DNA of 64,000 bases, from IMG/VR virus record IMGVR_UViG_3300018080_005856, positions 1-64,000 of that record; one strand, written 5' to 3'. Below, in pieces: positions 1-64,000 of the stretch. The translations under genes were made by a program, and so were the position numbers. The DNA comes from a virus. How positions within the stretch are numbered: the stretch's first letter is position 1; the number at the start of each line of letters is the position of its first letter. The notes beneath the pieces are model-generated. The model was not told the DNA's origin, searched no databases, and saw nothing but the letters and a program-made list of their open reading frames with translations.

Positions 1-450
1 GTCAAGAATGTTATACAGCTCATACATGATGAAAGGTTATACGCTATTCTTGCCGAAAGATCCTTGGAAAGAGCCAGAGATCTATATTCTGTTGATAAAA
101 TGATCACAGCATGGAGCACTCTATTTAAACAAGTAGTTACAGAACCAAGGGCAAAGAAACAATGGAGCAGCAACAAAACTATAGTAAGAGGTTTCGATGT
201 GTTCTTGGAATCAATAGGAAAACACAGTAGGTTGTTTAGTGACATTGATAATGATGCATGCTATACCATTAGTAAAGTACTTAGGGTAACAAACACAATA
301 CCAAGCTGCTGGTCCGGGACTAATAAAGGTACTCCTGGGCATTATATGAACCATTATGCTAATAACTATAGTTTAAGAGATCAAAAGTTAGAGAGTTGTG
401 TAAACCAAATTAAGGAGCGAGAAGAGAAAAGCAATGAGAAACCCTATTGA
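1..450 (+). CDS. C-terminal part of a family-4-like glycosyltransferase (5' truncated)
   Basis: The frame is open from the first base of the window, so the start lies outside it; a TTG at 64 is internal. The visible beginning (ERSLERARDLYSVDKMI, then TAWSTLFKQV) matches the usual last helix of GT4 glycosyltransferases, which follows the second Rossmann domain. About 90 further residues form an unrecognised C-terminal tail. The gene overlaps the next one by 17 bp and heads the sugar block. The family assignment rests only on the terminal helix pattern, so it is tentative; the coding call itself is firm. Confidence 0.6.
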   Translation, partial: VKNVIQLIHDERLYAILAERSLERARDLYSVDKMITAWSTLFKQVVTEPRAKKQWSSNKTIVRGFDVFLESIGKHSRLFSDIDNDACYTISKVLRVTNTIPSCWSGTNKGTPGHYMNHYANNYSLRDQKLESCVNQIKEREEKSNEKPY

Positions 451-1186
451 TGTCTATATTCAAGAAGCCGAACAGAGGTCAAAATCATATCCCAAAGATA
501 AAGAACTGATGGAAGCTGCCAATGAGTTCAGGATACACACATGCAGAGTAATGTATTCCTATAATCTTACATGGGCAGGAGTTCCTATAATCCAAACTCC
601 GTGGGATATCCAGGCATTTCAGGAACTGGTATGGAAAGTAAAACCAGAGGTTATAATAGAAACAGGAATAGCCTTCGGCGGGTCTCTAATGTTGAGTTCC
701 ACAATGCTGGGACTTCTAGAAGATTGTAGTATTATAACGGAAGGAGTAGTGGTTGGAATAGATATAGATATAAGGGAACACAATAGGATAGCTATAGAGA
801 ATCATCCACTTTCCAAACGTATACATATGATGGAGGGGTCCAGTACTGATCAATCCATATTATCTGAGGTGTCTGATATTGCAAGCGGTAAGAAGACTCT
901 AGTATGCCTGGATAGTAATCATACACATGAACATGTGCTAGAAGAACTAAAATTATACACTCCACTAGTCAGTAAAGAGAGTTACTGCATTGTATATGAT
1001 ACAGGTATTGCTGAAATTCCTGAAGATAAATTACGCCCAAGAGAATGGAATAGACACCGGAACCCAAAGAGTGCGGTGAATGAGTTTCTAACAACTACTT
1101 CTGAGTTTGAAATAGACAGCTCTTTCGATGAGAAATATCTGATCCCGGCCGCTACTGGAGGGTACCTAAGGAGAACCCATGAGTAG
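434..1186 (+). CDS. CmcI/cephalosporin-hydroxylase-type SAM-dependent methyltransferase
   Basis: This 250-residue protein has the hallmarks of the CmcI/RhnM family (Pfam PF04989). These are an early YNLTWAGVPIIQTPWD segment, the SAM-binding loop VIIETGIAFGGSL (about residues 75-87), an acidic strand-end VVGIDIDIR and a later LVCLDSNHTHEHVL (about 155-168) carrying the conserved D and paired H residues. Family members O-methylate sugars or act in secondary metabolism. Next to CDP-sugar and glycosyltransferase genes, sugar O-methylation is the likeliest role (inference). Its stop overlaps the next start by 8 bp, so the genes are probably translated together. Confidence 0.8.
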   Translation: MRNPIDVYIQEAEQRSKSYPKDKELMEAANEFRIHTCRVMYSYNLTWAGVPIIQTPWDIQAFQELVWKVKPEVIIETGIAFGGSLMLSSTMLGLLEDCSIITEGVVVGIDIDIREHNRIAIENHPLSKRIHMMEGSSTDQSILSEVSDIASGKKTLVCLDSNHTHEHVLEELKLYTPLVSKESYCIVYDTGIAEIPEDKLRPREWNRHRNPKSAVNEFLTTTSEFEIDSSFDEKYLIPAATGGYLRRTHE

Positions 1187-1958
1187 GAAATACATTATAG
1201 GAATAACTGCCCTAGATAGGGCACCGAACGAGAACTACATTGAGAACACTCTAAATAATCTTGAACAGTCTGGCGTGTTCCATTCCGACGTGCCTCATGA
1301 GGTCCATATCTTTGATTCAGGAAGCCATAGCTTAGATTACATACCAAAAGCATATGACCTAGAGATACATTCTCCGTTACAAAGCGAGGTAGATAAGATA
1401 AGGGAGATATACAACGATCCTGAGAGAAATCAAATAACCCTGAGACAGAATATGGTTTGCATGGCCGACTATTTCTCCAAAAGCGATGCTGACTTCGCAA
1501 TAATGATGGAGGATGACATAGAAACATGTGGAAGCTTCCTAGAGAGCGTAGATTTGTGGGTAGATAGGAATTTCAAACCACAAAAGGATAAGCTCATGCC
1601 AGTGGTGTCGTTCTTCACCCCTCGTGTTGGAGTACGGGCAGCATTCAGGTCTGGACAATCAGTATGGAGATATCCAGCCCATAAGTATTACGGTAGACAA
1701 TGTACTATGGTTAGAAAGGAGGATTGTGCATCTATAGCAGACTGGTTCATACAATTCTTTAAAGGAAAGAGTGGTGGTCATGATCTGGTATTACAGGGAT
1801 GGATGTTGAATAAATTCAGTAGAAGAACTCATCTATACTCATCTGCTCCGTGTTTTGCACAGCATATAGGGAGGTACTCTTCCTTTGTAGATAGAAAGAA
1901 GACAAGGATAAAGCCAATATCTCATAGTTATCAAGGAAGAGAGTGGAGGTATATTTGA
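1179..1958 (+). CDS. GT-A type glycosyltransferase (MGAT4/GT2-like)
   Basis: This 259-residue protein begins with a strand-rich GT-A pattern (YIIGITALDRAPNENYIENTL). At about residues 108-116 it carries the acidic metal/nucleotide-sugar motif AIMMEDDIE, playing the DxD role. The C-terminal part (HDLVLQGWMLNKF, then FAQHIGRYSS) resembles the acceptor half of MGAT4-like enzymes. The sugar donor cannot be read from sequence, but the neighbouring CDP-sugar genes suggest a deoxy-sugar. The TGA stop shares its last base with the next ATG (TGATG). Confidence 0.7.
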   Translation: MSRKYIIGITALDRAPNENYIENTLNNLEQSGVFHSDVPHEVHIFDSGSHSLDYIPKAYDLEIHSPLQSEVDKIREIYNDPERNQITLRQNMVCMADYFSKSDADFAIMMEDDIETCGSFLESVDLWVDRNFKPQKDKLMPVVSFFTPRVGVRAAFRSGQSVWRYPAHKYYGRQCTMVRKEDCASIADWFIQFFKGKSGGHDLVLQGWMLNKFSRRTHLYSSAPCFAQHIGRYSSFVDRKKTRIKPISHSYQGREWRYI

Positions 1959-2716
1959 TGGGTCAAAACCTAGAAAGAGTAGCAATATGTACTAACGTTA
2001 GGGATACAGCTGAGAAATGCGCAAAGATTTTGTATTCTTCTCTAATAGAATCAGAATATCCTGATCTGCTCACATTGAGTATAGGGTTTTGGTCTGCTTC
2101 TGCCAAAAGGAAGTTCTTACACACAGTAGAGGAATTATCGGCTCAGAAGGGTGAAGGCATTTTACCATCAATCGTAACATCAGTAGTAGATCAGAAAGCA
2201 AGAAACTCTTGCTATTATAATGCTGCGATAGCGAATAATCTTGCAGTGTATGCTACATCAGAATCCATTATATTTTGCCCAGGTGCGGATCATATATTAC
2301 CAAAGAATATAGTCCAGTTATGCAATAAGATCATTTCTGATGGGAAAGTATGGATCCCTCTAGCTTACAGTTTACATAAAGATAAACCTGCTGTTATATC
2401 TGGGGATAACAACGGTCCTAACTCGGGAGCAAACGGATGGTGGAAGAAAGCAGGCTTTGCTCCAGTGGGTATAACTCGGAACGACTATATCAGGATAGGT
2501 GGATGTAATGAACACTTCTCCGAATATGGGGGAGGAGATAACGATATGTTTGCTCGTATAGTAGATGCAGATATAGAGGTATACCAAAGCAGATGTGATG
2601 GCCTATTTCATACTTGGCATGAGCAGGACAAACAATGGAGAGCTAAGAAGAATAGAGGTTGGGGGGATGCTATAAGGAGATCCAAAACCAGAAGGCATAT
2701 GATAAAGGCCATATAG
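1958..2716 (+). CDS. GT2-family glycosyltransferase with GT7C-like end
   Basis: The chosen ATG at 1958 has a GGAGG 9 bp upstream; an ATG at 1943 in frame contains that ribosome site and is less likely. The protein has about 252 residues. The donor motif is FCPGADHI in the DxD position. The C-terminal GGCNEHFSEYGGGDNDMF and FHTWHEQ match the galactosyltransferase-type GT7C signature (GG..E..GGGDND...H). Start and stop are tightly coupled to the upstream glycosyltransferase gene, so the pair probably builds one glycan. Confidence 0.75.
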   Translation: MGQNLERVAICTNVRDTAEKCAKILYSSLIESEYPDLLTLSIGFWSASAKRKFLHTVEELSAQKGEGILPSIVTSVVDQKARNSCYYNAAIANNLAVYATSESIIFCPGADHILPKNIVQLCNKIISDGKVWIPLAYSLHKDKPAVISGDNNGPNSGANGWWKKAGFAPVGITRNDYIRIGGCNEHFSEYGGGDNDMFARIVDADIEVYQSRCDGLFHTWHEQDKQWRAKKNRGWGDAIRRSKTRRHMIKAI

Positions 2717-2729
2717 GAACATATCAGTG

Positions 2730-3512
2730 ATGAACAAGAACAACGTAAAGACTGTAATACTGGCCGGGGGAGGAGGGACAAGGTTAGGAGAACTAACTCA
2801 AACTATTCCAAAACCTATGGTAGAGATTGGGAATCGTCCCATTATATGGCACATAATGAGAACGTATTCCAACTATGGGTTCAGTAGATTCGAGATTTGC
2901 TGTGGGTATAAGGGACATATAATCAAGGAGTATTTTCACAACTATAAAGTAAACACTACTGATTTCACGGTATACACCAAGTACAACTATACTAGCTACT
3001 GTGATTCTTCAGACACTGACTGGACAGTATCTCTGACAGATACTGGGGAAGATACCATGACAGGTGGTAGACTACTTCGCATAAAACAGAAGATATCTGA
3101 TACCTTTATGATGACATATGGCGATGGACTATCTGATATTAATATAGCAGAGTTGCTTGAGTTCCACAAATCACACGGCAAGATAGCCACTGTCACTGCT
3201 GTAAACCCCCCAGGGAGATTTGGTGTTTTGGAGATAGAAAAGGATAAGTCAGTCAGTGCGTTCATAGAGAAACCAAATGACAATCATTGGATAAATGGAG
3301 GGTTCTTTGTTCTAGAACCAGGGGTATTTGATTATATAGACAAAGGAGATTCTACTATATTCGAGCACAATCCTTTGAGAAGACTTGCGGAAGACGGGCA
3401 GCTAAAGGCCTTTAAACACGAAGGGTTTTGGAAACCAATGGATACAATGAAAGACAAGGGGGAGTTACAGTTGCTATGGGAATCGGGAGAGGCACCATGG
3501 AAAGTTTGGTAA
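2730..3512 (+). CDS. rfbF: glucose-1-phosphate cytidylyltransferase
   Basis: The enzyme makes CDP-glucose from CTP and glucose-1-phosphate. The nucleotide-binding signature LAGGGGTRLGELT, with PKPMVEIG after it, opens the protein. It continues with the RfbF-typical FEICCGYKGHIIKEYF, YGDGLSDINI (metal-binding acidic residue) and a late EGFWKPMDTMKDK end. At about 260 residues it matches the family length of roughly 257. A GTG at 2727 is an alternative start. Its last 16 bp overlap the dehydratase gene that uses its product. Confidence 0.95.
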   Translation: MNKNNVKTVILAGGGGTRLGELTQTIPKPMVEIGNRPIIWHIMRTYSNYGFSRFEICCGYKGHIIKEYFHNYKVNTTDFTVYTKYNYTSYCDSSDTDWTVSLTDTGEDTMTGGRLLRIKQKISDTFMMTYGDGLSDINIAELLEFHKSHGKIATVTAVNPPGRFGVLEIEKDKSVSAFIEKPNDNHWINGGFFVLEPGVFDYIDKGDSTIFEHNPLRRLAEDGQLKAFKHEGFWKPMDTMKDKGELQLLWESGEAPWKVW

Positions 3513-4549
3513 ACAGTTTTAAGGGTAAGAAGGTACTCATAACCGGACATACTGGGTTCAAAGGTTCATGGCTAGCCATGTGGTTATTTATGATGGGAGC
3601 CGAGGTAGTTGGATACTCCCTCGAACCAAACACAAGACCAAGCCACTATGAACTCTTACAGTTACCATCTATAATGCGTTCTATTATGGGGGACGTAAGA
3701 GATTTCAGACAACTGTACACTGTTATAGCTGTGGAAAGACCAGACATTGTCTTCCATCTGGCTGCAGAACCGCTTGTAAGAGATGCAATTGATAACCCAA
3801 GAAACACGTTCAGTACTAATATGATGGGTACAGTAAACATATTAGACGCATGCAGGTTAATATACCCGGTTCCACAGGCTATTATAATAGTTACATCAGA
3901 TAAGACGTATCTTAATAAAGAATGGCACTGGGGATATAGAGAGACAGATGAGCTCGGAGGGAAAGATCCGTACGGAGCATCAAAAGGGTGTGCCGATATT
4001 ATAACAGCATCATTCAGAGATACATTCTATGACGGAAAGACTGTTGCATCTGTAAGGGCCGGTAATGTTATCGGCGGGGGAGACTGGTCAAAACACAGGC
4101 TACTTCCTGATATAATGAAGGCAAAGTTTACCAGAGAGCGTATAAACATACACAACCCTGACCATACTCGTCCATGGCAACACGTCTTGGATTGCGTATA
4201 TGGATACCTAATATTAGCACATAGAATATGCTCTGGAGAAGACGACAAGGCTAAGGCCTGGAACTTTGGCCCATCATACTCTAAGCCGTGTACGGTAAGA
4301 GAGATACTGGGCATGACCGGGGGTAAAACCAGCAATATATCTGTGTCCGAAAAGGCCAACAGCAAGGAGAACAGGTTGTTGAGATTGGACAGCTCCATGG
4401 CCAACTCAGAGTTGTCATGGGATTGTTTTTACAATACAGGGGAGGCAGTTGATATCACAACTAAATGGTATAAGAACTACTACGAAAATGGTGATATCAT
4501 TACTGCGGAACAGATAAAGGACTATGTGACACTTAGGTCATTTGAGTAA
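3497..4549 (+). CDS. rfbG: CDP-glucose 4,6-dehydratase
   Basis: This extended short-chain dehydrogenase turns CDP-glucose into CDP-4-keto-6-deoxyglucose. It has an NAD-binding TGHTGFKGSWLA near the start, FHLAAEPLV, the catalytic YGASK (Y and K) and RAGNVIGGGDW, all typical of RfbG. The ATG at 3497 is chosen because GGAGAGG precedes it and family members start directly with WxGKKVLVTGHTGF; the frame stays open upstream to 3428. The 350-residue length fits. With rfbF it completes a two-step CDP-6-deoxyhexose route inside a phage. Confidence 0.95.
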   Translation: MESLVNSFKGKKVLITGHTGFKGSWLAMWLFMMGAEVVGYSLEPNTRPSHYELLQLPSIMRSIMGDVRDFRQLYTVIAVERPDIVFHLAAEPLVRDAIDNPRNTFSTNMMGTVNILDACRLIYPVPQAIIIVTSDKTYLNKEWHWGYRETDELGGKDPYGASKGCADIITASFRDTFYDGKTVASVRAGNVIGGGDWSKHRLLPDIMKAKFTRERINIHNPDHTRPWQHVLDCVYGYLILAHRICSGEDDKAKAWNFGPSYSKPCTVREILGMTGGKTSNISVSEKANSKENRLLRLDSSMANSELSWDCFYNTGEAVDITTKWYKNYYENGDIITAEQIKDYVTLRSFE

Positions 4550-4573
4550 ACTGTCAAAAGGGGGCACTAATTC

Positions 4574-5170
4574 GTGAAATCTTTACTTATACTTGGATTC
4601 AAGAGAAGCTTTTCATCTAAGGTCTATCAAGAGTTGTCGAGGTCCATAAAGGGGATCAAGAAGACGGATGTTAGTGATGGGGAAGTTATAAATAGGAACA
4701 AGAACCTTCCTAGAGAGTACAAATACCCACACTATGCTGTTGCTGAGGATAAGTATGTACTGCATAAGGAAATACTGGATAAGTACTCTGACGGGTATCT
4801 TATTAAAGAGGTGACACAACCCTATACAATACTACGGTACATACAGGAACATCCCGGGAAATACAATGTCATATATATGGACAGAAACCTTGACCATATA
4901 GAGTTTGCATGCAGGAGGAAGGGATGGGGGCTTCCGGTATACCCGGAACTTGTAAGAATGAGAGAAGAGCTATTAAAGGTAGTCAACGGTGTTATAGTAG
5001 TCGACAAGGCCCTTACCAACCCACACCATATATTCACAGTTGTCAGGAACCTGGGGTACGAGGCCCCCACACATGATTATATAACTCCTGAGTTCAAGAG
5101 AATGACCAGTGCTTTCATGGAAAGGTTTGAAGCTGGTAAAGCAGAACTGTATGCTAGCAGGGAAAGATAG
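4574..5170 (+). CDS. unknown protein, possibly sulfotransferase/P-loop-like
   Basis: This 198-residue protein starts at a GTG preceded by AGGGGG. It opens with a hydrophobic strand followed by a serine-rich turn (LLILGFKRSFSSKV). In the middle it has VIYMDRNLDHIEFACRRKGW, a pattern reminiscent of the strand-R-P/D...S/C segment of phage sulfotransferase-like or kinase-like proteins. No classical Walker A (GxxxxGKS/T) is present. It is the last gene of the sugar block before the convergent junction, so a role in decorating the same glycan is possible but not shown. Confidence 0.75.
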   Translation: MKSLLILGFKRSFSSKVYQELSRSIKGIKKTDVSDGEVINRNKNLPREYKYPHYAVAEDKYVLHKEILDKYSDGYLIKEVTQPYTILRYIQEHPGKYNVIYMDRNLDHIEFACRRKGWGLPVYPELVRMREELLKVVNGVIVVDKALTNPHHIFTVVRNLGYEAPTHDYITPEFKRMTSAFMERFEAGKAELYASRER

Positions 5171-5216
5171 TATAGTATATTAGGCTTATGATACCACAAC
5201 GCGTGAAACTTCTATT

Positions 5217-5260
5217 GGCCAGGGTAAAATCCATTTCTCACCCTGGTCAAAAGTTTTCCC
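5217..5260. terminator. convergent-junction hairpin terminator
   Basis: CCAGGGT and ACCCTGG form a 7-bp stem (5219-5246), followed on the + strand by CAAAAGTTTTCC. It sits between the rightward sugar block and the leftward virion block and could stop transcription from the left, perhaps from both sides. Confidence 0.55.
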
Positions 5261-5343
5261 CCTTGAAAACCAAAAGTCGTCTCACACCGAAAACTGAAAT
5301 TGGCCCTATATAGGGTTTATATACAATGTTGAGTAGGTGGTAG

Positions 5344-5649
5344 TTAGCTGGACGATTGATAGTCACGAAGTGAGGCGAATATCTTATGACGCACTATATC
5401 AGTAAATACTTCCTTACTATTTGATAGTTTTGCCCATCCTTGAAAATACCAATCGCCTTCCTCATCTACTGACTCTATTATACCCAGTAGTGTACCGGTG
5501 CCCTCCGCTTCCGCTTCTACGTACGATACTATTTTACTCTCTGGCTTATAATAGTAGAGTATCATTTCCAGGGCGTCCGATATGTCCTGATCTACTGCAA
5601 ATCTTACCTCTAGACCCTTTGTACCCTTAAATACCTTATTTATTACCAT
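5344..5649 (-). CDS. unknown small virion-module protein
   Basis: A 101-residue acidic protein with GGAG ahead of its ATG, the last gene of the leftward virion cluster. A central segment (EAEGTGTLLGIIESVDEEGDW) looks like beta-strands. It follows its upstream neighbour after 1 bp. Position and size suit a neck, baseplate or fibre accessory protein, but no family is recognised. Confidence 0.75.
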   Translation of the reverse strand: MVINKVFKGTKGLEVRFAVDQDISDALEMILYYYKPESKIVSYVEAEAEGTGTLLGIIESVDEEGDWYFQGWAKLSNSKEVFTDIVRHKIFASLRDYQSSS

Positions 5650-5650
5650 A

Positions 5651-5995
5651 TTAATACTCCATGTCCTGAATTATAGTTCTACAGTGTTCTGATAGCCCGG
5701 ATTTGAAACTCAGTTTGTACCTCAGATTGCCGGATAGTTCTATCCCTATAATCATCTCAGAGAACTTCTCTATTTTGTACTCAAGTCCAGAATTGGTGTT
5801 TAACTGGTATACCATCTTTGAGAAGTACTCCAGACGCCTTCCCCTGGCCAGTATTTCCTGTACTGTAGAAAACACATCTATAAGAACAGTTAATACTGCC
5901 GGGTAAACCGTTTCACCTACTTCATATACTTGTCCATATCCCTTGGTTATGATTTTCTGACCACTTCCATATCCCTTTGTTACTATTAGGCTCAT
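5651..5995 (-). CDS. small virion-associated protein with KGYG repeats
   Basis: This 114-residue protein starts MSLIVTKGYGSGQKIITKGYG. The duplicated TKGYG at the N-terminus is a pattern I associate with small phage neck or baseplate accessory proteins. The rest is mixed alpha/beta without a catalytic signature. The start is supported by AAAGGACC. It lies directly behind the 1417-residue structural gene and is probably translated with it. Confidence 0.75.
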   Translation of the reverse strand: MSLIVTKGYGSGQKIITKGYGQVYEVGETVYPAVLTVLIDVFSTVQEILARGRRLEYFSKMVYQLNTNSGLEYKIEKFSEMIIGIELSGNLRYKLSFKSGLSEHCRTIIQDMEY

Positions 5996-8900
5996 TTATA
6001 CTTTGGTCCTTTCGTATGGATCTTCTGTAGTGGCAACACCATCTGCATCGGTAAGATCGTATCTGGCTACTTCGGTAATATTATCCTCATCATAGAATAT
6101 CATCTGATTCGTAGTAGTGTCTATTTTCCACCTTCCTGCTGTCATTTGTCTGAGGAAAGCTACGTTCGTGGATATAGTCCCTACTGTATTTGATACATCT
6201 GATATTTCACCACTTAGGGTAGCTATATCAGAGGATAATTCAGCTCTGGTAGGTGGATCATAGGCTGCTAAAGCGTCGGCAGCGTGTCCCTCTACATTAG
6301 CTTCTATAGCCAGGGCACTAACGTCAGCTTTCCAATCATCCTTACCAGTATAACTATCTAACGCATCATGCAGGTCAGCATCATTTACAGTGATTTCTCC
6401 ACTAGGTTCCCAGGACCCTGCACCATGTGTACCTGATAACTGTGAATCTATATCAGCTGCAGATGGAAGCGCCTGTATCTCTGAATATAAGTCAAAGTTC
6501 GACTCTCTAGTAATAGTTACAGCTCCTCCAGAATTGTCAGTTATTGTGAAGTTTCCTGCCAGACCTATTGTTCCACCAGTACAATTCGCATTTATAGTTA
6601 CTTCACCATGGCCATCTATATGTACAATGTCATCTCCACTCTGGCCCATGTTTTGGAACTCAATGCTCCCTGCCCAGTGTTTCATGTCCAGGTAAGTACT
6701 GCCAACTGCGGCACCAAAGTCTATTACTGGAGGCACAACATCGCTGGCTGCACTGAAGCAACCCTCCAGGATATAGAATGAAGCACTAAGAAGAGTTATA
6801 TCTCCCATTATTGCACATCTACCCATCCCACAACTTTCAAGGGATGAGTCAAACATCTTGCAGTCCATAAACCTGGCGTTGGTGCCAGTAGCCTCTCCGC
6901 TTATTGCAGGACCTTCAAAGTACGTGTATGCTATGCTCTGTCCATTTAGATCTATAGATGACTCAGGGCCATAGAAGGAGAACTCATCTGCAGAGTCATC
7001 AAGAGTAATGCTTGTTGCACCTGCCAGGTTAAATGAGTGCAGGTCAATATTGTCTGATATAGACATAGCATCTGCCCAAGTAGTAACAGGATTATCAGCC
7101 ACACCATTTATAAATGTAGTGGTACCGCTTGTACCATTCGTAGCATCTATCCATATCCTTCCTAAAGCATATCCTACGCTTCTATTAACTACAGCATAGC
7201 TTACATATATCTGGTCAACATAAAGTGCCGCTGCGGCATCCAGAGATGCATTGTAGAATCTCACTCTGACCTTTCCCTCATTAGCGCCGGTTCCGACATG
7301 ACTTGTAAATAGAGTGAAGGTATCGCTTCTATCAGCTGTGTTTATAACCCCAGCTATAGTACCTATCTGGGTCCATGATGCCCCTGTCCAGTTGTATGCA
7401 TATACAGTTATACTATTTCCAGCTGGTGGTGATTCTTGCAACCTCCCGGTCCACGTCACTGATGTGGGAACACCATCACCCCCGACAGTAAACTCATAGT
7501 ATAGTTCTATAGTGGTTGGACTAGCACCCGGAGTATCTATTCTGTGATATGTTCCGTCAAGGGCCGCCGTAGATGTATAACTATTTGTCTCAGTCCCAGT
7601 GGTGACTACAGCACTAGTGGCTGAAGTATTTATTGCAGCCCCTGTAATAGCTAAAGCATCAAGCTGGGACTGTTTTGCTGGGGCGTTTGGATCAGTATAT
7701 CCAGTACCATCGTACGTATCTTCGAAGTTTGTTACTGGGGTTACATTGTTGTTTATCCTGACAAGATTAACATCTATGGGCTCTACTAACTCGTCTATAA
7801 TATAGCCGGCAGTCCCTTCAGTTTCGTACTGACTCATATCCTGGTTGAATATGTTATAGGGAAGCAAGTGATTATCTAAAGTATCCACTGACCCAGAGTT
7901 TGTTAATGTTCCAATACCACCAACGTGAACTATTCCTCCAGAACAGGTGACATCCAGGTATGTATCACCTCCTGTTCCTGTTCTATACAATCTCTTACCT
8001 GTGGACAGCCCGCTTATCTGTACGTTCCCCTCTATTCCGGCCATCGTGAGAAGACTAGCACCATTGACATCTATGGTAACATCATCTACTCCAGACATGA
8101 GACCACCAAGGAACCCTACTACTTCTCCGTCAGCTAAGCTGTAATCTCCCTGCATAGCACAATCAAGAAAGTATCCATCCAGATCGGTTATACTCCACAT
8201 GTTACAGTTTATGGCATTTATCTTTCCATTACATACTCCACTAAGAGTACACATTTCAAACATGGTTTCATCAACGTCCTGCCCATTCAAGTTGACAATA
8301 CACTCGTTAGCTCCAGCCATTCCTATGAACTTCCATGCTGCGTATTCCTGATCTAGAGATATTGCCCCCTTAAATGTAATTGATGACAGCCCCCATGTGT
8401 CAGCTATAGTTCTTGCATCTGAAATATTACTGACTGGCTGGAATGGTGTACCGGTTGGATAGGTGGTACCGGCTGTCCCACTATCAGCATCCAACCATAC
8501 ATTTGAGTTGAACGCAGTCATAGCAATTGTGTGACCGGCCGTACCAGCTGTGGTGTACTGAGATATACTCTCATTATATACAGAGTATGGTACTAGATAA
8601 TTATAGTTTATAAACCCAGCACCGCTATTGTCTGTGAGTATTCCATTACCTACAAAGAATCCTATTCCTGCCAGTACAGAAGATTCTAGGGTAAACATAC
8701 CATCTCCTATTACGGAGATTATCCCCCCAAGCATGTTCCTGAAGGAAAGATTGCCGTTGAATCTTCCCATACCCACAAGTTGTGCGCCGTTCTGACAGTC
8801 AATAACTGAATCAAGACCACCAGCCATACAATCTGTACTATACACACTTGTGGCAGTAGGATCCAAGGTACAGGTACCTGCGAAGTTACTGTTAACGAAC

Positions 8901-10249
8901 GCCCCATTCAAGTTCTCTACTTCATCCAACCAGCATAAATCTGTTCGTATTGTACCGTTGCAGGTACCCTGCAGAGTACTGTTCTCAAAGAAACAATTCT
9001 CCACCGGTTGACCATTAAGATCTATAACGCTTGAGTTTATATTTGTTGCCGTGAAACTATATCCTGAGAAATCTCCTGACAGTGTAATTTCTCCATACAC
9101 TGAGAACTTCTCTATGTCATTTGCCTCCGCTATGGTTTTCGCGTCAGCCAGAGTCCTAGTAGGTTTGAACGGGGTACCTATTGGAAAAGCTGTTCCAACT
9201 TCTCCACTTATTGTATCAATGTATACGCATTCTCCAAATGCCCCCAACCTTTGTATCTGTCCTGCTGATCCTTCAACAACATACTGGCTTAGGTCCTCAT
9301 CAAATACAGCATAAGGTAGCATTTTATCAGTTAGGGACGTTACACCAGTATACCCTTTTGTAACAGTGCCTATTCCACCAAAGTAGAATATCCCAGCGGT
9401 TATAGAATCTGCCATAGTTATGATAGATCTACCAGTAATGGCACAGTATGATGTGGGATTTGTCATGTTTGCAAGTACAATTACTCCATCAAATTCCCCA
9501 AAACCAATACTCCCTGTTCCATTGAAGTCTATAGTTATTGGAGAGATACCTTGGGATGATGAGTCCCTCAGCATTATTGACTCGCCATCTGCAATACTGA
9601 AGGATCCCTCTATAGAGCAGTCATATCCATTTATGGAAGCATCTGTAATATTTGTCAACCAGCAGTCATTAGCAGTGAACCTATATCCCCCACAGTCTCC
9701 ACTAATAGTAAAGTTATGGAATGTACAGTTCTCTATGTCAGTACCAGCAAGAGTCAAAGCGGATGTAGTATGGTTATCCGTCTCAAACACATATCCGGGA
9801 CAATCTCCGCTCATAGTGAGATCCCCTAGTATATGTATTCTGTTTGACTTTATTCTTTCTGCAATAGTTATAGCATCATTCAAGTTATCAACTGGGTCAT
9901 AGGACGTACCAATGGGGTATCCTGTACCAGGAGAACCATTCTCTGTATCTATTGTAATCTTACCATTGTATACAGATCTTGACTCGTTCCATTCGAATTC
10001 TCCAGGGACTGGAGTATTTATAGTTCCTGTAAATAGATATGCATAAGAATGCTGGCCAGACTCCGGCTTATTTACAAGGTCAACTGTGTATCTATACAAA
10101 CCTGTTGCATCTATCTCGGTAGCGGAATCATTATTGAGGGCTACAGGGCTCCCATCAGATTTGTCATACAGGGTTACAGTTACAGTATCCCCTGTCTCTA
10201 GGGATTCAAGTAATATAGCATCATCTGCTAGGTCAAAGTTATAGGCCAT
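5996..10249 (-). CDS. giant tail-fibre/spike-like virion protein with four repeated modules
   Basis: This 1417-residue protein starts at ATG behind GGGAG. A roughly 95-residue beta-rich N-terminal domain is followed by four diverged modules. Each opens with a V/I-x-I/L-D-x-x-x-G-x-x-G-T-x-[YF] segment, e.g. VWLDADSGTAGTTYPTGTPF, then an [AI]-D-A-x-x-I-A-x helix and many short G/N/D-rich strands (e.g. CTLSGVCNGKINAINCN). That spacing fits a right-handed parallel beta-helix or spike shaft (inference). Between modules 3 and 4 lies a jelly-roll-like domain (TVYAYNWTGASWTQIG). A C-terminal coiled-coil stretch (SSDIATLSGEISDVSNTVGTIS) would trimerise it. It is probably receptor-binding or a fibre. 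Confidence 0.8.
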   Translation of the reverse strand: MAYNFDLADDAILLESLETGDTVTVTLYDKSDGSPVALNNDSATEIDATGLYRYTVDLVNKPESGQHSYAYLFTGTINTPVPGEFEWNESRSVYNGKITIDTENGSPGTGYPIGTSYDPVDNLNDAITIAERIKSNRIHILGDLTMSGDCPGYVFETDNHTTSALTLAGTDIENCTFHNFTISGDCGGYRFTANDCWLTNITDASINGYDCSIEGSFSIADGESIMLRDSSSQGISPITIDFNGTGSIGFGEFDGVIVLANMTNPTSYCAITGRSIITMADSITAGIFYFGGIGTVTKGYTGVTSLTDKMLPYAVFDEDLSQYVVEGSAGQIQRLGAFGECVYIDTISGEVGTAFPIGTPFKPTRTLADAKTIAEANDIEKFSVYGEITLSGDFSGYSFTATNINSSVIDLNGQPVENCFFENSTLQGTCNGTIRTDLCWLDEVENLNGAFVNSNFAGTCTLDPTATSVYSTDCMAGGLDSVIDCQNGAQLVGMGRFNGNLSFRNMLGGIISVIGDGMFTLESSVLAGIGFFVGNGILTDNSGAGFINYNYLVPYSVYNESISQYTTAGTAGHTIAMTAFNSNVWLDADSGTAGTTYPTGTPFQPVSNISDARTIADTWGLSSITFKGAISLDQEYAAWKFIGMAGANECIVNLNGQDVDETMFEMCTLSGVCNGKINAINCNMWSITDLDGYFLDCAMQGDYSLADGEVVGFLGGLMSGVDDVTIDVNGASLLTMAGIEGNVQISGLSTGKRLYRTGTGGDTYLDVTCSGGIVHVGGIGTLTNSGSVDTLDNHLLPYNIFNQDMSQYETEGTAGYIIDELVEPIDVNLVRINNNVTPVTNFEDTYDGTGYTDPNAPAKQSQLDALAITGAAINTSATSAVVTTGTETNSYTSTAALDGTYHRIDTPGASPTTIELYYEFTVGGDGVPTSVTWTGRLQESPPAGNSITVYAYNWTGASWTQIGTIAGVINTADRSDTFTLFTSHVGTGANEGKVRVRFYNASLDAAAALYVDQIYVSYAVVNRSVGYALGRIWIDATNGTSGTTTFINGVADNPVTTWADAMSISDNIDLHSFNLAGATSITLDDSADEFSFYGPESSIDLNGQSIAYTYFEGPAISGEATGTNARFMDCKMFDSSLESCGMGRCAIMGDITLLSASFYILEGCFSAASDVVPPVIDFGAAVGSTYLDMKHWAGSIEFQNMGQSGDDIVHIDGHGEVTINANCTGGTIGLAGNFTITDNSGGAVTITRESNFDLYSEIQALPSAADIDSQLSGTHGAGSWEPSGEITVNDADLHDALDSYTGKDDWKADVSALAIEANVEGHAADALAAYDPPTRAELSSDIATLSGEISDVSNTVGTISTNVAFLRQMTAGRWKIDTTTNQMIFYDEDNITEVARYDLTDADGVATTEDPYERTKV

Positions 10250-10250
10250 T

Positions 10251-12152
10251 CTAATCTCCCACTAATTTCCGCTTGACATTCTTCAGGGTCAAGTTCCATT
10301 CTATCTGTTCCTCTACCGTATCTACAACAATCTTCTCATCTGCCCATCCTATCTTTGTTATAAGAAATGTGAACGGTTCATATGTAGTAGTTGCCCCAGC
10401 ATTAGGCTTATATTTCCTGGTTATTATCTGTTGGTCTATATCTCCACTAGAGTCAGTCAGCTCATCGAATACTGGAGAGTCGACTAAAATATCTTGGTCC
10501 TGACTCCAACACCTTATTCTCACATCCTCAAGGGCAGTACCTTCCTCATTTGTTATATTAATATCAACAGTATATTGTTCATAATAGAATGTAGTTGCCC
10601 AAAATCCTGACCATACGCTCAAATTGACAGCGCCAGGATTAATTATGTATTTATTACCACCATCCACAAAAGAGAATGCTTCAGCAGGAGCAGATAGTAA
10701 AGACAGGTCATAGATTTCTGGATTAGCCTGACCGCTGTTCAGAAAGTATAACCCGTAACTCTGACCTCCAGCACGAATCTGATCGAATAAGATTGCTGCC
10801 GAAGCTGGATTTATACTTCCTAAACTGGCAAGAACATCTCTCCAATGTAACGTATTCCCTGAAGGTGCCCCGAAAGAGAACTGATTTACCATAGTAGTTT
10901 CATAAGTATCATCTGGTCTTTTAATGGGAGTAACTGTTAGCCTTTCAACACTCAAGTTATCGTATCCAGTAATCTTCGATAGTTGAGTTGAAAATGCTGT
11001 CATATGACCGTAAATAGTAGGGCAAATACACATACTATCAAATAATTGTCCCATGCACCGAATAGTAGAACCTTCGGCTATAAACTCCGGTCTTGCTATT
11101 TGTCCTCGCCCTGACATGAACATGGACTCATAAGTAGCGGTTCCACAGACAAACAATGATCCTTCACAAATCATTGTTTCATTCTTAGTAATACAAACAG
11201 TTCTTGCAGTCTGCTCAACATCGCCAAGATATATTTGACAATCGAAATAATACCTGCCATTAACAAGGCTCGAATATCCCCATCCATTTGCCTGGTCTGC
11301 ATCATATATAGCCTTAAACAAGGCATCATCCACATTATAAATGCTTGTTGTAGCTGTATGAGTAGATATTGTACTGCCAGCATATCCTCTTAAACAATAC
11401 AGGAAGTTATTTGTTGCATCGAGATACAGTACCAGCATGTATTCGGAATCAATCTTTATAACACCGCCAAGTTCAAAATCAGCATCCGCATCAGTTACTT
11501 CAAGACCAAGCATATATACTATTGTACCATTAGTATGCTCAGCTTTCTCTGTACCCCACCATCCTCGACTTGTTGTAAGAGTATTACCTGCCTTATTTGT
11601 AACCTGCATTATTTCATCATCAATAAGAATCCATTGCCCTTTCTTTATATTCGTGGCATTTACGACATCAATCGCTGTCTCAGTTGCATCAACAAACTCA
11701 TTTAAAGTTGTTCCGCTTAATACTGCTCCATAATCTCCTGTAGCACCCATTCCTGTTACAAGATCTGAAGTTGAATCTGTTTCACTTGATCCATTTACCC
11801 ATATTGTATTTATATCAGAACTATCTGACTCTCCACCTGAATCAAGAGTAGCCTGTCCTCCGCTGCTAAAATCAACAATCTCGCCTGTTGGAGTAAAAGT
11901 ACCAGAAAGGACAACAAACCAAATACCGTTTAAATCTCCAAGAAACCCGACTTGCCCTTGTAAAACCTGCCCCTTAGCTCCTGAAGTCCTGCCTGTTATT
12001 AAGTCACCGACATTCCAATCTCCTGATACGCTCCCAACATCCCATTTCTTATGGGTGTTTGGTGTATTGGTTATTGTATAACCAGCAGAGTACACAGGTA
12101 ACCCCATACTTTTAGCTCCACCAGTTGCCCATCCTTTACTTGCAGTAATCAT
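10251..12152 (-). CDS. large beta-rich virion/fibre protein
   Basis: A 633-residue protein, Gly/Ser/Thr-rich, with no membrane segment. At about residues 170-225 it carries WILIDDEIMQVTNKAG followed by TTSRGWWGTEKAEHTNG, a motif common in phage tail and fibre proteins. The middle is rich in short strands and turns, as in solenoids. The C-terminal 110 residues look like a carboxypeptidase-regulatory/Ig-type sandwich (TVDINITNEEGTALEDVRIR). Its ATG overlaps the previous stop (TAATG). Codon usage differs from the flanking genes (more AAA, fewer ATA and AGG). Confidence 0.75.
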   Translation of the reverse strand: MITASKGWATGGAKSMGLPVYSAGYTITNTPNTHKKWDVGSVSGDWNVGDLITGRTSGAKGQVLQGQVGFLGDLNGIWFVVLSGTFTPTGEIVDFSSGGQATLDSGGESDSSDINTIWVNGSSETDSTSDLVTGMGATGDYGAVLSGTTLNEFVDATETAIDVVNATNIKKGQWILIDDEIMQVTNKAGNTLTTSRGWWGTEKAEHTNGTIVYMLGLEVTDADADFELGGVIKIDSEYMLVLYLDATNNFLYCLRGYAGSTISTHTATTSIYNVDDALFKAIYDADQANGWGYSSLVNGRYYFDCQIYLGDVEQTARTVCITKNETMICEGSLFVCGTATYESMFMSGRGQIARPEFIAEGSTIRCMGQLFDSMCICPTIYGHMTAFSTQLSKITGYDNLSVERLTVTPIKRPDDTYETTMVNQFSFGAPSGNTLHWRDVLASLGSINPASAAILFDQIRAGGQSYGLYFLNSGQANPEIYDLSLLSAPAEAFSFVDGGNKYIINPGAVNLSVWSGFWATTFYYEQYTVDINITNEEGTALEDVRIRCWSQDQDILVDSPVFDELTDSSGDIDQQIITRKYKPNAGATTTYEPFTFLITKIGWADEKIVVDTVEEQIEWNLTLKNVKRKLVGD

Positions 12153-12673
12153 TAGTCTTTAGTCACCTTATACTCTGTGCATTCCACTCCGCTAAAAGTG
12201 GCTTCTATGGTATATGTAGCAATTGCATTTGTATCATTGTCTGCATCAGTTGCAGTTGGATATATTTTCACTTTTGCATCAGTCATGTTCCCGCCCGAAT
12301 CATAAGTTTGATCATATATCCTGAAGTTCTCCTGAGCAAGACCAAGCGCACGAACAACGTTAGTATGAACAGTTGAAATATCTGCATCGAAGACCTGATG
12401 GTTATTCCCCTTCCCTTCTGGAAAGTGCGTGGCATGAATAATCATCAAAAACCAGAGTCCATTCGCATTAGGAGTATAACTTGCCCTATAATCACCATTG
12501 CCAAGCTCTGTTATAGAAACTGTAATTGACCCGCTGACTTCAGTACCTGAAGGATTATATAGTCTTATTGTAAAGTCTCCGGCGACAAGCCCAGTTACCG
12601 CAACATCACTTGAATCGACTACCCTGAAATCATCATATATCGTTGAATCTTTTACTCCGGTTATTGACCCCAT
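12152..12673 (-). CDS. virion protein with Ig-like N-terminal sandwich
   Basis: This 173-residue protein has an N-terminal VTGLVAGDFTIRLYNPSG and GNGDYRASYTPNANGLWFL pattern, typical of phage Ig-like/BppU-type sandwich domains. A later segment reads ENFRIYDQTYDSGGNMTDAKVKIY, which I associate with structural proteins next to fibre genes. The stop overlaps the downstream ATG by one base. It belongs to the fibre cassette. Confidence 0.7.
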   Translation of the reverse strand: MGSITGVKDSTIYDDFRVVDSSDVAVTGLVAGDFTIRLYNPSGTEVSGSITVSITELGNGDYRASYTPNANGLWFLMIIHATHFPEGKGNNHQVFDADISTVHTNVVRALGLAQENFRIYDQTYDSGGNMTDAKVKIYPTATDADNDTNAIATYTIEATFSGVECTEYKVTKD

Positions 12674-12675
12674 TA

Positions 12676-12978
12676 CTACCTCTCAATTACTTTCGGTTCA
12701 GACTCCATCACAGAAATATTCTGTAACTCTGCCTTCCTTTTCTCCAAAAGTTCTATCTTTTTATCTATTACTTCGATATCTTCTATATCACTGAAATCCT
12801 CTTCTGGTTCTATTGAAAAGAAAGACCTTGCTTCTTCTTCGCTATCAAAATATGTCCAACCATCTACAGGATATTTATACTTGTCCTTCTCTTTAATATT
12901 CAGAGTGTACTCGCTGCTAAACACTTCATTCGGAGCATGTAATAATTTATCGTTCTCTAATTTGTAGAATCCGCTCAT
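12676..12978 (-). CDS. small protein between adhesin and fibre genes
   Basis: A 100-residue acidic, Glu/Lys-rich protein. A long C-terminal helix (SDIEDIEVIDKKIELLEKRKAEL) predicts a coiled coil. The aromatic N-terminal part (VDGWTYFDSEEEARSFF) could be a short alpha/beta domain. The stop of the adhesin gene abuts its start. It could be an assembly chaperone or connector of the neighbouring fibre, but no family is recognised. Confidence 0.7.
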   Translation of the reverse strand: MSGFYKLENDKLLHAPNEVFSSEYTLNIKEKDKYKYPVDGWTYFDSEEEARSFFSIEPEEDFSDIEDIEVIDKKIELLEKRKAELQNISVMESEPKVIER

Positions 12979-14534
12979 TAGTAAACTCCGGTCCAGCCCT
13001 TGTTTGTAAGAGCCTTTTTATCATCAGCAGTCAAGTCCGCAGTTCCCCAATTTCCTGTCAGGGTCAGAGTTGCCGATCCCCTTCCTGCAAATGTCGGATG
13101 TGCCGCTCCCTGATCTGCCAATTTATCTGCATTGCCAGTTACTCCTATAATCTCCCCAAGAGTGAATGTTCCTGTTCTTGTCTTTACGGTATATGTAAAA
13201 TCCGTCAGCTTTGCCACTACTACACATGATTCTCCACTGGTTTGCCCTGTTATGACATCATCAACTTCCCAATCTGTTGCGGGAGCGACGTCTATTGTAA
13301 TGGTTTCTTCAAAATCACAGCATCCTGTTATGACATCATTCAGTTCAGCTCTTGCCATCTGGCAATTCAAGTAAGAACAATCTACACTAAGAGTTTCTTC
13401 TGCGAATGCTCCTTGTTTGAGGGAAGAACAATTTTGAAATATATTTGCAAAATTTGTTCCTGAACTGACATCAAGTTCTGGAATAACCTGAAGAGTCCAG
13501 CAAATATAAAACATCTTAGTAAAATTAGTTCCTGAACTAACGTCAAGTTCTGGAATAACCTGAAGAGCATGCGATCTTTCAAACATGCTTGTAAAATTAG
13601 TTCCTGATCCCGTATCAGGAAGTGTAACTTCTTGTAAAGAAGTACAATAATAGAACATGCTTGTAAAATCAGTCCCTGATCCTGTATCAGTAAGTGTGAC
13701 TTCTTGTAAAGAAGTACAATAATAGAACATGCTTGTAAAATCAGTCCCTGATCCTGTATCAGGCAGCGTAACTTCTTGCAAAGAAGTACACTGGTAAAAC
13801 ATATTTGCAAAATTAGTTCCTAAGGGCGTATTCAATTCAGGAACGCTTCTCAGCGAGTGGCATTGATAAAACATATTTGTAAAATTAGTTCCTAAGCTAA
13901 CATCAAGTTCTGGAATTGTTGGTAAAGAGAAACACTGGTAAAACATATATGAAAAGTCAGTCCCTGATCCTGTATCAGATAAAGAAATAGATTGTAAAGT
14001 ATAACTCTTATAAAACATATATGAGAAATCTGTTATTATACAAGTGCCAACAAAAGCAAATATTTCTAACATACCTGAATTAGAAGAATTGCCTTGGTAA
14101 AATTTACAATTTGTAATGTTTGATCCTGCGACTGCTATATCAAGCCAGCAATTTCTATAAGTTTGATTATCGCTACTATGTCGCTCATCAAAATTGATCT
14201 GCGTAAGATTACTCCCGCCCTGTGGAGTAATAGTAATTATTGCCTGTCTATATCCCCTACTGCATTCAGTTTCTGCTCCCAGGTCGGCATAGTCATAATT
14301 GTGCTCCGCAGTCACACTATCTGCAACGTTCTCAGGTGCGGAACCATCCCCCCAATCTACGGTATATGCACCTCTGCATTTTATCGCACAGAAATTGGTG
14401 TCTGTATCATAGACTGCATACAATCCGACTACTTTCTCTTCGCCGTCAGTAGGATGAGTTAAATCGAGCCAGTCCGAGGGTCTTTCATAGGCTTCAGAAC
14501 CACCAACTATTTTAGGTTTTACGCATTCTAACAT
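12978..14534 (-). CDS. BspA/DUF285-type leucine-rich-repeat adhesin (putative receptor-binding protein)
   Basis: This 518-residue protein has at least eight 24-residue repeats (about residues 165-360) of the form GTxFxxMFYxCxSLxxVxxLDxS, the DUF285/BspA repeat found in bacterial surface adhesins. An N-terminal domain contains YTVDWGDGSAPENVA, a PKD-like WGDG motif. After the repeats come ITGQTSGESCVV and TFTLGEIIGVTG, strand-rich pieces resembling those in the 633-residue neighbour. In a virion such a protein would bind the host surface (inference). Repeat units 4-6 are almost identical, which favours recombination and length change. Codon choice differs from the core genes. Confidence 0.85.
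   Translation of the reverse strand: MLECVKPKIVGGSEAYERPSDWLDLTHPTDGEEKVVGLYAVYDTDTNFCAIKCRGAYTVDWGDGSAPENVADSVTAEHNYDYADLGAETECSRGYRQAIITITPQGGSNLTQINFDERHSSDNQTYRNCWLDIAVAGSNITNCKFYQGNSSNSGMLEIFAFVGTCIITDFSYMFYKSYTLQSISLSDTGSGTDFSYMFYQCFSLPTIPELDVSLGTNFTNMFYQCHSLRSVPELNTPLGTNFANMFYQCTSLQEVTLPDTGSGTDFTSMFYYCTSLQEVTLTDTGSGTDFTSMFYYCTSLQEVTLPDTGSGTNFTSMFERSHALQVIPELDVSSGTNFTKMFYICWTLQVIPELDVSSGTNFANIFQNCSSLKQGAFAEETLSVDCSYLNCQMARAELNDVITGCCDFEETITIDVAPATDWEVDDVITGQTSGESCVVVAKLTDFTYTVKTRTGTFTLGEIIGVTGNADKLADQGAAHPTFAGRGSATLTLTGNWGTADLTADDKKALTNKGWTGVY
13455..14035 (-). repeat. tandem 72-bp repeats inside the adhesin gene
   Basis: About eight units with an exact 72-bp period encode the 24-residue leucine-rich repeats. 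The marker agttcctg/agtccctg recurs at 13527, 13599, 13671, 13743, 13815, 13887 and 13959. The units starting at 13599, 13671 and 13743 are nearly identical, suggesting recent duplication. Confidence 0.9.
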
Positions 14535-14617
14535 TATATCTCTATACCCCCGACAGGAATTTCCTCAATTTTGACTTTTGCTATCCTGCTTTTGATATCA
14601 TCTATAAAATAAGGCAT
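14534..14617 (-). CDS. 27-residue mini-protein
   Basis: The reading frame starts at ATG 14617 behind GGGGTG and encodes MPYFIDDIKSRIAKVKIEEI plus seven residues. Its stop shares a base with the adhesin ATG (TAATG), the same junction style as the other genes. The frame fills the gap between two genes exactly. The short amphipathic product has no known function, and it could also act as a translational coupler for the adhesin. Confidence 0.5.
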   Translation of the reverse strand: MPYFIDDIKSRIAKVKIEEIPVGGIEI

Positions 14618-14626
14618 TAAACACCC

Positions 14627-14932
14627 CTATGGAAGCGGAACTTCATCTATAGTATCTTCATCCTCATCTTCAAGGTCTGAAACGTCAGTCTGAGGAACCA
14701 TATCTGGAAAGTTCTTCTTTATCTCTTTCTCCCATTTCTTGATCTCTTTCTTTGCTTCTTTGTAATTATCCTTACCACCCATTGCCTCGTATATTATCTC
14801 ATCATAAGGTTTCTTCGGCTTCTTCAGTTGAAAGGCGACAAACTGATCCATATATGCTTGAGCAATTACTTCATCGGTAGGATCTGCACAGACAAAGTCA
14901 TTTATATTAAATACATAGTCATCTAGAAACAT
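14627..14932 (-). CDS. unknown 101-residue acidic protein
   Basis: Starts at ATG behind GGGG. It is mostly helical with a charged middle (KEAKKEIKKWEKEIKK) and a very acidic tail (DLEDEDEDTIDEV). Size, position among tail genes and acidity recall tail-assembly chaperones, but no family signature is visible. It overlaps the preceding gene by 14 bp. Confidence 0.75.
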   Translation of the reverse strand: MFLDDYVFNINDFVCADPTDEVIAQAYMDQFVAFQLKKPKKPYDEIIYEAMGGKDNYKEAKKEIKKWEKEIKKNFPDMVPQTDVSDLEDEDEDTIDEVPLP

Positions 14933-15308
14933 GGTGTTTCCCCAGTTGCTCTGTTACCCAATCTTCCGCGTCTTTGATCTTACTGAAGAAGAGCATTTCC
15001 TTCCCAGCCTTGTTTGCCAGTTTTGTAAGAGGGTGGTTCTTAGTATGTTTGTCAGATTTCAATACGAACGCGGTCTTGTCTGGCAACCCTCCAGATACCA
15101 ATGATCTCAATATGTCCAGCATTTCTCTAGAGGTAGTCCCGGTTATATCTACTACTGCCCTTTCATTTCTGCACGTATGTGAGAACGTTCTCAAGCCTTC
15201 CTTGGTCTTATCCCTATCAACCTTCCTCTTACCTCTGGACATATCTACGTGCATATAGTCCTTTCCGTTCTCGGTTTTCACTTTTATGTCTTTCTCTTTA
15301 TCATTCAT
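14919..15308 (-). CDS. STAS/SpoIIAA-like domain protein
   Basis: In this 129-residue protein the second half reads ERAVVDITGTTSREMLDILR, then KTAFVLKSDKHTKNHPL, then a FFSKIKDAEDWV end. That order (strand with a turn and helix, second strand, short F-[FS]-x-[ID]-x-x-A-x-x-W helix) is the layout of STAS-like proteins. The N-terminal 40 residues are basic and probably disordered. Role in the phage unknown. The ribosome site GGAGGAG is excellent. Confidence 0.7.
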   Translation of the reverse strand: MNDKEKDIKVKTENGKDYMHVDMSRGKRKVDRDKTKEGLRTFSHTCRNERAVVDITGTTSREMLDILRSLVSGGLPDKTAFVLKSDKHTKNHPLTKLANKAGKEMLFFSKIKDAEDWVTEQLGKHHVSR

Positions 15309-15320
15309 ATCTCCTCCATT

Positions 15321-15539
15321 CTACCACGGTAAACCATCTGTAACCATGTGGTATTCTAGCCAGTTATAGTATTTGAGGTTCACAGTGTAAAAGGAACCAG
15401 TTTCTATCATATACGGTTCCCCTGTTTCTTCCGTAAACATTGTTCTCAATGTCTCGTGTTTCTTCTCTAGTGATAATTCTCTGGTACCCTCCAGCTTTAT
15501 CAGTTGCTCATCTATTGGGAGTGGTTTATTGTTACTCAT
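15321..15539 (-). CDS. unknown 72-residue protein
   Basis: A small soluble protein with a charged N-terminal helix and an aromatic C-terminal half (GSFYTVNLKYYNWLEYH). It overlaps the upstream gene by 8 bp and lies in the tail module. No family recognised. Confidence 0.7.
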   Translation of the reverse strand: MSNNKPLPIDEQLIKLEGTRELSLEKKHETLRTMFTEETGEPYMIETGSFYTVNLKYYNWLEYHMVTDGLPW

Positions 15540-15915
15540 CTTTCTCCTCCAGCTTTGCCACAGATTCTGGGCTTAGTTCCCCAAGTTTGAAATCATATAT
15601 ATCGTTATACAGCTCGCAGAACAGAAGTGCTATTCTAGATCTCAATAACTTCCTCAGTTTCCTCCTCTCGCTTATAGATTTTCCCCTTGCGTTCTCCTTG
15701 TGTTCTTCTATGAATTGCTCGCGTACTCTGATGAATTCCTCTGCGTATTCCTCTGATAGTAAGTTCTTACCCGCCCATGTCCATGGGTAGAAATAGTAAG
15801 TCTTGACAAATTCCCTAGTTATTTCTCTTTCTTCCCCGGTTCGTACTCTGAACTCATCTATTCTGTTCTGACAGGCCGTGAATTGTGCTAGTTGTGTCAA
15901 GCTTATGGTCCTCAT
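15532..15915 (-). CDS. unknown 127-residue helical protein
   Basis: Rich in charged helices (RVREQFIEEHKENARGKSISERRKLRKLL), ending in a Glu/Lys tail. It overlaps both neighbours by 1-8 bp. The position between the fibre genes and the STAS-like gene suggests a tail-assembly or chaperone function (inference from context). Confidence 0.7.
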   Translation of the reverse strand: MRTISLTQLAQFTACQNRIDEFRVRTGEEREITREFVKTYYFYPWTWAGKNLLSEEYAEEFIRVREQFIEEHKENARGKSISERRKLRKLLRSRIALLFCELYNDIYDFKLGELSPESVAKLEEKDE

Positions 15916-16391
15916 TATTCTTCTATGTTCCTTATAAAGTCCTCTTCTATTCTCTCTTCGGCTATTCTTTTTAGCATGTCGAGTATTGTAAGATCATATT
16001 CTTCGTCGGTCATTGGTTGATCTAATATATCCCCCAGTCTTTCCACTGCCATATTTATAAGAGTATTGGATATCAGCTGATTATACTCAGCTACCTCCTG
16101 GTCTACTTCTGGTTCGTCATCTGGTATTTTAACGAGTTGTTCATCTACTATCTCAAACCCTTCTGGGATGGTTCTATACCCCTCGTTGATCCTTTGGACT
16201 ATTGGTTTTACACTCTTGCCATCAAGCTCGTTCACGTTTAGCCCCGGGTATCCTTCGAATCCATCTGGGACCTTTATTATATTATCGTAATCCTTTACCT
16301 GTGTGCTGGATTGTACACCAACTTCGCCGTCAGAAGTATGATACACCTCTATGATAATGTCATCTTTCACAACACAATACCAGTTTGCCAT
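15915..16391 (-). CDS. fibre-associated protein (tail-fibre chaperone-like)
   Basis: The ATG at 16391 (MANWYCVV) is chosen; a TTG at 16412 would overlap the collar gene. The 158-residue acidic protein has a small N-terminal beta domain (WYCVVKDDIIIEVYHTSDGE), a centre reading YRTIPEGFEIVDEQLVKIP and a long acidic C-terminal helix. This layout, directly after a collar fibre gene, is common for fibre-assembly proteins. No catalytic residues seen. Confidence 0.7.
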   Translation of the reverse strand: MANWYCVVKDDIIIEVYHTSDGEVGVQSSTQVKDYDNIIKVPDGFEGYPGLNVNELDGKSVKPIVQRINEGYRTIPEGFEIVDEQLVKIPDDEPEVDQEVAEYNQLISNTLINMAVERLGDILDQPMTDEEYDLTILDMLKRIAEERIEEDFIRNIEE

Positions 16392-16393
16392 AT

Positions 16394-17491
16394 CTATGCT
16401 GTCCTCTTCCAAATTCTGACTAATCTATTCATAGGTCTTGTCTCATATCCTGTTCTCGGTGTTCCGTGCGAGCCATCTGTCTCTGCATCATCGGCTGTTA
16501 CTGCGGTAGCTCTGTTTCCTGTCGTATTAGCTAGACCGGTTCCACCATAGACATTAGATCCAGCTGCTGCATGCTTACTACCATCATTGTATAGGAAGTT
16601 TGTGCCGGCAGCTACTGGGTGATTATGAGTTGGATTTGTAGTAGCGTGGTGGTGGGCCATGAATGAATCTGTTTGTCTTCCATCTGTTCTATTTGTTGTC
16701 TCAGTTTCTCCGGATATTGGAGTTCCTTCTGTTCTGAAGAAACTTCCCTCTGTTTCCCATTGCTTTGCCCATGTTCCTCCAAATAACACGGCTGGTGATT
16801 TAGCATCTGGGAATGCATCTGCTGTTGTGTTTGTATTGGCATCGGGGTACTGAACGTAGAAACTTCCTACTGGGTATACTATGTTTACAACATCTGATAC
16901 TATACTGGACCATTCCGGGCATTTCCCGGGCCCGTTAGACTTCAAATAATATCCATCGTTTCCTGGAGCTATAGATACTAAATTGGCTTCTCCTGATCTA
17001 GTAAGAATTCCCCCATCTTCTTCGAATTCGTCCTTTCTGACCAGCTCTAGCAGCTCCGATTGCAATGTGGTATTTTTCACGAATCCTTCGGATATTAAAC
17101 CACTTAGGACCCGGCTATATCCCTCTTCGAAGTCAACTGTAAGAGTATCGTTTACTGTAATCAGGTATATGTTATCGTATAGGAGGCCGGTTATTCCTCC
17201 TGAGTCGTACAAAGGAGTACCAAGAGAAAGCTCACCAGATAACATGAATTTAGTCCAATCGTCTGAGCCCTGCCCATGTTTTATCCATAGTCCCGCTGGA
17301 GTTGTTTGGACCAATAATGACCCAGTAGGGGCCTGTACATCTGATGGGGCTGTTGCTATGGCGCCAACCCCTACGCTTTCACTCAGAGTGATATTCTCTG
17401 GCATATGATTGGACAGTGCAAATTCACCATAGGTTTCTGTCTCTGATGCCAGCAGGCGTAAAGCCTCATAATATCCAGGACCAAGTTTCAC
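16394..17491 (-). CDS. tail-collar domain fibre protein
   Basis: This 365-residue protein starts at GTG behind AGGAG, sharing one base with the previous stop (TAGTG). The C-terminal half has the phage tail-collar signature VNIVYPVGSFYVQYPD, then LFGGTWAKQWETEGSFFRTEG, a His-rich stretch HHHATTNPTHNHPV and the terminal NRLVRIWKRTA. The His pattern in collar proteins usually binds metal in the trimeric tip. The N-terminal half is beta-rich with LLVQTTPAGLWIKHG. It is a clear virion tail-tip or fibre component. Confidence 0.9.
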   Translation of the reverse strand: MKLGPGYYEALRLLASETETYGEFALSNHMPENITLSESVGVGAIATAPSDVQAPTGSLLVQTTPAGLWIKHGQGSDDWTKFMLSGELSLGTPLYDSGGITGLLYDNIYLITVNDTLTVDFEEGYSRVLSGLISEGFVKNTTLQSELLELVRKDEFEEDGGILTRSGEANLVSIAPGNDGYYLKSNGPGKCPEWSSIVSDVVNIVYPVGSFYVQYPDANTNTTADAFPDAKSPAVLFGGTWAKQWETEGSFFRTEGTPISGETETTNRTDGRQTDSFMAHHHATTNPTHNHPVAAGTNFLYNDGSKHAAAGSNVYGGTGLANTTGNRATAVTADDAETDGSHGTPRTGYETRPMNRLVRIWKRTA

Positions 17492-17886
17492 TATGAGCTC
17501 CTATGACGTAAAAGTCCGCTAGCCGTCCAATTCACTGTAAAACTGCTACTGAGGGACCTTCTGTCTGTTTCAAAGTCTATGGCAGCTATTAGTCTGTTGG
17601 AATTGGATGAGTTATATATGACTGCCCACCTTGCAGTTATGCTACTGGCTGGCCATGTTACTGGGGATACTCTTAGCGTTCCATCCACGACAGTTTTACC
17701 TGTTATTCCTTTACCCCCGGCTGTATAACCGGTCCCGCTTACCTCGTATGTATCGTCGAAAACAGTATCTGATGTGTCCGGCGAATACGAGGAAGTCATA
17801 AGAGCACACATGAGATCGTCCTCTAATACCTTAGTATCTCCAGACAATGAATCATGTAGATATGAATCGAACACAATCGAAGCCAT
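17491..17886 (-). CDS. virion protein preceding the collar fibre
   Basis: A 131-residue protein with strand-rich composition (YEVSGTGYTAGGKGITGKTV, then ARWAVIYNSSNSNRLIAAIDF). The sequence style resembles small phage tail or decoration proteins that accompany collar fibres. Stop and downstream start overlap by one base. Confidence 0.75.
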   Translation of the reverse strand: MASIVFDSYLHDSLSGDTKVLEDDLMCALMTSSYSPDTSDTVFDDTYEVSGTGYTAGGKGITGKTVVDGTLRVSPVTWPASSITARWAVIYNSSNSNRLIAAIDFETDRRSLSSSFTVNWTASGLLRHRSS

Positions 17887-17893
17887 AGTTAAC

Positions 17894-18121
17894 CTACTTG
17901 TGTGCCTTTTCGTGTACTTTGTAGGTTATCCCGTCCTTGTTGTATCCGTTCCTGGATGGGCAAGCTGCCCGGGTTACCGCAGGGGGTTTCCTGAAAACTG
18001 TCTCCATTACTCCTGAACAGGTTATGTCTGGGTTACAGCACCCCTGAGGTAAGTGATCCATTGGTAACACCATTTCTTTCTCGAACCCACAAATATTACA
18101 CTTCTTGTCGTATGTTGGCAT
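17894..18121 (-). CDS. FmdB-type zinc-ribbon protein
   Basis: A 75-residue protein beginning MPTYDKKCNICGFEKEMVLP, with a second cysteine cluster (GCCNPDITCSG). Spacing and opening match the FmdB small zinc-ribbon family. The basic C-terminus fits nucleic-acid or protein binding. A sigma70-like promoter lies directly upstream, so it is probably the first gene of the late leftward transcript. Confidence 0.75.
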   Translation of the reverse strand: MPTYDKKCNICGFEKEMVLPMDHLPQGCCNPDITCSGVMETVFRKPPAVTRAACPSRNGYNKDGITYKVHEKAHK

Positions 18122-18162
18122 AGTAAAATATCCTCCGATTTACATAGTCCTCTTTGGTGGCT

Positions 18163-18192
18163 ATTTTACCATGTTAAAAGGTTATGGGGCAA
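18163..18192 (-). promoter_or_regulatory. sigma70-like promoter before the virion block
   Basis: On the minus strand TTGCCC (18187-18192) and TAAAAT (18163-18168) are separated by 18 bp, about 40 bp upstream of the zinc-ribbon ATG and just downstream of a terminator. The preceding CTTTTAACATG resembles the repeated box seen elsewhere. Confidence 0.45.
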
Positions 18193-18201
18193 CTTCTGGA
18201 A

Positions 18202-18228
18202 GGAAAAGAAGAGGGGTTACCCCCTCTT
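18202..18228 (-). terminator. intrinsic terminator after the 18257-18688 gene
   Basis: AGAGGGG/CCCCTCT stem (18210-18227) followed on the minus strand by TCTTTTCC. It separates the middle module from the virion module. Confidence 0.8.
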
Positions 18229-18256
18229 TATTGTGCAGTTTGGATGTTTATGGCGC

Positions 18257-18688
18257 TTACTCAGTAGCAGCAGCGATCAGAGCCATGATCTCTTTGTAGA
18301 CACTGTTGGGAATGCTCATCCTTTCAAAGCTTTCGCCTTTTCCGGGTATGGGCATGCCATTGCCGTCTTTGTCAGAGACCCACTCAGATACAACAGCTCT
18401 GTGACCATTCAGCCTTGCAGGCTGGCCGGCGAGCAGTTCACCTGAATCTCTCAGTTTCTTAACCGGAGTTTGGAAGGTGATACCTGCCTTCTTGAGGGTT
18501 ATGCGGGCATTAGCAACCAGATGAGATCCTTTGGTAGGATCAGCCTGTTTACTGTTCGGGAAGATCGCGATTTGATAATCTTCAGCGTCGATTATCTTGT
18601 ATCCCTTTCCCTCACCTGTGGTGGCCTCGCGTATCTCAAATGTGAGCTTTTCCTCAGTCGGCTTGTTAACTTTCACAGAAACTTCCAT
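18257..18688 (-). CDS. unknown 143-residue protein
   Basis: Starts at ATG behind GGAGG. A soluble alpha/beta protein with a Gly/Lys-rich segment (TGEGKGYKIIDAEDYQIAIF) and many strands. The size and single-gene transcription unit between two terminators would suit an abundant DNA- or protein-binding factor, but no family is recognised. Confidence 0.8.
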   Translation of the reverse strand: MEVSVKVNKPTEEKLTFEIREATTGEGKGYKIIDAEDYQIAIFPNSKQADPTKGSHLVANARITLKKAGITFQTPVKKLRDSGELLAGQPARLNGHRAVVSEWVSDKDGNGMPIPGKGESFERMSIPNSVYKEIMALIAAATE

Positions 18689-18759
18689 GGTGCATCCTCC
18701 TTAACGAGATTTGACCCATTCTGGGCCCAGAACCTGCATCCGTAATGGATGCATATTCT

Positions 18760-18795
18760 TCATTTATAGAGAAAAAGAGGGGCGCTAGGCCCCTT
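18760..18795 (-). promoter_or_regulatory. terminator plus promoter-like box
   Basis: Stem AGGGGC/GCCCCT with CTTTTTC behind it, then the box TTTCTCTATAAATGA (18760-18774), ahead of the 18257-18688 gene. Confidence 0.55.
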
Positions 18796-18865
18796 AGTAT
18801 GTGAGTAGGGAATGTTTGAGGGCGAGAGGAGGGTCCCCCGCCCCGTCTTTCGACGGTATTATCTC

Positions 18866-18906
18866 AACAACCTCGAGTAGGTTGTTTTAAGTCATTTATA
18901 AAGAAA
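18866..18906 (-). promoter_or_regulatory. inverted repeat and promoter-like box
   Basis: The box TTTCTTTATAAATGA (18892-18906) follows the stop of the 148-residue gene. Next comes a perfect 8-bp inverted repeat, AACAACCT/AGGTTGTT (18866-18886), which has a T-run on the + side. A GACGG hairpin follows at 18843-18856. The stretch from 18689 to 18912 holds no gene. Confidence 0.45.
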
Positions 18907-18912
18907 GCCTTG

Positions 18913-19359
18913 TTATTCTTTAGGTGATGGAGTCTTTCGTTTTAGCGGTGTGACGTTGTCGGGTAGAATCTCGTCGACTACCTCATCGTTTTCGGTTATC
19001 TCCACTTTTCCCATACCGAAGCTGATATTGTCAGAGTCACCATCCCCTGACGGTTTCTGCTTTATAGATCCATCTACTATTCCCTGTACTATCCTGGATG
19101 GTTGTGTAATTCGTGCATGGGCATCAACTTTAAGGCCAGGTGCCTGGGGAGTATCTGCCCCACATGGTCCTAGCTGTACCGGTAGTCCCATAAGGAACTT
19201 TATCTGGCCTATTAGTCTACCAGATTCTGCCTTAAGCACTAACTGTGAAGGATTACAGTCCTGCTGGCTGAGCCTGATGTTCAGGTCTTCCAGCAGAACT
19301 GCCATAGATTCAAGTATTGTTCTCTCAAACTGGGCTCTCAAGAAGTCGAGTGTTTCCAT
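18913..19359 (-). CDS. unknown 148-residue protein
   Basis: The N-terminal half is helical (METLDFLRAQFERTILESMA). The C-terminal half is Pro/Gly/Asp-rich and probably disordered, ending KRKTPSPKE. The start is set by GGAGG. It overlaps the 3' end of the small membrane protein gene upstream, so the two are coupled. No family recognised. Confidence 0.75.
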   Translation of the reverse strand: METLDFLRAQFERTILESMAVLLEDLNIRLSQQDCNPSQLVLKAESGRLIGQIKFLMGLPVQLGPCGADTPQAPGLKVDAHARITQPSRIVQGIVDGSIKQKPSGDGDSDNISFGMGKVEITENDEVVDEILPDNVTPLKRKTPSPKE

Positions 19360-19484
19360 AATCCTATTCTCCGTCCTCCGAAGTATATTATGCCAACGGA
19401 TATGATAACCGGGGTAGGCAGTAGTAGGATTCCTCCTACAACCGCCATCCTTTTCCAGTTCTTCTTATCTCGCCACCATTTCAT
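19338..19484 (-). CDS. 48-residue single-span membrane protein
   Basis: ATG at 19484 follows AAAGGT. A basic head (MKWWRDKKNWKRM) precedes one hydrophobic span (AVVGGILLLPTPVIISVGII) and a short basic tail, giving a likely cytoplasmic N-terminus. It overlaps the next gene by 22 bp. Size and topology would also suit a holin-like or inner-membrane regulator; function unknown. Confidence 0.65.
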   Translation of the reverse strand: MKWWRDKKNWKRMAVVGGILLLPTPVIISVGIIYFGGRRIGLWKHSTS

Positions 19485-19496
19485 ACATTATACCTT

Positions 19497-19832
19497 TTAT
19501 AGTGCTGATTCTGCAAGGAGCTTACCTTCATCGTCAACCCCTTTCTTGCTTACCCAGACACCATCAACTACAAGGTACCATTCGTTGGTTGAGTCATCAA
19601 TGAGCCAATACACTTCGTGATCCTGTGCCAGCTTGGCAAACTTGGTAAGAGATTTTGTCCTTCTGTCGATCTTCTTCAAATTCTGGCCCAGAACTTTGAA
19701 CTTGATACCCCTCCAGCTGAACTCCGCATTTACAATCTCGGATCTGTTCTCGCTGGCGACCTCTTTTGGTGAAGTAACAAATACCTCATTTGCGAGAGGA
19801 ATGATTTCCTCTTTTAACTCTGCTTTGTTCAT
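19497..19832 (-). CDS. unknown 111-residue protein
   Basis: A soluble protein with a central basic segment (WRGIKFKVLGQNLKKIDRRTK) and a C-terminal strand pair (YWLIDDSTNEWYLVVDGVWV) that looks like a small beta domain. A promoter-like box sits 22 bp upstream of the start. Function unknown. Confidence 0.75.
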   Translation of the reverse strand: MNKAELKEEIIPLANEVFVTSPKEVASENRSEIVNAEFSWRGIKFKVLGQNLKKIDRRTKSLTKFAKLAQDHEVYWLIDDSTNEWYLVVDGVWVSKKGVDDEGKLLAESAL

Positions 19833-19853
19833 GGTCTTCCTCCATATTAATAT

Positions 19854-19868
19854 TCGTTTGTATGGAAA
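19854..19868 (-). promoter_or_regulatory. promoter-like box
   Basis: TTTCCATACAAACGA, preceding GGAGG and the ATG at 19832. Confidence 0.45.
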
Positions 19869-19908
19869 AGAGCATGATTCATGTGATTTGGATTTCTGTC
19901 GGTAGGTT

Positions 19909-20346
19909 TTATTCTTTTGGTTGGTTGACAGTACTTTCCTCTATGTCCTCTTCTCTCTCCGCCATTATTTCCACCATCATGAATGATGCCAGGTCTGCCT
20001 TTTCCCTCTCCTCCTTCATCCTTTTATCGTTCCACTTCGTAGCTGCAGCAATTGCCATATCTGTATCTATGAACGAGGAAAGAAGGTCTGTCACCGGAAG
20101 TTCTATGAACCCCCTGTAGATTGCTTCCATTGCAGTAAGAGCTATTGCTGGGGCCTGGCCTTTCTTTATTGAAAATACAAGGCTATTCATAAGGTGCTGG
20201 TCGTGCATGTCTTTTACAAATAGGCTTTCACCATCTTGTGTTCTCCACCTTACGCTTTTCCAGTCAGGTCCTCTCTTATCGATAATCCTCCTAATGTATT
20301 GTAGTTCGGTACCAGAAACTAACTGCTCGTACCTTACATTAGGCAT
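19909..20346 (-). CDS. unknown 145-residue protein
   Basis: The N-terminal part (VSGTELQYIRRIIDKRGPDWKSVRWR) is basic. The centre is hydrophobic-helical and the C-terminal third is acidic with Met-rich helices. No membrane span and no known motif. GGAG precedes the start. Confidence 0.75.
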   Translation of the reverse strand: MPNVRYEQLVSGTELQYIRRIIDKRGPDWKSVRWRTQDGESLFVKDMHDQHLMNSLVFSIKKGQAPAIALTAMEAIYRGFIELPVTDLLSSFIDTDMAIAAATKWNDKRMKEEREKADLASFMMVEIMAEREEDIEESTVNQPKE

Positions 20347-20360
20347 GTCTTTTCTCCTTA

Positions 20361-20765
20361 CTACTCGTGGTCAAAAGTTTGATCACTAGTGCTGTTACTA
20401 GACGTGGAATATATTATATTACCACTGTCTATTTGGTCATATGGCCCGTGTGGAGCTATGACTGGGTATTCTATTACAGAACCAGGGTAACTTATTGCGG
20501 GTGCACCAGAGTCATCAAAGGTAGTCCTATCCCATGTCTGTGTTCCTACGCTGGTTGTACCATTTACAAGCAGATCAACCATTTTCTCGAGCTTGTCAAG
20601 TTTGTCCATAACATCTTTTAACCTCAGAATGTCAAATGGACTGGTTTCCATCACAGCAGCTGGACTATGTCCTACTTGTTTGAATGCCTTTGCCAGATCT
20701 TTCAGATCTGCCTTTGGGTTTCCAGATAGATGTCGGTAAAGGTCTAATACTGCTTTTTCGTTCAT
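20361..20765 (-). CDS. unknown 134-residue protein with coiled coil
   Basis: The start at 20765 is set by GGGAGGGAG just upstream; the frame is open further to 20867 without a ribosome site. A helical N-terminal half includes DVMDKLDKLEKMVDLLV, a short leucine coiled coil. The Ser/Thr/Gly-rich C-terminal half is probably disordered. Function unknown. Confidence 0.75.
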   Translation of the reverse strand: MNEKAVLDLYRHLSGNPKADLKDLAKAFKQVGHSPAAVMETSPFDILRLKDVMDKLDKLEKMVDLLVNGTTSVGTQTWDRTTFDDSGAPAISYPGSVIEYPVIAPHGPYDQIDSGNIIYSTSSNSTSDQTFDHE

Positions 20766-20841
20766 GTTACTCCCTCCCGGGTATAATATGAAATTATACC
20801 CTCCTGGGGATTTATATGCAAGCAATATTTTGGTGGGTTGT

Positions 20842-21708
20842 TTATGTGGCAAGACCTCTAATAGCATCGAACACGTTTACGGATTCGAAATCTTTCTCTC
20901 CTCTCAGGAACGATACAGCTTTCTCGGCACGTGATGCTGCGTATATTATCAGGTTCTCATTTTCCTCCATAGCATTGCACCATCCGTTTATGACATGTAG
21001 AGCTGTATCCCCAATCCTATCTTCCCATGTCATATTATACGCTTTGAGAATCATGGCACTTCCTATTTCGGATATGAGTCTTTCCATCCCGAACCTATTT
21101 GTATCCTCAGGGTCCCTTCCCTTTATCCTATCTTTCCCTGACGTCCAACGTACTAATGCACTGGTGAGATCATAATAGTACTCGTTCACATCATCGAAGT
21201 CCTCTTTTGGGGGAGTAAAGATAGTATCTGTCTCTGGGTCGTACTTTGCTACAGTAAGGTTGTCTCTAACCTGGAAGTTTGCACCAGATCTAAATACAAA
21301 TTCATCTATGGGGATATCGGGAGTCATATCAAGAGGAGAAATATCCTGATCGAAATCTATTATATTATCTATTCCAATCACGTTATAGAATCTCAGGACT
21401 GGTATTTTCTGTACTTCTGGTTTACCGTTCACTATATTCCCGGTTTCCTTCTCATATATCTTCCAGAAAGTTATTATAGGTTTATTGCATCCGGCGTCGT
21501 ATACCTTCCCCAGGGACTTTATCTCCTTTCTTGTTAGATAAAACCTGTTGTCATCTCCAGACAAAAGCAGCTGGTTCAGAACACTATACGGTTTTCTTCT
21601 GTTAAAGTTGCACTTATCTAATCCAAACCTCTTTGACTTCCATACTAGAGTCTGTTCATTCCTCATTATCTCTATTATGGATCTTGTTACTATTTCACTT
21701 ACAGACAT
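20842..21708 (-). CDS. ArdC-like antirestriction/ssDNA-binding protein with degenerate protease motif
   Basis: This 288-residue protein has an N-terminal NRRKPYSVLNQLLLS, then FYLTRKEIKSLGKVYDAGCNKPIITFW and RFYNVIGIDNI. These parallel the ArdC N-terminal ssDNA-binding domain (NP.s..Y.G.N.lLL ... TfkQa...G..V..G.k ... vFN). The C-terminal part should carry the zincin HExxH of the family. Here the aligned segment reads DLTSALVRWTSG, with no HExxH, although the following ERLISEIGSAMI helix is preserved. So it probably binds DNA but lacks the metal site (inference). Confidence 0.65.
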   Translation of the reverse strand: MSVSEIVTRSIIEIMRNEQTLVWKSKRFGLDKCNFNRRKPYSVLNQLLLSGDDNRFYLTRKEIKSLGKVYDAGCNKPIITFWKIYEKETGNIVNGKPEVQKIPVLRFYNVIGIDNIIDFDQDISPLDMTPDIPIDEFVFRSGANFQVRDNLTVAKYDPETDTIFTPPKEDFDDVNEYYYDLTSALVRWTSGKDRIKGRDPEDTNRFGMERLISEIGSAMILKAYNMTWEDRIGDTALHVINGWCNAMEENENLIIYAASRAEKAVSFLRGEKDFESVNVFDAIRGLAT

Positions 21709-21720
21709 GTTAACCTCCCG

Positions 21721-22113
21721 TTAACAGAACTCCTCTCCTATCATATGAGTAAATTGTATTGGACATCCGGCTAGAATTTCCTCAAACTTCTTTACAGAGA
21801 GTCGTCTTCCATACTCATCTCTGATTGGGCGCCATCTCCATTTTGATATATCCAATATGATCTGCTTATCTACTGCCCATGTGAATGAACAGCATAGTCT
21901 TATTCCATGCATATCGTTAGCTAAAAGTACTGTTTCTCCGAGCACGGGCTTGTGGCATATTGGACATTCGTCCCACCACTCTACGTTTGCACCATGGTGT
22001 ACCTTTTCCTGGCCCTCTTTACATAGAGTAATCTTGCAATCCCAGCAATATGGACCAGCCCCTGACCTCTTTCCTATGTGTGTTCCATCGTACGTATAGA
22101 AATTAGTTCCCAT
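21721..22113 (-). CDS. zinc-finger protein, small phage type
   Basis: A 130-residue protein with two Cys pairs in the first half (YCWDCKITLC, then ECPICHKPV) plus HIGKRS and KVHHG histidines. A knuckle-type zinc site is likely. A GTNFYTYDGTHIGKRSGAG opening of this kind is familiar from other phage small proteins. AGGAG precedes the start. Confidence 0.75.
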   Translation of the reverse strand: MGTNFYTYDGTHIGKRSGAGPYCWDCKITLCKEGQEKVHHGANVEWWDECPICHKPVLGETVLLANDMHGIRLCCSFTWAVDKQIILDISKWRWRPIRDEYGRRLSVKKFEEILAGCPIQFTHMIGEEFC

Positions 22114-22140
22114 ACTATTACTCCTATGTTATTATTCTCA

Positions 22141-22545
22141 TTATGCTGAAGCGTGAAAGGGAGAGACAAATCTATTATTATGGTAATCTTCGTGAATGTG
22201 TCTAACATCGCGCCACAAGAACTGATCTTCTATGGCATTAGGATTACGTTTTCTGATGTACCATATATGACCTATATTAACTAATACCCTCTTCAGCGTC
22301 TTTACTCCCTTGGAATCCGTTTCTTCCACTGCTATAACTATATCAGGAGTTGGTACATCAACAACACCAATATCACATACTATCCCCTCTATGGATGTAA
22401 TCTGTTCATTATCCCTGCCATATCCATTTGGTATTATCCTCACAATAGCTTCCTCTTCAATGCATTTGGCTAGCATGTCTACATGATGTCTATACTTCAA
22501 TAGAAACATCATACCACATGTATCTGCTATCTGTTTGTATATCAT
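22141..22545 (-). CDS. unknown 134-residue protein
   Basis: The ATG at 22545 is chosen because AGGAG lies 8 bp upstream; the open frame continues to 22665 over another gene. The product has hydrophobic strands and an R/W-rich end (HIWYIRKRNPNAIEDQFLWR). It starts within 15 bp of the upstream membrane-protein stop. Function unknown. Confidence 0.75.
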   Translation of the reverse strand: MIYKQIADTCGMMFLLKYRHHVDMLAKCIEEEAIVRIIPNGYGRDNEQITSIEGIVCDIGVVDVPTPDIVIAVEETDSKGVKTLKRVLVNIGHIWYIRKRNPNAIEDQFLWRDVRHIHEDYHNNRFVSPFHASA

Positions 22546-22559
22546 GCACGTTTCTCCTG

Positions 22560-22697
22560 CTACCAGGAAATATGGAACCCCATGATTCCAGCTATTATGA
22601 GTATCCATCCTATTAGGAGAGCGGTATCTGAGTGAAATATGAGCAGTATTGCTATTCCTATGCACGTGAATAATCCGCCAGGTATATACACTTTCAT
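22560..22697 (-). CDS. 45-residue two-span membrane protein
   Basis: ATG at 22697 directly behind GGAGGGGAC. The product is almost entirely hydrophobic: GGLFTCIGIAILLIF, a short SDTA turn, then LLIGWILIIAGIMGF. Such double-span micro-proteins can be holin-like or regulators of membrane enzymes. It fills a gap exactly between two genes. Confidence 0.7.
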   Translation of the reverse strand: MKVYIPGGLFTCIGIAILLIFHSDTALLIGWILIIAGIMGFHISW

Positions 22698-22710
22698 GTC
22701 CCCTCCTTTA

Positions 22711-23226
22711 TCAGGCCCACGGGTCTGCCTCTTTCCTTCTCTTGCTGCCCGGGAATAGATCTATCATGCTGAGAACCTTCTCATGCATCACATCAAAAAG
22801 ATGGTCATAATGCCTATCCTGGAAAGTCTCCATGCTTGTCATAAGTCCTTTGTCTGTCCATACACATCGCTTAGGGGTGGCCGGCACTACGGGCATTTCC
22901 ACGCCCATATTGGACCCCACACTCTGGAATTCTTCTTTCTGCTTCTCAGCTTCATCTAGATCTTTCCAGTATTGTTTCCATTTCTTCTTCCATGATATTT
23001 CTATAAACTCATGATGGGGTAGGAGCTTCACATAATACCCACCGTCCTTATCACTTATATAGAACTCCATTCTCCTTGTGTCTGTAAACCCAAGAGCTAT
23101 AAGATCTGTCAGGGGGAGATCTTCTATTCCCGCTCCTCCCAGTTTTCGCATAAGATCGCTGGGGTGAGGAAGTTTCACCTCTTCTGGTTCTTGCCCCAGT
23201 ATGGGCAAGCTTTCTTCATTTATCAT
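22711..23226 (-). CDS. unknown 171-residue protein
   Basis: A soluble protein with a middle helix of mixed charge (WKKKWKQYWKDLDEAEKQKEEF) and a basic C-terminus (FPGSKRRKEADPWA). No motif recognised. It is the last gene before a 213-bp non-coding stretch. Confidence 0.75.
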   Translation of the reverse strand: MINEESLPILGQEPEEVKLPHPSDLMRKLGGAGIEDLPLTDLIALGFTDTRRMEFYISDKDGGYYVKLLPHHEFIEISWKKKWKQYWKDLDEAEKQKEEFQSVGSNMGVEMPVVPATPKRCVWTDKGLMTSMETFQDRHYDHLFDVMHEKVLSMIDLFPGSKRRKEADPWA

Positions 23227-23439
23227 GTTATAATTCCTTAGTAGAAAGAGTGTATCCCATGAGAGAAGGCACGAAGCGGTTCTCCCATGAGAATAGCGAA
23301 CATATTCTAAATGGAGGTACCCTATGGGCTTAACCAGTCTATCGATCAGGCTATTATCATAGGTGTCGATTATGTATATTTAGGAGATACCGCTGCCTTT
23401 ACCCGCACGGTATCCGGTAAACCGCATTGATTGTTGGAT
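23227..23439 (-). other. non-coding gap with hairpins
   Basis: No supported gene. There is a direct repeat of TCCCATGAGA (near 23252 and 23283). A TTTACC/GGTAAA hairpin nested with TACCG/CGGTA lies near 23390-23423, just after the Gly/Arg-rich gene, and may end its transcript. Confidence 0.4.
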
Positions 23440-23622
23440 CTAGCCTTTTCTGCCTGTCCCTGCCCCGCGGCCCCCGCCGCGACCGTAACCCGGGCCACCC
23501 CTGGAGCATCCCCCTGTATTTCTTCCGAGGCCACGTCCTGCTCCTCTTCCGATGCCTCTCCCAGTTCCTCTCCTGGTGCTGCCCTGTCTCCTTGGTCTTG
23601 GTGTGGTTGGCCTAGTTGCCAT
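23440..23622 (-). CDS. 60-residue Gly/Arg-rich (RGG-like) protein
   Basis: The ATG at 23622 follows AGGAG and starts MATRPTTPRPRRQG. Nearly everything after that is GRG/GGR repeats (e.g. RGIGRGAGRGLGRN). It is locally GC-rich, unlike its neighbours. RGG-type tails bind RNA and promote condensation in other systems, so RNA or nucleic-acid binding is a reasonable guess. It begins 24 bp after the tRNA gene and is presumably on the same transcript. No homologue family recognised. Confidence 0.6.
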   Translation of the reverse strand: MATRPTTPRPRRQGSTRRGTGRGIGRGAGRGLGRNTGGCSRGGPGYGRGGGRGAGTGRKG

Positions 23623-23645
23623 TTTGCAACTCCTATATTGATGAT

Positions 23646-23719
23646 TGGCAGGGGTGGGACTTGAACCCACGACCTCAAGATCATGAATCTTGCGTTCTAA
23701 CCAGCTGAACTACCCTGCT
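23646..23719 (-). tRNA. tRNA-Met (CAT)
   Basis: A complete 74-nt cloverleaf. The acceptor has six pairs plus an A1/C72 mismatch; D-stem GTTC/GAAC, anticodon stem CAAGA/TCTTG with loop TTCATGA, T-arm GTGGG-TTCAAGT-CCCAC, discriminator A. CCA is not encoded. The anticodon stem lacks the three G:C pairs of initiators, so it is an elongator, or a tRNA-Ile2 if the host lysidinylates C34. Its 5' 23 bp overlap the end of a protein gene. Confidence 0.93.
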
Positions 23720-24263
23720 CTATATCATCTTCAACAGTTTCCAGACTGTTGCTGATGTTATCTATTATTATATCATGCACTACCATATTTACAAGCAAAC
23801 ATAATCCAAACACAATGCCCATAGCTATGGACAGCGTTTCTATACCACAATTATACAGCAAAATATATATAGCTATTTTACTCATATGATCAAGCAGTGA
23901 TCCTACAGACGGCTCCAAATGATACCATATGGCCACAAGTCCCGGGTATTCTGCTGCATGTTCTATTTTACCACTAGCCACAGGTAAAGCTTCCCTTGCC
24001 ATTACGTATGTTGCAAACACTATGATTATTAACGATACTACCTGTGCCGTTGCTACTATTGGTACAGCTATATGCGGTATTAGCCCTGATGGGATAAGTG
24101 ACAATAATACTATTTCTAGCACTCTTAGGAATAGCCCGTACACTGGAGTAAGGCCCACTACTGCTCTAGTTGATAGTTCATAGTGGTACTTATCAGCTAT
24201 TCTGACTAGGAAATCATCAGCTTCAGTGTCTAGCCTGTGAATCAGGAACTTTAATACTCGCAT
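23697..24263 (-). CDS. multi-span membrane protein (paralogue A)
   Basis: A 188-residue protein with about four hydrophobic segments (e.g. LRVLEIVLLSLIP, then VVSLIIIVFATYVM). It resembles the next upstream gene in length, span positions and a shared IAIYILLYNCG/ATIILLHECG segment, so the two are paralogues. The TAG stop lies inside the D-arm of the tRNA. The start behind GGAGAAAG overlaps its paralogue by 41 bp. Function unknown. Confidence 0.75.
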   Translation of the reverse strand: MRVLKFLIHRLDTEADDFLVRIADKYHYELSTRAVVGLTPVYGLFLRVLEIVLLSLIPSGLIPHIAVPIVATAQVVSLIIIVFATYVMAREALPVASGKIEHAAEYPGLVAIWYHLEPSVGSLLDHMSKIAIYILLYNCGIETLSIAMGIVFGLCLLVNMVVHDIIIDNISNSLETVEDDIEQGSSAG

Positions 24264-24822
24264 TCTTTGCTTTCTCCATATATGTAGTAGTTTCCCTGTG
24301 TCTTATTATCATATCTATATTCCGTAAAGCGGTTTCTACATACACTAATGACACAAATACATTTACGATGTACATCAAAAGAAGGATGGTGCTTTCTACT
24401 GGGTACCCACACTCATGGAGCAGTATTATAGTTGCTAAGCCCATGAACAGTCTTACTACTCTCGGAACTGACACAGCCAATCTGCGTAGTGCAATAAACA
24501 TATTTCCACATCTAGTAGGATTGCTAATCGTATCTTCCACCAGGTCTGGAACATTTCTATACATAAATACAAGTGCAGTATATTCCATGGTAGTAGCAAC
24601 TAATACTATCCATAGCATAGTATGTATTACACTAGCTATCCAGTCAGGGTACCCCATAAACAGAACTCCAAGGAGGAGGAACACAGCAATTGCCGGTTCA
24701 GCCAGCATAAGGAGTCTTACAATAATCCCTCGTCTTATAACTATCTGAGCTCTATTATTCAGGATGTTGTCTCTATTTAGCCTTCCTAATGCAACTATCA
24801 CATCTGACTTAGTATGTAGCAT
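24223..24822 (-). CDS. multi-span membrane protein (paralogue B)
   Basis: A 199-residue protein with about four spans (LAEPAIAVFLLLGVLFMG, then LWIVLVATTMEYTALVF, then LATIILLHECG, then LLLMYIVNVFVSLVYV). A basic loop RCGNMFIALRRLAV lies between spans two and three. Paralogue of the neighbouring gene; the two may form a hetero-oligomer in the host membrane (inference). Confidence 0.75.
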   Translation of the reverse strand: MLHTKSDVIVALGRLNRDNILNNRAQIVIRRGIIVRLLMLAEPAIAVFLLLGVLFMGYPDWIASVIHTMLWIVLVATTMEYTALVFMYRNVPDLVEDTISNPTRCGNMFIALRRLAVSVPRVVRLFMGLATIILLHECGYPVESTILLLMYIVNVFVSLVYVETALRNIDMIIRHRETTTYMEKAKNASIKVPDSQARH

Positions 24823-24829
24823 TACTACC

Positions 24830-25015
24830 TCACATGAATAGGACTACTGCCATAAGGGCCAGTCCTCCTATAATTATAACAGCATGCTCTATGTATCTGT
24901 TTCTATACATTGGACAGTCTCCATACCGGTTCATATAGAAGTTATTACTGACGTCGTATGTAGAATTATCTGTACCAAGAACACAGCTTTTAGTGCAATG
25001 TTTACATTTTCCCAT
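24830..25015 (-). CDS. 61-residue membrane-anchored Cys-rich protein
   Basis: The N-terminal CKHCTKSC forms a zinc-knuckle-like cluster with a later Cys (GDCPMY). The C-terminal half is one span (EHAVIIIGGLALMAVVLFM). The soluble head is probably cytoplasmic. It overlaps the preceding gene by 14 bp. Function unknown. Confidence 0.7.
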   Translation of the reverse strand: MGKCKHCTKSCVLGTDNSTYDVSNNFYMNRYGDCPMYRNRYIEHAVIIIGGLALMAVVLFM

Positions 25016-25445
25016 CTTCGCTCGTCTCCTCAGATATTATGTCTGATACCTTCAACTCGCCAGTTTTATCAACAGTCATCACTCTTACTGGTCCTCCTAT
25101 TTGTCCCAGTACGATAACGTCAGTACCATCTTTATCTGTAACTCCCATCTTGTCCAGCTCTTTTTCAACTGTATACATCCTGGGGGTTATCACTCGTTTC
25201 ACGACCATCCAGTTCTTTACTGGCCCCCATATGAATCTTTTCACCAGGGTATCAATAACTAGAGGTATCCATACGCCTTTATATACCCCCAATATAATGC
25301 ATGCTATCAGTACCATATCTGGAGCATATATTACGAGACTGGGTTTGTCCTCGTTGTTCATTACATCAGTATGATGGTAGGCGCTCATTAGAAGTGATAG
25401 GACACTCAACGTGCCCAGTATCACTATTATATAGATATTGTACAC
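25002..25445 (-). CDS. membrane protein with soluble C-terminal domain
   Basis: A 147-residue protein with two N-terminal spans (IYIIVILGTLSVLSLLM, then VLIACIILGVYKGVWIPLV), a basic stretch, then a soluble strand-rich domain (DVIVLGQIGGPVRVMTVDKT). It is translationally coupled to its neighbours. No family recognised. Confidence 0.75.
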   Translation of the reverse strand: MYNIYIIVILGTLSVLSLLMSAYHHTDVMNNEDKPSLVIYAPDMVLIACIILGVYKGVWIPLVIDTLVKRFIWGPVKNWMVVKRVITPRMYTVEKELDKMGVTDKDGTDVIVLGQIGGPVRVMTVDKTGELKVSDIISEETSEDGKM

Positions 25446-25732
25446 TAATCCTCCTCGTAGTTCTTAAGCTGAACATATTCAGATGCATCGTTGTTCCAGA
25501 CGTATACTGTACAACCGTAAGATCTCTTAAGAATCCATCCTATTTCCATACTATACCTTGTAGCTATAGTGTCATCCAGGTATATTGTTCTATGCATTAT
25601 CATGGGGCCTATCTGATTTATGCTCTCCTTCAGAGCCTGAACAAGTTCTCCTACATTGTAATCCAACTTCTCCATTCTGAGACCGACGGTGAGATCCCCA
25701 TCTTCGTTTCTTTCAAGGCTTATGAAGAACAT
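25445..25732 (-). CDS. unknown 95-residue protein
   Basis: Alpha/beta protein: strand (FFISLERNEDGDLTVGLR), helix (VGELVQALKESINQIGP), then strands including TRYSMEIGWILKRSYGCTVYVW. The ribosome site AAGGAGG is strong. Function unknown. Confidence 0.75.
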   Translation of the reverse strand: MFFISLERNEDGDLTVGLRMEKLDYNVGELVQALKESINQIGPMIMHRTIYLDDTIATRYSMEIGWILKRSYGCTVYVWNNDASEYVQLKNYEED

Positions 25733-25733
25733 G

Positions 25734-25919
25734 TTACTTTGCCTCCTTCAAGTGTGAGATAAAGAACCCGGTTAGCTTCATACATATTCTAGCTGCCGCC
25801 TTCTCTTTGCTCTCATCTGTGAACACGAGCTTATGCGAAGTGTAACCGTCCTGCATTCCCTCAATCTCATAATACAATTCATCGATTGCATCGTCTATAT
25901 CAAGTAGGAAATCTTGCAT
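25734..25919 (-). CDS. 61-residue acidic protein behind an attenuator-like leader
   Basis: The ATG at 25919 is chosen because ACGGAGG lies just upstream. The open frame continues to 26006, but that part contains a terminator hairpin. The product (MQDFLLDIDDAIDELYYEIE...) is a mostly helical acidic protein. The sigma70-like promoter and leader immediately upstream suggest regulated expression. Confidence 0.7.
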   Translation of the reverse strand: MQDFLLDIDDAIDELYYEIEGMQDGYTSHKLVFTDESKEKAAARICMKLTGFFISHLKEAK

Positions 25920-25935
25920 ATCGGCCTCCGTAAAA

Positions 25936-26023
25936 GAGAGCAGGTGGGTGTTCCTGCTCTCTGACTGAACGAATGGTGTTACGCTCGGTCTTATAGTGTA
26001 ATCCAAGGGTATAGGAACACCCT
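25936..26023 (-). promoter_or_regulatory. attenuator-like leader with terminator
   Basis: On the minus strand GAGAGCAG/CTGCTCTC (25936-25961) plus TTTTA makes an intrinsic terminator between promoter and gene. Its loop GGAACACCC (25946-25954) is perfectly complementary to GGGTGTTCC at the start of the leader (26014-26022). That 5' copy can also form its own CCAGGG/CCTTGG hairpin. Mutually exclusive pairings of this kind are typical of attenuators. Confidence 0.5.
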
Positions 26024-26029
26024 GGGGAT

Positions 26030-26058
26030 ATTATAGCACGGAGGCTATAGGTAAGCAA
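26030..26058 (-). promoter_or_regulatory. sigma70-like promoter
   Basis: TTGCTT (26053-26058) and TATAAT (26030-26035) with a 17-bp spacer, reading leftwards into the attenuator-like leader. Confidence 0.65.
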
Positions 26059-26063
26059 AACAA

Positions 26064-26252
26064 CTATCGGATTTCTAGTTCTCGCATGTTGTCTGCCTTT
26101 TGTTTGTTTCTATTGTATGGAATGGCTTTCCAAAGTGGGCATTGAGATCCTGAATCGCTCGAAGTTCTCCCATCTTTGGCCAAGCAAATACCTCCTCCTA
26201 GTGGATCATTCTTCCATTTTAACCAATTCTGGCATCCTCCACATCTCTTCAT
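26064..26252 (-). CDS. 62-residue Cys-rich protein
   Basis: MKRCGGCQNW opens with a CxxC pair; GGGICLAKDG and SQCPLW add two more Cys, a likely zinc or Fe-S site. The start sits behind TAGGAGG. Similar short CxxCxxW proteins are common in phages; function unknown. Confidence 0.75.
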   Translation of the reverse strand: MKRCGGCQNWLKWKNDPLGGGICLAKDGRTSSDSGSQCPLWKAIPYNRNKQKADNMRELEIR

Positions 26253-26268
26253 AGGTATGCCTCCTAGT

Positions 26269-26283
26269 TTGTTTATATGGAAA
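26269..26283 (-). promoter_or_regulatory. promoter-like box inside a gene end
   Basis: TTTCCATATAAACAA; here the box overlaps the last codons of the upstream gene (TCC ATA TAA). Confidence 0.4.
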
Positions 26284-26692
26284 TGATCATTGGTTTCTCA
26301 TCTTCCAAATTCTTGCCTCTTCTATTGACCAGGCTCTTTAACCTATCTGCAAATTCCTGGTCAACGTGGAATATGAACTTGTCTGGATCTACTTCGGTCT
26401 TATGATATGTGAACATATATGCTCTAAATGTGAACCCTCGCAGAGCCAGTACTTCTCCAGTTCTATACATATCACAAGGATCTTCCACTTCTAGCAAATC
26501 CTCATTGTATAGTGATTTCTGTTGGTCTATAACTACTAAGAAGACGTACTCATCTTTGCTTTCCCTCATTTTGTGATGTTCGCTACACACCATCCAGACA
26601 GGAATGTCAGGTCTACTAACATTTCCAACTAATTCCTTACCACATACTGCGCATACAGTCCCGTCAAGTTTCAAGTATCCCTCTTTGGCCAT
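26273..26692 (-). CDS. zinc-finger-like 139-residue protein
   Basis: The ATG at 26692 follows GGGAGG; a TTG at 26698 is less likely. TVCAVCGKEL and WMVCSEHHKM form a C2-CH-type site with HNH-like spacing, but the catalytic core of an HNH nuclease is not visible. The C-terminal half is soluble alpha/beta. Function unknown. Confidence 0.75.
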   Translation of the reverse strand: MAKEGYLKLDGTVCAVCGKELVGNVSRPDIPVWMVCSEHHKMRESKDEYVFLVVIDQQKSLYNEDLLEVEDPCDMYRTGEVLALRGFTFRAYMFTYHKTEVDPDKFIFHVDQEFADRLKSLVNRRGKNLEDEKPMIISI

Positions 26693-26769
26693 TCTCAATT
26701 CCTCCCTACTTTAACTTTCATATGATGTACACATCCTCCATGTGTTTATTCCTAGTATTGTTTGGGTAG

Positions 26770-27093
26770 TTATTCTCCCCCAAACTTCATCAGGATAAAC
26801 CCGGCTACTGCTGTAAAGTATCCTATAAACTGCAGGTAGTTGAACCTGGAAGCATCCTTACTAAAGAATAGAAGGGCAACCAGAAACCCACCAGACATAC
26901 ATAGATCATATATAACGGCATCAGCAGTCATAGACTTAGTAAACTTTGACACTACTGCCCAACCAGGGAATAGTCCTGAAACTACTATTAACCAGAACCA
27001 TGTACCAGACTCTGAGTTCTGGTTCTTTACGGACAACCATGCATAAAGCATATAGAATGCGATTACAATAGGGACCCATATAAAGTATGCCAA
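26770..27093 (-). CDS. four-span membrane protein
   Basis: A 107-residue protein; the start is a TTG behind AGGAG with ideal spacing. Hydrophobic stretches: FIWVPIVIAFYMLYAW, WFWLIVVSGLFPGWAVV, FLVALLFF and FIGYFTAVAGFILM. No known family. Confidence 0.7.
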   Translation of the reverse strand: MAYFIWVPIVIAFYMLYAWLSVKNQNSESGTWFWLIVVSGLFPGWAVVSKFTKSMTADAVIYDLCMSGGFLVALLFFSKDASRFNYLQFIGYFTAVAGFILMKFGGE

Positions 27094-27104
27094 ATGCTAT
27101 TCTC

Positions 27105-27308
27105 CTATGACCGGGGATTCCTGTTGGACAATTGAAATCTATCTGATACATCGCCCAGACAGTATTCGCTATCCCCTAATGACTTAGCCCTCTCTACCTC
27201 AGTTCTTGTTGCACGTCTGTATGGTGCCCCATCGATATCTTCACTGGTTACTATCGCTTTCCAGAACCGAGATGGGATAAACGCATTTCCCCAATAGTAT
27301 AGTTTCAT
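27105..27308 (-). CDS. unknown 67-residue protein
   Basis: The ATG at 27308 (MKLYYWGN) follows GGGGTG; an ATG at 27320 is possible. Soluble, with mixed charge in the second half (RRATRTEVERAKSLGD). Function unknown. Confidence 0.6.
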   Translation of the reverse strand: MKLYYWGNAFIPSRFWKAIVTSEDIDGAPYRRATRTEVERAKSLGDSEYCLGDVSDRFQLSNRNPRS

Positions 27309-27323
27309 AGGGCACCCCATTAT

Positions 27324-27803
27324 CTAGAACTGTCTAGTACAGAATTCATCAGCCGAGTGCGGCCCGCCAGTCTTCTCTTCCTTTTCACTATTTATGGCTG
27401 CTTTCTTTGATAACTTTACTCTGTACTCTTCCAGGTTTATAGTATCCTTGGTCATTTCGTTCCTCTCTATCACCTCATATCTATTACATCCTGTAAGGTA
27501 CTGGGTTATGCGGACTACTATTCCTTTCTTCTTGGATATAACATCCTTTATTTCATCTCCAAGTTCTACTACAAATGGATCAGGATCCTTGGTTGGTTTT
27601 ATCTTCTCTTTCTTCACAAGTTTTAGTAGTGGGCCATCTATCCACTTCCACTTAAGAGAATCTCCTTCTAGTGAGGTAGTATCCTGTACAGCATAGGTAC
27701 TTACCGCCTCTAGTCCTACAGTTCTGGCTCTTATTATGCCAGTAAATCCCGTGATACTGTCTTTTACCTGGTCCCCTAGACCAAACTCAAACTCTTGTTC
27801 CAT
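27324..27803 (-). CDS. protein with two SH3/KOW-like domains
   Basis: In this 159-residue protein two similar units open FGLGDQVKDSITGFTGIIRAR and VELGDEIKDVISKKKGIVV, each followed by the Y-x-V-x end of a small barrel. Such GDxVKDxxTGxxGIV modules recur in phage proteins. A basic linker joins the units. The start has AGGAGG. Function unknown; protein or nucleic-acid binding is likely. Confidence 0.75.
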   Translation of the reverse strand: MEQEFEFGLGDQVKDSITGFTGIIRARTVGLEAVSTYAVQDTTSLEGDSLKWKWIDGPLLKLVKKEKIKPTKDPDPFVVELGDEIKDVISKKKGIVVRITQYLTGCNRYEVIERNEMTKDTINLEEYRVKLSKKAAINSEKEEKTGGPHSADEFCTRQF

Positions 27804-28052
27804 GGTACGTCCTCCTAATATTTATTGTTAGCCCTACCTAACTTTTCGCGCGAATTCTGAAAAGTGCTTGACACGTCTGTTTTCACTCATATATAGACCT
27901 AGGTACGGGCCTATGAGATTCGGCCTCCAGCCGAATCGGCCCTTGCCCTTAAAACGTGAAGGGGAAAGTCTAGGTATAAATACCTATATATAACAGTGAG
28001 AAATGTTTGTCAAGTATTATCCAGGTCGGCTCGGTTTTAGCCTCGCCTCCTA
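27804..28052. promoter_or_regulatory. non-coding region with face-to-face promoters and hairpins
   Basis: A minus promoter TTGACA-17-TATATA (28008-28013/27985-27990) and a plus promoter TTGACA-16-TATATA (27868-27873/27890-27895) point at each other. Between them lies an 8-bp hairpin GATTCGGC/GCCGAATC. Downstream of the minus promoter, ACTTTTC/GAAAAGT forms a second hairpin in the leader of the 27324-27803 gene. No gene fits this stretch. Confidence 0.5.
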
Positions 28053-28078
28053 GTAAAGATGAGGGCTCTGGGCCCTCT
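28053..28078 (-). terminator. intrinsic terminator
   Basis: GAGGGC/GCCCTC stem with TCTTT behind it, ending the 28086-28274 transcript. Confidence 0.75.
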
Positions 28079-28085
28079 GTAATGA

Positions 28086-28274
28086 TTACACATCGAGTAT
28101 CTGTGCCATCAGCATATCTTTCCTGCAGTCAACGCATACTGTAACAGGTACTTTCACCTTGTTGAATCTTACCTGTTCCGCAGGAGTGAGTATCTTCGAA
28201 GTGCTTCCGAATACACTCTCCATGTTCCCGGTATTCTTCTCAGTTATTTTAGCTCCGCATACTTTACACTTCAT
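28086..28274 (-). CDS. 62-residue zinc-ribbon protein
   Basis: The ATG at 28274 follows GGAGGAAC; earlier in-frame ATGs lack a ribosome site. MKCKVCGAKI and VTVCVDCRKD supply two CxxC pairs, i.e. a zinc ribbon. The middle is basic. Function unknown. Confidence 0.75.
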   Translation of the reverse strand: MKCKVCGAKITEKNTGNMESVFGSTSKILTPAEQVRFNKVKVPVTVCVDCRKDMLMAQILDV

Positions 28275-28318
28275 TGTTCCTCCGAACAACATCCGTGTTT
28301 GTTTTTGCGCTTCCATGA

Positions 28319-28333
28319 CTATATGTATGGAAA
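28319..28333 (-). promoter_or_regulatory. promoter-like box
   Basis: TTTCCATACATATAG, 45 bp upstream of the zinc-ribbon start. Confidence 0.4.
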
Positions 28334-28342
28334 GCCTTGTTC

Positions 28343-28576
28343 TTACTTGAATAGGGCTTCCTCCTGGGTTTCATCATGGGCGGGGATGTACATTATCCCA
28401 AACTTGTTCTGGAACCTTTTCAGTTGTTCCTTTGCCTCACGTAGTTCATTGAAACAATCCTTGCAAAGAACAGTAAATGACTCGTCGCTATGACCAGTAT
28501 AAGTGGAATTGGAACAGCCATCGTTGTCGCATTCTATACACAGTGTTGGCTCGGATGCTTCTAGTTCTATACTCAT
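28343..28576 (-). CDS. 77-residue zinc-finger protein
   Basis: TLCIECDNDGCSN and FTVLCKDCFNEL give a four-Cys site, followed by a helix (EAKEQLKRFQNKFG) and an acidic tail. The ribosome site GGAGGAAAC is strong. Function unknown. Confidence 0.75.
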   Translation of the reverse strand: MSIELEASEPTLCIECDNDGCSNSTYTGHSDESFTVLCKDCFNELREAKEQLKRFQNKFGIMYIPAHDETQEEALFK

Positions 28577-29001
28577 ATGTTTCCTCCAATGTTGTATAAT
28601 GCAGAATCTGTAGAGGAGGACTTTCTCTTCTCCTTATCATGATCGCTACACGATTCGAATCAGATTCAGATCTAGGGTTCTTTCTAATCGGCTTCCGATT
28701 AGACAGTTTTGGCAACGCAGCATCTGCGTTTTATAAACATTCTGCATTGTGTATTGTTGGAACCTGTTTTCCTGCATTATAACCAAGGAAGAGGGCGAAT
28801 TTCGGAAATTCGTAGTTAAACGAATTATAATTTGACGGCACCGTAGCGGTTCCATGATGCGTTCCAACAAACTAGAATCCAGTAGTATCTACTGACTGCA
28901 GGCAGCCAGGCCCCAGGATCCACTGGAGATTCGTCCGGATGGCCCGTCAGGATCATAGATCCTTGTTTCATATGAGTACCGTAACAGTACTGTATACCAT
29001 T
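28577..29001 (-). other. 425-bp non-coding, hairpin-rich region
   Basis: No credible gene. Visible pairings on the minus strand are CTAATCGG/CCGATTAG (8 bp, 3-nt loop), CGAATTT/AAATTCG and GGATC/GATCC. A long-range GTTGGAAC/GTTCCAAC pair encloses about 110 nt. Two related ATTCTGCATT segments occur in opposite orientation. It could be a structured non-coding RNA or a long regulatory leader. Confidence 0.4.
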
Positions 29002-29337
29002 CTAGTTTGTATCATCAAGTGAAGATTCATAGTTTTCCAGAAGAAGCCTCAATATGGGCTCTAGTTTCTTATCCTTCTGTTGTAGTGTGAATACCAGTAT
29101 TCTACATTTGCCCAACTCGTTCTTCAGCTCGCTCTTCTCATCACTCAGTTGATCTATTATCTTCTCTTTGTCACATATCTCAACATGACATATGGTAGTA
29201 GCATAATATAGAGATCCCAACTCATAGCCGGCACTGATGGCACCACTAACCACTATGACTATTGAAGATATTATTCCCCATATAGCTCTGATACTGAGCT
29301 TTGATAGCAGACTGCGTATAGGTTCATTCTCTTTCAT
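29002..29337 (-). CDS. membrane-anchored coiled-coil protein
   Basis: A 111-residue protein with one N-terminal span (AIWGIISSIVIVVSGAI) followed by a coiled coil (KEKIIDQLSDEKSELKNELG) that carries two Cys. The topology (short inside, coiled coil outside or periplasmic) resembles Rz-type spanins only superficially. No lysis partner is seen next to it. Confidence 0.7.
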   Translation of the reverse strand: MKENEPIRSLLSKLSIRAIWGIISSIVIVVSGAISAGYELGSLYYATTICHVEICDKEKIIDQLSDEKSELKNELGKCRILVFTLQQKDKKLEPILRLLLENYESSLDDTN

Positions 29338-29353
29338 TCCACTATTATACTAC

Positions 29354-29385
29354 AAAAGATGGAGAGGAAACTACTCTTCCTCTCC
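29354..29385 (-). terminator. intrinsic terminator overlapping a stop codon
   Basis: GGAGAGGAA/TTCCTCTCC, 9 bp, followed by ATCTTTTG; the stem includes the end of the 65-residue gene. Confidence 0.75.
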
Positions 29386-29568
29386 GTCTACTATCCTAAG
29401 AACATGATCGTCTTCTTTTACAATTACTTCGTCCAGTGAAAACTTAGGGTCATTTGACCTTCTCGCAAACCCAAGACAGTCACAACATCTCATTATGCCT
29501 CTCTCGTCCATATAAATGTCCACATCAGGATGGAGTTGTTTACACTGGGGGCATTCGATCATAACCAT
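29371..29568 (-). CDS. 65-residue zinc-ribbon protein
   Basis: MVMIECPQCKQLHPD and MRCCDCLGFARR form a C-x2-C ... C-x2-C ribbon, then an acidic tail. The start is behind GGAGG, 25 bp from a promoter-like box. Function unknown. Confidence 0.75.
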   Translation of the reverse strand: MVMIECPQCKQLHPDVDIYMDERGIMRCCDCLGFARRSNDPKFSLDEVIVKEDDHVLRIVDGEEE

Positions 29569-29592
29569 GACAGTACCTCCATAATATATTAT

Positions 29593-29607
29593 TCATATAT
29601 ATGGAAA
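29593..29607 (-). promoter_or_regulatory. promoter-like box (consensus copy)
   Basis: TTTCCATATATATGA directly after the TAG stop of the upstream gene with no terminator between, so the box does not depend on a hairpin. Confidence 0.55.
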
Positions 29608-29608
29608 A

Positions 29609-29992
29609 CTAGGTGAGATCGCCCTGTGCTGTTTTCATGTTCTTGCGGGCCTTCTTCTGGGTTTTCTCGAGGCGCTTATGAACAGCAACATCAAGTCTGT
29701 AGGCTTGCTTATCTGTCTTATATATTGTTCGATTTAAATCCCTGGCTTCAGTTTCCATCGCCCTATGGAACTTTTGCAATGCCTTCTCCAGTGCAATTCT
29801 TTGCCCTTCACTTTCACTGAATGAATCGCCCGCGTCAAAGTTACACTTAGCGATACCTATATGTTCTCCGTAGCTGGATGAATCTTCATCTACGAACACT
29901 TTCAGGACACATTTTACTACCTTCTCGTTGTATGACCTGAACGATGCCACACCTGTAAAGGGGGCCATCTTTACTTTTATGCTCCTTTCCAT
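29609..29992 (-). CDS. unknown 127-residue basic protein
   Basis: The ATG at 29992 overlaps the previous stop (TAATG) with AGGAG 8 bp upstream. N-terminal strands (KVVKCVLKVFVDEDSSSYGE), then a long basic helix ending KKARKNMKTAQG. It looks like a small dsRNA-binding or ribonuclease-H-like layout, but no motif is certain. Confidence 0.75.
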   Translation of the reverse strand: MERSIKVKMAPFTGVASFRSYNEKVVKCVLKVFVDEDSSSYGEHIGIAKCNFDAGDSFSESEGQRIALEKALQKFHRAMETEARDLNRTIYKTDKQAYRLDVAVHKRLEKTQKKARKNMKTAQGDLT

Positions 29993-30168
29993 TACCATAT
30001 CTCCTTCATGTCTTTGATCTTTGTTTCTAGCTTCCTGTTTATTTCCAGAGCGAGTTCATGGTCGGCGTCAGCATTGTCATGATCCAGTACAAATGCGATT
30101 ACATCCGGGCTATTACTATATACGGCCACTATGTTTCCGCCCCTTACTTCTACTACTACCTCTTTCAT
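29992..30168 (-). CDS. 58-residue conserved-type phage protein
   Basis: ATG at 30168 behind TAGGAG. MKEVVVEVRGGNIVAVYSNS begins two strands; an acidic HDNADADHE loop and a helix follow. The VRGG-[VI]-x-x-VYS opening is recurrent in small bacterial and phage proteins. The stop overlaps the next start. Confidence 0.7.
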   Translation of the reverse strand: MKEVVVEVRGGNIVAVYSNSPDVIAFVLDHDNADADHELALEINRKLETKIKDMKEIW

Positions 30169-30178
30169 ATGTATACTC

Positions 30179-30325
30179 CTACGTGAAAAGAGCTATTATT
30201 GCAGTCATCCCAGATGCTGAGGTAATAATAAGATTATTAGTACCTGAGTCTGATCCACCGAATGTAATAACTAATGTCACAGCTGCCCATATTCCGGCTA
30301 TTGCGATACCTTTTCCAATAGTCAT
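30179..30325 (-). CDS. 48-residue membrane protein
   Basis: ATG at 30325 behind AGGAGG. Two hydrophobic stretches (IAIAGIWAAVTLVITFGG, then LIITSASGMTAIIALF) joined by SDSGTNN. Short holin-like layout; function unknown. Confidence 0.65.
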   Translation of the reverse strand: MTIGKGIAIAGIWAAVTLVITFGGSDSGTNNLIITSASGMTAIIALFT

Positions 30326-30353
30326 CCTTGGCCTCCTATAGTAGATAGTCCAT

Positions 30354-30440
30354 TTATCCTTTTATAACTGCTATTGGTTTTAACTTCGTTATAATCTCAA
30401 CCAAATCGCTTTGTTCTTCCCATCCATATTCCACTCTCAT
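30354..30440 (-). CDS. 28-residue mini-protein
   Basis: ATG at 30440 behind GGAGAAAC, overlapping the upstream stop (ATGA). It encodes MRVEYGWEEQSDLVEIITKL plus eight residues, one short helix. Coupled translation supports it, but with so few residues it could be fortuitous. Confidence 0.45.
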   Translation of the reverse strand: MRVEYGWEEQSDLVEIITKLKPIAVIKG

Positions 30441-30805
30441 TTGGTTTCTCCTTCAACTATTTCGCAAGCTCTTTCCCAGTTTTCCTTGAAGAATCCTGAT
30501 ATAGTTTCACGGCAGGTTATACACACTACTAATCCCGAGATAACCAAGATAATACATAGGCCTATAATAGTATATTGGCTAGTAGTTGGTACATATGCTG
30601 ACAAACCAAGGAACAATCTCCATGTATAGGGTATGATGTGATAAAATATCATACCCAAGCATGTAGATATGAATACAGAGAACACAAATGCAACCGCAAA
30701 CAGCCCGCCGGCCATAAGTATTCCAGCAGCTATCCCTGTCAGCTTGACCAGGTCCATTAGCTTAAGTCCCAAGAACACAAATACCTTCGCTATTGATTTA
30801 AACAC
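30437..30805 (-). CDS. three-span membrane protein
   Basis: A GTG at 30805 behind GGGAG is chosen; an ATG at 30841 is in frame but has no ribosome site. Spans: LTGIAAGILMAGGLFAVAF, VFISTCLGMIFYHIIPYTW and YTIIGLCIILVISGLVVC. Function unknown. Confidence 0.7.
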   Translation of the reverse strand: MFKSIAKVFVFLGLKLMDLVKLTGIAAGILMAGGLFAVAFVFSVFISTCLGMIFYHIIPYTWRLFLGLSAYVPTTSQYTIIGLCIILVISGLVVCITCRETISGFFKENWERACEIVEGETK

Positions 30806-30830
30806 TGTACTTTCTCCCTGTGGATGAGGC

Positions 30831-31442
30831 CTAGGCCCCATCCTTATCGCATTTATCCCAGTCTTCCTTCATTTCCCGGGCCTTCTTCTTTATATACCTG
30901 AAGATGACCTTCCTCGTTAAAAGATGCGCGCACTTAACTACTATAAGTGCTATTACGAACATTAAGAATATTTGCCATAGTGTCATTGGTTTCTCCTCCT
31001 TATCACTTGACTTAGATTCCTTTGGTACTTCTTTAATTATAATCTTCTCTACTACTTTTACTTCCTCTTCTGGGGGCGTATCTTCTCTATACACAATTTT
31101 GTCAATATAGCCGTCATCAAACAACAGGAAGCTAACACCTAGATGTTCATCGTGTGACCAGTTACCATATGTGAGATAGTGTCTAGATACCCAGCCCACG
31201 CCTTCAGCGGTCTGGGATCTAGTCTGTATCTGCAGTGTAGCAGATTCAGCGTAATTGTGTATTAAGTTGTATTCTGAAGTATTGTTGCCGAGCAGAGTCC
31301 CATTAAGATAGAAATCATACTCATCATAGTACTTAAAAACCAGCTCGCCTAATGGATGAGAACCTATAGGCGCACAACAAGACATAAGTCCAACAAGTAT
31401 GAGCGGTATACAACCCAGTATAACAGTCTTGAACCTTTTCAT
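30831..31442 (-). CDS. putative lipoprotein with C-terminal membrane span
   Basis: A 203-residue protein. The N-terminus (MKRFKTVILGCIPLILVGLMSC) is a signal peptide with a near-canonical lipobox LMSC. A beta-rich exported domain with FYLNGTLLGNNTSEYN follows. A charged linker leads to a second span (FLMFVIALIVVKCAHLL) and a basic cytoplasmic tail. Export plus a span suggests a surface or periplasmic function such as superinfection exclusion (inference). Confidence 0.7.
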   Translation of the reverse strand: MKRFKTVILGCIPLILVGLMSCCAPIGSHPLGELVFKYYDEYDFYLNGTLLGNNTSEYNLIHNYAESATLQIQTRSQTAEGVGWVSRHYLTYGNWSHDEHLGVSFLLFDDGYIDKIVYREDTPPEEEVKVVEKIIIKEVPKESKSSDKEEKPMTLWQIFLMFVIALIVVKCAHLLTRKVIFRYIKKKAREMKEDWDKCDKDGA

Positions 31443-31446
31443 TACA

Positions 31447-31782
31447 TTACTCCTTTCTTAAGATACCCCCAAGGGAGGATACTCCTACTGTAGTTGGTTC
31501 TGTATTACGCCATTCTGCTTCCAGATTTACACCAACATCCTGACCACATTCGGGACATGTGAGAATGTCAATGTCATCCAAATACTCGTTGCAAAGCTGA
31601 ACCCACCTCTTCATATTGAGCCCGTTAGTATACTCAGTTTTAGGGTAGTCTGCACAATACAGCTTACCATTCTTTCGCTTCTTGATAATGAATATAATTC
31701 CCTCAAGTATGCGTTCACCGAACAGATATCCATCTAATCTTAGATTGTCTACCTCTTTACCACATTCTTCACACTTGAACAT
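31447..31782 (-). CDS. 111-residue zinc-ribbon protein
   Basis: FKCEECGKEV at the N-terminus and LTCPECGQDVG near the C-terminus give two CxxC knuckles with about 70 residues between them. TAAGGAGG precedes the start. Function unknown. Confidence 0.75.
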   Translation of the reverse strand: MFKCEECGKEVDNLRLDGYLFGERILEGIIFIIKKRKNGKLYCADYPKTEYTNGLNMKRWVQLCNEYLDDIDILTCPECGQDVGVNLEAEWRNTEPTTVGVSSLGGILRKE

Positions 31783-31793
31783 TGGTTACCTCC

Positions 31794-32066
31794 TTAAGGG
31801 GTTATCTTCCTTCTAAACAGGATATGAAGCTCTTTTATACTTCCTTTCTTTACAGTACTCTCTGTGCTCACCTCATTCTTACTGGAGCTTATGATTAATA
31901 CATCCTCTTCCCACAGGGGTGTGTCATCTATGTCTATATCAACATCAGATAGCTCAATCTTTTCTCCCTCCCATGTAACTATAGATACATCTACGTGGCC
32001 ATAATCATGGTCACAAGAACATCCAAGCCACATTGTTGCCAGTAGTATTACGCATAGTTTTCTCAT
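31794..32066 (-). CDS. small putative lipoprotein
   Basis: The N-terminus MRKLCVILLATMWLGCSC carries a lipobox-like WLGC. The mature part is acidic and beta-rich (VDVDIDIDDTPL-like). It is the second candidate lipoprotein within 1 kb, suggesting a small exported set. Function unknown. Confidence 0.7.
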   Translation of the reverse strand: MRKLCVILLATMWLGCSCDHDYGHVDVSIVTWEGEKIELSDVDIDIDDTPLWEEDVLIISSSKNEVSTESTVKKGSIKELHILFRRKITP

Positions 32067-32070
32067 TTCT

Positions 32071-32259
32071 TTATCTCCTTGCCTTGTCAGATGTACCTAT
32101 CTGTTTATAATTATTATACCTTTCTGTTGCACTTATTCCTCGCCTATTGTTAAATATCCTTCTGTACCAATAGTTAACATCTTTTATGTGTCCACTAAAA
32201 TCAGGTTGTTCTAATAAATATTCTACTTTGCATAAATGTAATAGTCTTTTATCTATCAT
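32071..32259 (-). CDS. unknown 62-residue protein
   Basis: The ATG at 32259 follows GGAGGG; the frame is open to 32295. Basic, aromatic middle (VNYWYRRIFNNRRG). No family recognised. Confidence 0.65.
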   Translation of the reverse strand: MIDKRLLHLCKVEYLLEQPDFSGHIKDVNYWYRRIFNNRRGISATERYNNYKQIGTSDKARR

Positions 32260-32332
32260 GTTTATCCCTCCGTATGATATTGAGCCGTCCTTCACACAAC
32301 ATCACATATTGACTTCGGGCTTCGCCACATCG

Positions 32333-32698
32333 TTAGTCGACATTGCCGCACTTTTTAGTTATGTTTGCAGCTAATTGATCTATATAGATTATTATTTTAT
32401 TTCTCATTTCCTCCTGAGTATCCGCACGATACCTGTATTCGAGATAATCTTCTATCTGATTTATGGTATTCTGGTAACTGCGGCAACGGTCGTCTAGCAC
32501 GGCATTTGAGTTCGCTTCGCACATTGCCTCATCCGGCTGTTTTTCCATGCATTCAGGACACTCAACATATGCATTGTCTTTTGTGGTATCATTTAATTTA
32601 TCTTTATATTTGCCTCTTAATCCTTTAATAAATTCTTTCCTCATTTTATTCTCATCCTCTGATTCTAAAAAGTACTCGTGCTTACACTTTTTACTCAT
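32333..32698 (-). CDS. unknown 121-residue protein with Cys pairs
   Basis: KKCKHEYF and VECPECMEKQ supply Cys and His that could bind zinc; the C-terminal half is helical with EDYLEYRYRADTQEEM. AAAGTG is a weak ribosome site. Function unknown. Confidence 0.65.
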   Translation of the reverse strand: MSKKCKHEYFLESEDENKMRKEFIKGLRGKYKDKLNDTTKDNAYVECPECMEKQPDEAMCEANSNAVLDDRCRSYQNTINQIEDYLEYRYRADTQEEMRNKIIIYIDQLAANITKKCGNVD

Positions 32699-32729
32699 AA
32701 CACTTTCCCCATGTCCTTTCCTCTAATAT

Positions 32730-32802
32730 TCGGGATAGAAGGATTCGAACCTTCGGACTCCTGGTCCCAAACCAGGCGTGGTGACCGCTCCACTATATCC
32801 CG
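32730..32802 (-). tRNA. tRNA-Pro (TGG)
   Basis: A complete 73-nt cloverleaf. Acceptor CGGGATA/TATCCCG, D-stem GTGG/CCAC, anticodon stem CCTGG/CCAGG with loop TTTGGGA (anticodon TGG), T-loop TTCGAAT, discriminator A, CCA not encoded. The first 10 nt overlap the end of the upstream protein gene. Confidence 0.95.
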
Positions 32803-33149
32803 TTATCCCCGCTACTAGCATATCTTGACCAGACATTAACATTATGTGGTCCAAAACATGCTACTATGTTCCTGGCTGGGGTGTGTATAAATCCTTTCTC
32901 TGAGTTCCCTTTATCATCCATTACATGTAACAATATTCTGACGGTATTGTTCTTGTCTATGCTCTGTATTTTACCTTCCACCCAGTGGGTTTTATGCAGC
33001 TTCTTTCCAGTGGTTGCTACTATTGGCGTGACCGCTTTATCAAAAGATATGGTAACTGCTTTATCCTTGTATTTTAACCAGCTATAGGCTCTCATAGTAT
33101 CAAACAAGCTAGGGGGCTCGCTAATGCACTTTGGACTGGGAGATTTCAT
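32793..33149 (-). CDS. unknown protein ending inside tRNA-Pro
   Basis: About 118 residues. The ATG at 33149 (MKSPSPKC) is preceded by GAGGAAAAGG; 33170 is an alternative start. It looks like a small beta-barrel (WVEGKIQSIDKNNTVRILLH, then GFIHTPARNIVACFG), comparable in layout to the other small barrel proteins in this region. The TAG stop lies in the tRNA acceptor stem. Confidence 0.65.
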   Translation of the reverse strand: MKSPSPKCISEPPSLFDTMRAYSWLKYKDKAVTISFDKAVTPIVATTGKKLHKTHWVEGKIQSIDKNNTVRILLHVMDDKGNSEKGFIHTPARNIVACFGPHNVNVWSRYASSGDNGI

Positions 33150-33633
33150 CTTCCTTTTCCTCTTCCTCATCCTTGTCTTCCTTCATTAGTTCTTCTAGTG
33201 TAATCCCCTTGGCACTCATTATAAGCTCGTTCAGCTTCATTCTGGCAAATGCATTATCTCCAGCTTCATCCTTCATCCTCCTTGCTATATCACGCAGCCT
33301 TTCCATAGGCATCTCACTGGCTATCTCTGTTGCTCTGCTCTCTAGCATACTCATAATGGACATGGGGCCACTGCTCGGTATGTTCTCTCTTAGGTCTGAC
33401 AAGAGCTCCATTCCATTTGCCAGCTTTCTGTATTGGTCTACGAACATTAGGGCGAATACTCTTATCCGGTTAGGGTCCTCGGTTATCATTTTCTCTATGG
33501 CCTCTACTCTTTCCGACTGAGTTTCAGCGTTTGTCATCATGTTGGATATTACCTCGGCCCCTTTCTCGGCTATTTCCTGGGTGATACCACAGGCCTCAAA
33601 CATTGACTCAGCATCATGGTTATAGTCTTTCAT
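33121..33633 (-). CDS. unknown 170-residue helical protein
   Basis: Almost all helix, with Met-rich stretches (GPMSIMSMLESRATEIASEM) and an acidic tail (KEDKDEEEEKEDE). GGAGG precedes the start. No motif recognised; it could be a scaffold or adaptor. Confidence 0.75.
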   Translation of the reverse strand: MKDYNHDAESMFEACGITQEIAEKGAEVISNMMTNAETQSERVEAIEKMITEDPNRIRVFALMFVDQYRKLANGMELLSDLRENIPSSGPMSIMSMLESRATEIASEMPMERLRDIARRMKDEAGDNAFARMKLNELIMSAKGITLEELMKEDKDEEEEKEDEISQSKVH

Positions 33634-33649
33634 ATCTTCCTCCTTGGGT

Positions 33650-33895
33650 CTATATAAATACTAGATCATTTGGGTTTGTTGCTACCCCTGTGTAGTTCAT
33701 AAACTCTTTCCAGTTGTTATCACAATGGAATACAACAAACACATACTTATCATTCCATGACTTTATTACGCCAACATCTACGCCATTCACATTCTTTGTT
33801 CCTTCTCTGAGTGCATCCAGTATGTTGACATGGTTAGCATGGTATAATACTGTCCTGCCTATGTCCCTATCTGTCAATGAATTTATCTCTATCAT
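33650..33895 (-). CDS. 81-residue KOW/SH3-like protein
   Basis: DIGRTVLYH, then VDVGVIKSWNDKYVFVVFHC and NPNDLVFI follow the strand order of a small barrel (GxxVxY ... GxIxSWN..yVFV.y ... .DL). I know this pattern from many phage genomes, without a known function. The start overlaps the upstream stop (ATGA). Confidence 0.75.
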   Translation of the reverse strand: MIEINSLTDRDIGRTVLYHANHVNILDALREGTKNVNGVDVGVIKSWNDKYVFVVFHCDNNWKEFMNYTGVATNPNDLVFI

Positions 33896-34323
33896 ATAAG
33901 TGCTCCATTATTGTCAGTAGCAGCTGGTTCAAATGTATAAAGGATGTCTTCTTCTCTTATCGTAGTTTCCAGAACATCAGCTATGTTATTCTTCAGAAAC
34001 GAGAGTGAGCATACCTTTTCCTTTATTGTTTTTGGAAGGAACATATCAAGGCACAGGGCGCTTCTAACAGCTCTGATCAAATGTATCTTGTCTATCCCCG
34101 TGAGGCTCCTGTTGGATCTCCAATTCCTCTTTGACCATTCCATAATGGCCCTTTCCCATTTCGCTATGTCCTTCGGGTACTTTCTAAACGATAACTGTCT
34201 TACCCCAAATACAGTCTTATGTACTGTAATCGCATATATATTATTAAGAAGACTAATAAATATTGCTCTTCCTCCAAGTTGTAATCCGGGTTGTGATCCA
34301 GATTGTTTATGTAGCTTGATCAT
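33892..34323 (-). CDS. unknown 143-residue basic protein
   Basis: Basic, helix-rich middle (DIAKWERAIMEWSKRNWRSNR), C-terminal acidic part. Start behind TGGAGAA. No family recognised. Confidence 0.75.
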   Translation of the reverse strand: MIKLHKQSGSQPGLQLGGRAIFISLLNNIYAITVHKTVFGVRQLSFRKYPKDIAKWERAIMEWSKRNWRSNRSLTGIDKIHLIRAVRSALCLDMFLPKTIKEKVCSLSFLKNNIADVLETTIREEDILYTFEPAATDNNGALI

Positions 34324-34346
34324 CTCAATTCTCCAGGTTGTGAAAA

Positions 34347-34694
34347 CTACTCTTCATGTACCATGAAGCATTCTACCTCTAATGCTTCGTCCTCGTTCAA
34401 AACATCCAGATATTGATCCGGATATGGTACCAGATTTATATCTTCTATATTATGCTCAGGTACATCGAAGACTATTGATGGGTATACTGTACCCAGATTT
34501 GCAATCATAGTTACAGTTTCCCTTTCCGGAGATATTCTCTTCAACAAGACAGATAGTCTACGATATCCTCTGTTGTACGGGCCCATTCTAAAAGGACTAA
34601 ACTCTATTGGCATATAGAACCTAACGTTGCATATCTTGCCAACAAGATTGGTGAACCTTCCCATTCGGATAACCTTTGTTATGTCGTGACACAT
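34347..34694 (-). CDS. small barrel-like protein (family member 1)
   Basis: 115 residues: RMGRFTNLVGKICNVRFYMP, then LSVLLKRISPERETVTMIANL and VPEHNIEDINLVP. The order G-K-x-x-x-V ... strand-turn-strand ... [VI]-P-x-x-x-I-x-x-I is shared with the genes at 35069, 35437, 37086 and 37839. It resembles the LSm/Hfq strand plan (inference). TAATG joins it to the previous gene. Confidence 0.65.
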   Translation of the reverse strand: MCHDITKVIRMGRFTNLVGKICNVRFYMPIEFSPFRMGPYNRGYRRLSVLLKRISPERETVTMIANLGTVYPSIVFDVPEHNIEDINLVPYPDQYLDVLNEDEALEVECFMVHEE

Positions 34695-35062
34695 TAACTA
34701 TTTCCTGCGAAATCCTTTATCTTAACGATCTTTATAAACCCCGTATGGTATAACTCTTTTAGGGTGTCCATATGTATGCCTTTACAGCTATAATGGTCTG
34801 GTTTACCACTCTCATCTATCAACTTCATTATATTAGTCATAGAGGTATGTTCTACAGCCTGGTAGAGTGCGGCTTTGGCATGGTGTTCCTTTCCCCATGA
34901 ATGTTTGCCCTTCAGTGTCTTGACTCTCTTACCGTCTACCACAATACAGTATCCATCTTCATCGTCCATGACTTTGGTACTACTTTCTATGGCTTTCACA
35001 ACGGCGGCTCTGAAGCTCTTCTTCCTTATTTCTTCTGTGATATTAACCTTATCATTACTCAT
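34694..35062 (-). CDS. unknown 122-residue protein
   Basis: Lys-rich alpha/beta protein with CIVVDGKRVKTLKGKHSWGK and a C-terminal helix. The VDGKRV-K turn could be substrate- or nucleic-acid-binding, but no family is recognised. GGAGAA precedes the start. Confidence 0.75.
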   Translation of the reverse strand: MSNDKVNITEEIRKKSFRAAVVKAIESSTKVMDDEDGYCIVVDGKRVKTLKGKHSWGKEHHAKAALYQAVEHTSMTNIMKLIDESGKPDHYSCKGIHMDTLKELYHTGFIKIVKIKDFAGNS

Positions 35063-35068
35063 CTTTGC

Positions 35069-35440
35069 TTATTCTCCATTAACAATTGAGATTTCCGCCT
35101 CCCTCGCGTGACCTTCTCTGATCTCACGAATTATGTCTTTTACTGTGGTTGTGTTAAAGTCTACTACTGGATCTACTACTGGATTGTGGGTAATCCTTCT
35201 TATATACGTTGCTGGGATTCCCAAAAGAAGTACAATACCTTCAAAATATCCTGCTACATTAATTGTCCTAAGGTCTTCTGATATTTCCAGAACTACCACA
35301 TTCAAGGTGTCATATTGTCCAAACTCTTTGTATCCTGCTACCGTTATCATTACGTTCAAGTATATACGAGTGAAGCTATTAAGGTAGGGTTTAAAACCTT
35401 CAGCACGTAGTATATCTAATATATCCACACTTTGTTTCAT
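35069..35440 (-). CDS. small barrel-like protein (family member 2)
   Basis: 123 residues: ILDILRAEGFKPYLNSF, then LNVMITVAGYKEFGQYDTLN, VVVLEISEDLRTINVAG and GIPATYIRRITH. Same strand order and the same IPxxxIxxI-like end as its neighbour at 35437. The start overlaps the upstream stop (ATGA). Function unknown. Confidence 0.65.
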   Translation of the reverse strand: MKQSVDILDILRAEGFKPYLNSFTRIYLNVMITVAGYKEFGQYDTLNVVVLEISEDLRTINVAGYFEGIVLLLGIPATYIRRITHNPVVDPVVDFNTTTVKDIIREIREGHAREAEISIVNGE

Positions 35441-35769
35441 AGCAGGGACACCTCAGCTTTCTCGAAGGCTTCGCTCTTGAACATATCAATAAGACGTTTG
35501 CTGTGCATATCACCAAGGCTAAGAGGCTCCACTCTCCTTACAAATCTTATAGGAATATCAGACAGAATGTTACAAGAATACCCAAAGTCGTATATTAGCC
35601 TAACATGTGAACAATCTTCTGATATTCCTAGTATTACCCCTACAAGCTCAAGTCCCCGCCATACCTCTTTGTCAGCAACTACATTAGCCAGTTTAATGAA
35701 ACAAATACAGCACAGTCTATTACTAAGCTCGGTAAACTGTGCCGCACGTATTACATCAGTGATGTTCAT
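35437..35769 (-). CDS. small barrel-like protein (family member 3)
   Basis: 110 residues: DVIRAAQFTELSNRLCCICF, then LELVGVILGISEDCSHVRLI and DIPIRFVRRVEP. The GISEDxxxVRLI and IPIRFVRRV segments correspond to EISEDLRTINV and IPATYIRRI in the adjacent paralogue. Probably a tandem duplication. Function unknown. Confidence 0.65.
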   Translation of the reverse strand: MNITDVIRAAQFTELSNRLCCICFIKLANVVADKEVWRGLELVGVILGISEDCSHVRLIYDFGYSCNILSDIPIRFVRRVEPLSLGDMHSKRLIDMFKSEAFEKAEVSLL

Positions 35770-35774
35770 GGTGC

Positions 35775-36344
35775 CTATTTCATTATCTTCATAAGGTTAT
35801 CTTTTCCCATTCTCCTCAGGGCACGCTCCAGAAACTCTTGACTGTTGCAACGTATCTCTTGGGACGGTGGAGAATACCGACTGGAGAAAGTTACGGTGGC
35901 TAAGCTGTTAGTCTGGGTATCATAACAGATACCATACCTGCAACTTCTCCTGGGCTCTAGCTCGTCTAGTTCTTCTGCGAGGTCTCTAAGGCTTTGCGCT
36001 ATTATAAGAGCTTCTACATACTCTTCAGCTTCTTCCTCTGTCTTGAAGTAGTTTCCTATAGAGAATCTGAAATTATCTTCTCCACTTCTGGCATCTACAG
36101 TTTCCTCAATGGCTCCGTCATTTCCGACAAAGTGGTATGTGTCAAACCGTTTGCGCTTGCTGGTGCTCCGATGTTCTCCTCTCTCAAGCTTATCGATGTC
36201 CTCGCTCAGCTCTCTCACTTGCCTCTGATACATCAAAACACTATCTTCTAGAACTAGAAGCCTGTTGTCAATCTCCGATAGAGCATCTTTGATTTCCCTA
36301 TTTGAAAGACTCTTAGATATTGGTGCTTTAGATTTAGTGGGCAT
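35775..36344 (-). CDS. coiled-coil protein of 189 residues
   Basis: The ATG at 36344 follows GGAGGAAC; the frame is open further upstream. The N-terminal coiled coil (IKDALSEIDNRLLVLEDSVL) precedes a basic patch STSKRKRFD and an alpha/beta C-terminal half. Function unknown; a DNA-binding dimer is plausible. Confidence 0.75.
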   Translation of the reverse strand: MPTKSKAPISKSLSNREIKDALSEIDNRLLVLEDSVLMYQRQVRELSEDIDKLERGEHRSTSKRKRFDTYHFVGNDGAIEETVDARSGEDNFRFSIGNYFKTEEEAEEYVEALIIAQSLRDLAEELDELEPRRSCRYGICYDTQTNSLATVTFSSRYSPPSQEIRCNSQEFLERALRRMGKDNLMKIMK

Positions 36345-37038
36345 TATGTTCCTCCTTTTCTTCACAGATATTGTGCGTATATCTCTTGTCATAGTTTGCT
36401 GTTGCTATTTCCAGAATTTCCCTGTTTATAGCTTTACCATGTTTATGAAACTCGAATGGTATATCACCAAACATATGAGATCCAAAACTACTAGAGAAGA
36501 ATTTCATCATATAGTTTTCTAGAATCCTGTTGTCTATTGATTGTACCAGTTCTACTAACAACGAAATGCCGTGTTTCCCTACAACCCGAGCTAGTGTTTC
36601 CACATCTTCCCTATTAGCAGCTCCACAAATTGTATGTATTGTAGGGCCCATGTGGCCCGTGTTTGCATATATCATGCATACATTCAGCATCCTATAACAG
36701 TTTTCACCAAACTTCTCTGCTTGATATGTTCTCAGTCTCTCGCCATATGTTCCTCTTCTGTAGAATACGTATCTATCTACGTCACCATCTAACATACCAA
36801 AGAACTTTAATGCTACCATGGTAGTCATCCACATGTTGATGTAATCTTCTTCCTTGCTTATGTATTTAAGCAGCTTCTTTGAAATCCATGGTATTTCATC
36901 TCCTGCTAGATCTGTTCTCTCGAAGAGTTCCAACATGGTTACCTCACTTTTGCCTCCGAATAGTTCCTCTACTCTTCTTCTTGGGTAGCCAGAACATGGC
37001 TTCCATGACATTATTAAACCTGGGGTCAGGGTTATCAT
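36334..37038 (-). CDS. unknown 234-residue helical protein
   Basis: The ATG at 37038 follows AAAGGAGG; the frame stays open to 37101. The N-terminal part reads SWKPCSGYPRRRVEELFGG, the middle is helical, the C-terminal part basic with His residues. It overlaps the coiled-coil gene by 11 bp. No family recognised. Confidence 0.75.
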   Translation of the reverse strand: MITLTPGLIMSWKPCSGYPRRRVEELFGGKSEVTMLELFERTDLAGDEIPWISKKLLKYISKEEDYINMWMTTMVALKFFGMLDGDVDRYVFYRRGTYGERLRTYQAEKFGENCYRMLNVCMIYANTGHMGPTIHTICGAANREDVETLARVVGKHGISLLVELVQSIDNRILENYMMKFFSSSFGSHMFGDIPFEFHKHGKAINREILEIATANYDKRYTHNICEEKEEHNAH

Positions 37039-37085
37039 ATGATATTCCTCCTTTATTGTAATTTGTAGGTATAGAAACGAATAAA

Positions 37086-37454
37086 CTATTCGAACGAACA
37101 CTTAACCATAGTTGGTTTTGTACCGGACTTAGGTTGCGAATGAGTCCATGTATACATTGAGGGTACAGTATGTATCTCTCCTATCTTATCAAAGGGTATC
37201 CACATTCTTACTCGTGGGTATCCATACATGAAGGAGGAGTACTCGAATAATAGTTCATAATTATCATTTGTTCTTATCACTATTCCGTCTAGCTTGGAGG
37301 ATCTGTATATTTGACTCTTTTGGTCCTTCTCCTGGAGGATATTAACCTTTATCGCCCCGGCTATATGAATAACCACATGCTGGCCTATCTTATCTTCTAT
37401 GGATACTCGCCTCAGTTCGTTGAATATGTTAGCCACAGTGTGTCTCCTTCTCAT
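37086..37454 (-). CDS. small barrel-like protein (family member 4)
   Basis: 122 residues: IFNELRRVSIEDKIGQHVVI, then LDGIVIRTNDNYELLF and WIPFDKIGEIHTV. These pieces match the gene at 37839 (VLRRKSLEQYIGKRCVLV ... MDGIVTYVDNNSF ... VIPFDAISSIV) almost position by position, so they are paralogues. The strand plan is LSm-like (inference). The start overlaps the upstream stop by 4 bp. Confidence 0.7.
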   Translation of the reverse strand: MRRRHTVANIFNELRRVSIEDKIGQHVVIHIAGAIKVNILQEKDQKSQIYRSSKLDGIVIRTNDNYELLFEYSSFMYGYPRVRMWIPFDKIGEIHTVPSMYTWTHSQPKSGTKPTMVKCSFE

Positions 37455-37837
37455 GCCGTAACGTAATATGTTGTTGTTTCATAGGACGCATACACTCCTC
37501 CAACATGGGCGGACATTTTGGAGTTGGTCCTAGGGTTGTCGTATAACATCTCCCAGGTTTCGCTACATCTTATCCTTCTTATACCGTAAATGAGATCTGC
37601 TGTTGTAGTATTTCTACCTGGAAAACCACTGCTGTGTGGCTGGATGAATATCTCAAACCCACTGTTGTATGCCAACTCGCGGATAGAGCTGATGTATACC
37701 CTAAATAAGTAATCTTGAATGAGCGATACATCTATATCTACAGGTCTTTTAGTAGATATAAGATTGCATAATCTTAAGGCCTGGCAGAAACCTATTTCAT
37801 CCACAAGGGCTTGCGGTAGCAAGCTGTGATTTGTCAT
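37451..37837 (-). CDS. unknown 128-residue protein
   Basis: The ATG at 37837 is chosen, right behind the previous TGA with AGGAATGAC upstream. Helical N-terminus, then strands (GFEIFIQPHSSGFPGRNTTT). It lies between two barrel-like paralogues. Function unknown. Confidence 0.7.
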   Translation of the reverse strand: MTNHSLLPQALVDEIGFCQALRLCNLISTKRPVDIDVSLIQDYLFRVYISSIRELAYNSGFEIFIQPHSSGFPGRNTTTADLIYGIRRIRCSETWEMLYDNPRTNSKMSAHVGGVYASYETTTYYVTA

Positions 37838-37838
37838 G

Positions 37839-38204
37839 TCATTCCTCCTGCACAAACTTATCTAGGGATTTGGCGTTTACTCCAACAATTACATCCCATT
37901 CTGCGACGGTTGGCTTTACCATGTGCCTTGGTACTATACTGCTTATAGCATCAAAAGGAATTACAGCTCTCAAATCAATACTACTAGAAATGATTTGGTC
38001 TGGGCCAACCCTTGAATCAACAGTGAAACTATTATTGTCTACATATGTTACAATCCCATCCATGCATTCCACATATATGTTGGCTCTACTGTCAGGAATT
38101 AGATCATTATCATTTGCTGGTACCAGTACACATCTTTTCCCAATGTACTGTTCCAGTGACTTTCTTCTAAGTACATTAAACACAGTGGGAGATCTTTTTG
38201 ACAT
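37839..38204 (-). CDS. small barrel-like protein (family member 5)
   Basis: 121 residues from ATG 38204 (MSKRSPTV), GGAG upstream. Clear paralogue of the 37086 gene: LRR-x-S-[LI]-E-x-x-IG, DGIV-x-x-x-[DN]-N and IPFD-x-I-x-x-I are shared. It has basic ends and no catalytic residues. Function unknown. Confidence 0.7.
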   Translation of the reverse strand: MSKRSPTVFNVLRRKSLEQYIGKRCVLVPANDNDLIPDSRANIYVECMDGIVTYVDNNSFTVDSRVGPDQIISSSIDLRAVIPFDAISSIVPRHMVKPTVAEWDVIVGVNAKSLDKFVQEE

Positions 38205-38205
38205 G

Positions 38206-38373
38206 TCAACCAAGCTCCATTACCTTAGCTTTCTTCTTAGTTCTGTAATAGTCAAGCACAAATTCTATATTCTTACCTATAGACCATTTACCCATAGGGG
38301 CGCTCTCTACAACTATTCCGTTCTCTTCTCTCAGACCGAAGACCCCATAAGGTAACTCTATTCTGTACCACAT
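38206..38373 (-). CDS. 55-residue conserved-type phage protein
   Basis: ATG at 38373 behind AGGAAGG. MWYRIELPYGVFGLREENG, then SAPMGKWSIGKNIEFVLDYY and a Lys-rich end. This (C/W)YRI...GxFGxxxxxGxVxxSAPxxKW pattern recurs in phage small proteins of unknown function. It overlaps no gene and fills a gap precisely. Confidence 0.75.
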   Translation of the reverse strand: MWYRIELPYGVFGLREENGIVVESAPMGKWSIGKNIEFVLDYYRTKKKAKVMELG

Positions 38374-38374
38374 T

Positions 38375-38776
38375 TTATACCTTCCTAAACTTTATCCACT
38401 CTTTCCCATTCCATATCACATTATCATCCAATAAAGTTTCAGAGCTGCATTCCAATACATTGGCTAGATCTTCTTCATTGGGAGTATGTCTTCTCAGAAT
38501 ATCCTCATTTGTAACAGGGCTTACTGAGCGTATTTTGTCCACTGGTAGTGGTGCCAAAAAGGCAGTTCTTGTATCTATTAGTTTACCTTTTGGAGTTTCT
38601 CTCTTCCAGTGCATCACAAATAGTATACGGAGTTCTTCTCTATTTATGTCTAGTTGTTTGATAATAGCATAAAGGGAATACTTCGATTCTCTTAGTGATA
38701 TTAGACTAAGCATGTTCTTCATAGGGATATACCCAACCATTCTCAGGCAACTCATTGCGTTTATGTTACTATCCAT
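38375..38776 (-). CDS. unknown 133-residue protein
   Basis: Several ATGs (38788-38776) lie close to GAGGAG, so the exact start is uncertain. Segments YSLYAIIKQLDINREELRIL and LPVDKIRSVSPV again end in an [IL]PxxxIxxV stretch, so it may be a distant member of the barrel-like family. Function unknown. Confidence 0.65.
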   Translation of the reverse strand: MDSNINAMSCLRMVGYIPMKNMLSLISLRESKYSLYAIIKQLDINREELRILFVMHWKRETPKGKLIDTRTAFLAPLPVDKIRSVSPVTNEDILRRHTPNEEDLANVLECSSETLLDDNVIWNGKEWIKFRKV

Positions 38777-39146
38777 CATACTCCTCATTACATAGTATTC
38801 TGAGCCTGCACGGAGATATGCGTCTTATGGTTATTGTGTTGTTTATACCCATATAGTCGAAGGCATTTTCTGTTTCTACTATCCTGAAGCATTCCCCTAT
38901 ATGATCCTTTGAAAGTGTTCGCAGGAAGACAGCTGAGAACCTTTTTCCATCTATGACATATGTATCAGTCTCTGGTTCGTAAACCATGGTATCTTGTACT
39001 GATAGTAATGTTAACCATGGGAATAACAGCCAACGTAACCACGATGGTACTCTTTCTCCCTCTTTTCGTTTGAGTATCTTCCTGAAAATGACCCTGGCTA
39101 CAGTCCTCTTGTACTTCAGGTACTTATTGATAAGCTTGCTAATCAT
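38769..39146 (-). CDS. unknown 125-residue basic protein
   Basis: Basic N-terminus (KYKRTVARVIFRKILKRKEG) followed by a hydrophobic WLRWLLFPWLTLLSV that could be a membrane-associated helix. The C-terminal half is beta-rich with TITIRRISPCRLRIL. Function unknown. Confidence 0.7.
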   Translation of the reverse strand: MISKLINKYLKYKRTVARVIFRKILKRKEGERVPSWLRWLLFPWLTLLSVQDTMVYEPETDTYVIDGKRFSAVFLRTLSKDHIGECFRIVETENAFDYMGINNTITIRRISPCRLRILCNEEYDG

Positions 39147-39150
39147 GGGA

Positions 39151-39675
39151 TTAACCTGCCTTCTTCTTTCTTAACGGTTTTCCTTTGACCTTGGCCACTT
39201 CCGCAGATAGTTTGTCCAAAATGGATACCGCCGCTTTGGAAACACGTGATAGTTTATCCTTCAGCAGTTGGATGTCATACTCTATCGATTCAAAGAACTC
39301 AGTTCTAAGGTCTTCATCGCTTATAACATCGGTATATTTCATATAGCCACGACCAGATGTTCTGTTTCCTGGAGTGGATACATATTCTCTTACCTCTATT
39401 GGCTTTGCTTGTTTTCCTCCAGGTATGACAACTATTTTCATTTCCCTTATGAGTTCTGACGCTACTCCTAGATTGTACTTCTCTGCCGCTTTCTTCGTAT
39501 CCCATTCAAACGCATGATACTTATGTGTATACGACTTAGGGTTCTTGGCCAGTTTGTAAACCATATACTGATCCAGGTAACCGTCGTTATTGTCGCAAAG
39601 TTCCTTCAGTTCCTTTCTTATCTGGGACCTCACGTTAGGACCACGCTTCTTTCTAGTTGCTTTCTCGTTCTTCAT
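39151..39675 (-). CDS. unknown 174-residue basic protein
   Basis: Highly basic ends (KNEKATRKKRGPNVRSQIRK, then KGKPLRKKKAG) and a long C-terminal helix. Nucleic-acid binding is the natural guess. AGGAGG precedes the start, with a terminator and a variant box upstream. Confidence 0.75.
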   Translation of the reverse strand: MKNEKATRKKRGPNVRSQIRKELKELCDNNDGYLDQYMVYKLAKNPKSYTHKYHAFEWDTKKAAEKYNLGVASELIREMKIVVIPGGKQAKPIEVREYVSTPGNRTSGRGYMKYTDVISDEDLRTEFFESIEYDIQLLKDKLSRVSKAAVSILDKLSAEVAKVKGKPLRKKKAG

Positions 39676-39704
39676 GTTGTTCCTCCTGTTATATATTATA
39701 TATG

Positions 39705-39728
39705 TTAAAAGAGAGGCCGAAGCCTCTC
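39705..39728 (-). terminator. intrinsic terminator with variant box
   Basis: GAGAGGC-TTCG-GCCTCTC plus TTTT, followed by AACATATATAATATAT, a variant of the repeated promoter-like box. Confidence 0.8.
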
Positions 39729-39814
39729 ATAACTTTGATGCAGACGAGTTGAATTGTGATGACTTGAACTGCTTCAAATCGTGACGCGAGGACCCGGCAA
39801 CTATTATTCATAGT

Positions 39815-39829
39815 TCATATATATGGAAA
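39815..39829 (-). promoter_or_regulatory. promoter-like box (consensus copy)
   Basis: TTTCCATATATATGA immediately after the TAG stop of the 39830-40471 gene. The 86-bp stretch from here to the terminator at 39705-39728 contains no gene. Confidence 0.5.
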
Positions 39830-40471
39830 CTACTTATCAGATATCTTAAATCTGCCATTCATTCCACCCTTTCCAGATTTAGCTTCAGCTCTTCCAACGC
39901 CCAAACCAACTTCAAGGCCGGCTCTGTGCATCAGTTCTGTCAGTGTTTTTACCGATATTGTATCGGCATCATACTCTACCCTTGCCTTGATGCTCCATGT
40001 TTCCCACATTGTGCATATTGACGCCACAGATTTACCTTGGTCAGTTCTCACTACCCTGGGTAAGCATACTGGTGTTCCAACTACCTCTATAACCGGTGTT
40101 CCACATCTCCTATCAACCCCATCAGCCAGAGAGAATACCGTTTGTTTCATCTGGTTCATGGTGAGATCCGTATTCCTTGCTGCAGAGATTAGAGCAGACC
40201 TTATGGATAATGCACTTATTCCTATCTTGCCTTTTCCAAAGGTGTACCTGCTTTCTAAGTATAAGTACTCAAGATCAGGTTTCTCCTCCGCACCTCTCCT
40301 TGCTCGCTTCCCCGGTTCCTTGTCGAATAGGGACTTTATAATTCTGTCCCTCGATTCCCCTGACATTCTGTGACATATCAGTGGAGAAATACCCTTAAGA
40401 TGAAATACAACTATCTTGTGGTTGGGCATCACAGATAGTACTTGTTCCTTACTTTTCTTTGATGGTGCCAT
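39830..40471 (-). CDS. unknown protein with RAMP-like glycine loop
   Basis: 213 residues from ATG 40471 behind AAAGGAGG. The N-terminal strand FHLKGISPLICHRMSG, the middle SIRSALISAARNT and the C-terminal end LTELMHRAGLEVGLGVGRAEAKSGKGGMNGRF follow the plan strand-Pro-Leu ... R-x-A-hhxAA ... aGhxVGhGxxRxxxGGxxGxF. This plan occurs in a widespread but uncharacterised phage family and superficially resembles the glycine-rich loop of RAMP proteins (inference). No cas genes are nearby. Confidence 0.7.
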   Translation of the reverse strand: MAPSKKSKEQVLSVMPNHKIVVFHLKGISPLICHRMSGESRDRIIKSLFDKEPGKRARRGAEEKPDLEYLYLESRYTFGKGKIGISALSIRSALISAARNTDLTMNQMKQTVFSLADGVDRRCGTPVIEVVGTPVCLPRVVRTDQGKSVASICTMWETWSIKARVEYDADTISVKTLTELMHRAGLEVGLGVGRAEAKSGKGGMNGRFKISDK

Positions 40472-40493
40472 GAGTGTCCTCCTTTCTATATTT

Positions 40494-40508
40494 TCAGGAA
40501 TATGGAAA
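40494..40508 (-). promoter_or_regulatory. promoter-like box
   Basis: TTTCCATATTCCTGA, 23 bp upstream of the 40471 start. Confidence 0.45.
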
Positions 40509-40554
40509 CTACAGATTGGGACATTGGGTTCCAGACCTTGGAAAGAAAGGGGAC

Positions 40555-40749
40555 CTAGTCCCCCTTGGTGTTGTCTTTCCTGACCTGACATAGCAAGTAT
40601 CTCTTTGCTATTGCCATGTTCATTTGATAACGGATGGCCCATGATTGAATATCCATAGCCGGCCGTTCAATTGATTTCTCATAATCAACTAGATCCGTTC
40701 CAAACATGGTCAGTGATTTAATGATATCTACTCTACCTGTCTTTGACAT
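40555..40749 (-). CDS. unknown 64-residue protein
   Basis: Mixed-charge helical protein with MDIQSWAIRYQMNMAIAKRY. GGAGAA precedes the start. Function unknown. Confidence 0.65.
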   Translation of the reverse strand: MSKTGRVDIIKSLTMFGTDLVDYEKSIERPAMDIQSWAIRYQMNMAIAKRYLLCQVRKDNTKGD

Positions 40750-40752
40750 AAT

Positions 40753-41172
40753 CTATTCTCCGGCTTCTGCCTCCTTTAGCGCGCAGTTGATGCACACCAT
40801 GCGGCCGTCCCTATGCCTCTGAATCCTGAGGCTCTTTGGGGTGTTACTCCAGTATTCTCCACATACATCGCATTTCTCCATATCTGTAGCCCCAAGTTCG
40901 CCTTCCCTTTGATTCATGGCATCTGGGTCAGTTTTCTGGCAGCCACAGTTTTCGCATACCATGTACTCGTCTTCCAGCAACCACCCACAACGACACTCCC
41001 ACATAGGTATCAGGCATTCAGCATAACCAGTTTCCGCTTTTGACTGCCTCTCTTTCTTCCATTTGGAACACACTTCAAGAGCATCTTCCAAGTCGTAGAA
41101 TTCTCCCTTGTGCCATATATTAGAGGTAATGCCGTCTTTGTGATAGCCTATTGATACTACTTTGTACTTCAT
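40753..41172 (-). CDS. double zinc-ribbon protein
   Basis: 139 residues. Two metal sites: WECRCGWLLEDEYMVCENCGC (RanBP2-type-like spacing) and EKCDVCGEYW ... MVCINCALKE. AAGGAGG precedes the start. The first site recalls zinc fingers that bind ssRNA or ubiquitin in other systems; the role here is unknown. Confidence 0.75.
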   Translation of the reverse strand: MKYKVVSIGYHKDGITSNIWHKGEFYDLEDALEVCSKWKKERQSKAETGYAECLIPMWECRCGWLLEDEYMVCENCGCQKTDPDAMNQREGELGATDMEKCDVCGEYWSNTPKSLRIQRHRDGRMVCINCALKEAEAGE

Positions 41173-41184
41173 TTAGGAACCTCC

Positions 41185-41376
41185 TTACTGTTCAAATGGG
41201 TTGTACTGCAGCAAACACCAATCTAGCCGTAGTTCTCTTCTCTTTCGCTTCTTCTTCTTCCATGGGAGCTTCTTTGATTCTTCCCATTCTCTGAAGATGC
41301 GTTCTTTCATAGATGCTTTGGCTTCTGCAAGGTCACATAGAGTTTGCGACATTATTTGCAAATAAGTTCTCCTCAT
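41185..41376 (-). CDS. unknown 63-residue basic protein
   Basis: Basic helical protein with EESKKLPWKKKKRKRRELRL, a strong nucleic-acid-binding look. AAAGGAGG precedes the start; a weak box-like TTCCATAG lies upstream at 41401-41415. Confidence 0.65.
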   Translation of the reverse strand: MRRTYLQIMSQTLCDLAEAKASMKERIFREWEESKKLPWKKKKRKRRELRLDWCLLQYNPFEQ

Positions 41377-41423
41377 AGTTTCTATTCCTCCTTTATATAG
41401 TCTATTCTATGGAATTGCTCCAC

Positions 41424-41669
41424 CTATAGTCCTTGTGGCATTGGCATCCAGCCAGCAACATCTTCGCATGCTATATATGCTGGAATGAATCCATCATCAA
41501 AGTATAATGCGTTCTTAAGCTGATCTCTATAGCATGTGCCACCAAATTCCTGGTCATCTTTGGACAGATAACCAACGGTGACCCGGTTGCGTGTCCTATT
41601 GGGATAGACCAGTGACAGTATAATTGTCTTACCCTCTATAGGGTCCCTATCCGTAATCCAGTCATTCAT
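41424..41669 (-). CDS. unknown 81-residue protein
   Basis: Small alpha/beta protein: DPIEGKTIILSLVYPNR, then VTVGYLSKDDQEFGG. GAGGAGG precedes the start and the gene abuts its neighbour. Function unknown. Confidence 0.7.
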   Translation of the reverse strand: MNDWITDRDPIEGKTIILSLVYPNRTRNRVTVGYLSKDDQEFGGTCYRDQLKNALYFDDGFIPAYIACEDVAGWMPMPQGL

Positions 41670-41670
41670 G

Positions 41671-41991
41671 TCATGACCTCCTCTCTTTCATTTCGAGCCT
41701 CTCGAGTCTCTCGTTCTCAAGCATATCCACCATTCTTCTATAGGCCTCATCTAGCATCTCTATGTGATCCATCGGGTAGCCGGTCCAAGTCATCATCTCT
41801 GCTACTATTTGACCAAACCATTTTACCAAACCGCCCATACTTGAGAGATCGCGCCCGGCCATGTCTAGTGGGCTACCTTGCACTTTTGTGCTGTTGACAA
41901 CCCCGATTAGATCCTCGAGGAAGCTAGCCTTGTTAGCTAATTCCCTAATGACATTACTCATGTCCTCGATCAGTTCGTCTTTTATTACCAT
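41671..41991 (-). CDS. unknown 106-residue helical protein
   Basis: Helices rich in Met and Glu (YRRMVDMLENERLERLEMKE). A central SSMGGLVKWFGQIV is more hydrophobic. AGGAGG precedes the start. Function unknown. Confidence 0.75.
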   Translation of the reverse strand: MVIKDELIEDMSNVIRELANKASFLEDLIGVVNSTKVQGSPLDMAGRDLSSMGGLVKWFGQIVAEMMTWTGYPMDHIEMLDEAYRRMVDMLENERLERLEMKERRS

Positions 41992-42009
41992 TGTTCGTCC
42001 TCCTTACTA

Positions 42010-42375
42010 TTATATGTTACTATTAGCATAGAAGATAATAGTGTTAGGTTTATCCAAGGATTCTGCCAGATCTAGTGAGTGCTTTGTTCCTCTGCTTTCT
42101 CCATCCCAGAATGCCAGAACCATGTCACAATGATCCACTATGAGCTTATTCCTCTTGTATCCCGCTGATTTGCCGTACTTGTTCCACTCAGCTCTGAATA
42201 CTGTCAAGGGTATATTGTTCTCATTCGCATATCTTGCTCCCAGGGAATCAGCTCCCCTGGCACCGCCAGATACTATTTCCTCTATTTCGTGACCGTTTCT
42301 TATGAGCTCTTCAACACTCTGCTTGAGTAATTCATAGTCGTCGAATTCTCTTGATCCTATTATTGCTAGTATCAT
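42010..42375 (-). CDS. SLOG/DUF2493-like nucleotide-binding protein
   Basis: 121 residues. MILAIIGSREFDDYELL, then EEIVSGGARGADSLGARYA and MVLAFWDGESRGTKHSLDLA are the signature pieces of the YspA/DUF2493 branch of the SLOG superfamily (Rossmann-like nucleotide or ligand binding). Phage copies are common; the ligand is unknown. SLOG proteins sense nucleotide signals in some defence systems, so a role in signalling or counter-defence is possible. Confidence 0.85.
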   Translation of the reverse strand: MILAIIGSREFDDYELLKQSVEELIRNGHEIEEIVSGGARGADSLGARYANENNIPLTVFRAEWNKYGKSAGYKRNKLIVDHCDMVLAFWDGESRGTKHSLDLAESLDKPNTIIFYANSNI

Positions 42376-42398
42376 GTTACATCCTCCTTAAGTTATAT

Positions 42399-42413
42399 TC
42401 ATATATATAGAAA
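42399..42413 (-). promoter_or_regulatory. promoter-like box
   Basis: TTTCTATATATATGA, 24 bp upstream of the SLOG gene. Confidence 0.5.
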
Positions 42414-42499
42414 GGCGAATCTTAAGCCATGTGTTCCAGAGTACCAGTAAAAGAAGCGGGCGTTAGCCCGCGGTTGTTTCTCACTATGATGACCTATTG

Positions 42500-42781
42500 C
42501 TACTCGGGGTAGCTGTTGTCGCCCTCGGCTTCAGCTTCCTCGGGTTGCTCTTTATTAGCTTCAGCAACAGAGCCACTTACCTTCTCAAGATACTCCTTTG
42601 CAGGTATTGTGACTTCATAGGTCGGAAGTATGATGGTCGTCCTCATGATGTCTTCACCGGTTGACTTGTTCTTATAGTCACCCTTACGCTCTCTGAACTC
42701 ACATTTCTTGAGAACTTCCTCATCAAATAAGCCCATCTTCTTTAGCTGAACGAATTGGCCTCTAGTAATCGTACATTGCAT
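42500..42781 (-). CDS. unknown 93-residue protein
   Basis: RGQFVQLKKMGLFDEEVLKK, then a strand pair and an acidic tail (EANKEQPEEAEAEGDNSYPE). GGAGGG precedes the start. The leader carries an inverted GATTCGCGAATC. Function unknown. Confidence 0.75.
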   Translation of the reverse strand: MQCTITRGQFVQLKKMGLFDEEVLKKCEFRERKGDYKNKSTGEDIMRTTIILPTYEVTIPAKEYLEKVSGSVAEANKEQPEEAEAEGDNSYPE

Positions 42782-42842
42782 GACGATACCCTCCTGTTTG
42801 TGATTCGCGAATCAAGAATGATTCACGCGAGATATTTCTATC

Positions 42843-42878
42843 TCATATGTATGGAAAGGAAAGGGCCTTTCGGCCCTT
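42843..42878 (-). promoter_or_regulatory. terminator plus promoter-like box
   Basis: AAGGGCC-GAAA-GGCCCTT with TTTCCTTT (42852-42878), then the box TTTCCATACATATGA (42843-42857). Confidence 0.6.
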
Positions 42879-42939
42879 AGGGATCATAGCGTTTATCAAA
42901 CAAGGGATGACCCCTTATCAATCATCATACTAGGAGATA

Positions 42940-42974
42940 CCATAAATATGGAAAAAGAGAGCTGGCCTGCTCTC
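42940..42974 (-). promoter_or_regulatory. terminator plus promoter-like box
   Basis: GAGAGC/GCTCTC with TTTTTCC, then TTTCCATATTTATGG (42940-42954). Confidence 0.55.
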
Positions 42975-43104
42975 TTAATCCGTGCGTGTTATAGTATTGG
43001 CTTTGTTCCTGCGGTCAGCCTACCCAGCAGTTGAGCAGTTACAGGAACTATAAGTGCTCACCACCGGCTCCTCTGGATCCGCGAAATCCTTCGGGATAAC
43101 ACAC
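42955..43104 (-). ncRNA. candidate stand-alone small RNA of about 150 nt
   Basis: An extended -10 promoter TGGTATAAT (TATAAT at 43111-43116) on the minus strand is followed, about 130 bp on, by the strong terminator at 42951-42974, with no gene of credible length between. The transcript would contain a GTTCCTG/CAGGAAC stem enclosing related AACTGCT segments. A 14-codon GTG frame behind AGAGGAG is the only possible peptide. Confidence 0.4.
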
Positions 43105-43139
43105 CTCTGTATTATACCACGAGTAAGGAATCGAAGAAA

Positions 43140-43340
43140 CTATCCTCCGGCTCCATGCTTACAAAGACAGTCCTTAGACACACACTTACCTGTGTGATCA
43201 ACCTGACATGGGCCGCAGCCTTCACATATAACTACGGCATACATGCCTTTCCTGGTATCCTCTTCTGATGATAAACCGGATAGATCGCCTAGATCTTCAC
43301 CAAAGTGATCTATACTGCACTGCTTACAGAAATCAGCCAT
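43140..43340 (-). CDS. 66-residue Cys-rich protein
   Basis: MADFCKQCSIDHFGEDLGDL, then VICEGCGPCQVDHTGKCVSK and DCLCKHG give eight Cys and two His, enough for two metal sites. The MADFCxQCSIxxFG opening recurs in phages. GGAGGAAT precedes the start. Function unknown. Confidence 0.75.
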   Translation of the reverse strand: MADFCKQCSIDHFGEDLGDLSGLSSEEDTRKGMYAVVICEGCGPCQVDHTGKCVSKDCLCKHGAGG

Positions 43341-43362
43341 AGCTATTCCTCCTGTATTATAG

Positions 43363-43398
43363 TCACAGTTATGGAAAAGATGAGAGCCAGAGGCTCTC
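43363..43398 (-). promoter_or_regulatory. terminator plus promoter-like box
   Basis: GAGAGCC-TCT-GGCTCTC with ATCTTTTCC, then TTTCCATAACTGTGA (43363-43377), 23 bp before the Cys-rich gene. Confidence 0.55.
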
Positions 43399-43677
43399 TT
43401 ATCCGAGATGTATGGGTCTGTTCTTCATATAGATATAGGCAACAAGTCCAGCTACGGCTACACATCCGAATCCTGTGAGGAACAGGTACAGAATAGTAAG
43501 CCATATGCTTCCAGTTCCTATCAAGAACAGAACTATTGAGCCTGTAGCCATGGCCCCTACTATCCATAGTTTCTTATCGTAGATATTCGGGTTGTTTCTC
43601 TTTACATTCACTGAGAATGCCCACCAGCTTACTACGATAGAAGCCACATAAACCAGAACGGCTAGAAATGTAATCAT
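43399..43677 (-). CDS. three-span membrane protein
   Basis: 92 residues. FLAVLVYVASIVVSWWAF, LWIVGAMATGSIVLFLI and ILYLFLTGFGCVAVAGLVAYIY are clear spans. GGAGG precedes the start. Function unknown. Confidence 0.75.
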   Translation of the reverse strand: MITFLAVLVYVASIVVSWWAFSVNVKRNNPNIYDKKLWIVGAMATGSIVLFLIGTGSIWLTILYLFLTGFGCVAVAGLVAYIYMKNRPIHLG

Positions 43678-43708
43678 GATAACACCTCCTCCATCTATTC
43701 TATCAGTA

Positions 43709-43734
43709 AGGAAAGAAGGGGACTACTCGTCCCC
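43709..43734 (-). terminator. intrinsic terminator overlapping a gene end
   Basis: GGGGAC/GTCCCC stem with TTCTTTCC after it; the stem covers the stop of the 43723-43923 gene. Confidence 0.7.
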
Positions 43735-43923
43735 GAAGATGTTGTCCTGGCATTTCTGGCACAACCCTGATATTTCGTACTCTTTCCGAGATAGATCATC
43801 TCTGAAGCTATTCGGATTAGGGAGTACTACTTGATGGCAAATAGGACATCTACGTGACTCTATGTCCTTCTTTGCCTCAGGGAATACCTTGAATACGGGT
43901 TTGTTAAGATCTGGTTTATTCAT
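43723..43923 (-). CDS. 66-residue zinc-ribbon protein
   Basis: RRCPICHQVVLPN and SGLCQKCQDNIF form a C-x2-C ... C-x2-C site. The ATG sits inside the end of the 20-residue membrane peptide gene, with GGAGG in between, so the two are coupled. Function unknown. Confidence 0.75.
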   Translation of the reverse strand: MNKPDLNKPVFKVFPEAKKDIESRRCPICHQVVLPNPNSFRDDLSRKEYEISGLCQKCQDNIFGDE

Positions 43924-43978
43924 GTCTAAACAGCCTCCAGACTAACCATATTATGAATATTACTATCAACAATTCCAT
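43916..43978 (-). CDS. 20-residue single-span membrane peptide
   Basis: ATG at 43978 behind AAGGAGG. It encodes MELLIVIFIIWLVWRLFRHE, one complete membrane helix with a basic C-terminus. It overlaps the next gene by 8 bp. The frame stays open upstream to 44170, but that extension lacks a ribosome site. Such micro-peptides often modulate host membrane enzymes (general knowledge). Confidence 0.55.
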   Translation of the reverse strand: MELLIVIFIIWLVWRLFRHE

Positions 43979-44671
43979 GACTGGCCTCCTTATCATAAGT
44001 ATGAAATTTATCCCCCTTTCCTGTATCCGGGGTACCATTGTCCCTTCAGACTCGCGCCCCTCTTGAGGAAGCTTAATAATAACAGAGCGCACCATTCCAG
44101 ACATCTGCGAGCGAACGGCGCCAGCCGGCCGGAGATGCACAGCTATGCCTGTCATTCTACCGTGCGTCATTCAAGAGATGGAATTAAGCCTCGCGAGGGA
44201 CTAAAGAGAAATACTCTGACGGCTACTCGTCAATAGTCTAATAAGGGATTATCGCCCGGGAAAATAGCCCTGTAACCCAGTACATTTCCCTATGGCTCCG
44301 GCTATTGCTCGGTCACTCTCCCCCTCAAGGGGGCCGGACGCCTCTTACAATCCTATTTCTCAGCTGTTTTCATGTACATCCCTCTCCTGTACATGAATGC
44401 TGTCGACACTTCCATAAATCCTCCGGGGAAAGGGTAATCACCCCCAGATATCCAGTATAAATACTGATATATCCAGGGACGGGGGAGGAAATCCCCCGGA
44501 CCCCCTCTATTCCTAGCCAATCAAGATCCTGAACCGGTAAAATATATAGATCGGGTATGAGCCGATCCATATATCTGTCACAGAAGCGTCAGCCACACCC
44601 CTGCCGGTCGGCCCCACCAATGGCTGAAATGGGAAGGCCCCATTTGTATGGAAAAGAAGAGGCCGTAGCCT
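43979..44671. other. 690-bp non-coding region dense in perfect hairpins
   Basis: No credible gene on either strand. Inverted repeats seen: CCCCCT/AGGGGG (near 44320), CATGTACA/TGTACATG (44371-44395), AGTAT/ATACT within ATATCC...GATATAT (near 44450), GGGGGA/TCCCCC (near 44480), and GGATCGG/CCGATC flanked by ATATAT (44543-44573). Density and GC-richness differ from neighbours. A replication origin or structured RNAs are possible. Confidence 0.45.
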
Positions 44672-44673
44672 CT
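44640..44673 (-). promoter_or_regulatory. terminator plus promoter-like box
   Basis: AGAGGC-TACG-GCCTCT with TCTTTTCC, then TTTCCATACAAATGG (44640-44654), pointing into the hairpin-rich non-coding region. Confidence 0.55.
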
Positions 44674-44938
44674 ATTCATTGCTAGTTGATATGACTATTC
44701 GCCCTTCATCATCAAACTCGTTGTTGTGTTCGTATGGGTTATACCCCATCCTCTTTAAATCATGTAAGGCGGCACGGCAGGATTTTATCTCGCCGTTGCA
44801 ACTAAAGACGATAAGTATGGTGATATGGTCACCAGTATGCTCGTCCACCGCGCAGAGGTCAACGTTAGTATGGACGGACTTCTCCAGCACTATACACCAG
44901 TGCTTGTTTTCTTTATGTTTTCCTTCAAACATTCTCAT
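44672..44938 (-). CDS. unknown 88-residue protein
   Basis: GKHKENKHWCIVLEKSVHTN, then TILIVFSCNGEIKSCRAALH: beta strands with a C-terminal helix pair. GGAGG precedes the start. Function unknown. Confidence 0.75.
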   Translation of the reverse strand: MRMFEGKHKENKHWCIVLEKSVHTNVDLCAVDEHTGDHITILIVFSCNGEIKSCRAALHDLKRMGYNPYEHNNEFDDEGRIVISTSNE

Positions 44939-45026
44939 CTCTATTTCCTCCTTGTTTTATCATAGCCAATTTGGGGGGTCTACCAAAGCAGAACACCCCC
45001 AAAGTAAGCTATTATGATCAACGTCC

Positions 45027-45060
45027 TCATAAATATAGAAAAGAAGAGGCCGTAGCCTCT
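45027..45060 (-). promoter_or_regulatory. terminator plus promoter-like box
   Basis: AGAGGC-TACG-GCCTCT with TCTTTTC, then TTTCTATATTTATGA and a downstream GGACGTTGATCATAA also found after the next box. Confidence 0.55.
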
Positions 45061-45334
45061 ATACTCGCCAGGTTCTTATATCATTGACGGCCTTACTAAT
45101 ATCAACGTGTTGAGCCAGAATATCTCGGGCTACGTCTATCTTTCCCTGTCTGTAGGCCTCGTACCATATGGCCTGAGTAAGCTCAGATATTGCTTTTATA
45201 TCCTCATCTTTTACATCCTTTCCCATATGTACTACCTTATCCAGGAACTGGAAAGCGCATCTGTGGATTTGAACTCGGTGCAGCTCACTATCCTCTGAAA
45301 ACGTTACTTCACATAGAACTAAAGAATCGTCCAT
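45059..45334 (-). CDS. unknown 91-residue protein
   Basis: The ATG at 45334 follows AAAGGAGG; the frame is open to 45421. N-terminal strands (LVLCEVTFSEDSELHRVQIH), helical rest (LTQAIWYEAYRQGKIDVARD). Function unknown. Confidence 0.7.
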   Translation of the reverse strand: MDDSLVLCEVTFSEDSELHRVQIHRCAFQFLDKVVHMGKDVKDEDIKAISELTQAIWYEAYRQGKIDVARDILAQHVDISKAVNDIRTWRV

Positions 45335-45377
45335 GTATATTACCTCCTTTAATGTAGTTGACTTATGATCAATGTCC

Positions 45378-45410
45378 TCGTAAATATGGAAAAGAGGGCT
45401 ATTAACCCTC
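45378..45410 (-). promoter_or_regulatory. terminator plus promoter-like box
   Basis: GAGGGTTAATAGCCCTC with TTTTCC, then TTTCCATATTTACGA and GGACATTGATCATAA, nearly the same 24-bp unit as at 45027. Confidence 0.55.
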
Positions 45411-45816
45411 AGTGTGAGCATGGTGCCCCTGTAGCAAGGCGCGCCTCAGCGTCAGCGGGGTTCTCACCCGCATTTACATGGACAAACTCTATTTCTATTT
45501 GGTCCTTCACACGAGTTATCCACTCCTGGTACTCTTTTGTGGCCGGTTTCTTAGCCTTCCAAGAGCCATTCGCCCAAGCAGATACACCTTCGTAGTAGTG
45601 TTTAATGACTACTTTCTCGTACCCCTTGGAATGAGCATATCTGACAGCCTCTATGGCTGCCTTGATTTCGCCCCCTACGTTCCTCATAGAGACAATATCG
45701 TCCCTAACTAAGGCGCCATGGGCTTTATACCCATCAGAAGCCACTATCCCCCAACCCACAAGGGTTGGATTATTAATAGTAAACGAGCCGTCAGTATAAA
45801 CCTCTATAGTTCTCAC
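45409..45816 (-). CDS. RNase HI-like protein with substituted active-site positions
   Basis: A GTG at 45816 behind GGAGG is chosen. The 135-residue protein has the RNase HI order: TIEVYTDGSFTINN (first Asp), GWGIVA, VGGEIKAAIEAVRYA (Glu), KVVIKHYYEGVSAWANG and FVHVNAGENPADAEARLA. In the usual family the third segment reads YDYEG and the last carries a catalytic His and AD; here these positions are Y, N and A. The fold call is confident; catalytic activity is doubtful (inference by eye alignment). Confidence 0.8.
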   Translation of the reverse strand: MRTIEVYTDGSFTINNPTLVGWGIVASDGYKAHGALVRDDIVSMRNVGGEIKAAIEAVRYAHSKGYEKVVIKHYYEGVSAWANGSWKAKKPATKEYQEWITRVKDQIEIEFVHVNAGENPADAEARLATGAPCSH

Positions 45817-45849
45817 AACATCACCTCCAATACAGATATATAACAAATC

Positions 45850-45864
45850 TCATATATATAGAAA
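45850..45864 (-). promoter_or_regulatory. promoter-like box
   Basis: TTTCTATATATATGA, 34 bp before the RNase H-like gene. Confidence 0.5.
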
Positions 45865-46238
45865 CACGCTATATTACCTCTTTTATTACCTTTACATACT
45901 GAGATATTACCCTCACTACATACATCTCATTGCCCTTACATACAATATGGGGGTGCGTCCCTCTATACAGTACTCCCCTTCTATGCCATTACAATACCTA
46001 TACCGGGTACAATACAATACAATACTAGATACAATACCAGGTACATGAACTTGACAGGGCTAGGACGCTCATTATTTATATACTGAGCTATTATTTGTGA
46101 CCTGACTTATGCAGGTCATTATATGGGTTTAAGACCCATATTATTGGCAAAACTGTCAGATTCTTGACAGTAATTTGCTTATGGGTTCCCCTCCCTAAAG
46201 GGCACCCTCCCCATGTGTTCCTTATGTGTTTTTATGTT
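45865..46238. other. non-coding region with iterons and palindromes
   Basis: Five ACAATAC units at 45991, 46009, 46014, 46019 and 46031, the middle three overlapping with a 5-bp period. A perfect operator-like palindrome ACTGTCA-6-TGACAGT sits at 46152-46171, with hairpins GACCTG/CAGGTC and GGGT/ACCC in between. A minus-strand TATAAT lies at 46118-46123. No gene. Features suit a regulated promoter or replication origin. Confidence 0.5.
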
Positions 46239-46260
46239 AAAAGGGGGCCTAGTGGCCCCA
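46239..46260 (-). terminator. intrinsic terminator with variant box
   Basis: GGGGCC-ACTA-GGCCCC with CTTTTAACATA behind it, at the end of the 46249-46584 gene. Confidence 0.75.
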
Positions 46261-46584
46261 GATCTTATGGTCTTGATACTTCCATATAGGCAGTGATATG
46301 CTATATACTAGGGCGCCTAGCACCGCAGTATTTCTACAGTAGTACCAGAGACACTTCAATATGGCCGGATAGCCGTAATAATACGCTACCAGGGTCCATA
46401 TTCCGAATATGAAGGAACAGGTATATGCCAGCATAGCTAGCGTTTCACTTTCCCTCCATGTTGCCATTCCTATCAGGAATAGCACCGCAGTTATAATATG
46501 TAACCCATACGCTACAGATAGGACACTTCCGTATTCTGTAGACTGACTCAGTATGGGCCTTCCCTCTATAATGAACCAATCCAC
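46249..46584 (-). CDS. three- to four-span membrane protein
   Basis: 111 residues; a GTG start behind GGAGG. Spans: VAYGLHIITAVLFLIGM, LAMLAYTCSFIFGIWTLVAYYYG and NTAVLGALVYSISLPIW. A TATAAT (46605-46610) and an 8-bp palindrome lie upstream. Function unknown. Confidence 0.75.
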   Translation of the reverse strand: MDWFIIEGRPILSQSTEYGSVLSVAYGLHIITAVLFLIGMATWRESETLAMLAYTCSFIFGIWTLVAYYYGYPAILKCLWYYCRNTAVLGALVYSISLPIWKYQDHKIWGH

Positions 46585-46604
46585 GATTACCTCCAGTAAG
46601 TATG

Positions 46605-46646
46605 ATTATATTGTACTTTCTTGCTGTTATGGGCTGTCACAGCAAG
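46605..46646 (-). promoter_or_regulatory. -10 element with upstream operator-like palindrome
   Basis: CTTGCTGT-11-ACAGCAAG (46620-46646), perfect 8-bp arms, ends 9 bp before a minus-strand TATAAT (46605-46610). No good -35 is visible, so an activator or repressor may bind here. Confidence 0.45.
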
Positions 46647-46725
46647 GAGACGAGGGGGTAGCCTAAGTACATAGGCATCCAGATTCCGAGTCAGGTACTG
46701 GCTAAACGACAGTCCTGATTCTCAC

Positions 46726-46766
46726 CCATGGGTATGGAAACGTAAAGGGGAGGGCCTTAGCCCTCT
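46726..46766 (-). promoter_or_regulatory. terminator plus promoter-like box
   Basis: GAGGGC/GCCCTC with CCCCTTT, then TTTCCATACCCATGG (46726-46740). Confidence 0.5.
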
Positions 46767-46944
46767 ATTCTAATGTGGTTACGATCTCTTTTACCAACTC
46801 CATTCCCTCTTTCCCATACTCTATGAGTTTAGGGAGTTCATCTCCGGAGATCTCATATTTGAGATCTACTTTGGCGCCTGACAGGCTGAACTTCTCGTCC
46901 GGGACTTCAAGGGACTTTACTTCGAATGTCATTTGCATGATCAT
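46765..46944 (-). CDS. 59-residue unknown protein
   Basis: ATG at 46944 behind AGGAG. MIMQMTFEVKSLEVPDEKFS, then a strand and a long amphipathic helix (KLIEYGKEGMELVKEIV). It fills the stretch between two terminators. Function unknown. Confidence 0.75.
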   Translation of the reverse strand: MIMQMTFEVKSLEVPDEKFSLSGAKVDLKYEISGDELPKLIEYGKEGMELVKEIVTTLE

Positions 46945-46983
46945 GATATATACTCCTGTTAGTATGATTTGGGACTCTATATC

Positions 46984-47021
46984 CCACTATTATGGAAAGA
47001 TGAGGGCCTATTAAGCCCTCT
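46984..47021 (-). promoter_or_regulatory. terminator plus promoter-like box
   Basis: GAGGGC-TTAATAG-GCCCTC with ATCTTTCC, then TTTCCATAATAGTGG (46984-46998). Confidence 0.5.
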
Positions 47022-47035
47022 ATGTTTACTCGGTT

Positions 47036-47308
47036 TTAACCCTCTCTGACGGTAGCTGTCTGCCGGGACAATTTCTCCATCTTTACGAGGGCTTTCTGCT
47101 CTTTCCTGTATGCGTTTACAGCATTAAGCAGGTGCTGCCTGCAGACGTGGCAGGACATGATATGATCGATTGTTTCGATGTTATCATGAATGAGCTTCTC
47201 GCTCTTCTCTGCATTGTTACAGGTATTATGTTCGACCCACTTCTTCTCCAGTTTGTGAGAAGTGTTTGCGAGTCCTGTTACGGCGTTAGTTACTATGTTC
47301 TTAAACAT
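47036..47308 (-). CDS. unknown 90-residue helical protein
   Basis: Helical with an anti-sigma/zinc-like HIMSCHVCRQHLL (H-x3-C-x2-C), matching the H-C-C spacing of ZAS-type domains of anti-sigma factors. If real, it could sequester a host sigma factor (inference, weak). AAGGAGG precedes the start. Confidence 0.7.
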   Translation of the reverse strand: MFKNIVTNAVTGLANTSHKLEKKWVEHNTCNNAEKSEKLIHDNIETIDHIMSCHVCRQHLLNAVNAYRKEQKALVKMEKLSRQTATVREG

Positions 47309-47331
47309 AGTGGTACCTCCTTAGGTAATAT

Positions 47332-47346
47332 TCATGAGTATGGAAA
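47332..47346 (-). promoter_or_regulatory. promoter-like box
   Basis: TTTCCATACTCATGA, 24 bp before the 47308 start. Confidence 0.5.
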
Positions 47347-47471
47347 AGAGAGGCGAGCCGGTGCAATATCCTGCGTGCCCTCGTTAACTTTCAGATGTTT
47401 CGGGAGTAACCCTATCAACTGTTGGTATGGAGTGACGCATTCCCTTTCCCCGTTGGGACACCGTGATCCTC

Positions 47472-47506
47472 TCATTTATATGGAAAGAGAAGGGGCTATG
47501 CCCCTA
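47472..47506 (-). promoter_or_regulatory. terminator plus promoter-like box
   Basis: AGGGGC/GCCCCT with TCTCTTTCC, then TTTCCATATAAATGA (47472-47486). The following 125 bp to the next box hold no gene. Confidence 0.5.
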
Positions 47507-47684
47507 GGATTGACATTCCTGTGTATTTCCCTTTCTCCAGGGTTTCTACCACCGCTTTCTTTATAAGATCAGTAGGCCTGCCAAGGATAACACCCAGAAA
47601 CAGAACGAAGTCTGCCTCTTTCTTGTTTACCTCTGGGGCACCAGATTCTCTGATCTTCCGCTTCCAAATTGACATTGATATCAT
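47496..47684 (-). CDS. unknown 62-residue protein
   Basis: MISMSIWKRKIRESGAPEVN, then a hydrophobic ADFVLFLGVILGRPTDLI. GAGGAGG precedes the start; the gene overlaps its neighbour by 4 bp. It may be a small alpha/beta fold; function unknown. Confidence 0.65.
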   Translation of the reverse strand: MISMSIWKRKIRESGAPEVNKKEADFVLFLGVILGRPTDLIKKAVVETLEKGKYTGMSILGA

Positions 47685-47896
47685 CTCAGTACCTCCTCAA
47701 TATTGATATGAATCCCGGCTTCCTCAAAACGTCTTACTGTCTCGAGGTTATCTATGAACCCGGGTAACTCTCTCTTTACCTGCTGTAGCATGCGGGTGAG
47801 CTTTTGCCTCGCTACAACATTCCTACGAATCTTATCAATATCAGAGTCATTAAGGCCCTGTATAAAGCGTATAGCTTTAATCATATCTATTTTCAT
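47681..47896 (-). CDS. unknown 71-residue helical protein
   Basis: Basic helices (DIDKIRRNVVARQKLTRMLQ) with an acidic end. AAAGGAGG precedes the start. Function unknown. Confidence 0.7.
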   Translation of the reverse strand: MKIDMIKAIRFIQGLNDSDIDKIRRNVVARQKLTRMLQQVKRELPGFIDNLETVRRFEEAGIHINIEEVLR

Positions 47897-48439
47897 GATA
47901 TTGCCTCCTTTGCACCGCCCACTATTCTAGAGGTGGGACAATGCATATATATGGAAAAGGAAGGCCGTGCACAGCCTCCCATACGGGATACATGGATTAC
48001 AGTTGGGCTAGGCACCTCGTCATTTCAGACTGTCTATTTACGCTCAGAGTGGACCATCTCTTCATCACGCACGTGACCGTCTTCTTGGTACCATTCCCAC
48101 GCTTATCTCCAGGGGATCCAGACCTGAAGATTATAGCTTCACCCAAGGACTTATCCGATTGTATGAAGCAGGTAGGGCGCCCCCTGAACGAATCCAGAGA
48201 ACGCCCTTTCAGTGGGTTTCACAGAAGAATACAACGGGGTATTAGGAAGGATTAAATATAATACCGCTAGTATGGAACCCCAAACAGAACCCCGGTAATA
48301 TAGTAATAACCCCCTATAAAGGGAAGGGTAGCCTCTTACCGCCGTTAATCCTCCCTGTAATGCGCATGGTAACGACCTTAAGTTGTTACATTATGTGAGC
48401 AGGGTAGGTCTGAACCTACCACTCACCATAAGGCCTGCT
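47897..48439 (-). other. 540-bp mostly non-coding region
   Basis: No gene is supported. It holds a minus-strand TATAAT at 48130-48135 and the box/terminator at 47943-47975 (a possible RNA of about 170 nt between them). A GTAACAAC/GTCGTTAC hairpin lies near 48368-48388. A hairpin ending the upstream gene is at 48397-48440. Confidence 0.4.
47943..47975 (-). promoter_or_regulatory. promoter-like box with short hairpin
   Basis: TTTCCATATATATGC (47943-47957) preceded by an AGGC/GCCT hairpin with a CCTTTTCC tract. Confidence 0.45.
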
Positions 48440-48440
48440 C
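48397..48440 (-). other. acceptor/T-arm-like minihelix at a gene end
   Basis: GAGCAGG/CCTGCTC closes a stem whose interior ends in a second hairpin, GTAGG-TTCAGA-CCTAC. The geometry is like the coaxial acceptor and T arms of a tRNA, without D and anticodon arms. It overlaps the stop of the 56-residue gene and may stabilise or end its mRNA. Confidence 0.4.
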
Positions 48441-48610
48441 TACTTGGCTACTTTATGCAGTAATTTGCCAAGCTCTGAAGCACTGATATTAGTGCCACCT
48501 CTCTTGATCTCATTTAACAACAGCCAGAAGGATGTATCTCTCATACCTCTGGACTTCTGCCATTTTCTGAGTTCAGTAAGTCTGTCATTAAGTACCTTTG
48601 GATTCAACAT
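48440..48610 (-). CDS. 56-residue basic protein
   Basis: ATG at 48610 behind AAAGGAGG, overlapping the end of the upstream gene. MLNPKVLNDRLTELRKWQKS, then FWLLLNEIKRGG and a helix. The layout (two helices, basic) suits DNA binding. It is the last gene of the 48-53 kb early-like run. Confidence 0.75.
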   Translation of the reverse strand: MLNPKVLNDRLTELRKWQKSRGMRDTSFWLLLNEIKRGGTNISASELGKLLHKVAK

Positions 48611-48611
48611 A

Positions 48612-48926
48612 TTACACCTCCTTTTCTGCCCAATAGATGACTTTTCCTACCATTGGTTTAAGTGTAATGTGCACCTTACACCCACCACATGTACCCGTGT
48701 ACATGTTTTGAGATGGGTGTTTCTTAAGCACGTACAGACCCTTGCGAGTCTTCATTTTAACAGACTCGCCACCTGCTACATTCGTAACTACTACAGTAAG
48801 CTTTTCATTTCTGTAATAGTACACCTGTCCTTCAAGAGAGCAGTTGTTTGATGTAACCGGTTCGCCATGCTCCTCAATGCCTGTTACAATGTACTTCTTG
48901 AGACTGATTTGTTGTACCTGTTTCAT
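48612..48926 (-). CDS. unknown 104-residue basic beta protein
   Basis: Strand-rich: YYYRNEKLTVVVTNVAGGES, then MKTRKGLYVLKKHPS and GTCGGCKVHITLKP. GGAGGTACC precedes the start, a ribosome-site context shared with the other genes of this run. Function unknown. Confidence 0.75.
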   Translation of the reverse strand: MKQVQQISLKKYIVTGIEEHGEPVTSNNCSLEGQVYYYRNEKLTVVVTNVAGGESVKMKTRKGLYVLKKHPSQNMYTGTCGGCKVHITLKPMVGKVIYWAEKEV

Positions 48927-48974
48927 AAGGTACCTCCTGGTTTAATTATTTCCCCTATTACGCTACGGGGATAT

Positions 48975-49003
48975 GCCCCCTGAGATCGCGAGTCCCAGGG
49001 GGC
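48975..49003 (-). terminator. strong hairpin behind the 814-residue gene
   Basis: GCCCCCTG/CAGGGGGC, 8 bp with a 13-nt loop and no T-tract. More likely an mRNA-stabilising or processing hairpin than a terminator. Confidence 0.5.
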
Positions 49004-49013
49004 AACGAGATTA

Positions 49014-51458
49014 TTAGCCAAGTAACCTCTCCGCATAGAGGCATGCCATACCATTCATACCTCTTACGTTGGAAACCTCCTTTCTCTCTACGAGTGCTTG
49101 CACGAACACCGCATATAGAACGATAGCCCTTTCGATCTTAGATACATCGAGTGTATCTATTATCTCTGGGTTATCATGGAGTTGTTTCCTGGTAGTTCCG
49201 ACAATCTTCTCAAGAAGAGTATCCACAACTACCATGTGGACATGAGCCATAGGCTTATGAGCTAACGCCCACATCTGCAGCATGACCTCTCTTTCTTCGG
49301 CGGAGATCAAAGGCTTAGCCGCTTTAATGTTGTCAGCACGAAACTCGCCAGCAACATCAAAGATCTTGTCGGTATCAAGCTCTACTCTATACACCTGACG
49401 TATAGCCTGAGCGAAGGATTCTGCAGTTCCTTCTCTCCAGCCGACAAGTTTACCACTGATGACAGTAGCGGTAGGGGACTCCCTGTCACCAATGAGAAGT
49501 TTACCAAGAACTGTGTCACACAGTTCATAGGCTTCATTGACCCCAACAGATAGGCCAACATACTTCTTAATCCCTTGGACACTGTCCTGGATAGACTGTG
49601 CCAGAGGTAGAAGATCACTCATAGCAGATTCTAAAGCATCTGACCGGAAATCATAGACAGTAGCCAGACATTTCATGTAAGCCGCTACAAGTATAGCTGT
49701 TCTCTCTTGACACCACCTGCCATGCATACAGGCTGTCCAGGGAGTAAGCTCACCTTCAGCAGGTACCGATGATTTATCTATCATTCCGAAATCATCAGTA
49801 GCCCGCACCATGCTTCTATACCCCGGGAGGAATAGAGCATGATCATCACAGTCAGACTGCCAACCAACTGTGGCTTCCAAACACACTACAGCCACGACTC
49901 CATCTACATCATCCAAGGTATGCTCAGATAGACGTAGATCTAAGAAGGAGCCCTTTGTAGTATTTGGATACCTGACCCCAGCAACAAAGTCAGATATTTC
50001 TCCAGTCCGAATAGTAAACTGAGTAAATCCAGACTGAAGTGCATCCCGCATTTCACGAGATGGTACAAACTCCCCAGGAAGAAGCTTGTGAACGTGACCA
50101 CCATCCACAACCACATGAGTCCTGTGTATTATTGCTGCATATACAGAACTCGGGGCATTGGCACTCATAAGAGCCTTAGACCTCTTATTAAGTCCCATTA
50201 TGACTCCCGGATCGTTTGCAGGAAGATATCCAAGAACATACTTAGACAGATAGCTATCTATAAGTACATCCTCTTCATCATTGGATAGACCCATATCCAA
50301 GTGACGATACATGGATCCCCTGAGATCATTCAGAGCTGCAGTCTTACCAAATGCCTCTTTACGGAGAAGAGCCATGATATCTTTCCGTGTGACCTTATCC
50401 CACTGTCCAAGAACCATATAGAACAGGTTCAGGCGATAAGCCTCCTTCTGTTCATGGTTCTCAATCTTGGACAGCCCGATAGTCATGTCGAGAACTACGG
50501 AGTCTTTCCCGGCATAATCTACCTTTATCCATTTGATAGCCGAGTCATAACACCAACCATCAAACTCCTCTGGAATAGGCTTTCCATCTGGTCCTATAGA
50601 AGCCTGTGCTGGGGAGTGGAGCAGCCTCCCCTTCACTATTCCAGTCTTTCCATCCATAGGAACAAGACCTCTTACAAGACCAAAGTCCCCGGATTGTAGG
50701 ATACTTGCTCTGCGGACTAAGATCACACCATCCGCATCCAGAGTATTACCTACTTCAGAAAGCTCCTCTGGGAATACCTTTATCTTGAGCTGATCAGGCA
50801 TTCCGAGGATCTCAGACCAACCGTCTTTACCCGCCCTTATGCGAAGGACGTTGACCTCTTGATCTGATACGTTGCCACACGCTTCACGGATAACGTCAGC
50901 AAACATGTCCCTATTCACCGAAACTATTCCATTCAGAATGGTTTCAGCTCTCCTGGAGGATATCCAGGAAGGATGTGCCGGGAATGCTACACCCTTAACA
51001 CCTGTCATCTTGAGGGCATACTCAAAGAGTCTACCTCTCAGAAAGGTGCTACATGAAATCAGGTTGAGATTAAAGCGCTCCTTTCCCTTCTGATTCCGGT
51101 TCCTTTTAGCTATCTGTTGACCGTTGTACTTTAAGCCAGCACAATAGCTACGGCCTGCACGAGATCTCCGCATATCCCTTGCGAGCTCGACACCGAGGAC
51201 TTCTGCCAGTGCTGCAGCTGTAAATGTCTTAGTAACATCTACAGCCACCTGACGAAGCTCTCTTTTCCTGAAGGCCTTAAATGCCTTAAAGACATAAGAC
51301 CCAGGGAGGACGATCTGATTCTTTATATACGGTGATACAAAGAACCTGTCCCCGTTCCAAACAAGCGTCTTTCCAGGCAATGGCCTGAAGTCAGCTTGCT
51401 CAGATGCCCGGAGAGATGACCCTCCGAGTAACAACTTAAGTAACCCATGATTATCCAT
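49014..51458 (-). CDS. large 814-residue protein of unknown function
   Basis: The largest gene of the middle of the window, in the early-like run; ATG behind CAGGAGG. The N-terminal third is basic (RRSRAGRSYCAGLKYNGQQI). The middle has DADGVILVRRASILQSGDFG. A later WQSDCDDHALFLPG distantly recalls the DxDGD metal motif of two-barrel RNA polymerases, with His in the last place. Start and end are alpha-helical. I cannot place it in a family; an RNA-polymerase-like or nucleic-acid enzyme is only a hypothesis. A three-way-junction leader precedes it. Confidence 0.75.
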   Translation of the reverse strand: MDNHGLLKLLLGGSSLRASEQADFRPLPGKTLVWNGDRFFVSPYIKNQIVLPGSYVFKAFKAFRKRELRQVAVDVTKTFTAAALAEVLGVELARDMRRSRAGRSYCAGLKYNGQQIAKRNRNQKGKERFNLNLISCSTFLRGRLFEYALKMTGVKGVAFPAHPSWISSRRAETILNGIVSVNRDMFADVIREACGNVSDQEVNVLRIRAGKDGWSEILGMPDQLKIKVFPEELSEVGNTLDADGVILVRRASILQSGDFGLVRGLVPMDGKTGIVKGRLLHSPAQASIGPDGKPIPEEFDGWCYDSAIKWIKVDYAGKDSVVLDMTIGLSKIENHEQKEAYRLNLFYMVLGQWDKVTRKDIMALLRKEAFGKTAALNDLRGSMYRHLDMGLSNDEEDVLIDSYLSKYVLGYLPANDPGVIMGLNKRSKALMSANAPSSVYAAIIHRTHVVVDGGHVHKLLPGEFVPSREMRDALQSGFTQFTIRTGEISDFVAGVRYPNTTKGSFLDLRLSEHTLDDVDGVVAVVCLEATVGWQSDCDDHALFLPGYRSMVRATDDFGMIDKSSVPAEGELTPWTACMHGRWCQERTAILVAAYMKCLATVYDFRSDALESAMSDLLPLAQSIQDSVQGIKKYVGLSVGVNEAYELCDTVLGKLLIGDRESPTATVISGKLVGWREGTAESFAQAIRQVYRVELDTDKIFDVAGEFRADNIKAAKPLISAEEREVMLQMWALAHKPMAHVHMVVVDTLLEKIVGTTRKQLHDNPEIIDTLDVSKIERAIVLYAVFVQALVERKEVSNVRGMNGMACLYAERLLG

Positions 51459-51483
51459 AGGGTACCTCCTGTATTTATTGTAT

Positions 51484-51537
51484 GCCTCTGTGAGACACCC
51501 TCATAGTATTGAACTCAATAGTTCAATACCCAGAGGC
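51484..51537 (-). promoter_or_regulatory. three-way-junction leader RNA
   Basis: GCCTCTG/CAGAGGC (7 bp) encloses two hairpins on the minus strand: GTATTGAACT/AGTTCAATAC (10 bp) and TGAG/CTCA. The 54-nt element ends 26 bp before the start of the 814-residue gene, in position to control ribosome access. Confidence 0.55.
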
Positions 51538-51541
51538 TGCC

Positions 51542-51634
51542 TCATAAACACATACTACAGGGTATAACAAGTTGTTTGGCACAGTCACGATGTGAAGACT
51601 CACAACTGTGCATGCGTCGGTGTCGATATACCAT
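51542..51634 (-). CDS. 30-residue Cys-rich mini-protein
   Basis: ATG at 51634 behind ATAGGAGG. It encodes MVYRHRRMHSCESSHRDCAK plus ten residues ending CSMCL. The basic head and five Cys could bind metal or nucleic acid. Ribosome-site quality and position between two structured leaders support it, but it might only be a leader peptide for the 814-residue gene. Confidence 0.55.
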   Translation of the reverse strand: MVYRHRRMHSCESSHRDCAKQLVIPCSMCL

Positions 51635-51662
51635 AATGACACCTCCTATTGTTAATGCACTG

Positions 51663-51725
51663 TACCGATCTCAGCTACGGTATGCGTCCGCCCGGGAGTC
51701 GAACCCGGGTAAGCGCCATTCGGAC
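51663..51725 (-). promoter_or_regulatory. tRNA-like minihelix and leader hairpin
   Basis: GTCCG/CGGAC (51721-51725/51686-51690) encloses CCCGGG-TTCGACT-CCCGGG, a perfect T-arm with the universal T-loop pattern, directly after the TAA stop of the 102-residue gene. Next comes a TACCG/CGGTA hairpin (51663-51682). No D or anticodon arms exist, so it is not a tRNA gene. Confidence 0.55.
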
Positions 51726-52034
51726 TTACTTCCACTCAGACAGGGGTGGCCCCTCCAGAGCGAGGTGTTCCCCCATCATATCTCTGGCATCATCCAGCAA
51801 CTGATCAAGATCAATCACTGGTTTGCCTACTTCCGCCTTAAGCTCGGTAGGAATATCAGCTACAGCCATGATGTGATTCCATGACTGTAAGAACTGTTCT
51901 GCCTCCTTCTTACTTAAGGCCTTCCCACTATACGCTTCAATAAGCAGCATAGTGTCCTTCACTGCAGTGGTTACCTGCTCCATCCTTCTCTTCATCCTTC
52001 TTGTGACTTCTTGTAACTCTATTGCCTTTGACAT
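51726..52034 (-). CDS. unknown 102-residue helical protein
   Basis: Helical: EVTRRMKRRMEQVTTAVKDT, then SKKEAEQFLQSWNHIM and an acidic second half. ATG behind CAGGAGGTAC; the first hammerhead ribozyme ends right before that ribosome site. Function unknown. Confidence 0.75.
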   Translation of the reverse strand: MSKAIELQEVTRRMKRRMEQVTTAVKDTMLLIEAYSGKALSKKEAEQFLQSWNHIMAVADIPTELKAEVGKPVIDLDQLLDDARDMMGEHLALEGPPLSEWK

Positions 52035-52050
52035 AGAGTACCTCCTGTGA

Positions 52051-52129
52051 TATGTTTCGGATCCCGCTACAGATCCTCATCAGTGGGCTTAAGCTACCCA
52101 TACATAGGGACAGTTTTACATCATGTCCC
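52051..52129 (-). ncRNA. type-III hammerhead ribozyme 1 with upstream hairpin
   Basis: Read on the minus strand: hairpin GGGACA-UGAUGUAAAAC-UGUCCC (52107-52129), then stem III UAUGU, cleavage nucleotide A (52101), stem I UGGG...CCCA, core CUGAUGA, stem II GGAUC...GAUCC, core GAA and stem III return ACAUA (52051-52055). All invariant core nucleotides are present (CUGANGA, GAAA, GUH). Cleavage is expected between 52101 and 52100. It lies between two cistrons, directly before a ribosome binding site. Confidence 0.88.
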
Positions 52130-52141
52130 AGGATGTAATGC

Positions 52142-52330
52142 TTAACGATATTGAGATAGATCTATACCTTTAACATTAAACCTACCAAATACTGCTTCAC
52201 GCTCAGCATTAACAGCCTTAAGCTTTCTTAAAGCCATCTGCACCTTTGCAGCGTGATACGGGTGAGCCTTGCAGAATTCAGCTATCTGCTCTGGGCTCAT
52301 TTCGAGTAAAGTTTTAACTAGTTCGACCAT
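52142..52330 (-). CDS. unknown 62-residue helical protein
   Basis: MVELVKTLLEMSPEQIAEFC, then a helix of mixed charge (KVQMALRKLKAVNAEREAVF) and a short tail ending DLSQYR. ATG behind TAGGAGG; ribozyme 2 ends just before it and ribozyme 1 begins after its stop. Function unknown. Confidence 0.75.
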   Translation of the reverse strand: MVELVKTLLEMSPEQIAEFCKAHPYHAAKVQMALRKLKAVNAEREAVFGRFNVKGIDLSQYR

Positions 52331-52347
52331 AATGGACCTCCTATAGT

Positions 52348-52427
52348 AGTGTTTCGGCTCTTGCTTAGGGAGCCATCTTCAGTGGGCTTAAAGCTACCCA
52401 GACACCGGGTAGTTTTACATCATACCC
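52348..52427 (-). ncRNA. type-III hammerhead ribozyme 2 with upstream hairpin
   Basis: Same plan as ribozyme 1: hairpin GGGUA-UGAUGUAAAAC-UACCC (52407-52427), stem III GGUGU, cleavage nucleotide C (52401, GUC), stem I UGGG...CCCA, core CUGAAGA, one extra U, stem II GGCUC...GAGCC, GAA and stem III return ACACU (52348-52352). Position 7 of the core is free, so CUGAAGA is allowed. The extra U before stem II could lower activity. Stems differ from ribozyme 1 by compensatory changes. Confidence 0.8.
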
Positions 52428-52440
52428 AGGATGCTTGAGC

Positions 52441-52614
52441 TTACTTCTGTGTAGATACGCACTGGCCAGTAACTTTGTTGCAGACTACTTTGCCTTTGAA
52501 AGCATCACTAATCTGCTTGTCCTGCCTTGCTGCCAAAACTACAAACAGAGCCAAGAAAGCTACTGTAGCTACACCAACCATAAACTCTCCAAACTTCTCT
52601 TTTCTTGTATTCAT
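52441..52614 (-). CDS. 57-residue membrane protein, first gene of the leftward run
   Basis: ATG at 52614 behind TAGGAG. A basic N-terminus MNTRKEKFGE, one span (FMVGVATVAFLALFVVLAA), then a soluble tail with two Cys (VVCNKVTGQCVS). As the first cistron next to the divergent junction it is probably made early; a host-membrane takeover role is possible. Ribozyme 2 follows its stop. Confidence 0.75.
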   Translation of the reverse strand: MNTRKEKFGEFMVGVATVAFLALFVVLAARQDKQISDAFKGKVVCNKVTGQCVSTQK

Positions 52615-53010
52615 ACTGATTCTCCTAGTTGCGGACTATACCCATTGATTCTGCAGGGGATTTAACTGCAGATCTCATACACTGTTATCCAGGTGGTATG
52701 AGTTACCTGTACGGCTCCATTGACTGATCCCAATGGCGCGCTATACTTGTCTACTCGTCCAATACGGTGTATAGCAACCTCTTGGCGCGAGGGTAGAAGT
52801 ACCCGGGGGCTCGAACCAAGCAGATCCGATCCTCTCTAATACTCACCTGGTCCCGTTATACCCAAAACCGGGTTTGGCCCCCTATAGGGATTTTTGTCTT
52901 GACTCCTGGATATGGTTCTTGTAATCTTATGGGTGATAACCCTACGAACTTTTCTGGAACCCTGTAGATGGTATAAAGAGATCCTATGATTTTTGATACA
53001 GGTGGGGATT
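52615..53010. promoter_or_regulatory. divergent junction with a row of hairpins
   Basis: Five inverted repeats in 155 bp: TCTGCAG/CTGCAGA (52650-52672), CTCATAC/GTATGAG (52674-52702), CCATTG/CAATGG (52717-52736), GCTATAC/GTATAGC (52740-52775) and GGGTA/TACCC (52791-52804). A + strand extended -10 TGGTATAAA (52972-52977) lies 34 bp before the first rightward gene; TTGACT-17-TAATCT at 52893-52921 is weaker. No gene. Early promoters for both directions are expected here. Confidence 0.5.
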
Positions 53011-53661
53011 ATGATAAAGAGTAAGATAGTATCCTTTGATTCTTTTACTTTGGGGGCAATCCGGGCCAGTCGCTTTGAATGGGACCGTGGTGACTCGATA
53101 GTTACTATGGCAATATCCAGGAATCTTAATCCCAAACCAAATATGATGGTAATACCCCTGGATGTTTCTATAGTAAAGGGAAATACCTTAGAACCCAGCC
53201 CTAATGCCAACATGGGTTACGGGAGTAAAGTAATAGGTAACGGGTATGTCTATACAATATATCCACAACCCGATTATATTGATGTATGGAACGAGATAGA
53301 TATGAAGGACAGAACGAACCTCGTGACCGGTCTTACTGAAAGAATAATAGTACCCCGATCTACTAAAGAACATAAGAAAGCCCAGTTTCACGCCCTGGAT
53401 ATTGATATAAGAGATGAGGTAATGATGCGTCTTAAATATAAAGCCGGCCGTATACAAGTATTATGCCCGGGCAATAATCAACTGTTAGTAAGCAGGGACG
53501 GAGGGATGTTCATGTCAGCCATTCATATATACAATAATATCGGACAGATTAACTCTTTAGTGGGTAAGCTAATATCTTCATGGGATTATCCAGAAGATCA
53601 CGTTAGCCGCCGGGCCTGGTATTTGTGGCACAGCCGATGGTGTAGATCATGGGAAAAGTAA
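53011..53661 (+). CDS. tandem family member 1
   Basis: 216 residues; the ATG at 53011 follows GGTGGGG. All members share a C-terminal core: here LDIDIRDEVMMRLKYKAGRI, then a strand, then SRDGGMF, and an aromatic end (AWYLWHSRW). The N-terminal half is a diverged beta domain. There is no catalytic signature, signal or span. It is the first of five full copies in a row, each overlapping the next. Confidence 0.75.
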   Translation: MIKSKIVSFDSFTLGAIRASRFEWDRGDSIVTMAISRNLNPKPNMMVIPLDVSIVKGNTLEPSPNANMGYGSKVIGNGYVYTIYPQPDYIDVWNEIDMKDRTNLVTGLTERIIVPRSTKEHKKAQFHALDIDIRDEVMMRLKYKAGRIQVLCPGNNQLLVSRDGGMFMSAIHIYNNIGQINSLVGKLISSWDYPEDHVSRRAWYLWHSRWCRSWEK

Positions 53662-54368
53662 AGTACAACATAATAAGCAGAACGGCTATAATAATGGAAG
53701 CCCTGCTGTTACCTAGAGAAGATCCCGAGCACTGTGGGGTGCAAGTATATCCCTCCCTGGGTGGTGGGTTTATTAGCAGCTGTTCTCCAAAATACATAAA
53801 GGAAATCGTAAAAGATTACAAGCGGATGCTTCTCACTGTAGATATACGATTAAGGGAGAACAAGAATGGTGATTATCAGAGTAATTATAGTCACTATACT
53901 ACAGAGGAAACCCATATAGGCATAGTAACCCGAATGACTGGTGACTCATATATTTACCGTGTAAGGCCCTTTGATGAATATCTCGCGATGTGGAATGAAA
54001 TGACCTATACGGGAAAGAAATCCCTTCTGAGTGAGGTGAGTGAGTATATATCTATATTATCAAGCAAAAGAAATGCGTTTCCGGCATTCGCTATAATGGA
54101 GCTATACCTGGGTCGGGAAGTAACACATATTCTGAGATATAGGGCCTCTACTATAAGTATACTGGCGCCAACTCCTAGGTGCCCGTTCATAAGCCTTGAC
54201 GGGAAACCTTTCGTACCCTGGTTCCGTATATATAATGATATTCAGCCCTTATTCGAGCTCATAAATAGCTTGCTTCCGAAAGAACCGGGCTTGTTCTCTA
54301 ATCCTGGTAAAGAACATTACGTATTCTGGGCGGCCTGGAAAGAACTAATGGAGAAAACAGCATGGTAG
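53649..54368 (+). CDS. tandem family member 2
   Basis: 239 residues. The shared core is diverged: AIMELYLGREVTHILRYRAS, then PFISLDGKPF and FWAAWKELM. It overlaps member 1 by 13 bp and member 3 by 7 bp. The weak ribosome site suggests translational coupling. Function unknown. Confidence 0.75.
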   Translation: MGKVKYNIISRTAIIMEALLLPREDPEHCGVQVYPSLGGGFISSCSPKYIKEIVKDYKRMLLTVDIRLRENKNGDYQSNYSHYTTEETHIGIVTRMTGDSYIYRVRPFDEYLAMWNEMTYTGKKSLLSEVSEYISILSSKRNAFPAFAIMELYLGREVTHILRYRASTISILAPTPRCPFISLDGKPFVPWFRIYNDIQPLFELINSLLPKEPGLFSNPGKEHYVFWAAWKELMEKTAW

Positions 54369-55039
54369 TAACAGTTGAAAGAACACAGATAATAGAAGTA
54401 TTAGCTAATGTATCTGTACCTGCATCCCATGATGAGAACTGCCGTGTGGTTTATATACCTTATAACCAACAGAGCGAACCCATTCGTAAAGTAGTAAGCA
54501 TTATTGTAGGGGTATCTACTATTCCTCATAGTTCCTGGAAAGATGAATGGGGCTTCAGATATCGGCATACTCAGGAAGATCCAGGACCCGTTCCCTTCTA
54601 TACCTATATGATGCGCACCCGGGAGGATTATGAGCTGTGGTTAGCTTCAGATCGCGTAACCCGTAAAGACTTTATGCGCTCCATGGATAATTACGTTCAC
54701 GCCCACCGGGAACACGTTGACAGAGAGTTTTACATACCCGTGCTTAACATAGACCTGGAAGACGACATCATGACTCGCCTAAAAGTAGGGGCCCGTATAT
54801 TAAAGATAGCGGCCCCCGTATACCCTACATCCAATGTTACAATGTTAAGCCGGAATAACGGCCCCTACGGTTTCTTACCAATTGAGTCCGCCACTATTCC
54901 ACTCCACCTGGTCATCTTCAAAGCCATAGGATATGCCAGGAGATCTGACTACACGTCTCCGTGGAGAACTTGGAGAAATTCCAAGATGGCTCAGTATAAT
55001 CTGGAAGGAGCGGTAAAGGCCAGAGGGGGTACCGTATGA
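54362..55039 (+). CDS. tandem family member 3
   Basis: 225 residues; ATG behind GGAGAAAAC. Core: VLNIDLEDDIMTRLKVGARI, then MLSRNNGPYGFLP (the DGG turn is NNG here), end SPWRTWRNSKM. Function unknown. Confidence 0.75.
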   Translation: MVVTVERTQIIEVLANVSVPASHDENCRVVYIPYNQQSEPIRKVVSIIVGVSTIPHSSWKDEWGFRYRHTQEDPGPVPFYTYMMRTREDYELWLASDRVTRKDFMRSMDNYVHAHREHVDREFYIPVLNIDLEDDIMTRLKVGARILKIAAPVYPTSNVTMLSRNNGPYGFLPIESATIPLHLVIFKAIGYARRSDYTSPWRTWRNSKMAQYNLEGAVKARGGTV

Positions 55040-55743
55040 AAGTATCATTTCACATGGCAGAAAGTGTAAGATTCAGGGCCTGTGTAAATACAGCAAAACA
55101 CCTTACCGGTAGAAGAACTATCAACATATTCCATAGGGTAGTAGGATCTGAACCGTACCAAATAGATGCTTATAATAATCATTCAGCAACTACCGTGGAA
55201 AAGTACAAGGATATAATTGTAGAGTACCACGCTAATCTCATAGACTTATCCAGCAGATGTCAGATACTTGAAGATATCCATGGTGACCCCGCTACTCATA
55301 AAACTGAAGAGGACGCTCTCAGGCAGTTCGAAAACAGCCTGGTTGCCAATATAAGGATAGTAACAGACAACGACAAGAATATCCACATGTTCCCTATAAT
55401 GGAGATAGACATAAGCAACGATGTTATGTTCAGATTAAAGACAGGCTGCCGTACTATAAGAATGCTGTGCCCTAACAATTACAGTGGGGGAATGATAAGC
55501 CGGGACGGTGGCCTATTTGAAAGATTCATGGGAAATGTTTCTACTTCACATATCAAACCCATCTCAGCCGCAGATTGTTCTATTAAACTAAGTTACCATA
55601 TAGGAGAAATAGTCCATAGGGCTATAAAGTATACGATAACCGAGGGTATTAGGGCCCCCAGCTGGCCGTCGTGGGATAACTGGCGGGATACCTACGAATT
55701 CGTCAAAGGGGAACAAATAAATGTAGGGGTGCTTAAGATATGA
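55036..55743 (+). CDS. tandem family member 4
   Basis: 235 residues, starting MKVSFHMAESVRFRACV, which matches the start of member 5 (MRVSFYQTEHIEILAGV). Core: IMEIDISNDVMFRLKTGCRT, then MISRDGGLFERF and WPSWDNWRDTY. ATGA overlap with member 3. Confidence 0.75.
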   Translation: MKVSFHMAESVRFRACVNTAKHLTGRRTINIFHRVVGSEPYQIDAYNNHSATTVEKYKDIIVEYHANLIDLSSRCQILEDIHGDPATHKTEEDALRQFENSLVANIRIVTDNDKNIHMFPIMEIDISNDVMFRLKTGCRTIRMLCPNNYSGGMISRDGGLFERFMGNVSTSHIKPISAADCSIKLSYHIGEIVHRAIKYTITEGIRAPSWPSWDNWRDTYEFVKGEQINVGVLKI

Positions 55744-56426
55744 GAGTATCATTCTATCAGACAGAGCACATTGAAATATTAGCCGGTGTACAACGTCATG
55801 GATTGAACAATCAAACTCTAATACTCCCTAAAACAGTACGGTTATATGGTTTTGACCAGACAGACAATACCATTACTCTCCTAGTAACATACTACGCTGG
55901 CGATAAAAACACTATCTCGCAAACCAGGATCAGGATGGTGGAAGGATATGAAAAGGAATCACCGTTGTTTTATGACGCTTCCGAGGAGAGGCAGGCCTTA
56001 CGTCGGTTCTGGCATCAGGTATCTGAGACCATTAAGCCTATGTGGAATAGCGATAAAAATCGATATGAAGTTACTATAATGGAAATAGACCTTAGGGATG
56101 ATGTTATGGCTATGGTAAAAACCGGATGTAAACACCTCAGGATGGTATGCCCGGGATCATACTCCCGGGGGCTTATAGTAAGCGAGGACGGGGGTCCTTT
56201 TCTTAATAGGCTGCCCCCTGGGTTTTATTATCCCAACTATAGGTGGGGTGTTAGCCATCCCATGGTAGAGTGCCATAGGGACAAAGACATAGTAGAGGTT
56301 TTGTATAAGTCCGTGCGTGATTACCTGCCAGATGAGATTGAGATGGTATATTGGCAATGTTGGCTGGATTGGAAGAGTAGCTATGAAGAAGAGTTGGGCA
56401 TGTTGGAGAATCCTATCCCCTTATAA
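55740..56426 (+). CDS. tandem family member 5
   Basis: 228 residues. Core: IMEIDLRDDVMAMVKTGCKH, then VSEDGGPFLNRLPPG and WQCWLDWKSSY. Closest to member 4. ATGA overlap with it. The family-wide pattern is D-[IL]-x-x-[DE]-[VI]-M-x-x-[LV]-K-x-[GA], then S-x-[DN]-[GN]-G-x-[FY]. Confidence 0.75.
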   Translation: MRVSFYQTEHIEILAGVQRHGLNNQTLILPKTVRLYGFDQTDNTITLLVTYYAGDKNTISQTRIRMVEGYEKESPLFYDASEERQALRRFWHQVSETIKPMWNSDKNRYEVTIMEIDLRDDVMAMVKTGCKHLRMVCPGSYSRGLIVSEDGGPFLNRLPPGFYYPNYRWGVSHPMVECHRDKDIVEVLYKSVRDYLPDEIEMVYWQCWLDWKSSYEEELGMLENPIPL

Positions 56427-56438
56427 TGGAGGCAAATA

Positions 56439-56894
56439 ATGTCACGTGATCTTGAGTACGATAGAGACAGTTACGGTGACCCCTTCAATGCGTTCAGAGG
56501 AGATACTAAGATGTCCGCTTACCTGGATGTAGATTCTGGTATGTTTGATAATGTAATGGATAGGTTGTATATAGGGAGGGCTCGACATATCAAAGTAAGC
56601 TTGAGCCTTGTAATGTATTATACTGATAGTGTTTCCACGGCCATGTGTGATCTCAGCATTTCCAGGGCCCTAGAGATATATAATATAGAGATAGGAAAAC
56701 AAGAGATAGGAAAACGTAGATATGGGAATAGTAGACTTATATGGTATAACACTGAGTATAAGCCCCCGGTTAAAGGTTCATTTGCCTACAAATGTCTGGA
56801 AGCCGCAGCAAGAATAATAAAGGACCAATCATTGAGTAATGACACTATATTGGACATTGTATACGGTGGAAATAGTGTTATAAGAGTAAAATAG
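56439..56894 (+). CDS. short relative of the tandem family
   Basis: 151 residues; ATG behind GGAGG. The segment AYLDVDSGMFDNVMDRLYIG with RARHIKVSL aligns with the family core (DID.R.EVM.RLK..A.RI.VL), but the DGG turn and the N-terminal domain are missing. It may be a diverged half-length copy. Function unknown. Confidence 0.7.
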   Translation: MSRDLEYDRDSYGDPFNAFRGDTKMSAYLDVDSGMFDNVMDRLYIGRARHIKVSLSLVMYYTDSVSTAMCDLSISRALEIYNIEIGKQEIGKRRYGNSRLIWYNTEYKPPVKGSFAYKCLEAAARIIKDQSLSNDTILDIVYGGNSVIRVK

Positions 56895-56903
56895 GAGAAA
56901 ACA

Positions 56904-57866
56904 ATGGACGATAATAAAGAACAGAACGAGCTCAAACATCTTGCTCACAATTATACCCCTTATCACGGCTCCGGGGGTACTACCACCCAGGTTTCCTCTG
57001 ATGATGATAAAGAGACCACAGCCAATATGGTACTGGTTAATCTCATGAAAAGAAAGAACGACCTGATAAGGAGCGAGATTCTAAGAACCATATACGAGGG
57101 AACCGGAGATGGTGATGATTATGTAGTAAGGGGAACCAAAGCAAGGAAGTTACTCGATAGTATATCGTATTCTAATGGTGAATGTTATCTGATGCGAGAG
57201 GTCTACGCCACGGACGAAGATTATGAAGAGATTATGTTATGGCCCGAAGAGGAAGCTTTGAAAATAGCATATGAGATCTTACACTGGCTTACATTACATA
57301 CCCCAGATTCCAAGGCTAAATATGAGAAGGAAAATCCTGGGTGTAATATTGCACATGGTGAAATGGCCAGTGGGATCACCCAGAGTACATGTCCATTCTG
57401 TGTACGAGAAACACTACACAAGCAAATTTCCTGTGTGATGTGTGGTTATGGTAAGAGAAATGGAATATGCGTACGTCAGTACTCACGTATACGGTTCCTT
57501 TCTACCATAATAAATATTAACGATGCTATAACTACGGAATCATATATAGCGATACGGGATGAAATGGAGAGGGATCTTTCTGTGATTTATGCCACCCGAT
57601 TCCCAGAACACCGTGATCGTATTTGCAAGCCTAGATACCGACCGCTAGAAGCAAAGGATCTTGATAGCGTCATGGGAAAAGTAATAGAACGCACATTGTC
57701 TTCTGGGTATACTGTAATGCATACCCTGTCGAGTGCTGTAGTGGATAAAGATGGAAAGCTGTTAAGCATTGCCAGTATAAGCATGAAAGACCTGGAAACA
57801 GAGGGATGGGTGTTCAGGGATACTCATGAACCTGTAGCCGTGAAAATTATCACCGGAGAGAAGTAG
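56904..57866 (+). CDS. 320-residue zinc-finger-containing protein
   Basis: Acidic N-terminal tail, then a helical middle. A four-Cys site TCPFCVRETLHKQISCVMCGYG with a further Cys follows at about residues 165-190. A helical domain comes after it (IRDEMERDLSVIYATRFPEH), and the C-terminal end is beta-rich. GGAGAAAAC precedes the start. No enzyme motif. Function unknown. Confidence 0.75.
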   Translation: MDDNKEQNELKHLAHNYTPYHGSGGTTTQVSSDDDKETTANMVLVNLMKRKNDLIRSEILRTIYEGTGDGDDYVVRGTKARKLLDSISYSNGECYLMREVYATDEDYEEIMLWPEEEALKIAYEILHWLTLHTPDSKAKYEKENPGCNIAHGEMASGITQSTCPFCVRETLHKQISCVMCGYGKRNGICVRQYSRIRFLSTIININDAITTESYIAIRDEMERDLSVIYATRFPEHRDRICKPRYRPLEAKDLDSVMGKVIERTLSSGYTVMHTLSSAVVDKDGKLLSIASISMKDLETEGWVFRDTHEPVAVKIITGEK

Positions 57867-57872
57867 GTTGAC

Positions 57873-58211
57873 ATGGAGATATTGTTCATAATTCTTGTTA
57901 TTATTTCAGCGGGATACATGTTTGTTTGCGTAACAAATAATAGACCGCCTACAAAACTCATTTATGCTATCATATCAACAGCGGTTCTCGTAGTGTCTAT
58001 ACTGTCAATATTATACATTGCTGTGAACCGTTATGATGGAATAAGTATATCAGAAATATCTGTAGATCATATATCAGAGGGGGATATGACAATAACGTTT
58101 GAGAAACCAACACTGTGTCGATTTACAGTAGAAGTATATAAGTCTTGGTCTTTTGTGGAGGACAGGATAATATCCATCCATGTGATTGGAGACAAGGAGG
58201 TAAGAAAATGA
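57873..58211 (+). CDS. 112-residue two-span membrane protein
   Basis: Spans ILFIILVIISAGYMFVCV and LIYAIISTAVLVVSILSILYIAV, then a soluble beta domain. It overlaps the next gene by 4 bp (ATGA). Function unknown. Confidence 0.7.
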   Translation: MEILFIILVIISAGYMFVCVTNNRPPTKLIYAIISTAVLVVSILSILYIAVNRYDGISISEISVDHISEGDMTITFEKPTLCRFTVEVYKSWSFVEDRIISIHVIGDKEVRK

Positions 58212-58591
58212 CAATACTATCTGACTTTATAGAAACAAGGGGGCTGTATAGTGATATCAGGAATACAAGCGGAGATATAGCCGTAGAGTATAAGAAAGAC
58301 TTTCGTGGTATAGGTAGAATGTTCCTCAGAAGAGTAGCAGAAAGACTGGATCTGGTAGAATATAGAATATCCTACAATGCTGCAGGTATTGCCTGTTCTG
58401 GTGATCACATTCTAATGGGTATGAAAGGAGAGAAGGGCATATATGTTTCCTTCAACACAGACGGGATGAAGGAAATACTGTACCGAAGTATAACAGACAT
58501 GCAGGACTTCACAGGTGGCCAGAATAACTACGTGCCCATTGTAGCTGACTATGATGAGATTGTAAGTAAACTGGAGAAATTGCTTGAATGA
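58208..58591 (+). CDS. unknown 127-residue protein
   Basis: The ATG at 58208 follows AAGGAGG; the frame is open to 58145. Alpha/beta protein with IGRMFLRRVAERLDLVEYRI and a C-terminal helix. ATGA overlaps at both ends. Function unknown. Confidence 0.75.
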   Translation: MTILSDFIETRGLYSDIRNTSGDIAVEYKKDFRGIGRMFLRRVAERLDLVEYRISYNAAGIACSGDHILMGMKGEKGIYVSFNTDGMKEILYRSITDMQDFTGGQNNYVPIVADYDEIVSKLEKLLE

Positions 58592-59364
58592 TACCCATAT
58601 TTTACGATAGTATGAACATTTCCTACAGTACTCCATATGATAACGTTCCGGACGAAGTCAGTTCAGATTCCGGTGTTACTACCAAAATGCTAAGGAATAT
58701 CCATAGGATAATTCCTGGGGAAATCAGGGTAAATGAAGGAGCTAGTCGGGATATTACAGTCAGCTACAATTACTCTGTAGGAGTATGTGTTACTACTCCT
58801 ATGGATGTAATGTTCAGAAACCATATTGGTATAATTCGCAATAACAGTTACCTAATGTGGATGACGGCCGACCAGGAAATACATGGTGATATATCTGGAA
58901 ACCTAACATATAGTCTAGCGGAAGGAGCACAGTGGCAGTTCCTGCAGTTGTGCAATATAGATAACAAGATAGATATGTTGAAAGTAATGTATAATCCCAT
59001 GGCCGCGAGTGATCCCGTTTCAGCAAGAATGCATACACAAAGACATTGTCTATCTGATAGTTTCCGCCAGTTTGTGCATAATAATGGTTATGGTATTAGT
59101 GATTCATTATTAAAGGCAGCAGCTACTGTGGAAAGTATCCTGGCCCCGTTTGCAATACGGTCATACAATAAAGAAGAAGGGGAGACAGGTACGGTAACGA
59201 CTTTGCAAGAGTTTAGTGAGCTGCTTGATCTGAAATATGGCGTATTGAAAAGGTGTTTATCTGGTTTATCCTGTGGAGTAAACGCTCTCAGGGCCAAAGA
59301 TGATATGAAAGAATGGAAGAAGGAAGCCGATAGCTTGGCTGAGTACTATGGGAGAAAGATGTGA
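58588..59364 (+). CDS. unknown 258-residue protein
   Basis: The N-terminal half is beta-rich (EIRVNEGASRDITVSYNYSV), the C-terminal half helical (FRQFVHNNGYGISDSLLKAA, then SLAEYYGRKM). No motif, span or signal. It sits in a coupled run of five genes. Function unknown. Confidence 0.75.
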   Translation: MIPIFYDSMNISYSTPYDNVPDEVSSDSGVTTKMLRNIHRIIPGEIRVNEGASRDITVSYNYSVGVCVTTPMDVMFRNHIGIIRNNSYLMWMTADQEIHGDISGNLTYSLAEGAQWQFLQLCNIDNKIDMLKVMYNPMAASDPVSARMHTQRHCLSDSFRQFVHNNGYGISDSLLKAAATVESILAPFAIRSYNKEEGETGTVTTLQEFSELLDLKYGVLKRCLSGLSCGVNALRAKDDMKEWKKEADSLAEYYGRKM

Positions 59365-59852
59365 TGAATACGGATGTATTACCATACATTGCAGTAGTAG
59401 ATGATTTAGTCCTGCATAAACGTGTCTTGGCTAGCCCTGTAGGCGCTCTTATTGCGCATAAAGAGTTCAAGTCGGTTTTATATGAGTGCCGTGACAGTAT
59501 AGACACCAGAGCACGTACCTTATTATCAGAAGAGTTTGCCCCATGTGACGTGTCGTTTGGAGAACCTGAAGCGAATATTCTGCGTGATCATCTTATTTCC
59601 AAGATATATAAGTTGTTTATTCCAAGCATGGAGTGTGCAAAAGCAAGGGGGCTGTTGACAGAAAACTATGAGATAAGTATAGATTATCACAGGTTCCGGA
59701 ACGGAGATATAACAGATAATAAGAAAGTGATGAGACATCTCAATGAAGATATGAAAAACACATGGGTTAAAGATATCCTTGAAAATGAGTACTGTATCGT
59801 AGATCTCATTACTGTGTCAATACATAAAGAAGGAGAGTTACATAATGCCTAA
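59364..59852 (+). CDS. unknown 162-residue helical protein
   Basis: The ATG at 59364 overlaps the preceding TGA (TGATG). Helical throughout, with Cys residues spread over the first half (YECRDSIDTRARTLLSEEF). Function unknown. Confidence 0.7.
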   Translation: MNTDVLPYIAVVDDLVLHKRVLASPVGALIAHKEFKSVLYECRDSIDTRARTLLSEEFAPCDVSFGEPEANILRDHLISKIYKLFIPSMECAKARGLLTENYEISIDYHRFRNGDITDNKKVMRHLNEDMKNTWVKDILENEYCIVDLITVSIHKEGELHNA

Positions 59853-60294
59853 AGATCATGAGAAAACCGAAAGCACGATGGAGAGATACCATCATCTTAC
59901 AGAGAGTATAGGGCAGTGGCGGAGAGCCATGGATCTATTACACTCAGAATTATGCAATCTTATAACTGATCAATTGAGAGTCCTGAAGATGCCGGCCATA
60001 AAGATAGATCTTACTATAATAGAAAAGACGGAAAGTGAGCCGGAACCGGATGACCTCCTGTCTGTAGTAAATCTGGACAGGCTGGTAACAAGTGGACTTG
60101 ATACCAAGGAGATAGAGGTTTCATTAGAGTGGAAATATGGTGATGATGATTGTGATGAAGACCGATACAGTATAAGACTAGAGGAATTAACCATAGACGA
60201 GTTGCATAAGCTATCTACACAGATTATACTTGGAGAGAAGGCACCATATCATAGTAACAATGATGATGAAGGTCTGGAATATACTGAACAATAG
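59845..60294 (+). CDS. unknown 149-residue acidic protein
   Basis: Helical N-terminus (GQWRRAMDLLHSELCNLI), acidic middle (KTESEPEPDDLL), then a strand pair around KYGDDDCDEDRYSIRL. AAGGAG precedes the start. It resembles a small regulatory or mimic-type acidic protein only by composition. Confidence 0.7.
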   Translation: MPKDHEKTESTMERYHHLTESIGQWRRAMDLLHSELCNLITDQLRVLKMPAIKIDLTIIEKTESEPEPDDLLSVVNLDRLVTSGLDTKEIEVSLEWKYGDDDCDEDRYSIRLEELTIDELHKLSTQIILGEKAPYHSNNDDEGLEYTEQ

Positions 60295-60321
60295 TAGGAT
60301 GCATTAAATGGAGGTGAGACT

Positions 60322-60675
60322 ATGATGGATATATGTTACTTTATGGCAAACAATATAGAGGGCCTGGGTGAGGTTCATAAGTTCCCTCTCTACGCATCAC
60401 CAGAAGGATATGTATTTGAATGCCAGGGTTGGGCTACTCAAGATGTAATAGACAACAACGTAGACGACCCCGTAATGACAGAGTGGTATATCTTTGCGGA
60501 GACATATAAGGAAGGAGAGGTAGAGTATTATGGTGCTATATCATCTCCCGAGGGAATAAAACTATGTCATTTCAAGCATTCAGATCTCAAGAAGATCCCA
60601 CATATTCTGATAGAGAGGGACGTGAGGATACTGAATGATATTCAGCCCCCGGAAACATGGAGAAAGCTAGGCTAG
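60322..60675 (+). CDS. unknown 117-residue protein, last of the rightward run
   Basis: Beta-rich with FPLYASPEGYVFECQGWATQ and VEYYGAISSPEGIKL. GGAGG precedes the start (60322 or 60325). Its TAG stop overlaps the stop of the convergent gene in a shared CTAG. Function unknown. Confidence 0.7.
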   Translation: MMDICYFMANNIEGLGEVHKFPLYASPEGYVFECQGWATQDVIDNNVDDPVMTEWYIFAETYKEGEVEYYGAISSPEGIKLCHFKHSDLKKIPHILIERDVRILNDIQPPETWRKLG

Positions 60676-61442
60676 CCGTATATTTTGCCGTTTACTATAG
60701 CTTTACCATATCTGAATAATACAGGTTGATAGAGAAAGTTATTCCCGACTTTAGGAAGATAAAAGATTCCAGCCGATGCCGACCAGTTGCTTGTAACAGG
60801 ATGTTTCATATAGTTATCTTTATGATCGATATCCTCAAAGGTGCCCAGTTGTATCGCGAATAGTTCCCCTCTCATGTGTTTATGTATTTCCACACCGGTA
60901 ACATGTGTATGATACCGTACTACGGAGATCCCATTAGTTTGTACTAACTTTCTGACACGATTTGAGGGACAATCGCCACTTCCGTTCTTATCATCACCAT
61001 GCATAAAGAATATAGTGTTCTTCCATACATATTCCTTCATGGCTTCCCATCCTAGTTCTTCCAATTTCAGCAACTTGGCACCGTCGGTAGCGTCAAGATC
61101 TTCCAGCCATAGTTCTCCCTTCTTCTTACTCTCTAACCTTCTCCAAAAGTGGTTATCCTTGAGAAGTATCTTCCTCGCTGCCGGCGCCGCGGCGTTCACT
61201 TGAGTCATCCAGTTAAATGCTAGATCCAGTTCATATTGTAGTCCTGTTAGCTGGTAAGAGTTCTTTGGGTACATTGACAGACAATCGGCACATATTATAT
61301 CTCCCCCATCCAAGATAGTATCAGGCTCTATATCTTGTATAATTTCCAAGAGAAGATTACATGCTTTCTTATCATGTCTTGGTATATGAATATCTCCGTA
61401 TGTAAACAGTATCCTGTAATCATCTCTTATAGATTTTGCCAT
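60672..61442 (-). CDS. calcineurin-like metallophosphoesterase with variant motifs
   Basis: 256 residues. Motifs in order: GDIHIPRHD (I), DTILDGGDIICAD (II, GGDII in place of GD.vd), KILLKDNHFWRR (III, K-D-N-H where GNH[DE] is usual), FFMHGDD (IV, HG) and VRYHTHVTGVEIH (V, Y-H-T-H for G-H-x-H). Metal ligands D, H, D, N, H, H are therefore all present. Phage enzymes of this type cut DNA or cyclic nucleotides; the substrate cannot be told from sequence. Confidence 0.8.
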   Translation of the reverse strand: MAKSIRDDYRILFTYGDIHIPRHDKKACNLLLEIIQDIEPDTILDGGDIICADCLSMYPKNSYQLTGLQYELDLAFNWMTQVNAAAPAARKILLKDNHFWRRLESKKKGELWLEDLDATDGAKLLKLEELGWEAMKEYVWKNTIFFMHGDDKNGSGDCPSNRVRKLVQTNGISVVRYHTHVTGVEIHKHMRGELFAIQLGTFEDIDHKDNYMKHPVTSNWSASAGIFYLPKVGNNFLYQPVLFRYGKAIVNGKIYG

Positions 61443-61464
61443 TACGTTACTCTCCTATGATATA

Positions 61465-64000
61465 TTAGTTACATGCGTTATATAGTCTGTTCAATGTAGA
61501 TGATCCTGTTGTGTAGAAATGTCCCCCTCTACGTTGCTGATTGAACATGAACTCCCTTGATATTAGTTCTAGTTTCTCATCATGCCCACTCGGTCTTTGT
61601 GTCCTTGTTGAAGCAGGAACCGGCATTATTGTAGGAGTTGGTAGAAGAGAAGAAGGGGATACAGCCTTTGTTCTTGATCCTACTAGGAACATACCCCCCG
61701 CTTCTGTTAATCTGTCTGCTGCTGATCTTGTGCTTACTGTGAATTCTTCTGGGCTCAGTGTTGGTGAAACCATTTCGTCGAAAACTATTCCAGGGTATCT
61801 ATCGGAGAGTCTTGTAGTATTGTTCTTTATCTCTTCATAATAAACATCGTTGACCTTTGCTCTCCGATCAAATGACCTGCTTACCCTGGGATCCTTTCTC
61901 GTGTTGAATCCCATCTCCATCTTTGTTCTGACCTGTGATGGCCTCTCTCTGGTCTTTGGGATTACTGGCACTATGGAAGTAGCGTCCAACAGATCTCCAG
62001 CTTTCTTCCCTACAGTTGACTGGGTGATACTCGACAGTTTCTCTCTTGCAGTATCCATAGTAGACTTTAGATCTGACTCGGCCAGTTGACTTTCCTGGGC
62101 ATACTTCCCCACTTTGGCTTTCTCTGATCTTAATGTTGTAGCCAACTTCCCTTTTGATGCATTATACAGCTCGGCAGATTTGGATTGTATTTCTCTGGCA
62201 GCTGACTCCACGTGTTTTATGGCCTTTGCCATTGGGGCGGTGCCCATTACTTCCGATGTCTTCTTAGCTATGTCTTCAGCTAGGCCTGTAACGGTTTGCC
62301 ATAAATCGCTTCTTAAGAATACATTTCTGGCAGTGTTTATAAGACCCTTCCATTCCTTTAATACTTCCTCTGCTGGTAAGCTTCTCAGACCTTTGAATAT
62401 TGCGTGTGCCTTTTCTATTGGAGAACCCATAGGACTATGCGCTTTGTAACCCATCCTCAGTTGTGACTCTGGCTCAATAGAAGGGGACGAACTACTCCAC
62501 TGTACTTTCTTTAATCTCTTAAACCTCTCCTGTCTTTCTCTTATGCTCCTTCTTATGTCCTTGTCACTTTTGATATGTGGTAATATGCCGAACGTAGCAA
62601 TGCCTGCTATCCCACCAGCTACTATATATCTTGGGTTCTGTATAGCAAGGTCTGCTCCTTTTATGAGTTTCTTAACCTGTTCTGACACACCTACGCCAGT
62701 GCTTTTCAGTATATTATTGAATTCCCCTCTGCTCTGGTTGGCGCTGCGACCTATCGCAACAGAATACATGTCTTTGAAATAGCTTCGGAATGCCTTAATG
62801 TGGCGGTTTACTGTTTCTCCTCTTCCCAGTACTTTCCTCCACCTGGAACCAAAGTCACTGTACATTAATCTTCGTGATACCGTATATATGGAGGCGTGTG
62901 AACCGTCATCTACTCTGTCCCGGTTGTGAGTAAGATAGAACTTCAGTTTCTCATACTTATTCTGGATTGCGGTCCTTACATTGTTTGCTCCAGCTATATA
63001 TGATAGTAGTCCTGCTATCATAAGGGTACCAACTGGAAACCTTGGAGCCCCTCTCCTAGCCTTCCCAACAATGGTGCCAAACGAGTTGTTCTTTGCCACC
63101 TGGGCCAGGAACATATCAGGACTGGACTCTAGAAGATTTCTATCCGTTAGTGCTCCTGTTATGGCTTTAAGAGGTAGGTCTTTTGTGTTTATGCCCATCC
63201 GTATAAGCTTATCATTGGATGTATTCAGGAGATGGCGGGTAAACTCGGTGTTTAGAGAATCTTGTACAGCTACTCCTACGTTTCTATCTATAGTTTTACT
63301 ATATTGTCTTAAAGCAAATTGGAAGTCGGATTCAAGTGTGGGATGGTTCTTTCCATACTTGCCCAGTGAGTAACCTAGTTCTGATAACCTTTTCTCTGTA
63401 TTAGTCATCATCAGTTTGTCAAGATGAGCAGCCAGTTCTCTATCTTTGAAAACGTTATCCAAGACCGTTTCAGTAGCAAAGTCTTTCCCTATATCGAAAG
63501 ACTTGGCCAGGTTCTCTATATATGTAGTAGAGTATGCCTGTATGTTCCTCCTTACCTGTGGACTCATCCACCTAGCGGTTGCTTCTGGATCTAATATGTT
63601 GAACATTAGCTTGGACCTAGCTGCAGCTGCACTTGCTTTTAGCCGGTCTTGGAAAAGACCTCTTCTATGGTACTTAAGGGCCTCTATGTCATTTGACAGA
63701 ACGTTGGCATCGCTCTCTGCAGTAAGTCTTATTACATCGGGGCTGAGGTCGAACTCCTCACTAAGTTCCCGCATACGGGTCTTGGTGAATTCCTCTTTCC
63801 TCCAGTTCCGTGACCTCTGGTATGTCTTCGAACTTTCCGCTATCTTCTGCTGGTCATCTACGTTCTTCAGCATATGAAGCTCAGAATCAAGGAACCTTTC
63901 ACCGTTCGAGGTACGCCTTGCTTCTTCAACAAATGTCTTGAACCGGCACTGATATCTCATCGGGCAGCTTGCGCAAGCGTAGGGATTACATGCCCCTTTC
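61465..64000 (-). CDS. large helical virion-associated protein (5' truncated)
   Basis: The frame is open through the right edge, so the ATG at 63960 is probably internal. The first visible residues include NPYACASCPMRYQC, a Cys cluster likely to bind metal. The rest, more than 840 residues, is mostly charged helices with few strands, plus two hydrophobic segments (FPVGTLMIAGLLSYIAGA, then YIVAGGIAGIATFGILPH). Long Ala/Lys/Ser coiled-coil-like parts suggest an internal virion, tape-measure-like or ejected protein (inference). Confidence 0.65.
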   Translation of the reverse strand, partial: KGACNPYACASCPMRYQCRFKTFVEEARRTSNGERFLDSELHMLKNVDDQQKIAESSKTYQRSRNWRKEEFTKTRMRELSEEFDLSPDVIRLTAESDANVLSNDIEALKYHRRGLFQDRLKASAAAARSKLMFNILDPEATARWMSPQVRRNIQAYSTTYIENLAKSFDIGKDFATETVLDNVFKDRELAAHLDKLMMTNTEKRLSELGYSLGKYGKNHPTLESDFQFALRQYSKTIDRNVGVAVQDSLNTEFTRHLLNTSNDKLIRMGINTKDLPLKAITGALTDRNLLESSPDMFLAQVAKNNSFGTIVGKARRGAPRFPVGTLMIAGLLSYIAGANNVRTAIQNKYEKLKFYLTHNRDRVDDGSHASIYTVSRRLMYSDFGSRWRKVLGRGETVNRHIKAFRSYFKDMYSVAIGRSANQSRGEFNNILKSTGVGVSEQVKKLIKGADLAIQNPRYIVAGGIAGIATFGILPHIKSDKDIRRSIRERQERFKRLKKVQWSSSSPSIEPESQLRMGYKAHSPMGSPIEKAHAIFKGLRSLPAEEVLKEWKGLINTARNVFLRSDLWQTVTGLAEDIAKKTSEVMGTAPMAKAIKHVESAAREIQSKSAELYNASKGKLATTLRSEKAKVGKYAQESQLAESDLKSTMDTAREKLSSITQSTVGKKAGDLLDATSIVPVIPKTRERPSQVRTKMEMGFNTRKDPRVSRSFDRRAKVNDVYYEEIKNNTTRLSDRYPGIVFDEMVSPTLSPEEFTVSTRSAADRLTEAGGMFLVGSRTKAVSPSSLLPTPTIMPVPASTRTQRPSGHDEKLELISREFMFNQQRRGGHFYTTGSSTLNRLYNACN

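Follow-up and report, generated by a model that had tools for sequence, protein, structure and literature searches.

Pseudoknot-hammerhead modules between phage genes as candidate devices for splitting polycistronic mRNA and capping its new 3' ends

Clusters of type I to III hammerhead ribozymes flank single prophage genes and have been proposed to act in mRNA processing, and hammerhead tandems were shown to cleave both in vitro and in E. coli (Perreault et al. 2011, PMC3088659). What hammerheads do in bacteria and phages has elsewhere been called an open question (PMC6155905). The locus described here resembles those clusters in having hammerheads placed between phage genes, where they are proposed to split long transcripts. 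It lies in a stretch of 64,000 nucleotides, henceforth the window, which constitutes positions 1 to 64,000 of the 150,487-bp IMG/VR virus record IMGVR_UViG_3300018080_005856. A preliminary description of this DNA reported two type III hammerheads on the minus strand and read them as devices dividing the mRNA gene by gene. We recover both at the places it gave, with the core, the three stems, the Rfam model RF00008 and a structural descriptor in agreement; the conserved module is, however, longer than it claimed, as it overlooked an H-type pseudoknot adjoining each hammerhead (52107-52136 and 52407-52434). We posit, with a probability of roughly 0.68, that the two elements form a composite module, in which self-cleavage by the hammerhead would split a polycistronic mRNA and the pseudoknot would cap the new 3' end. 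The features of the locus, in their order on the minus strand, are:

52441..52614, minus strand: upstream cistron A, 57 aa, from the ORF call, with a hydrophobic N-terminal stretch
52407..52434, minus strand: pseudoknot copy 2, GCAUC-CU-GGGUA-U-GAUGU-AAAAC-UACCC, 6 nt past the cistron A stop codon
52348..52406, minus strand: type III hammerhead copy 2 (RF00008 and descriptor), GUC triplet, predicted cleavage after C52401
52328..52342, minus strand: Shine-Dalgarno AGGAGG and start codon of cistron B, from the sequence
52142..52330, minus strand: cistron B, 62 aa, from the ORF call, with one module on each side
52107..52136, minus strand: pseudoknot copy 1, ACAUC-CU-GGGACA-U-GAUGU-AAAAC-UGUCCC, 5 nt past the cistron B stop codon
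52051..52106, minus strand: type III hammerhead copy 1 (RF00008 and descriptor), GUA triplet, predicted cleavage after A52101
52032..52046, minus strand: Shine-Dalgarno AGGAGG and start codon of cistron C, from the sequence
51726..52034, minus strand: cistron C, 102 aa, from the ORF call

By both sequence and position, each hammerhead follows a stop codon and stands just before a Shine-Dalgarno sequence and start codon, as had been stated. Cistron A had no match in Pfam, cistron B no family match in PHROGs and Pfam, and cistron C no confident family match in the same two collections. The same gene cluster codes for an 814-aa protein (window 49014-51458), for which PHROGs, Pfam, IMG/VR patterns and a phage collection all gave no match. 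The terminase and this 814-aa neighbor, used as IMG/VR probes, retrieved no homologous phage, and the phage collection contained no DNA-level match to the record and only distant terminases. As the phage has no close relatives in these collections, the evolution of the window module can be traced only through its two copies.

Copy 1 (52106-52051) reads UAUGUA and, past the predicted cut, UGGGUAGCUUAAGCCCA-CUGAUGA-GGAUC..GAUCC-GAAACAUA, with the core CUGAUGA/GAAA and the triplet GUA at 52103-52101. Copy 2 (52406-52348) reads GGUGUC and, past the predicted cut, UGGGUAGCUUUAAGCCCA-CUGAAGA-u-GGCUC..GAGCC-GAAACACU, with the core CUGAAGA/GAAA and the triplet GUC at 52403-52401. The descriptor identifies in both the CUGANGA ... 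GAAA core of the type III hammerhead; both triplets, which the sequence bears out as previously read, are of the GUH form with the U16.1-A15.1 and G16.2-C15.2 pairs; and in both, RF00008 and the descriptor have loops closing stems I and II while stem III is open. All the core nucleotides are present, as had been noted, but the earlier account missed a single additional U that immediately follows the CUGAAGA box of copy 2 and sets A9 apart from stem II, owing to which the core junction of this copy is not perfectly canonical. Similarly, the compensatory differences that it reported between the copies in stems II and III are genuine, but the one in stem III, which is 5 bp long in each copy, contains a G-U wobble in copy 2 (GGUGU/ACACU). 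The extra U (window 52382-52370) recurs in four other loci, and 14 of 148 non-redundant phage hammerheads have one extra base between A9 and stem II.

A search with the RF00008 covariance model, which had been suggested as a check, yields significant E-values for copy 1 (31.7 bits; E of 8e-5 in a 701-nt search and 4.2e-6 in the whole record) and copy 2 (23.5 bits; 0.018 and 9e-4), and this type III family is the sole convincing Rfam match for either. Both scores nevertheless lie under its curated gathering cut-off of 48.5 bits, a detection threshold and not a defining trait of type III hammerheads, and because of this a default Rfam scan reports two tRNAs only. The core pattern by itself is weak evidence, since it occurs 15 times in the window against 4.6 expected. 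Adding stems I, II and III leaves just the two reported hammerheads, and the resulting descriptor has exactly two matches in the 150,487-bp record and none in 20 shuffled genomes. Nested minimum-free-energy folding of 103-nt stretches, with a program that cannot draw pseudoknots, gave other folds and did not return the hammerhead. A pairing between the loops of stems I and II can be drawn as a candidate contact in each copy (GCU/AGC in copy 1, GCUU/AAGC in copy 2). We reject the idea that a pseudoknot of loops I and II is common to these ribozymes, as such pairing was seen in 13 of 145 surveyed hammerheads against 8.5 in shuffled sequence, i.e., not above chance.

The two hammerheads point in the same direction and lie 300 nt apart, an arrangement that might excise and circularize a 300-nt RNA with cistron B in the manner of retrozymes and viroid-like RNAs. 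This strikes us as exceedingly improbable: a stem III formed across the copies (UAUGU with ACACU) is predicted at +0.2 kcal/mol, against -1.6 and -3.5 kcal/mol for the proper, isolated stem III duplexes; the record, which may be incomplete, has no RtcB or RNA_ligase family match; and no circular products of other tandems were found by Perreault et al. 2011 (PMC3088659).

Evidence bearing on the proposed capping of a cleaved 3' end comes from the second element of the module. The H-type pseudoknots (52136-52107 and 52434-52407) lie 5-6 nt past the stop codons, and the 3' strand of their second stem, S2, ends at 52107 and 52407, with the hammerhead stem III starting at 52106 and 52406, leaving a gap of 0 nt. 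An alignment of the two modules displays a compensatory change in S2 (GGGACA/UGUCCC versus GGGUA/UACCC) with identical loops; as S2 is altered on both strands and the loops are kept, the crossing helix is supported. No Rfam 15 family covers the window pseudoknot, and a search for the GP20-b RNA (RF03003) found no match at E <= 10 in 51900-52600. We discarded an intrinsic terminator in the window, as there is no U run and the hammerhead stem III comes directly after, and likewise a stop-codon readthrough or frameshift pseudoknot, as readthrough extensions have a median of ~7 codons and -1 frame extensions are mostly short.

The window pseudoknots belong to a family with the formula S1-CU-S2-N-S1'-(N)2AAAC-S2'. 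A first, general pseudoknot descriptor, with ~25 chance matches per genome strand, was too loose to be used alone and was hence replaced by one in which L1 is CU and L3 ends in AAAC. This form finds 174 copies in ~7 Mb, both strands included, whereas an equal amount of shuffled sequence gives 3; since part of those ~7 Mb was retrieved with the pattern itself, the clean tests are half-fixed pairing and alignment covariation. An IMG/VR scan with CATCCT-N4to8-TGATGTAAAAC gave at least 120 matches, and 91 of the 120 listed could form S2, which the pattern does not demand. When the pattern fixes just one half of the sequence and leaves the pairing strand free, S2 is fully paired in 51 of 60 viral cases (shuffled mean 22.6, maximum 31) and S1 in 81 of 88 (shuffled mean 15.4, maximum 25), the two tests comprising 18 and 23 different stems, respectively; these cases are non-redundant by k-mer overlap, not by phylogeny. 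In a gapless alignment of 58 sequences, 97.3% of the cells are paired versus 74.2% when shuffled, the covariation is 0.606 versus 0.163, and seven of nine pairs show double-sided changes; sliding the alignment by one lowers the pairing to 25-27%. The covariation in both stems is overwhelming, and the family is an H-type pseudoknot with two crossing helices. Three contigs were seen to carry several pseudoknots, each behind a gene of its own, and these differ in their S1 stems. Bacterial genomes gave only one match to the strict CATCCT form. None of the Rfam 15 families covers the pseudoknot at the loci tested, and the only overlap is a partial one with GP20-b in Lactobacillus phage AQ113.

The loops are the best-conserved part of the family and the stems vary freely, a pattern that would also suit a regulator whose CU and AAAC loops bind a ligand or protein and thereby gate cleavage or translation, comparable to preQ1-I, with its tiny pseudoknot, or to the operator of T4 gene 32. 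We consider such a regulator quite improbable, given that an Rfam riboswitch match is absent, that the pseudoknot sits after genes and not before one gene type, and that a generic H-type pseudoknot also needs an A-rich L3 and a short L1.

The placement of the family was examined in 116 non-redundant copies. The pseudoknot starts 3-16 nt past the stop codon of a same-strand ORF in 62 of these copies, as compared to 3.8% of random positions and six copies for the opposite strand, and 10% lie within ORFs of at least 100 aa versus 55% of random positions. A tRNA follows within 120 nt in 16 copies, mostly at 3-13 nt. Five or more U within 25 nt were found for just 19 of the 116, on account of which we reject an intrinsic terminator as the identity of the family. 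Independent annotation agrees with this placement in Mycobacterium phage Labelle, cyanophage S-RIM4, Nostoc phage NMeng1 and Lactobacillus phage AQ113, and in Arthrobacter phage Molivia a tRNA-Gly begins 3 nt past the pseudoknot. In the annotated phage sequence L387 the CDS ends at 596 and the pseudoknot lies at 601, and in L388 (601-632) the pseudoknot runs to 629 and tRNA-Gly starts at 632. A weaker likeness, with a short S1 or one mismatch, is seen in Paracoccus phage ParMal1 and Synechococcus phage S-EIV1.

In seven loci, L388 among them, the pseudoknot was observed a few nt 5' of tRNA genes (Asp, Leu, Gly, Tyr), which suggests a position before RNase P sites. The crAss-like phage cr7_1 (L393:601-635) has a pseudoknot within the spacer of what appears to be a permuted tmRNA; as read from the alignment, ~4 nt separate it from the mature 5' end of the tmRNA coding half. 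It is one of the pseudoknots that lie far from any stop codon. Most family members have neither a hammerhead nor a tRNA behind them, so that the capping of processed ends cannot be their sole setting. At somewhat under even odds, we propose that this widespread, largely uncatalogued 27-36-nt phage pseudoknot generally protects mRNA 3' ends and is placed directly before whatever makes the end, be it a hammerhead, a U run or, in the case of a tRNA, its RNase P site; the window would then represent the form in which the cap and a self-cutting ribozyme are fused into one module.

The pseudoknot is positioned no less tightly with respect to the stop codon than to the downstream processing site, and hammerheads and tRNAs alike need ribosome-free RNA for folding. 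Hence, the hammerhead cleavage might be real with the pseudoknot acting as a translational insulator that prevents ribosomes at the stop codon from continuing into the hammerhead or tRNA or initiating there anew. This appears unlikely to us, as the 0-nt adjoining of stem III in both window copies and most tandem loci is tighter than a ribosome barrier needs, plain hairpins substitute for the pseudoknot at the same adjoining place, and some pseudoknots are far from stop codons, the one in the apparent permuted tmRNA included.

These substituting hairpins, which the proposed capping of a cleaved 3' end would accommodate, emerged from pattern scans of IMG/VR that provided two independent non-redundant sets of type III hammerheads (n=76, and n=72 held out); the patterns fix parts of stem I and the core, and the proportions therefore hold for those subsets and not for all phage hammerheads. 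The 3' strand of a hairpin adjoins stem III in 37 of the 76 (shuffled mean 11.6, maximum 22) and in 54 of the 72 held-out cases (shuffles 7-18), with the distance profile peaking at 0-1 nt. A Shine-Dalgarno sequence and start codon lie no more than 70 nt downstream in 66/76 and 54/72, mostly 10-30 nt away, and in the second set an upstream ORF stops within 200 nt in 68/72, mostly within 35 nt. These counts indicate that a stop codon, an adjoining structure, a hammerhead and a ribosome-binding site constitute a general phage layout, of which the window displays the pseudoknot variant. Sequence, structure and position thus uphold the earlier gene-by-gene reading, the same layout being present in more than 100 non-redundant phage loci. 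In six individually noted loci, and others, the adjoining element is GC-rich, often with a UUCG-type loop, and from its sequence appears to be the hairpin version of the same putative cap. The scan pattern further picked up sequences resembling type I hammerheads, in which stem I is open, in three other viral contigs.

A further scan for tandems fixed AAACTGCT and the hammerhead core and left the 5' half of the pseudoknot free, and this unselected half was recovered: only four of 33 stretches were without a pseudoknot, and those four had no evident hammerhead stems by eye. Together with the earlier scans, it gives at least 20 non-redundant loci with a pseudoknot and a full type III fold, two with variant or weak pseudoknots being counted within the 20. 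In 15 of these loci the gap between the two elements is -2 to 1 nt, negative values denoting stem III pairing that extends into S2. One locus (L408) has two pseudoknot-hammerhead modules, as in the window, and another tandem relative (L416), with 49.8 bits, passes the RF00008 gathering cut-off.

The tandem loci also bear on whether the pseudoknot is a co-transcriptional folding guide, which would hold UACCC/UGUCCC away from stem I (GGGUAG) for the ribozyme to fold and cut fast. In copy 2, nested folding yields a rival 6-bp hairpin, CUACCC/GGGUAG, which would block the pseudoknot and stem I alike and which the pseudoknot could prevent. However, S2 in the other tandem loci is mostly GAGCA/UGCUC, unrelated to stem I, and the pseudoknot is mostly found without a hammerhead, which renders such a guide very improbable.

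Returning to cleavage with capping, the structures of the modules, their positions, covariation, exact adjoining and recurrence are observed, and we propose the following course of events for the order stop codon, H-type pseudoknot, type III hammerhead and Shine-Dalgarno sequence. Once a polycistronic early transcript extends past a module, the hammerhead would cut 6 nt 3' of the pseudoknot, after A52101 or C52401, the self-cleavage and the chemistry of the ends being those expected by analogy with the hammerhead family. The upstream cistron would then end in a compact pseudoknot whose 6-nt tail carries a 2',3'-cyclic phosphate, and the downstream cistron would begin with a 5'-OH and a structured leader ahead of its ribosome-binding site. 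After the cut, little stability is predicted for stem III (-1.6 and -3.5 kcal/mol), so that the products should come apart. With two modules, cistron B would be released as its own message, and cistrons A and C would be parted from it. To judge by its placement, the pseudoknot, like the hairpin that other phages have instead, may protect the upstream 3' end and make it a poor substrate for 3'-to-5' exonucleases. PNPase requires a 3'-OH (PMC3014915). As hammerhead cleavage leaves none, a 6-nt tail with a cyclic phosphate could not feed this enzyme. RNase II and RNase R, too, would be expected to be impeded where so short a tail projects from a stable fold. The protective-looking structure 5' of the cut and the ribosome-binding site 3' of it make the mRNA-processing idea specific and testable. 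Beyond hammerheads, the compact pseudoknot lies behind genes of phages annotated for Mycobacterium, Arthrobacter, Synechococcus, Nostoc and Lactobacillus hosts; it might account for the marking or protection of 3' ends in phages where terminators are not used.

In comparison with described RNAs, the window hammerheads share with RF00008 (Hammerhead_3) the core, the three stems, the open stem III and the GUH triplet, and differ from it in scoring under its gathering cut-off and in the inserted U of copy 2. The RF03003 consensus of GP20-b is a hairpin followed by a second hairpin, with no pseudoknot, and it had no match in the window. In Lactobacillus phage AQ113 (L392:598-667), GP20-b matches at 26.2 bits, under the cut-off, and its 5' hairpin, the loop of which contains AAAA, coincides in part with a pseudoknot of the family; GP20-b may be better modelled as a pseudoknot. 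The gene 32 mRNA pseudoknot of T4/T2 is likewise small, H-type and in a phage mRNA, but is an autoregulatory operator upstream of its own gene (PMC3014915), whereas the window family follows the stops of unrelated genes. The HDV-like theta ribozymes by gut-phage tRNAs (PMC10879173) are similarly small self-cleaving ribozymes for phage RNA processing, but are of another class and act on tRNAs. Our survey of the literature, which covered mainly open-access journals and is not proof, yielded no account of the pseudoknot or of a cap beside phage hammerheads. Within the accessible portion of Perreault et al. 2011 (PMC3088659), the pseudoknots are loop I-stem II contacts inside the ribozyme, in contrast to the upstream H-type pseudoknot here, and no cap is described such as the 3'-end structure that adjoins the window ribozymes. 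Thus, hammerhead clusters in phages and the processing idea were already known, the cap and its generality appear to be new, and the pseudoknot is the more novel part of the module than the hammerheads.
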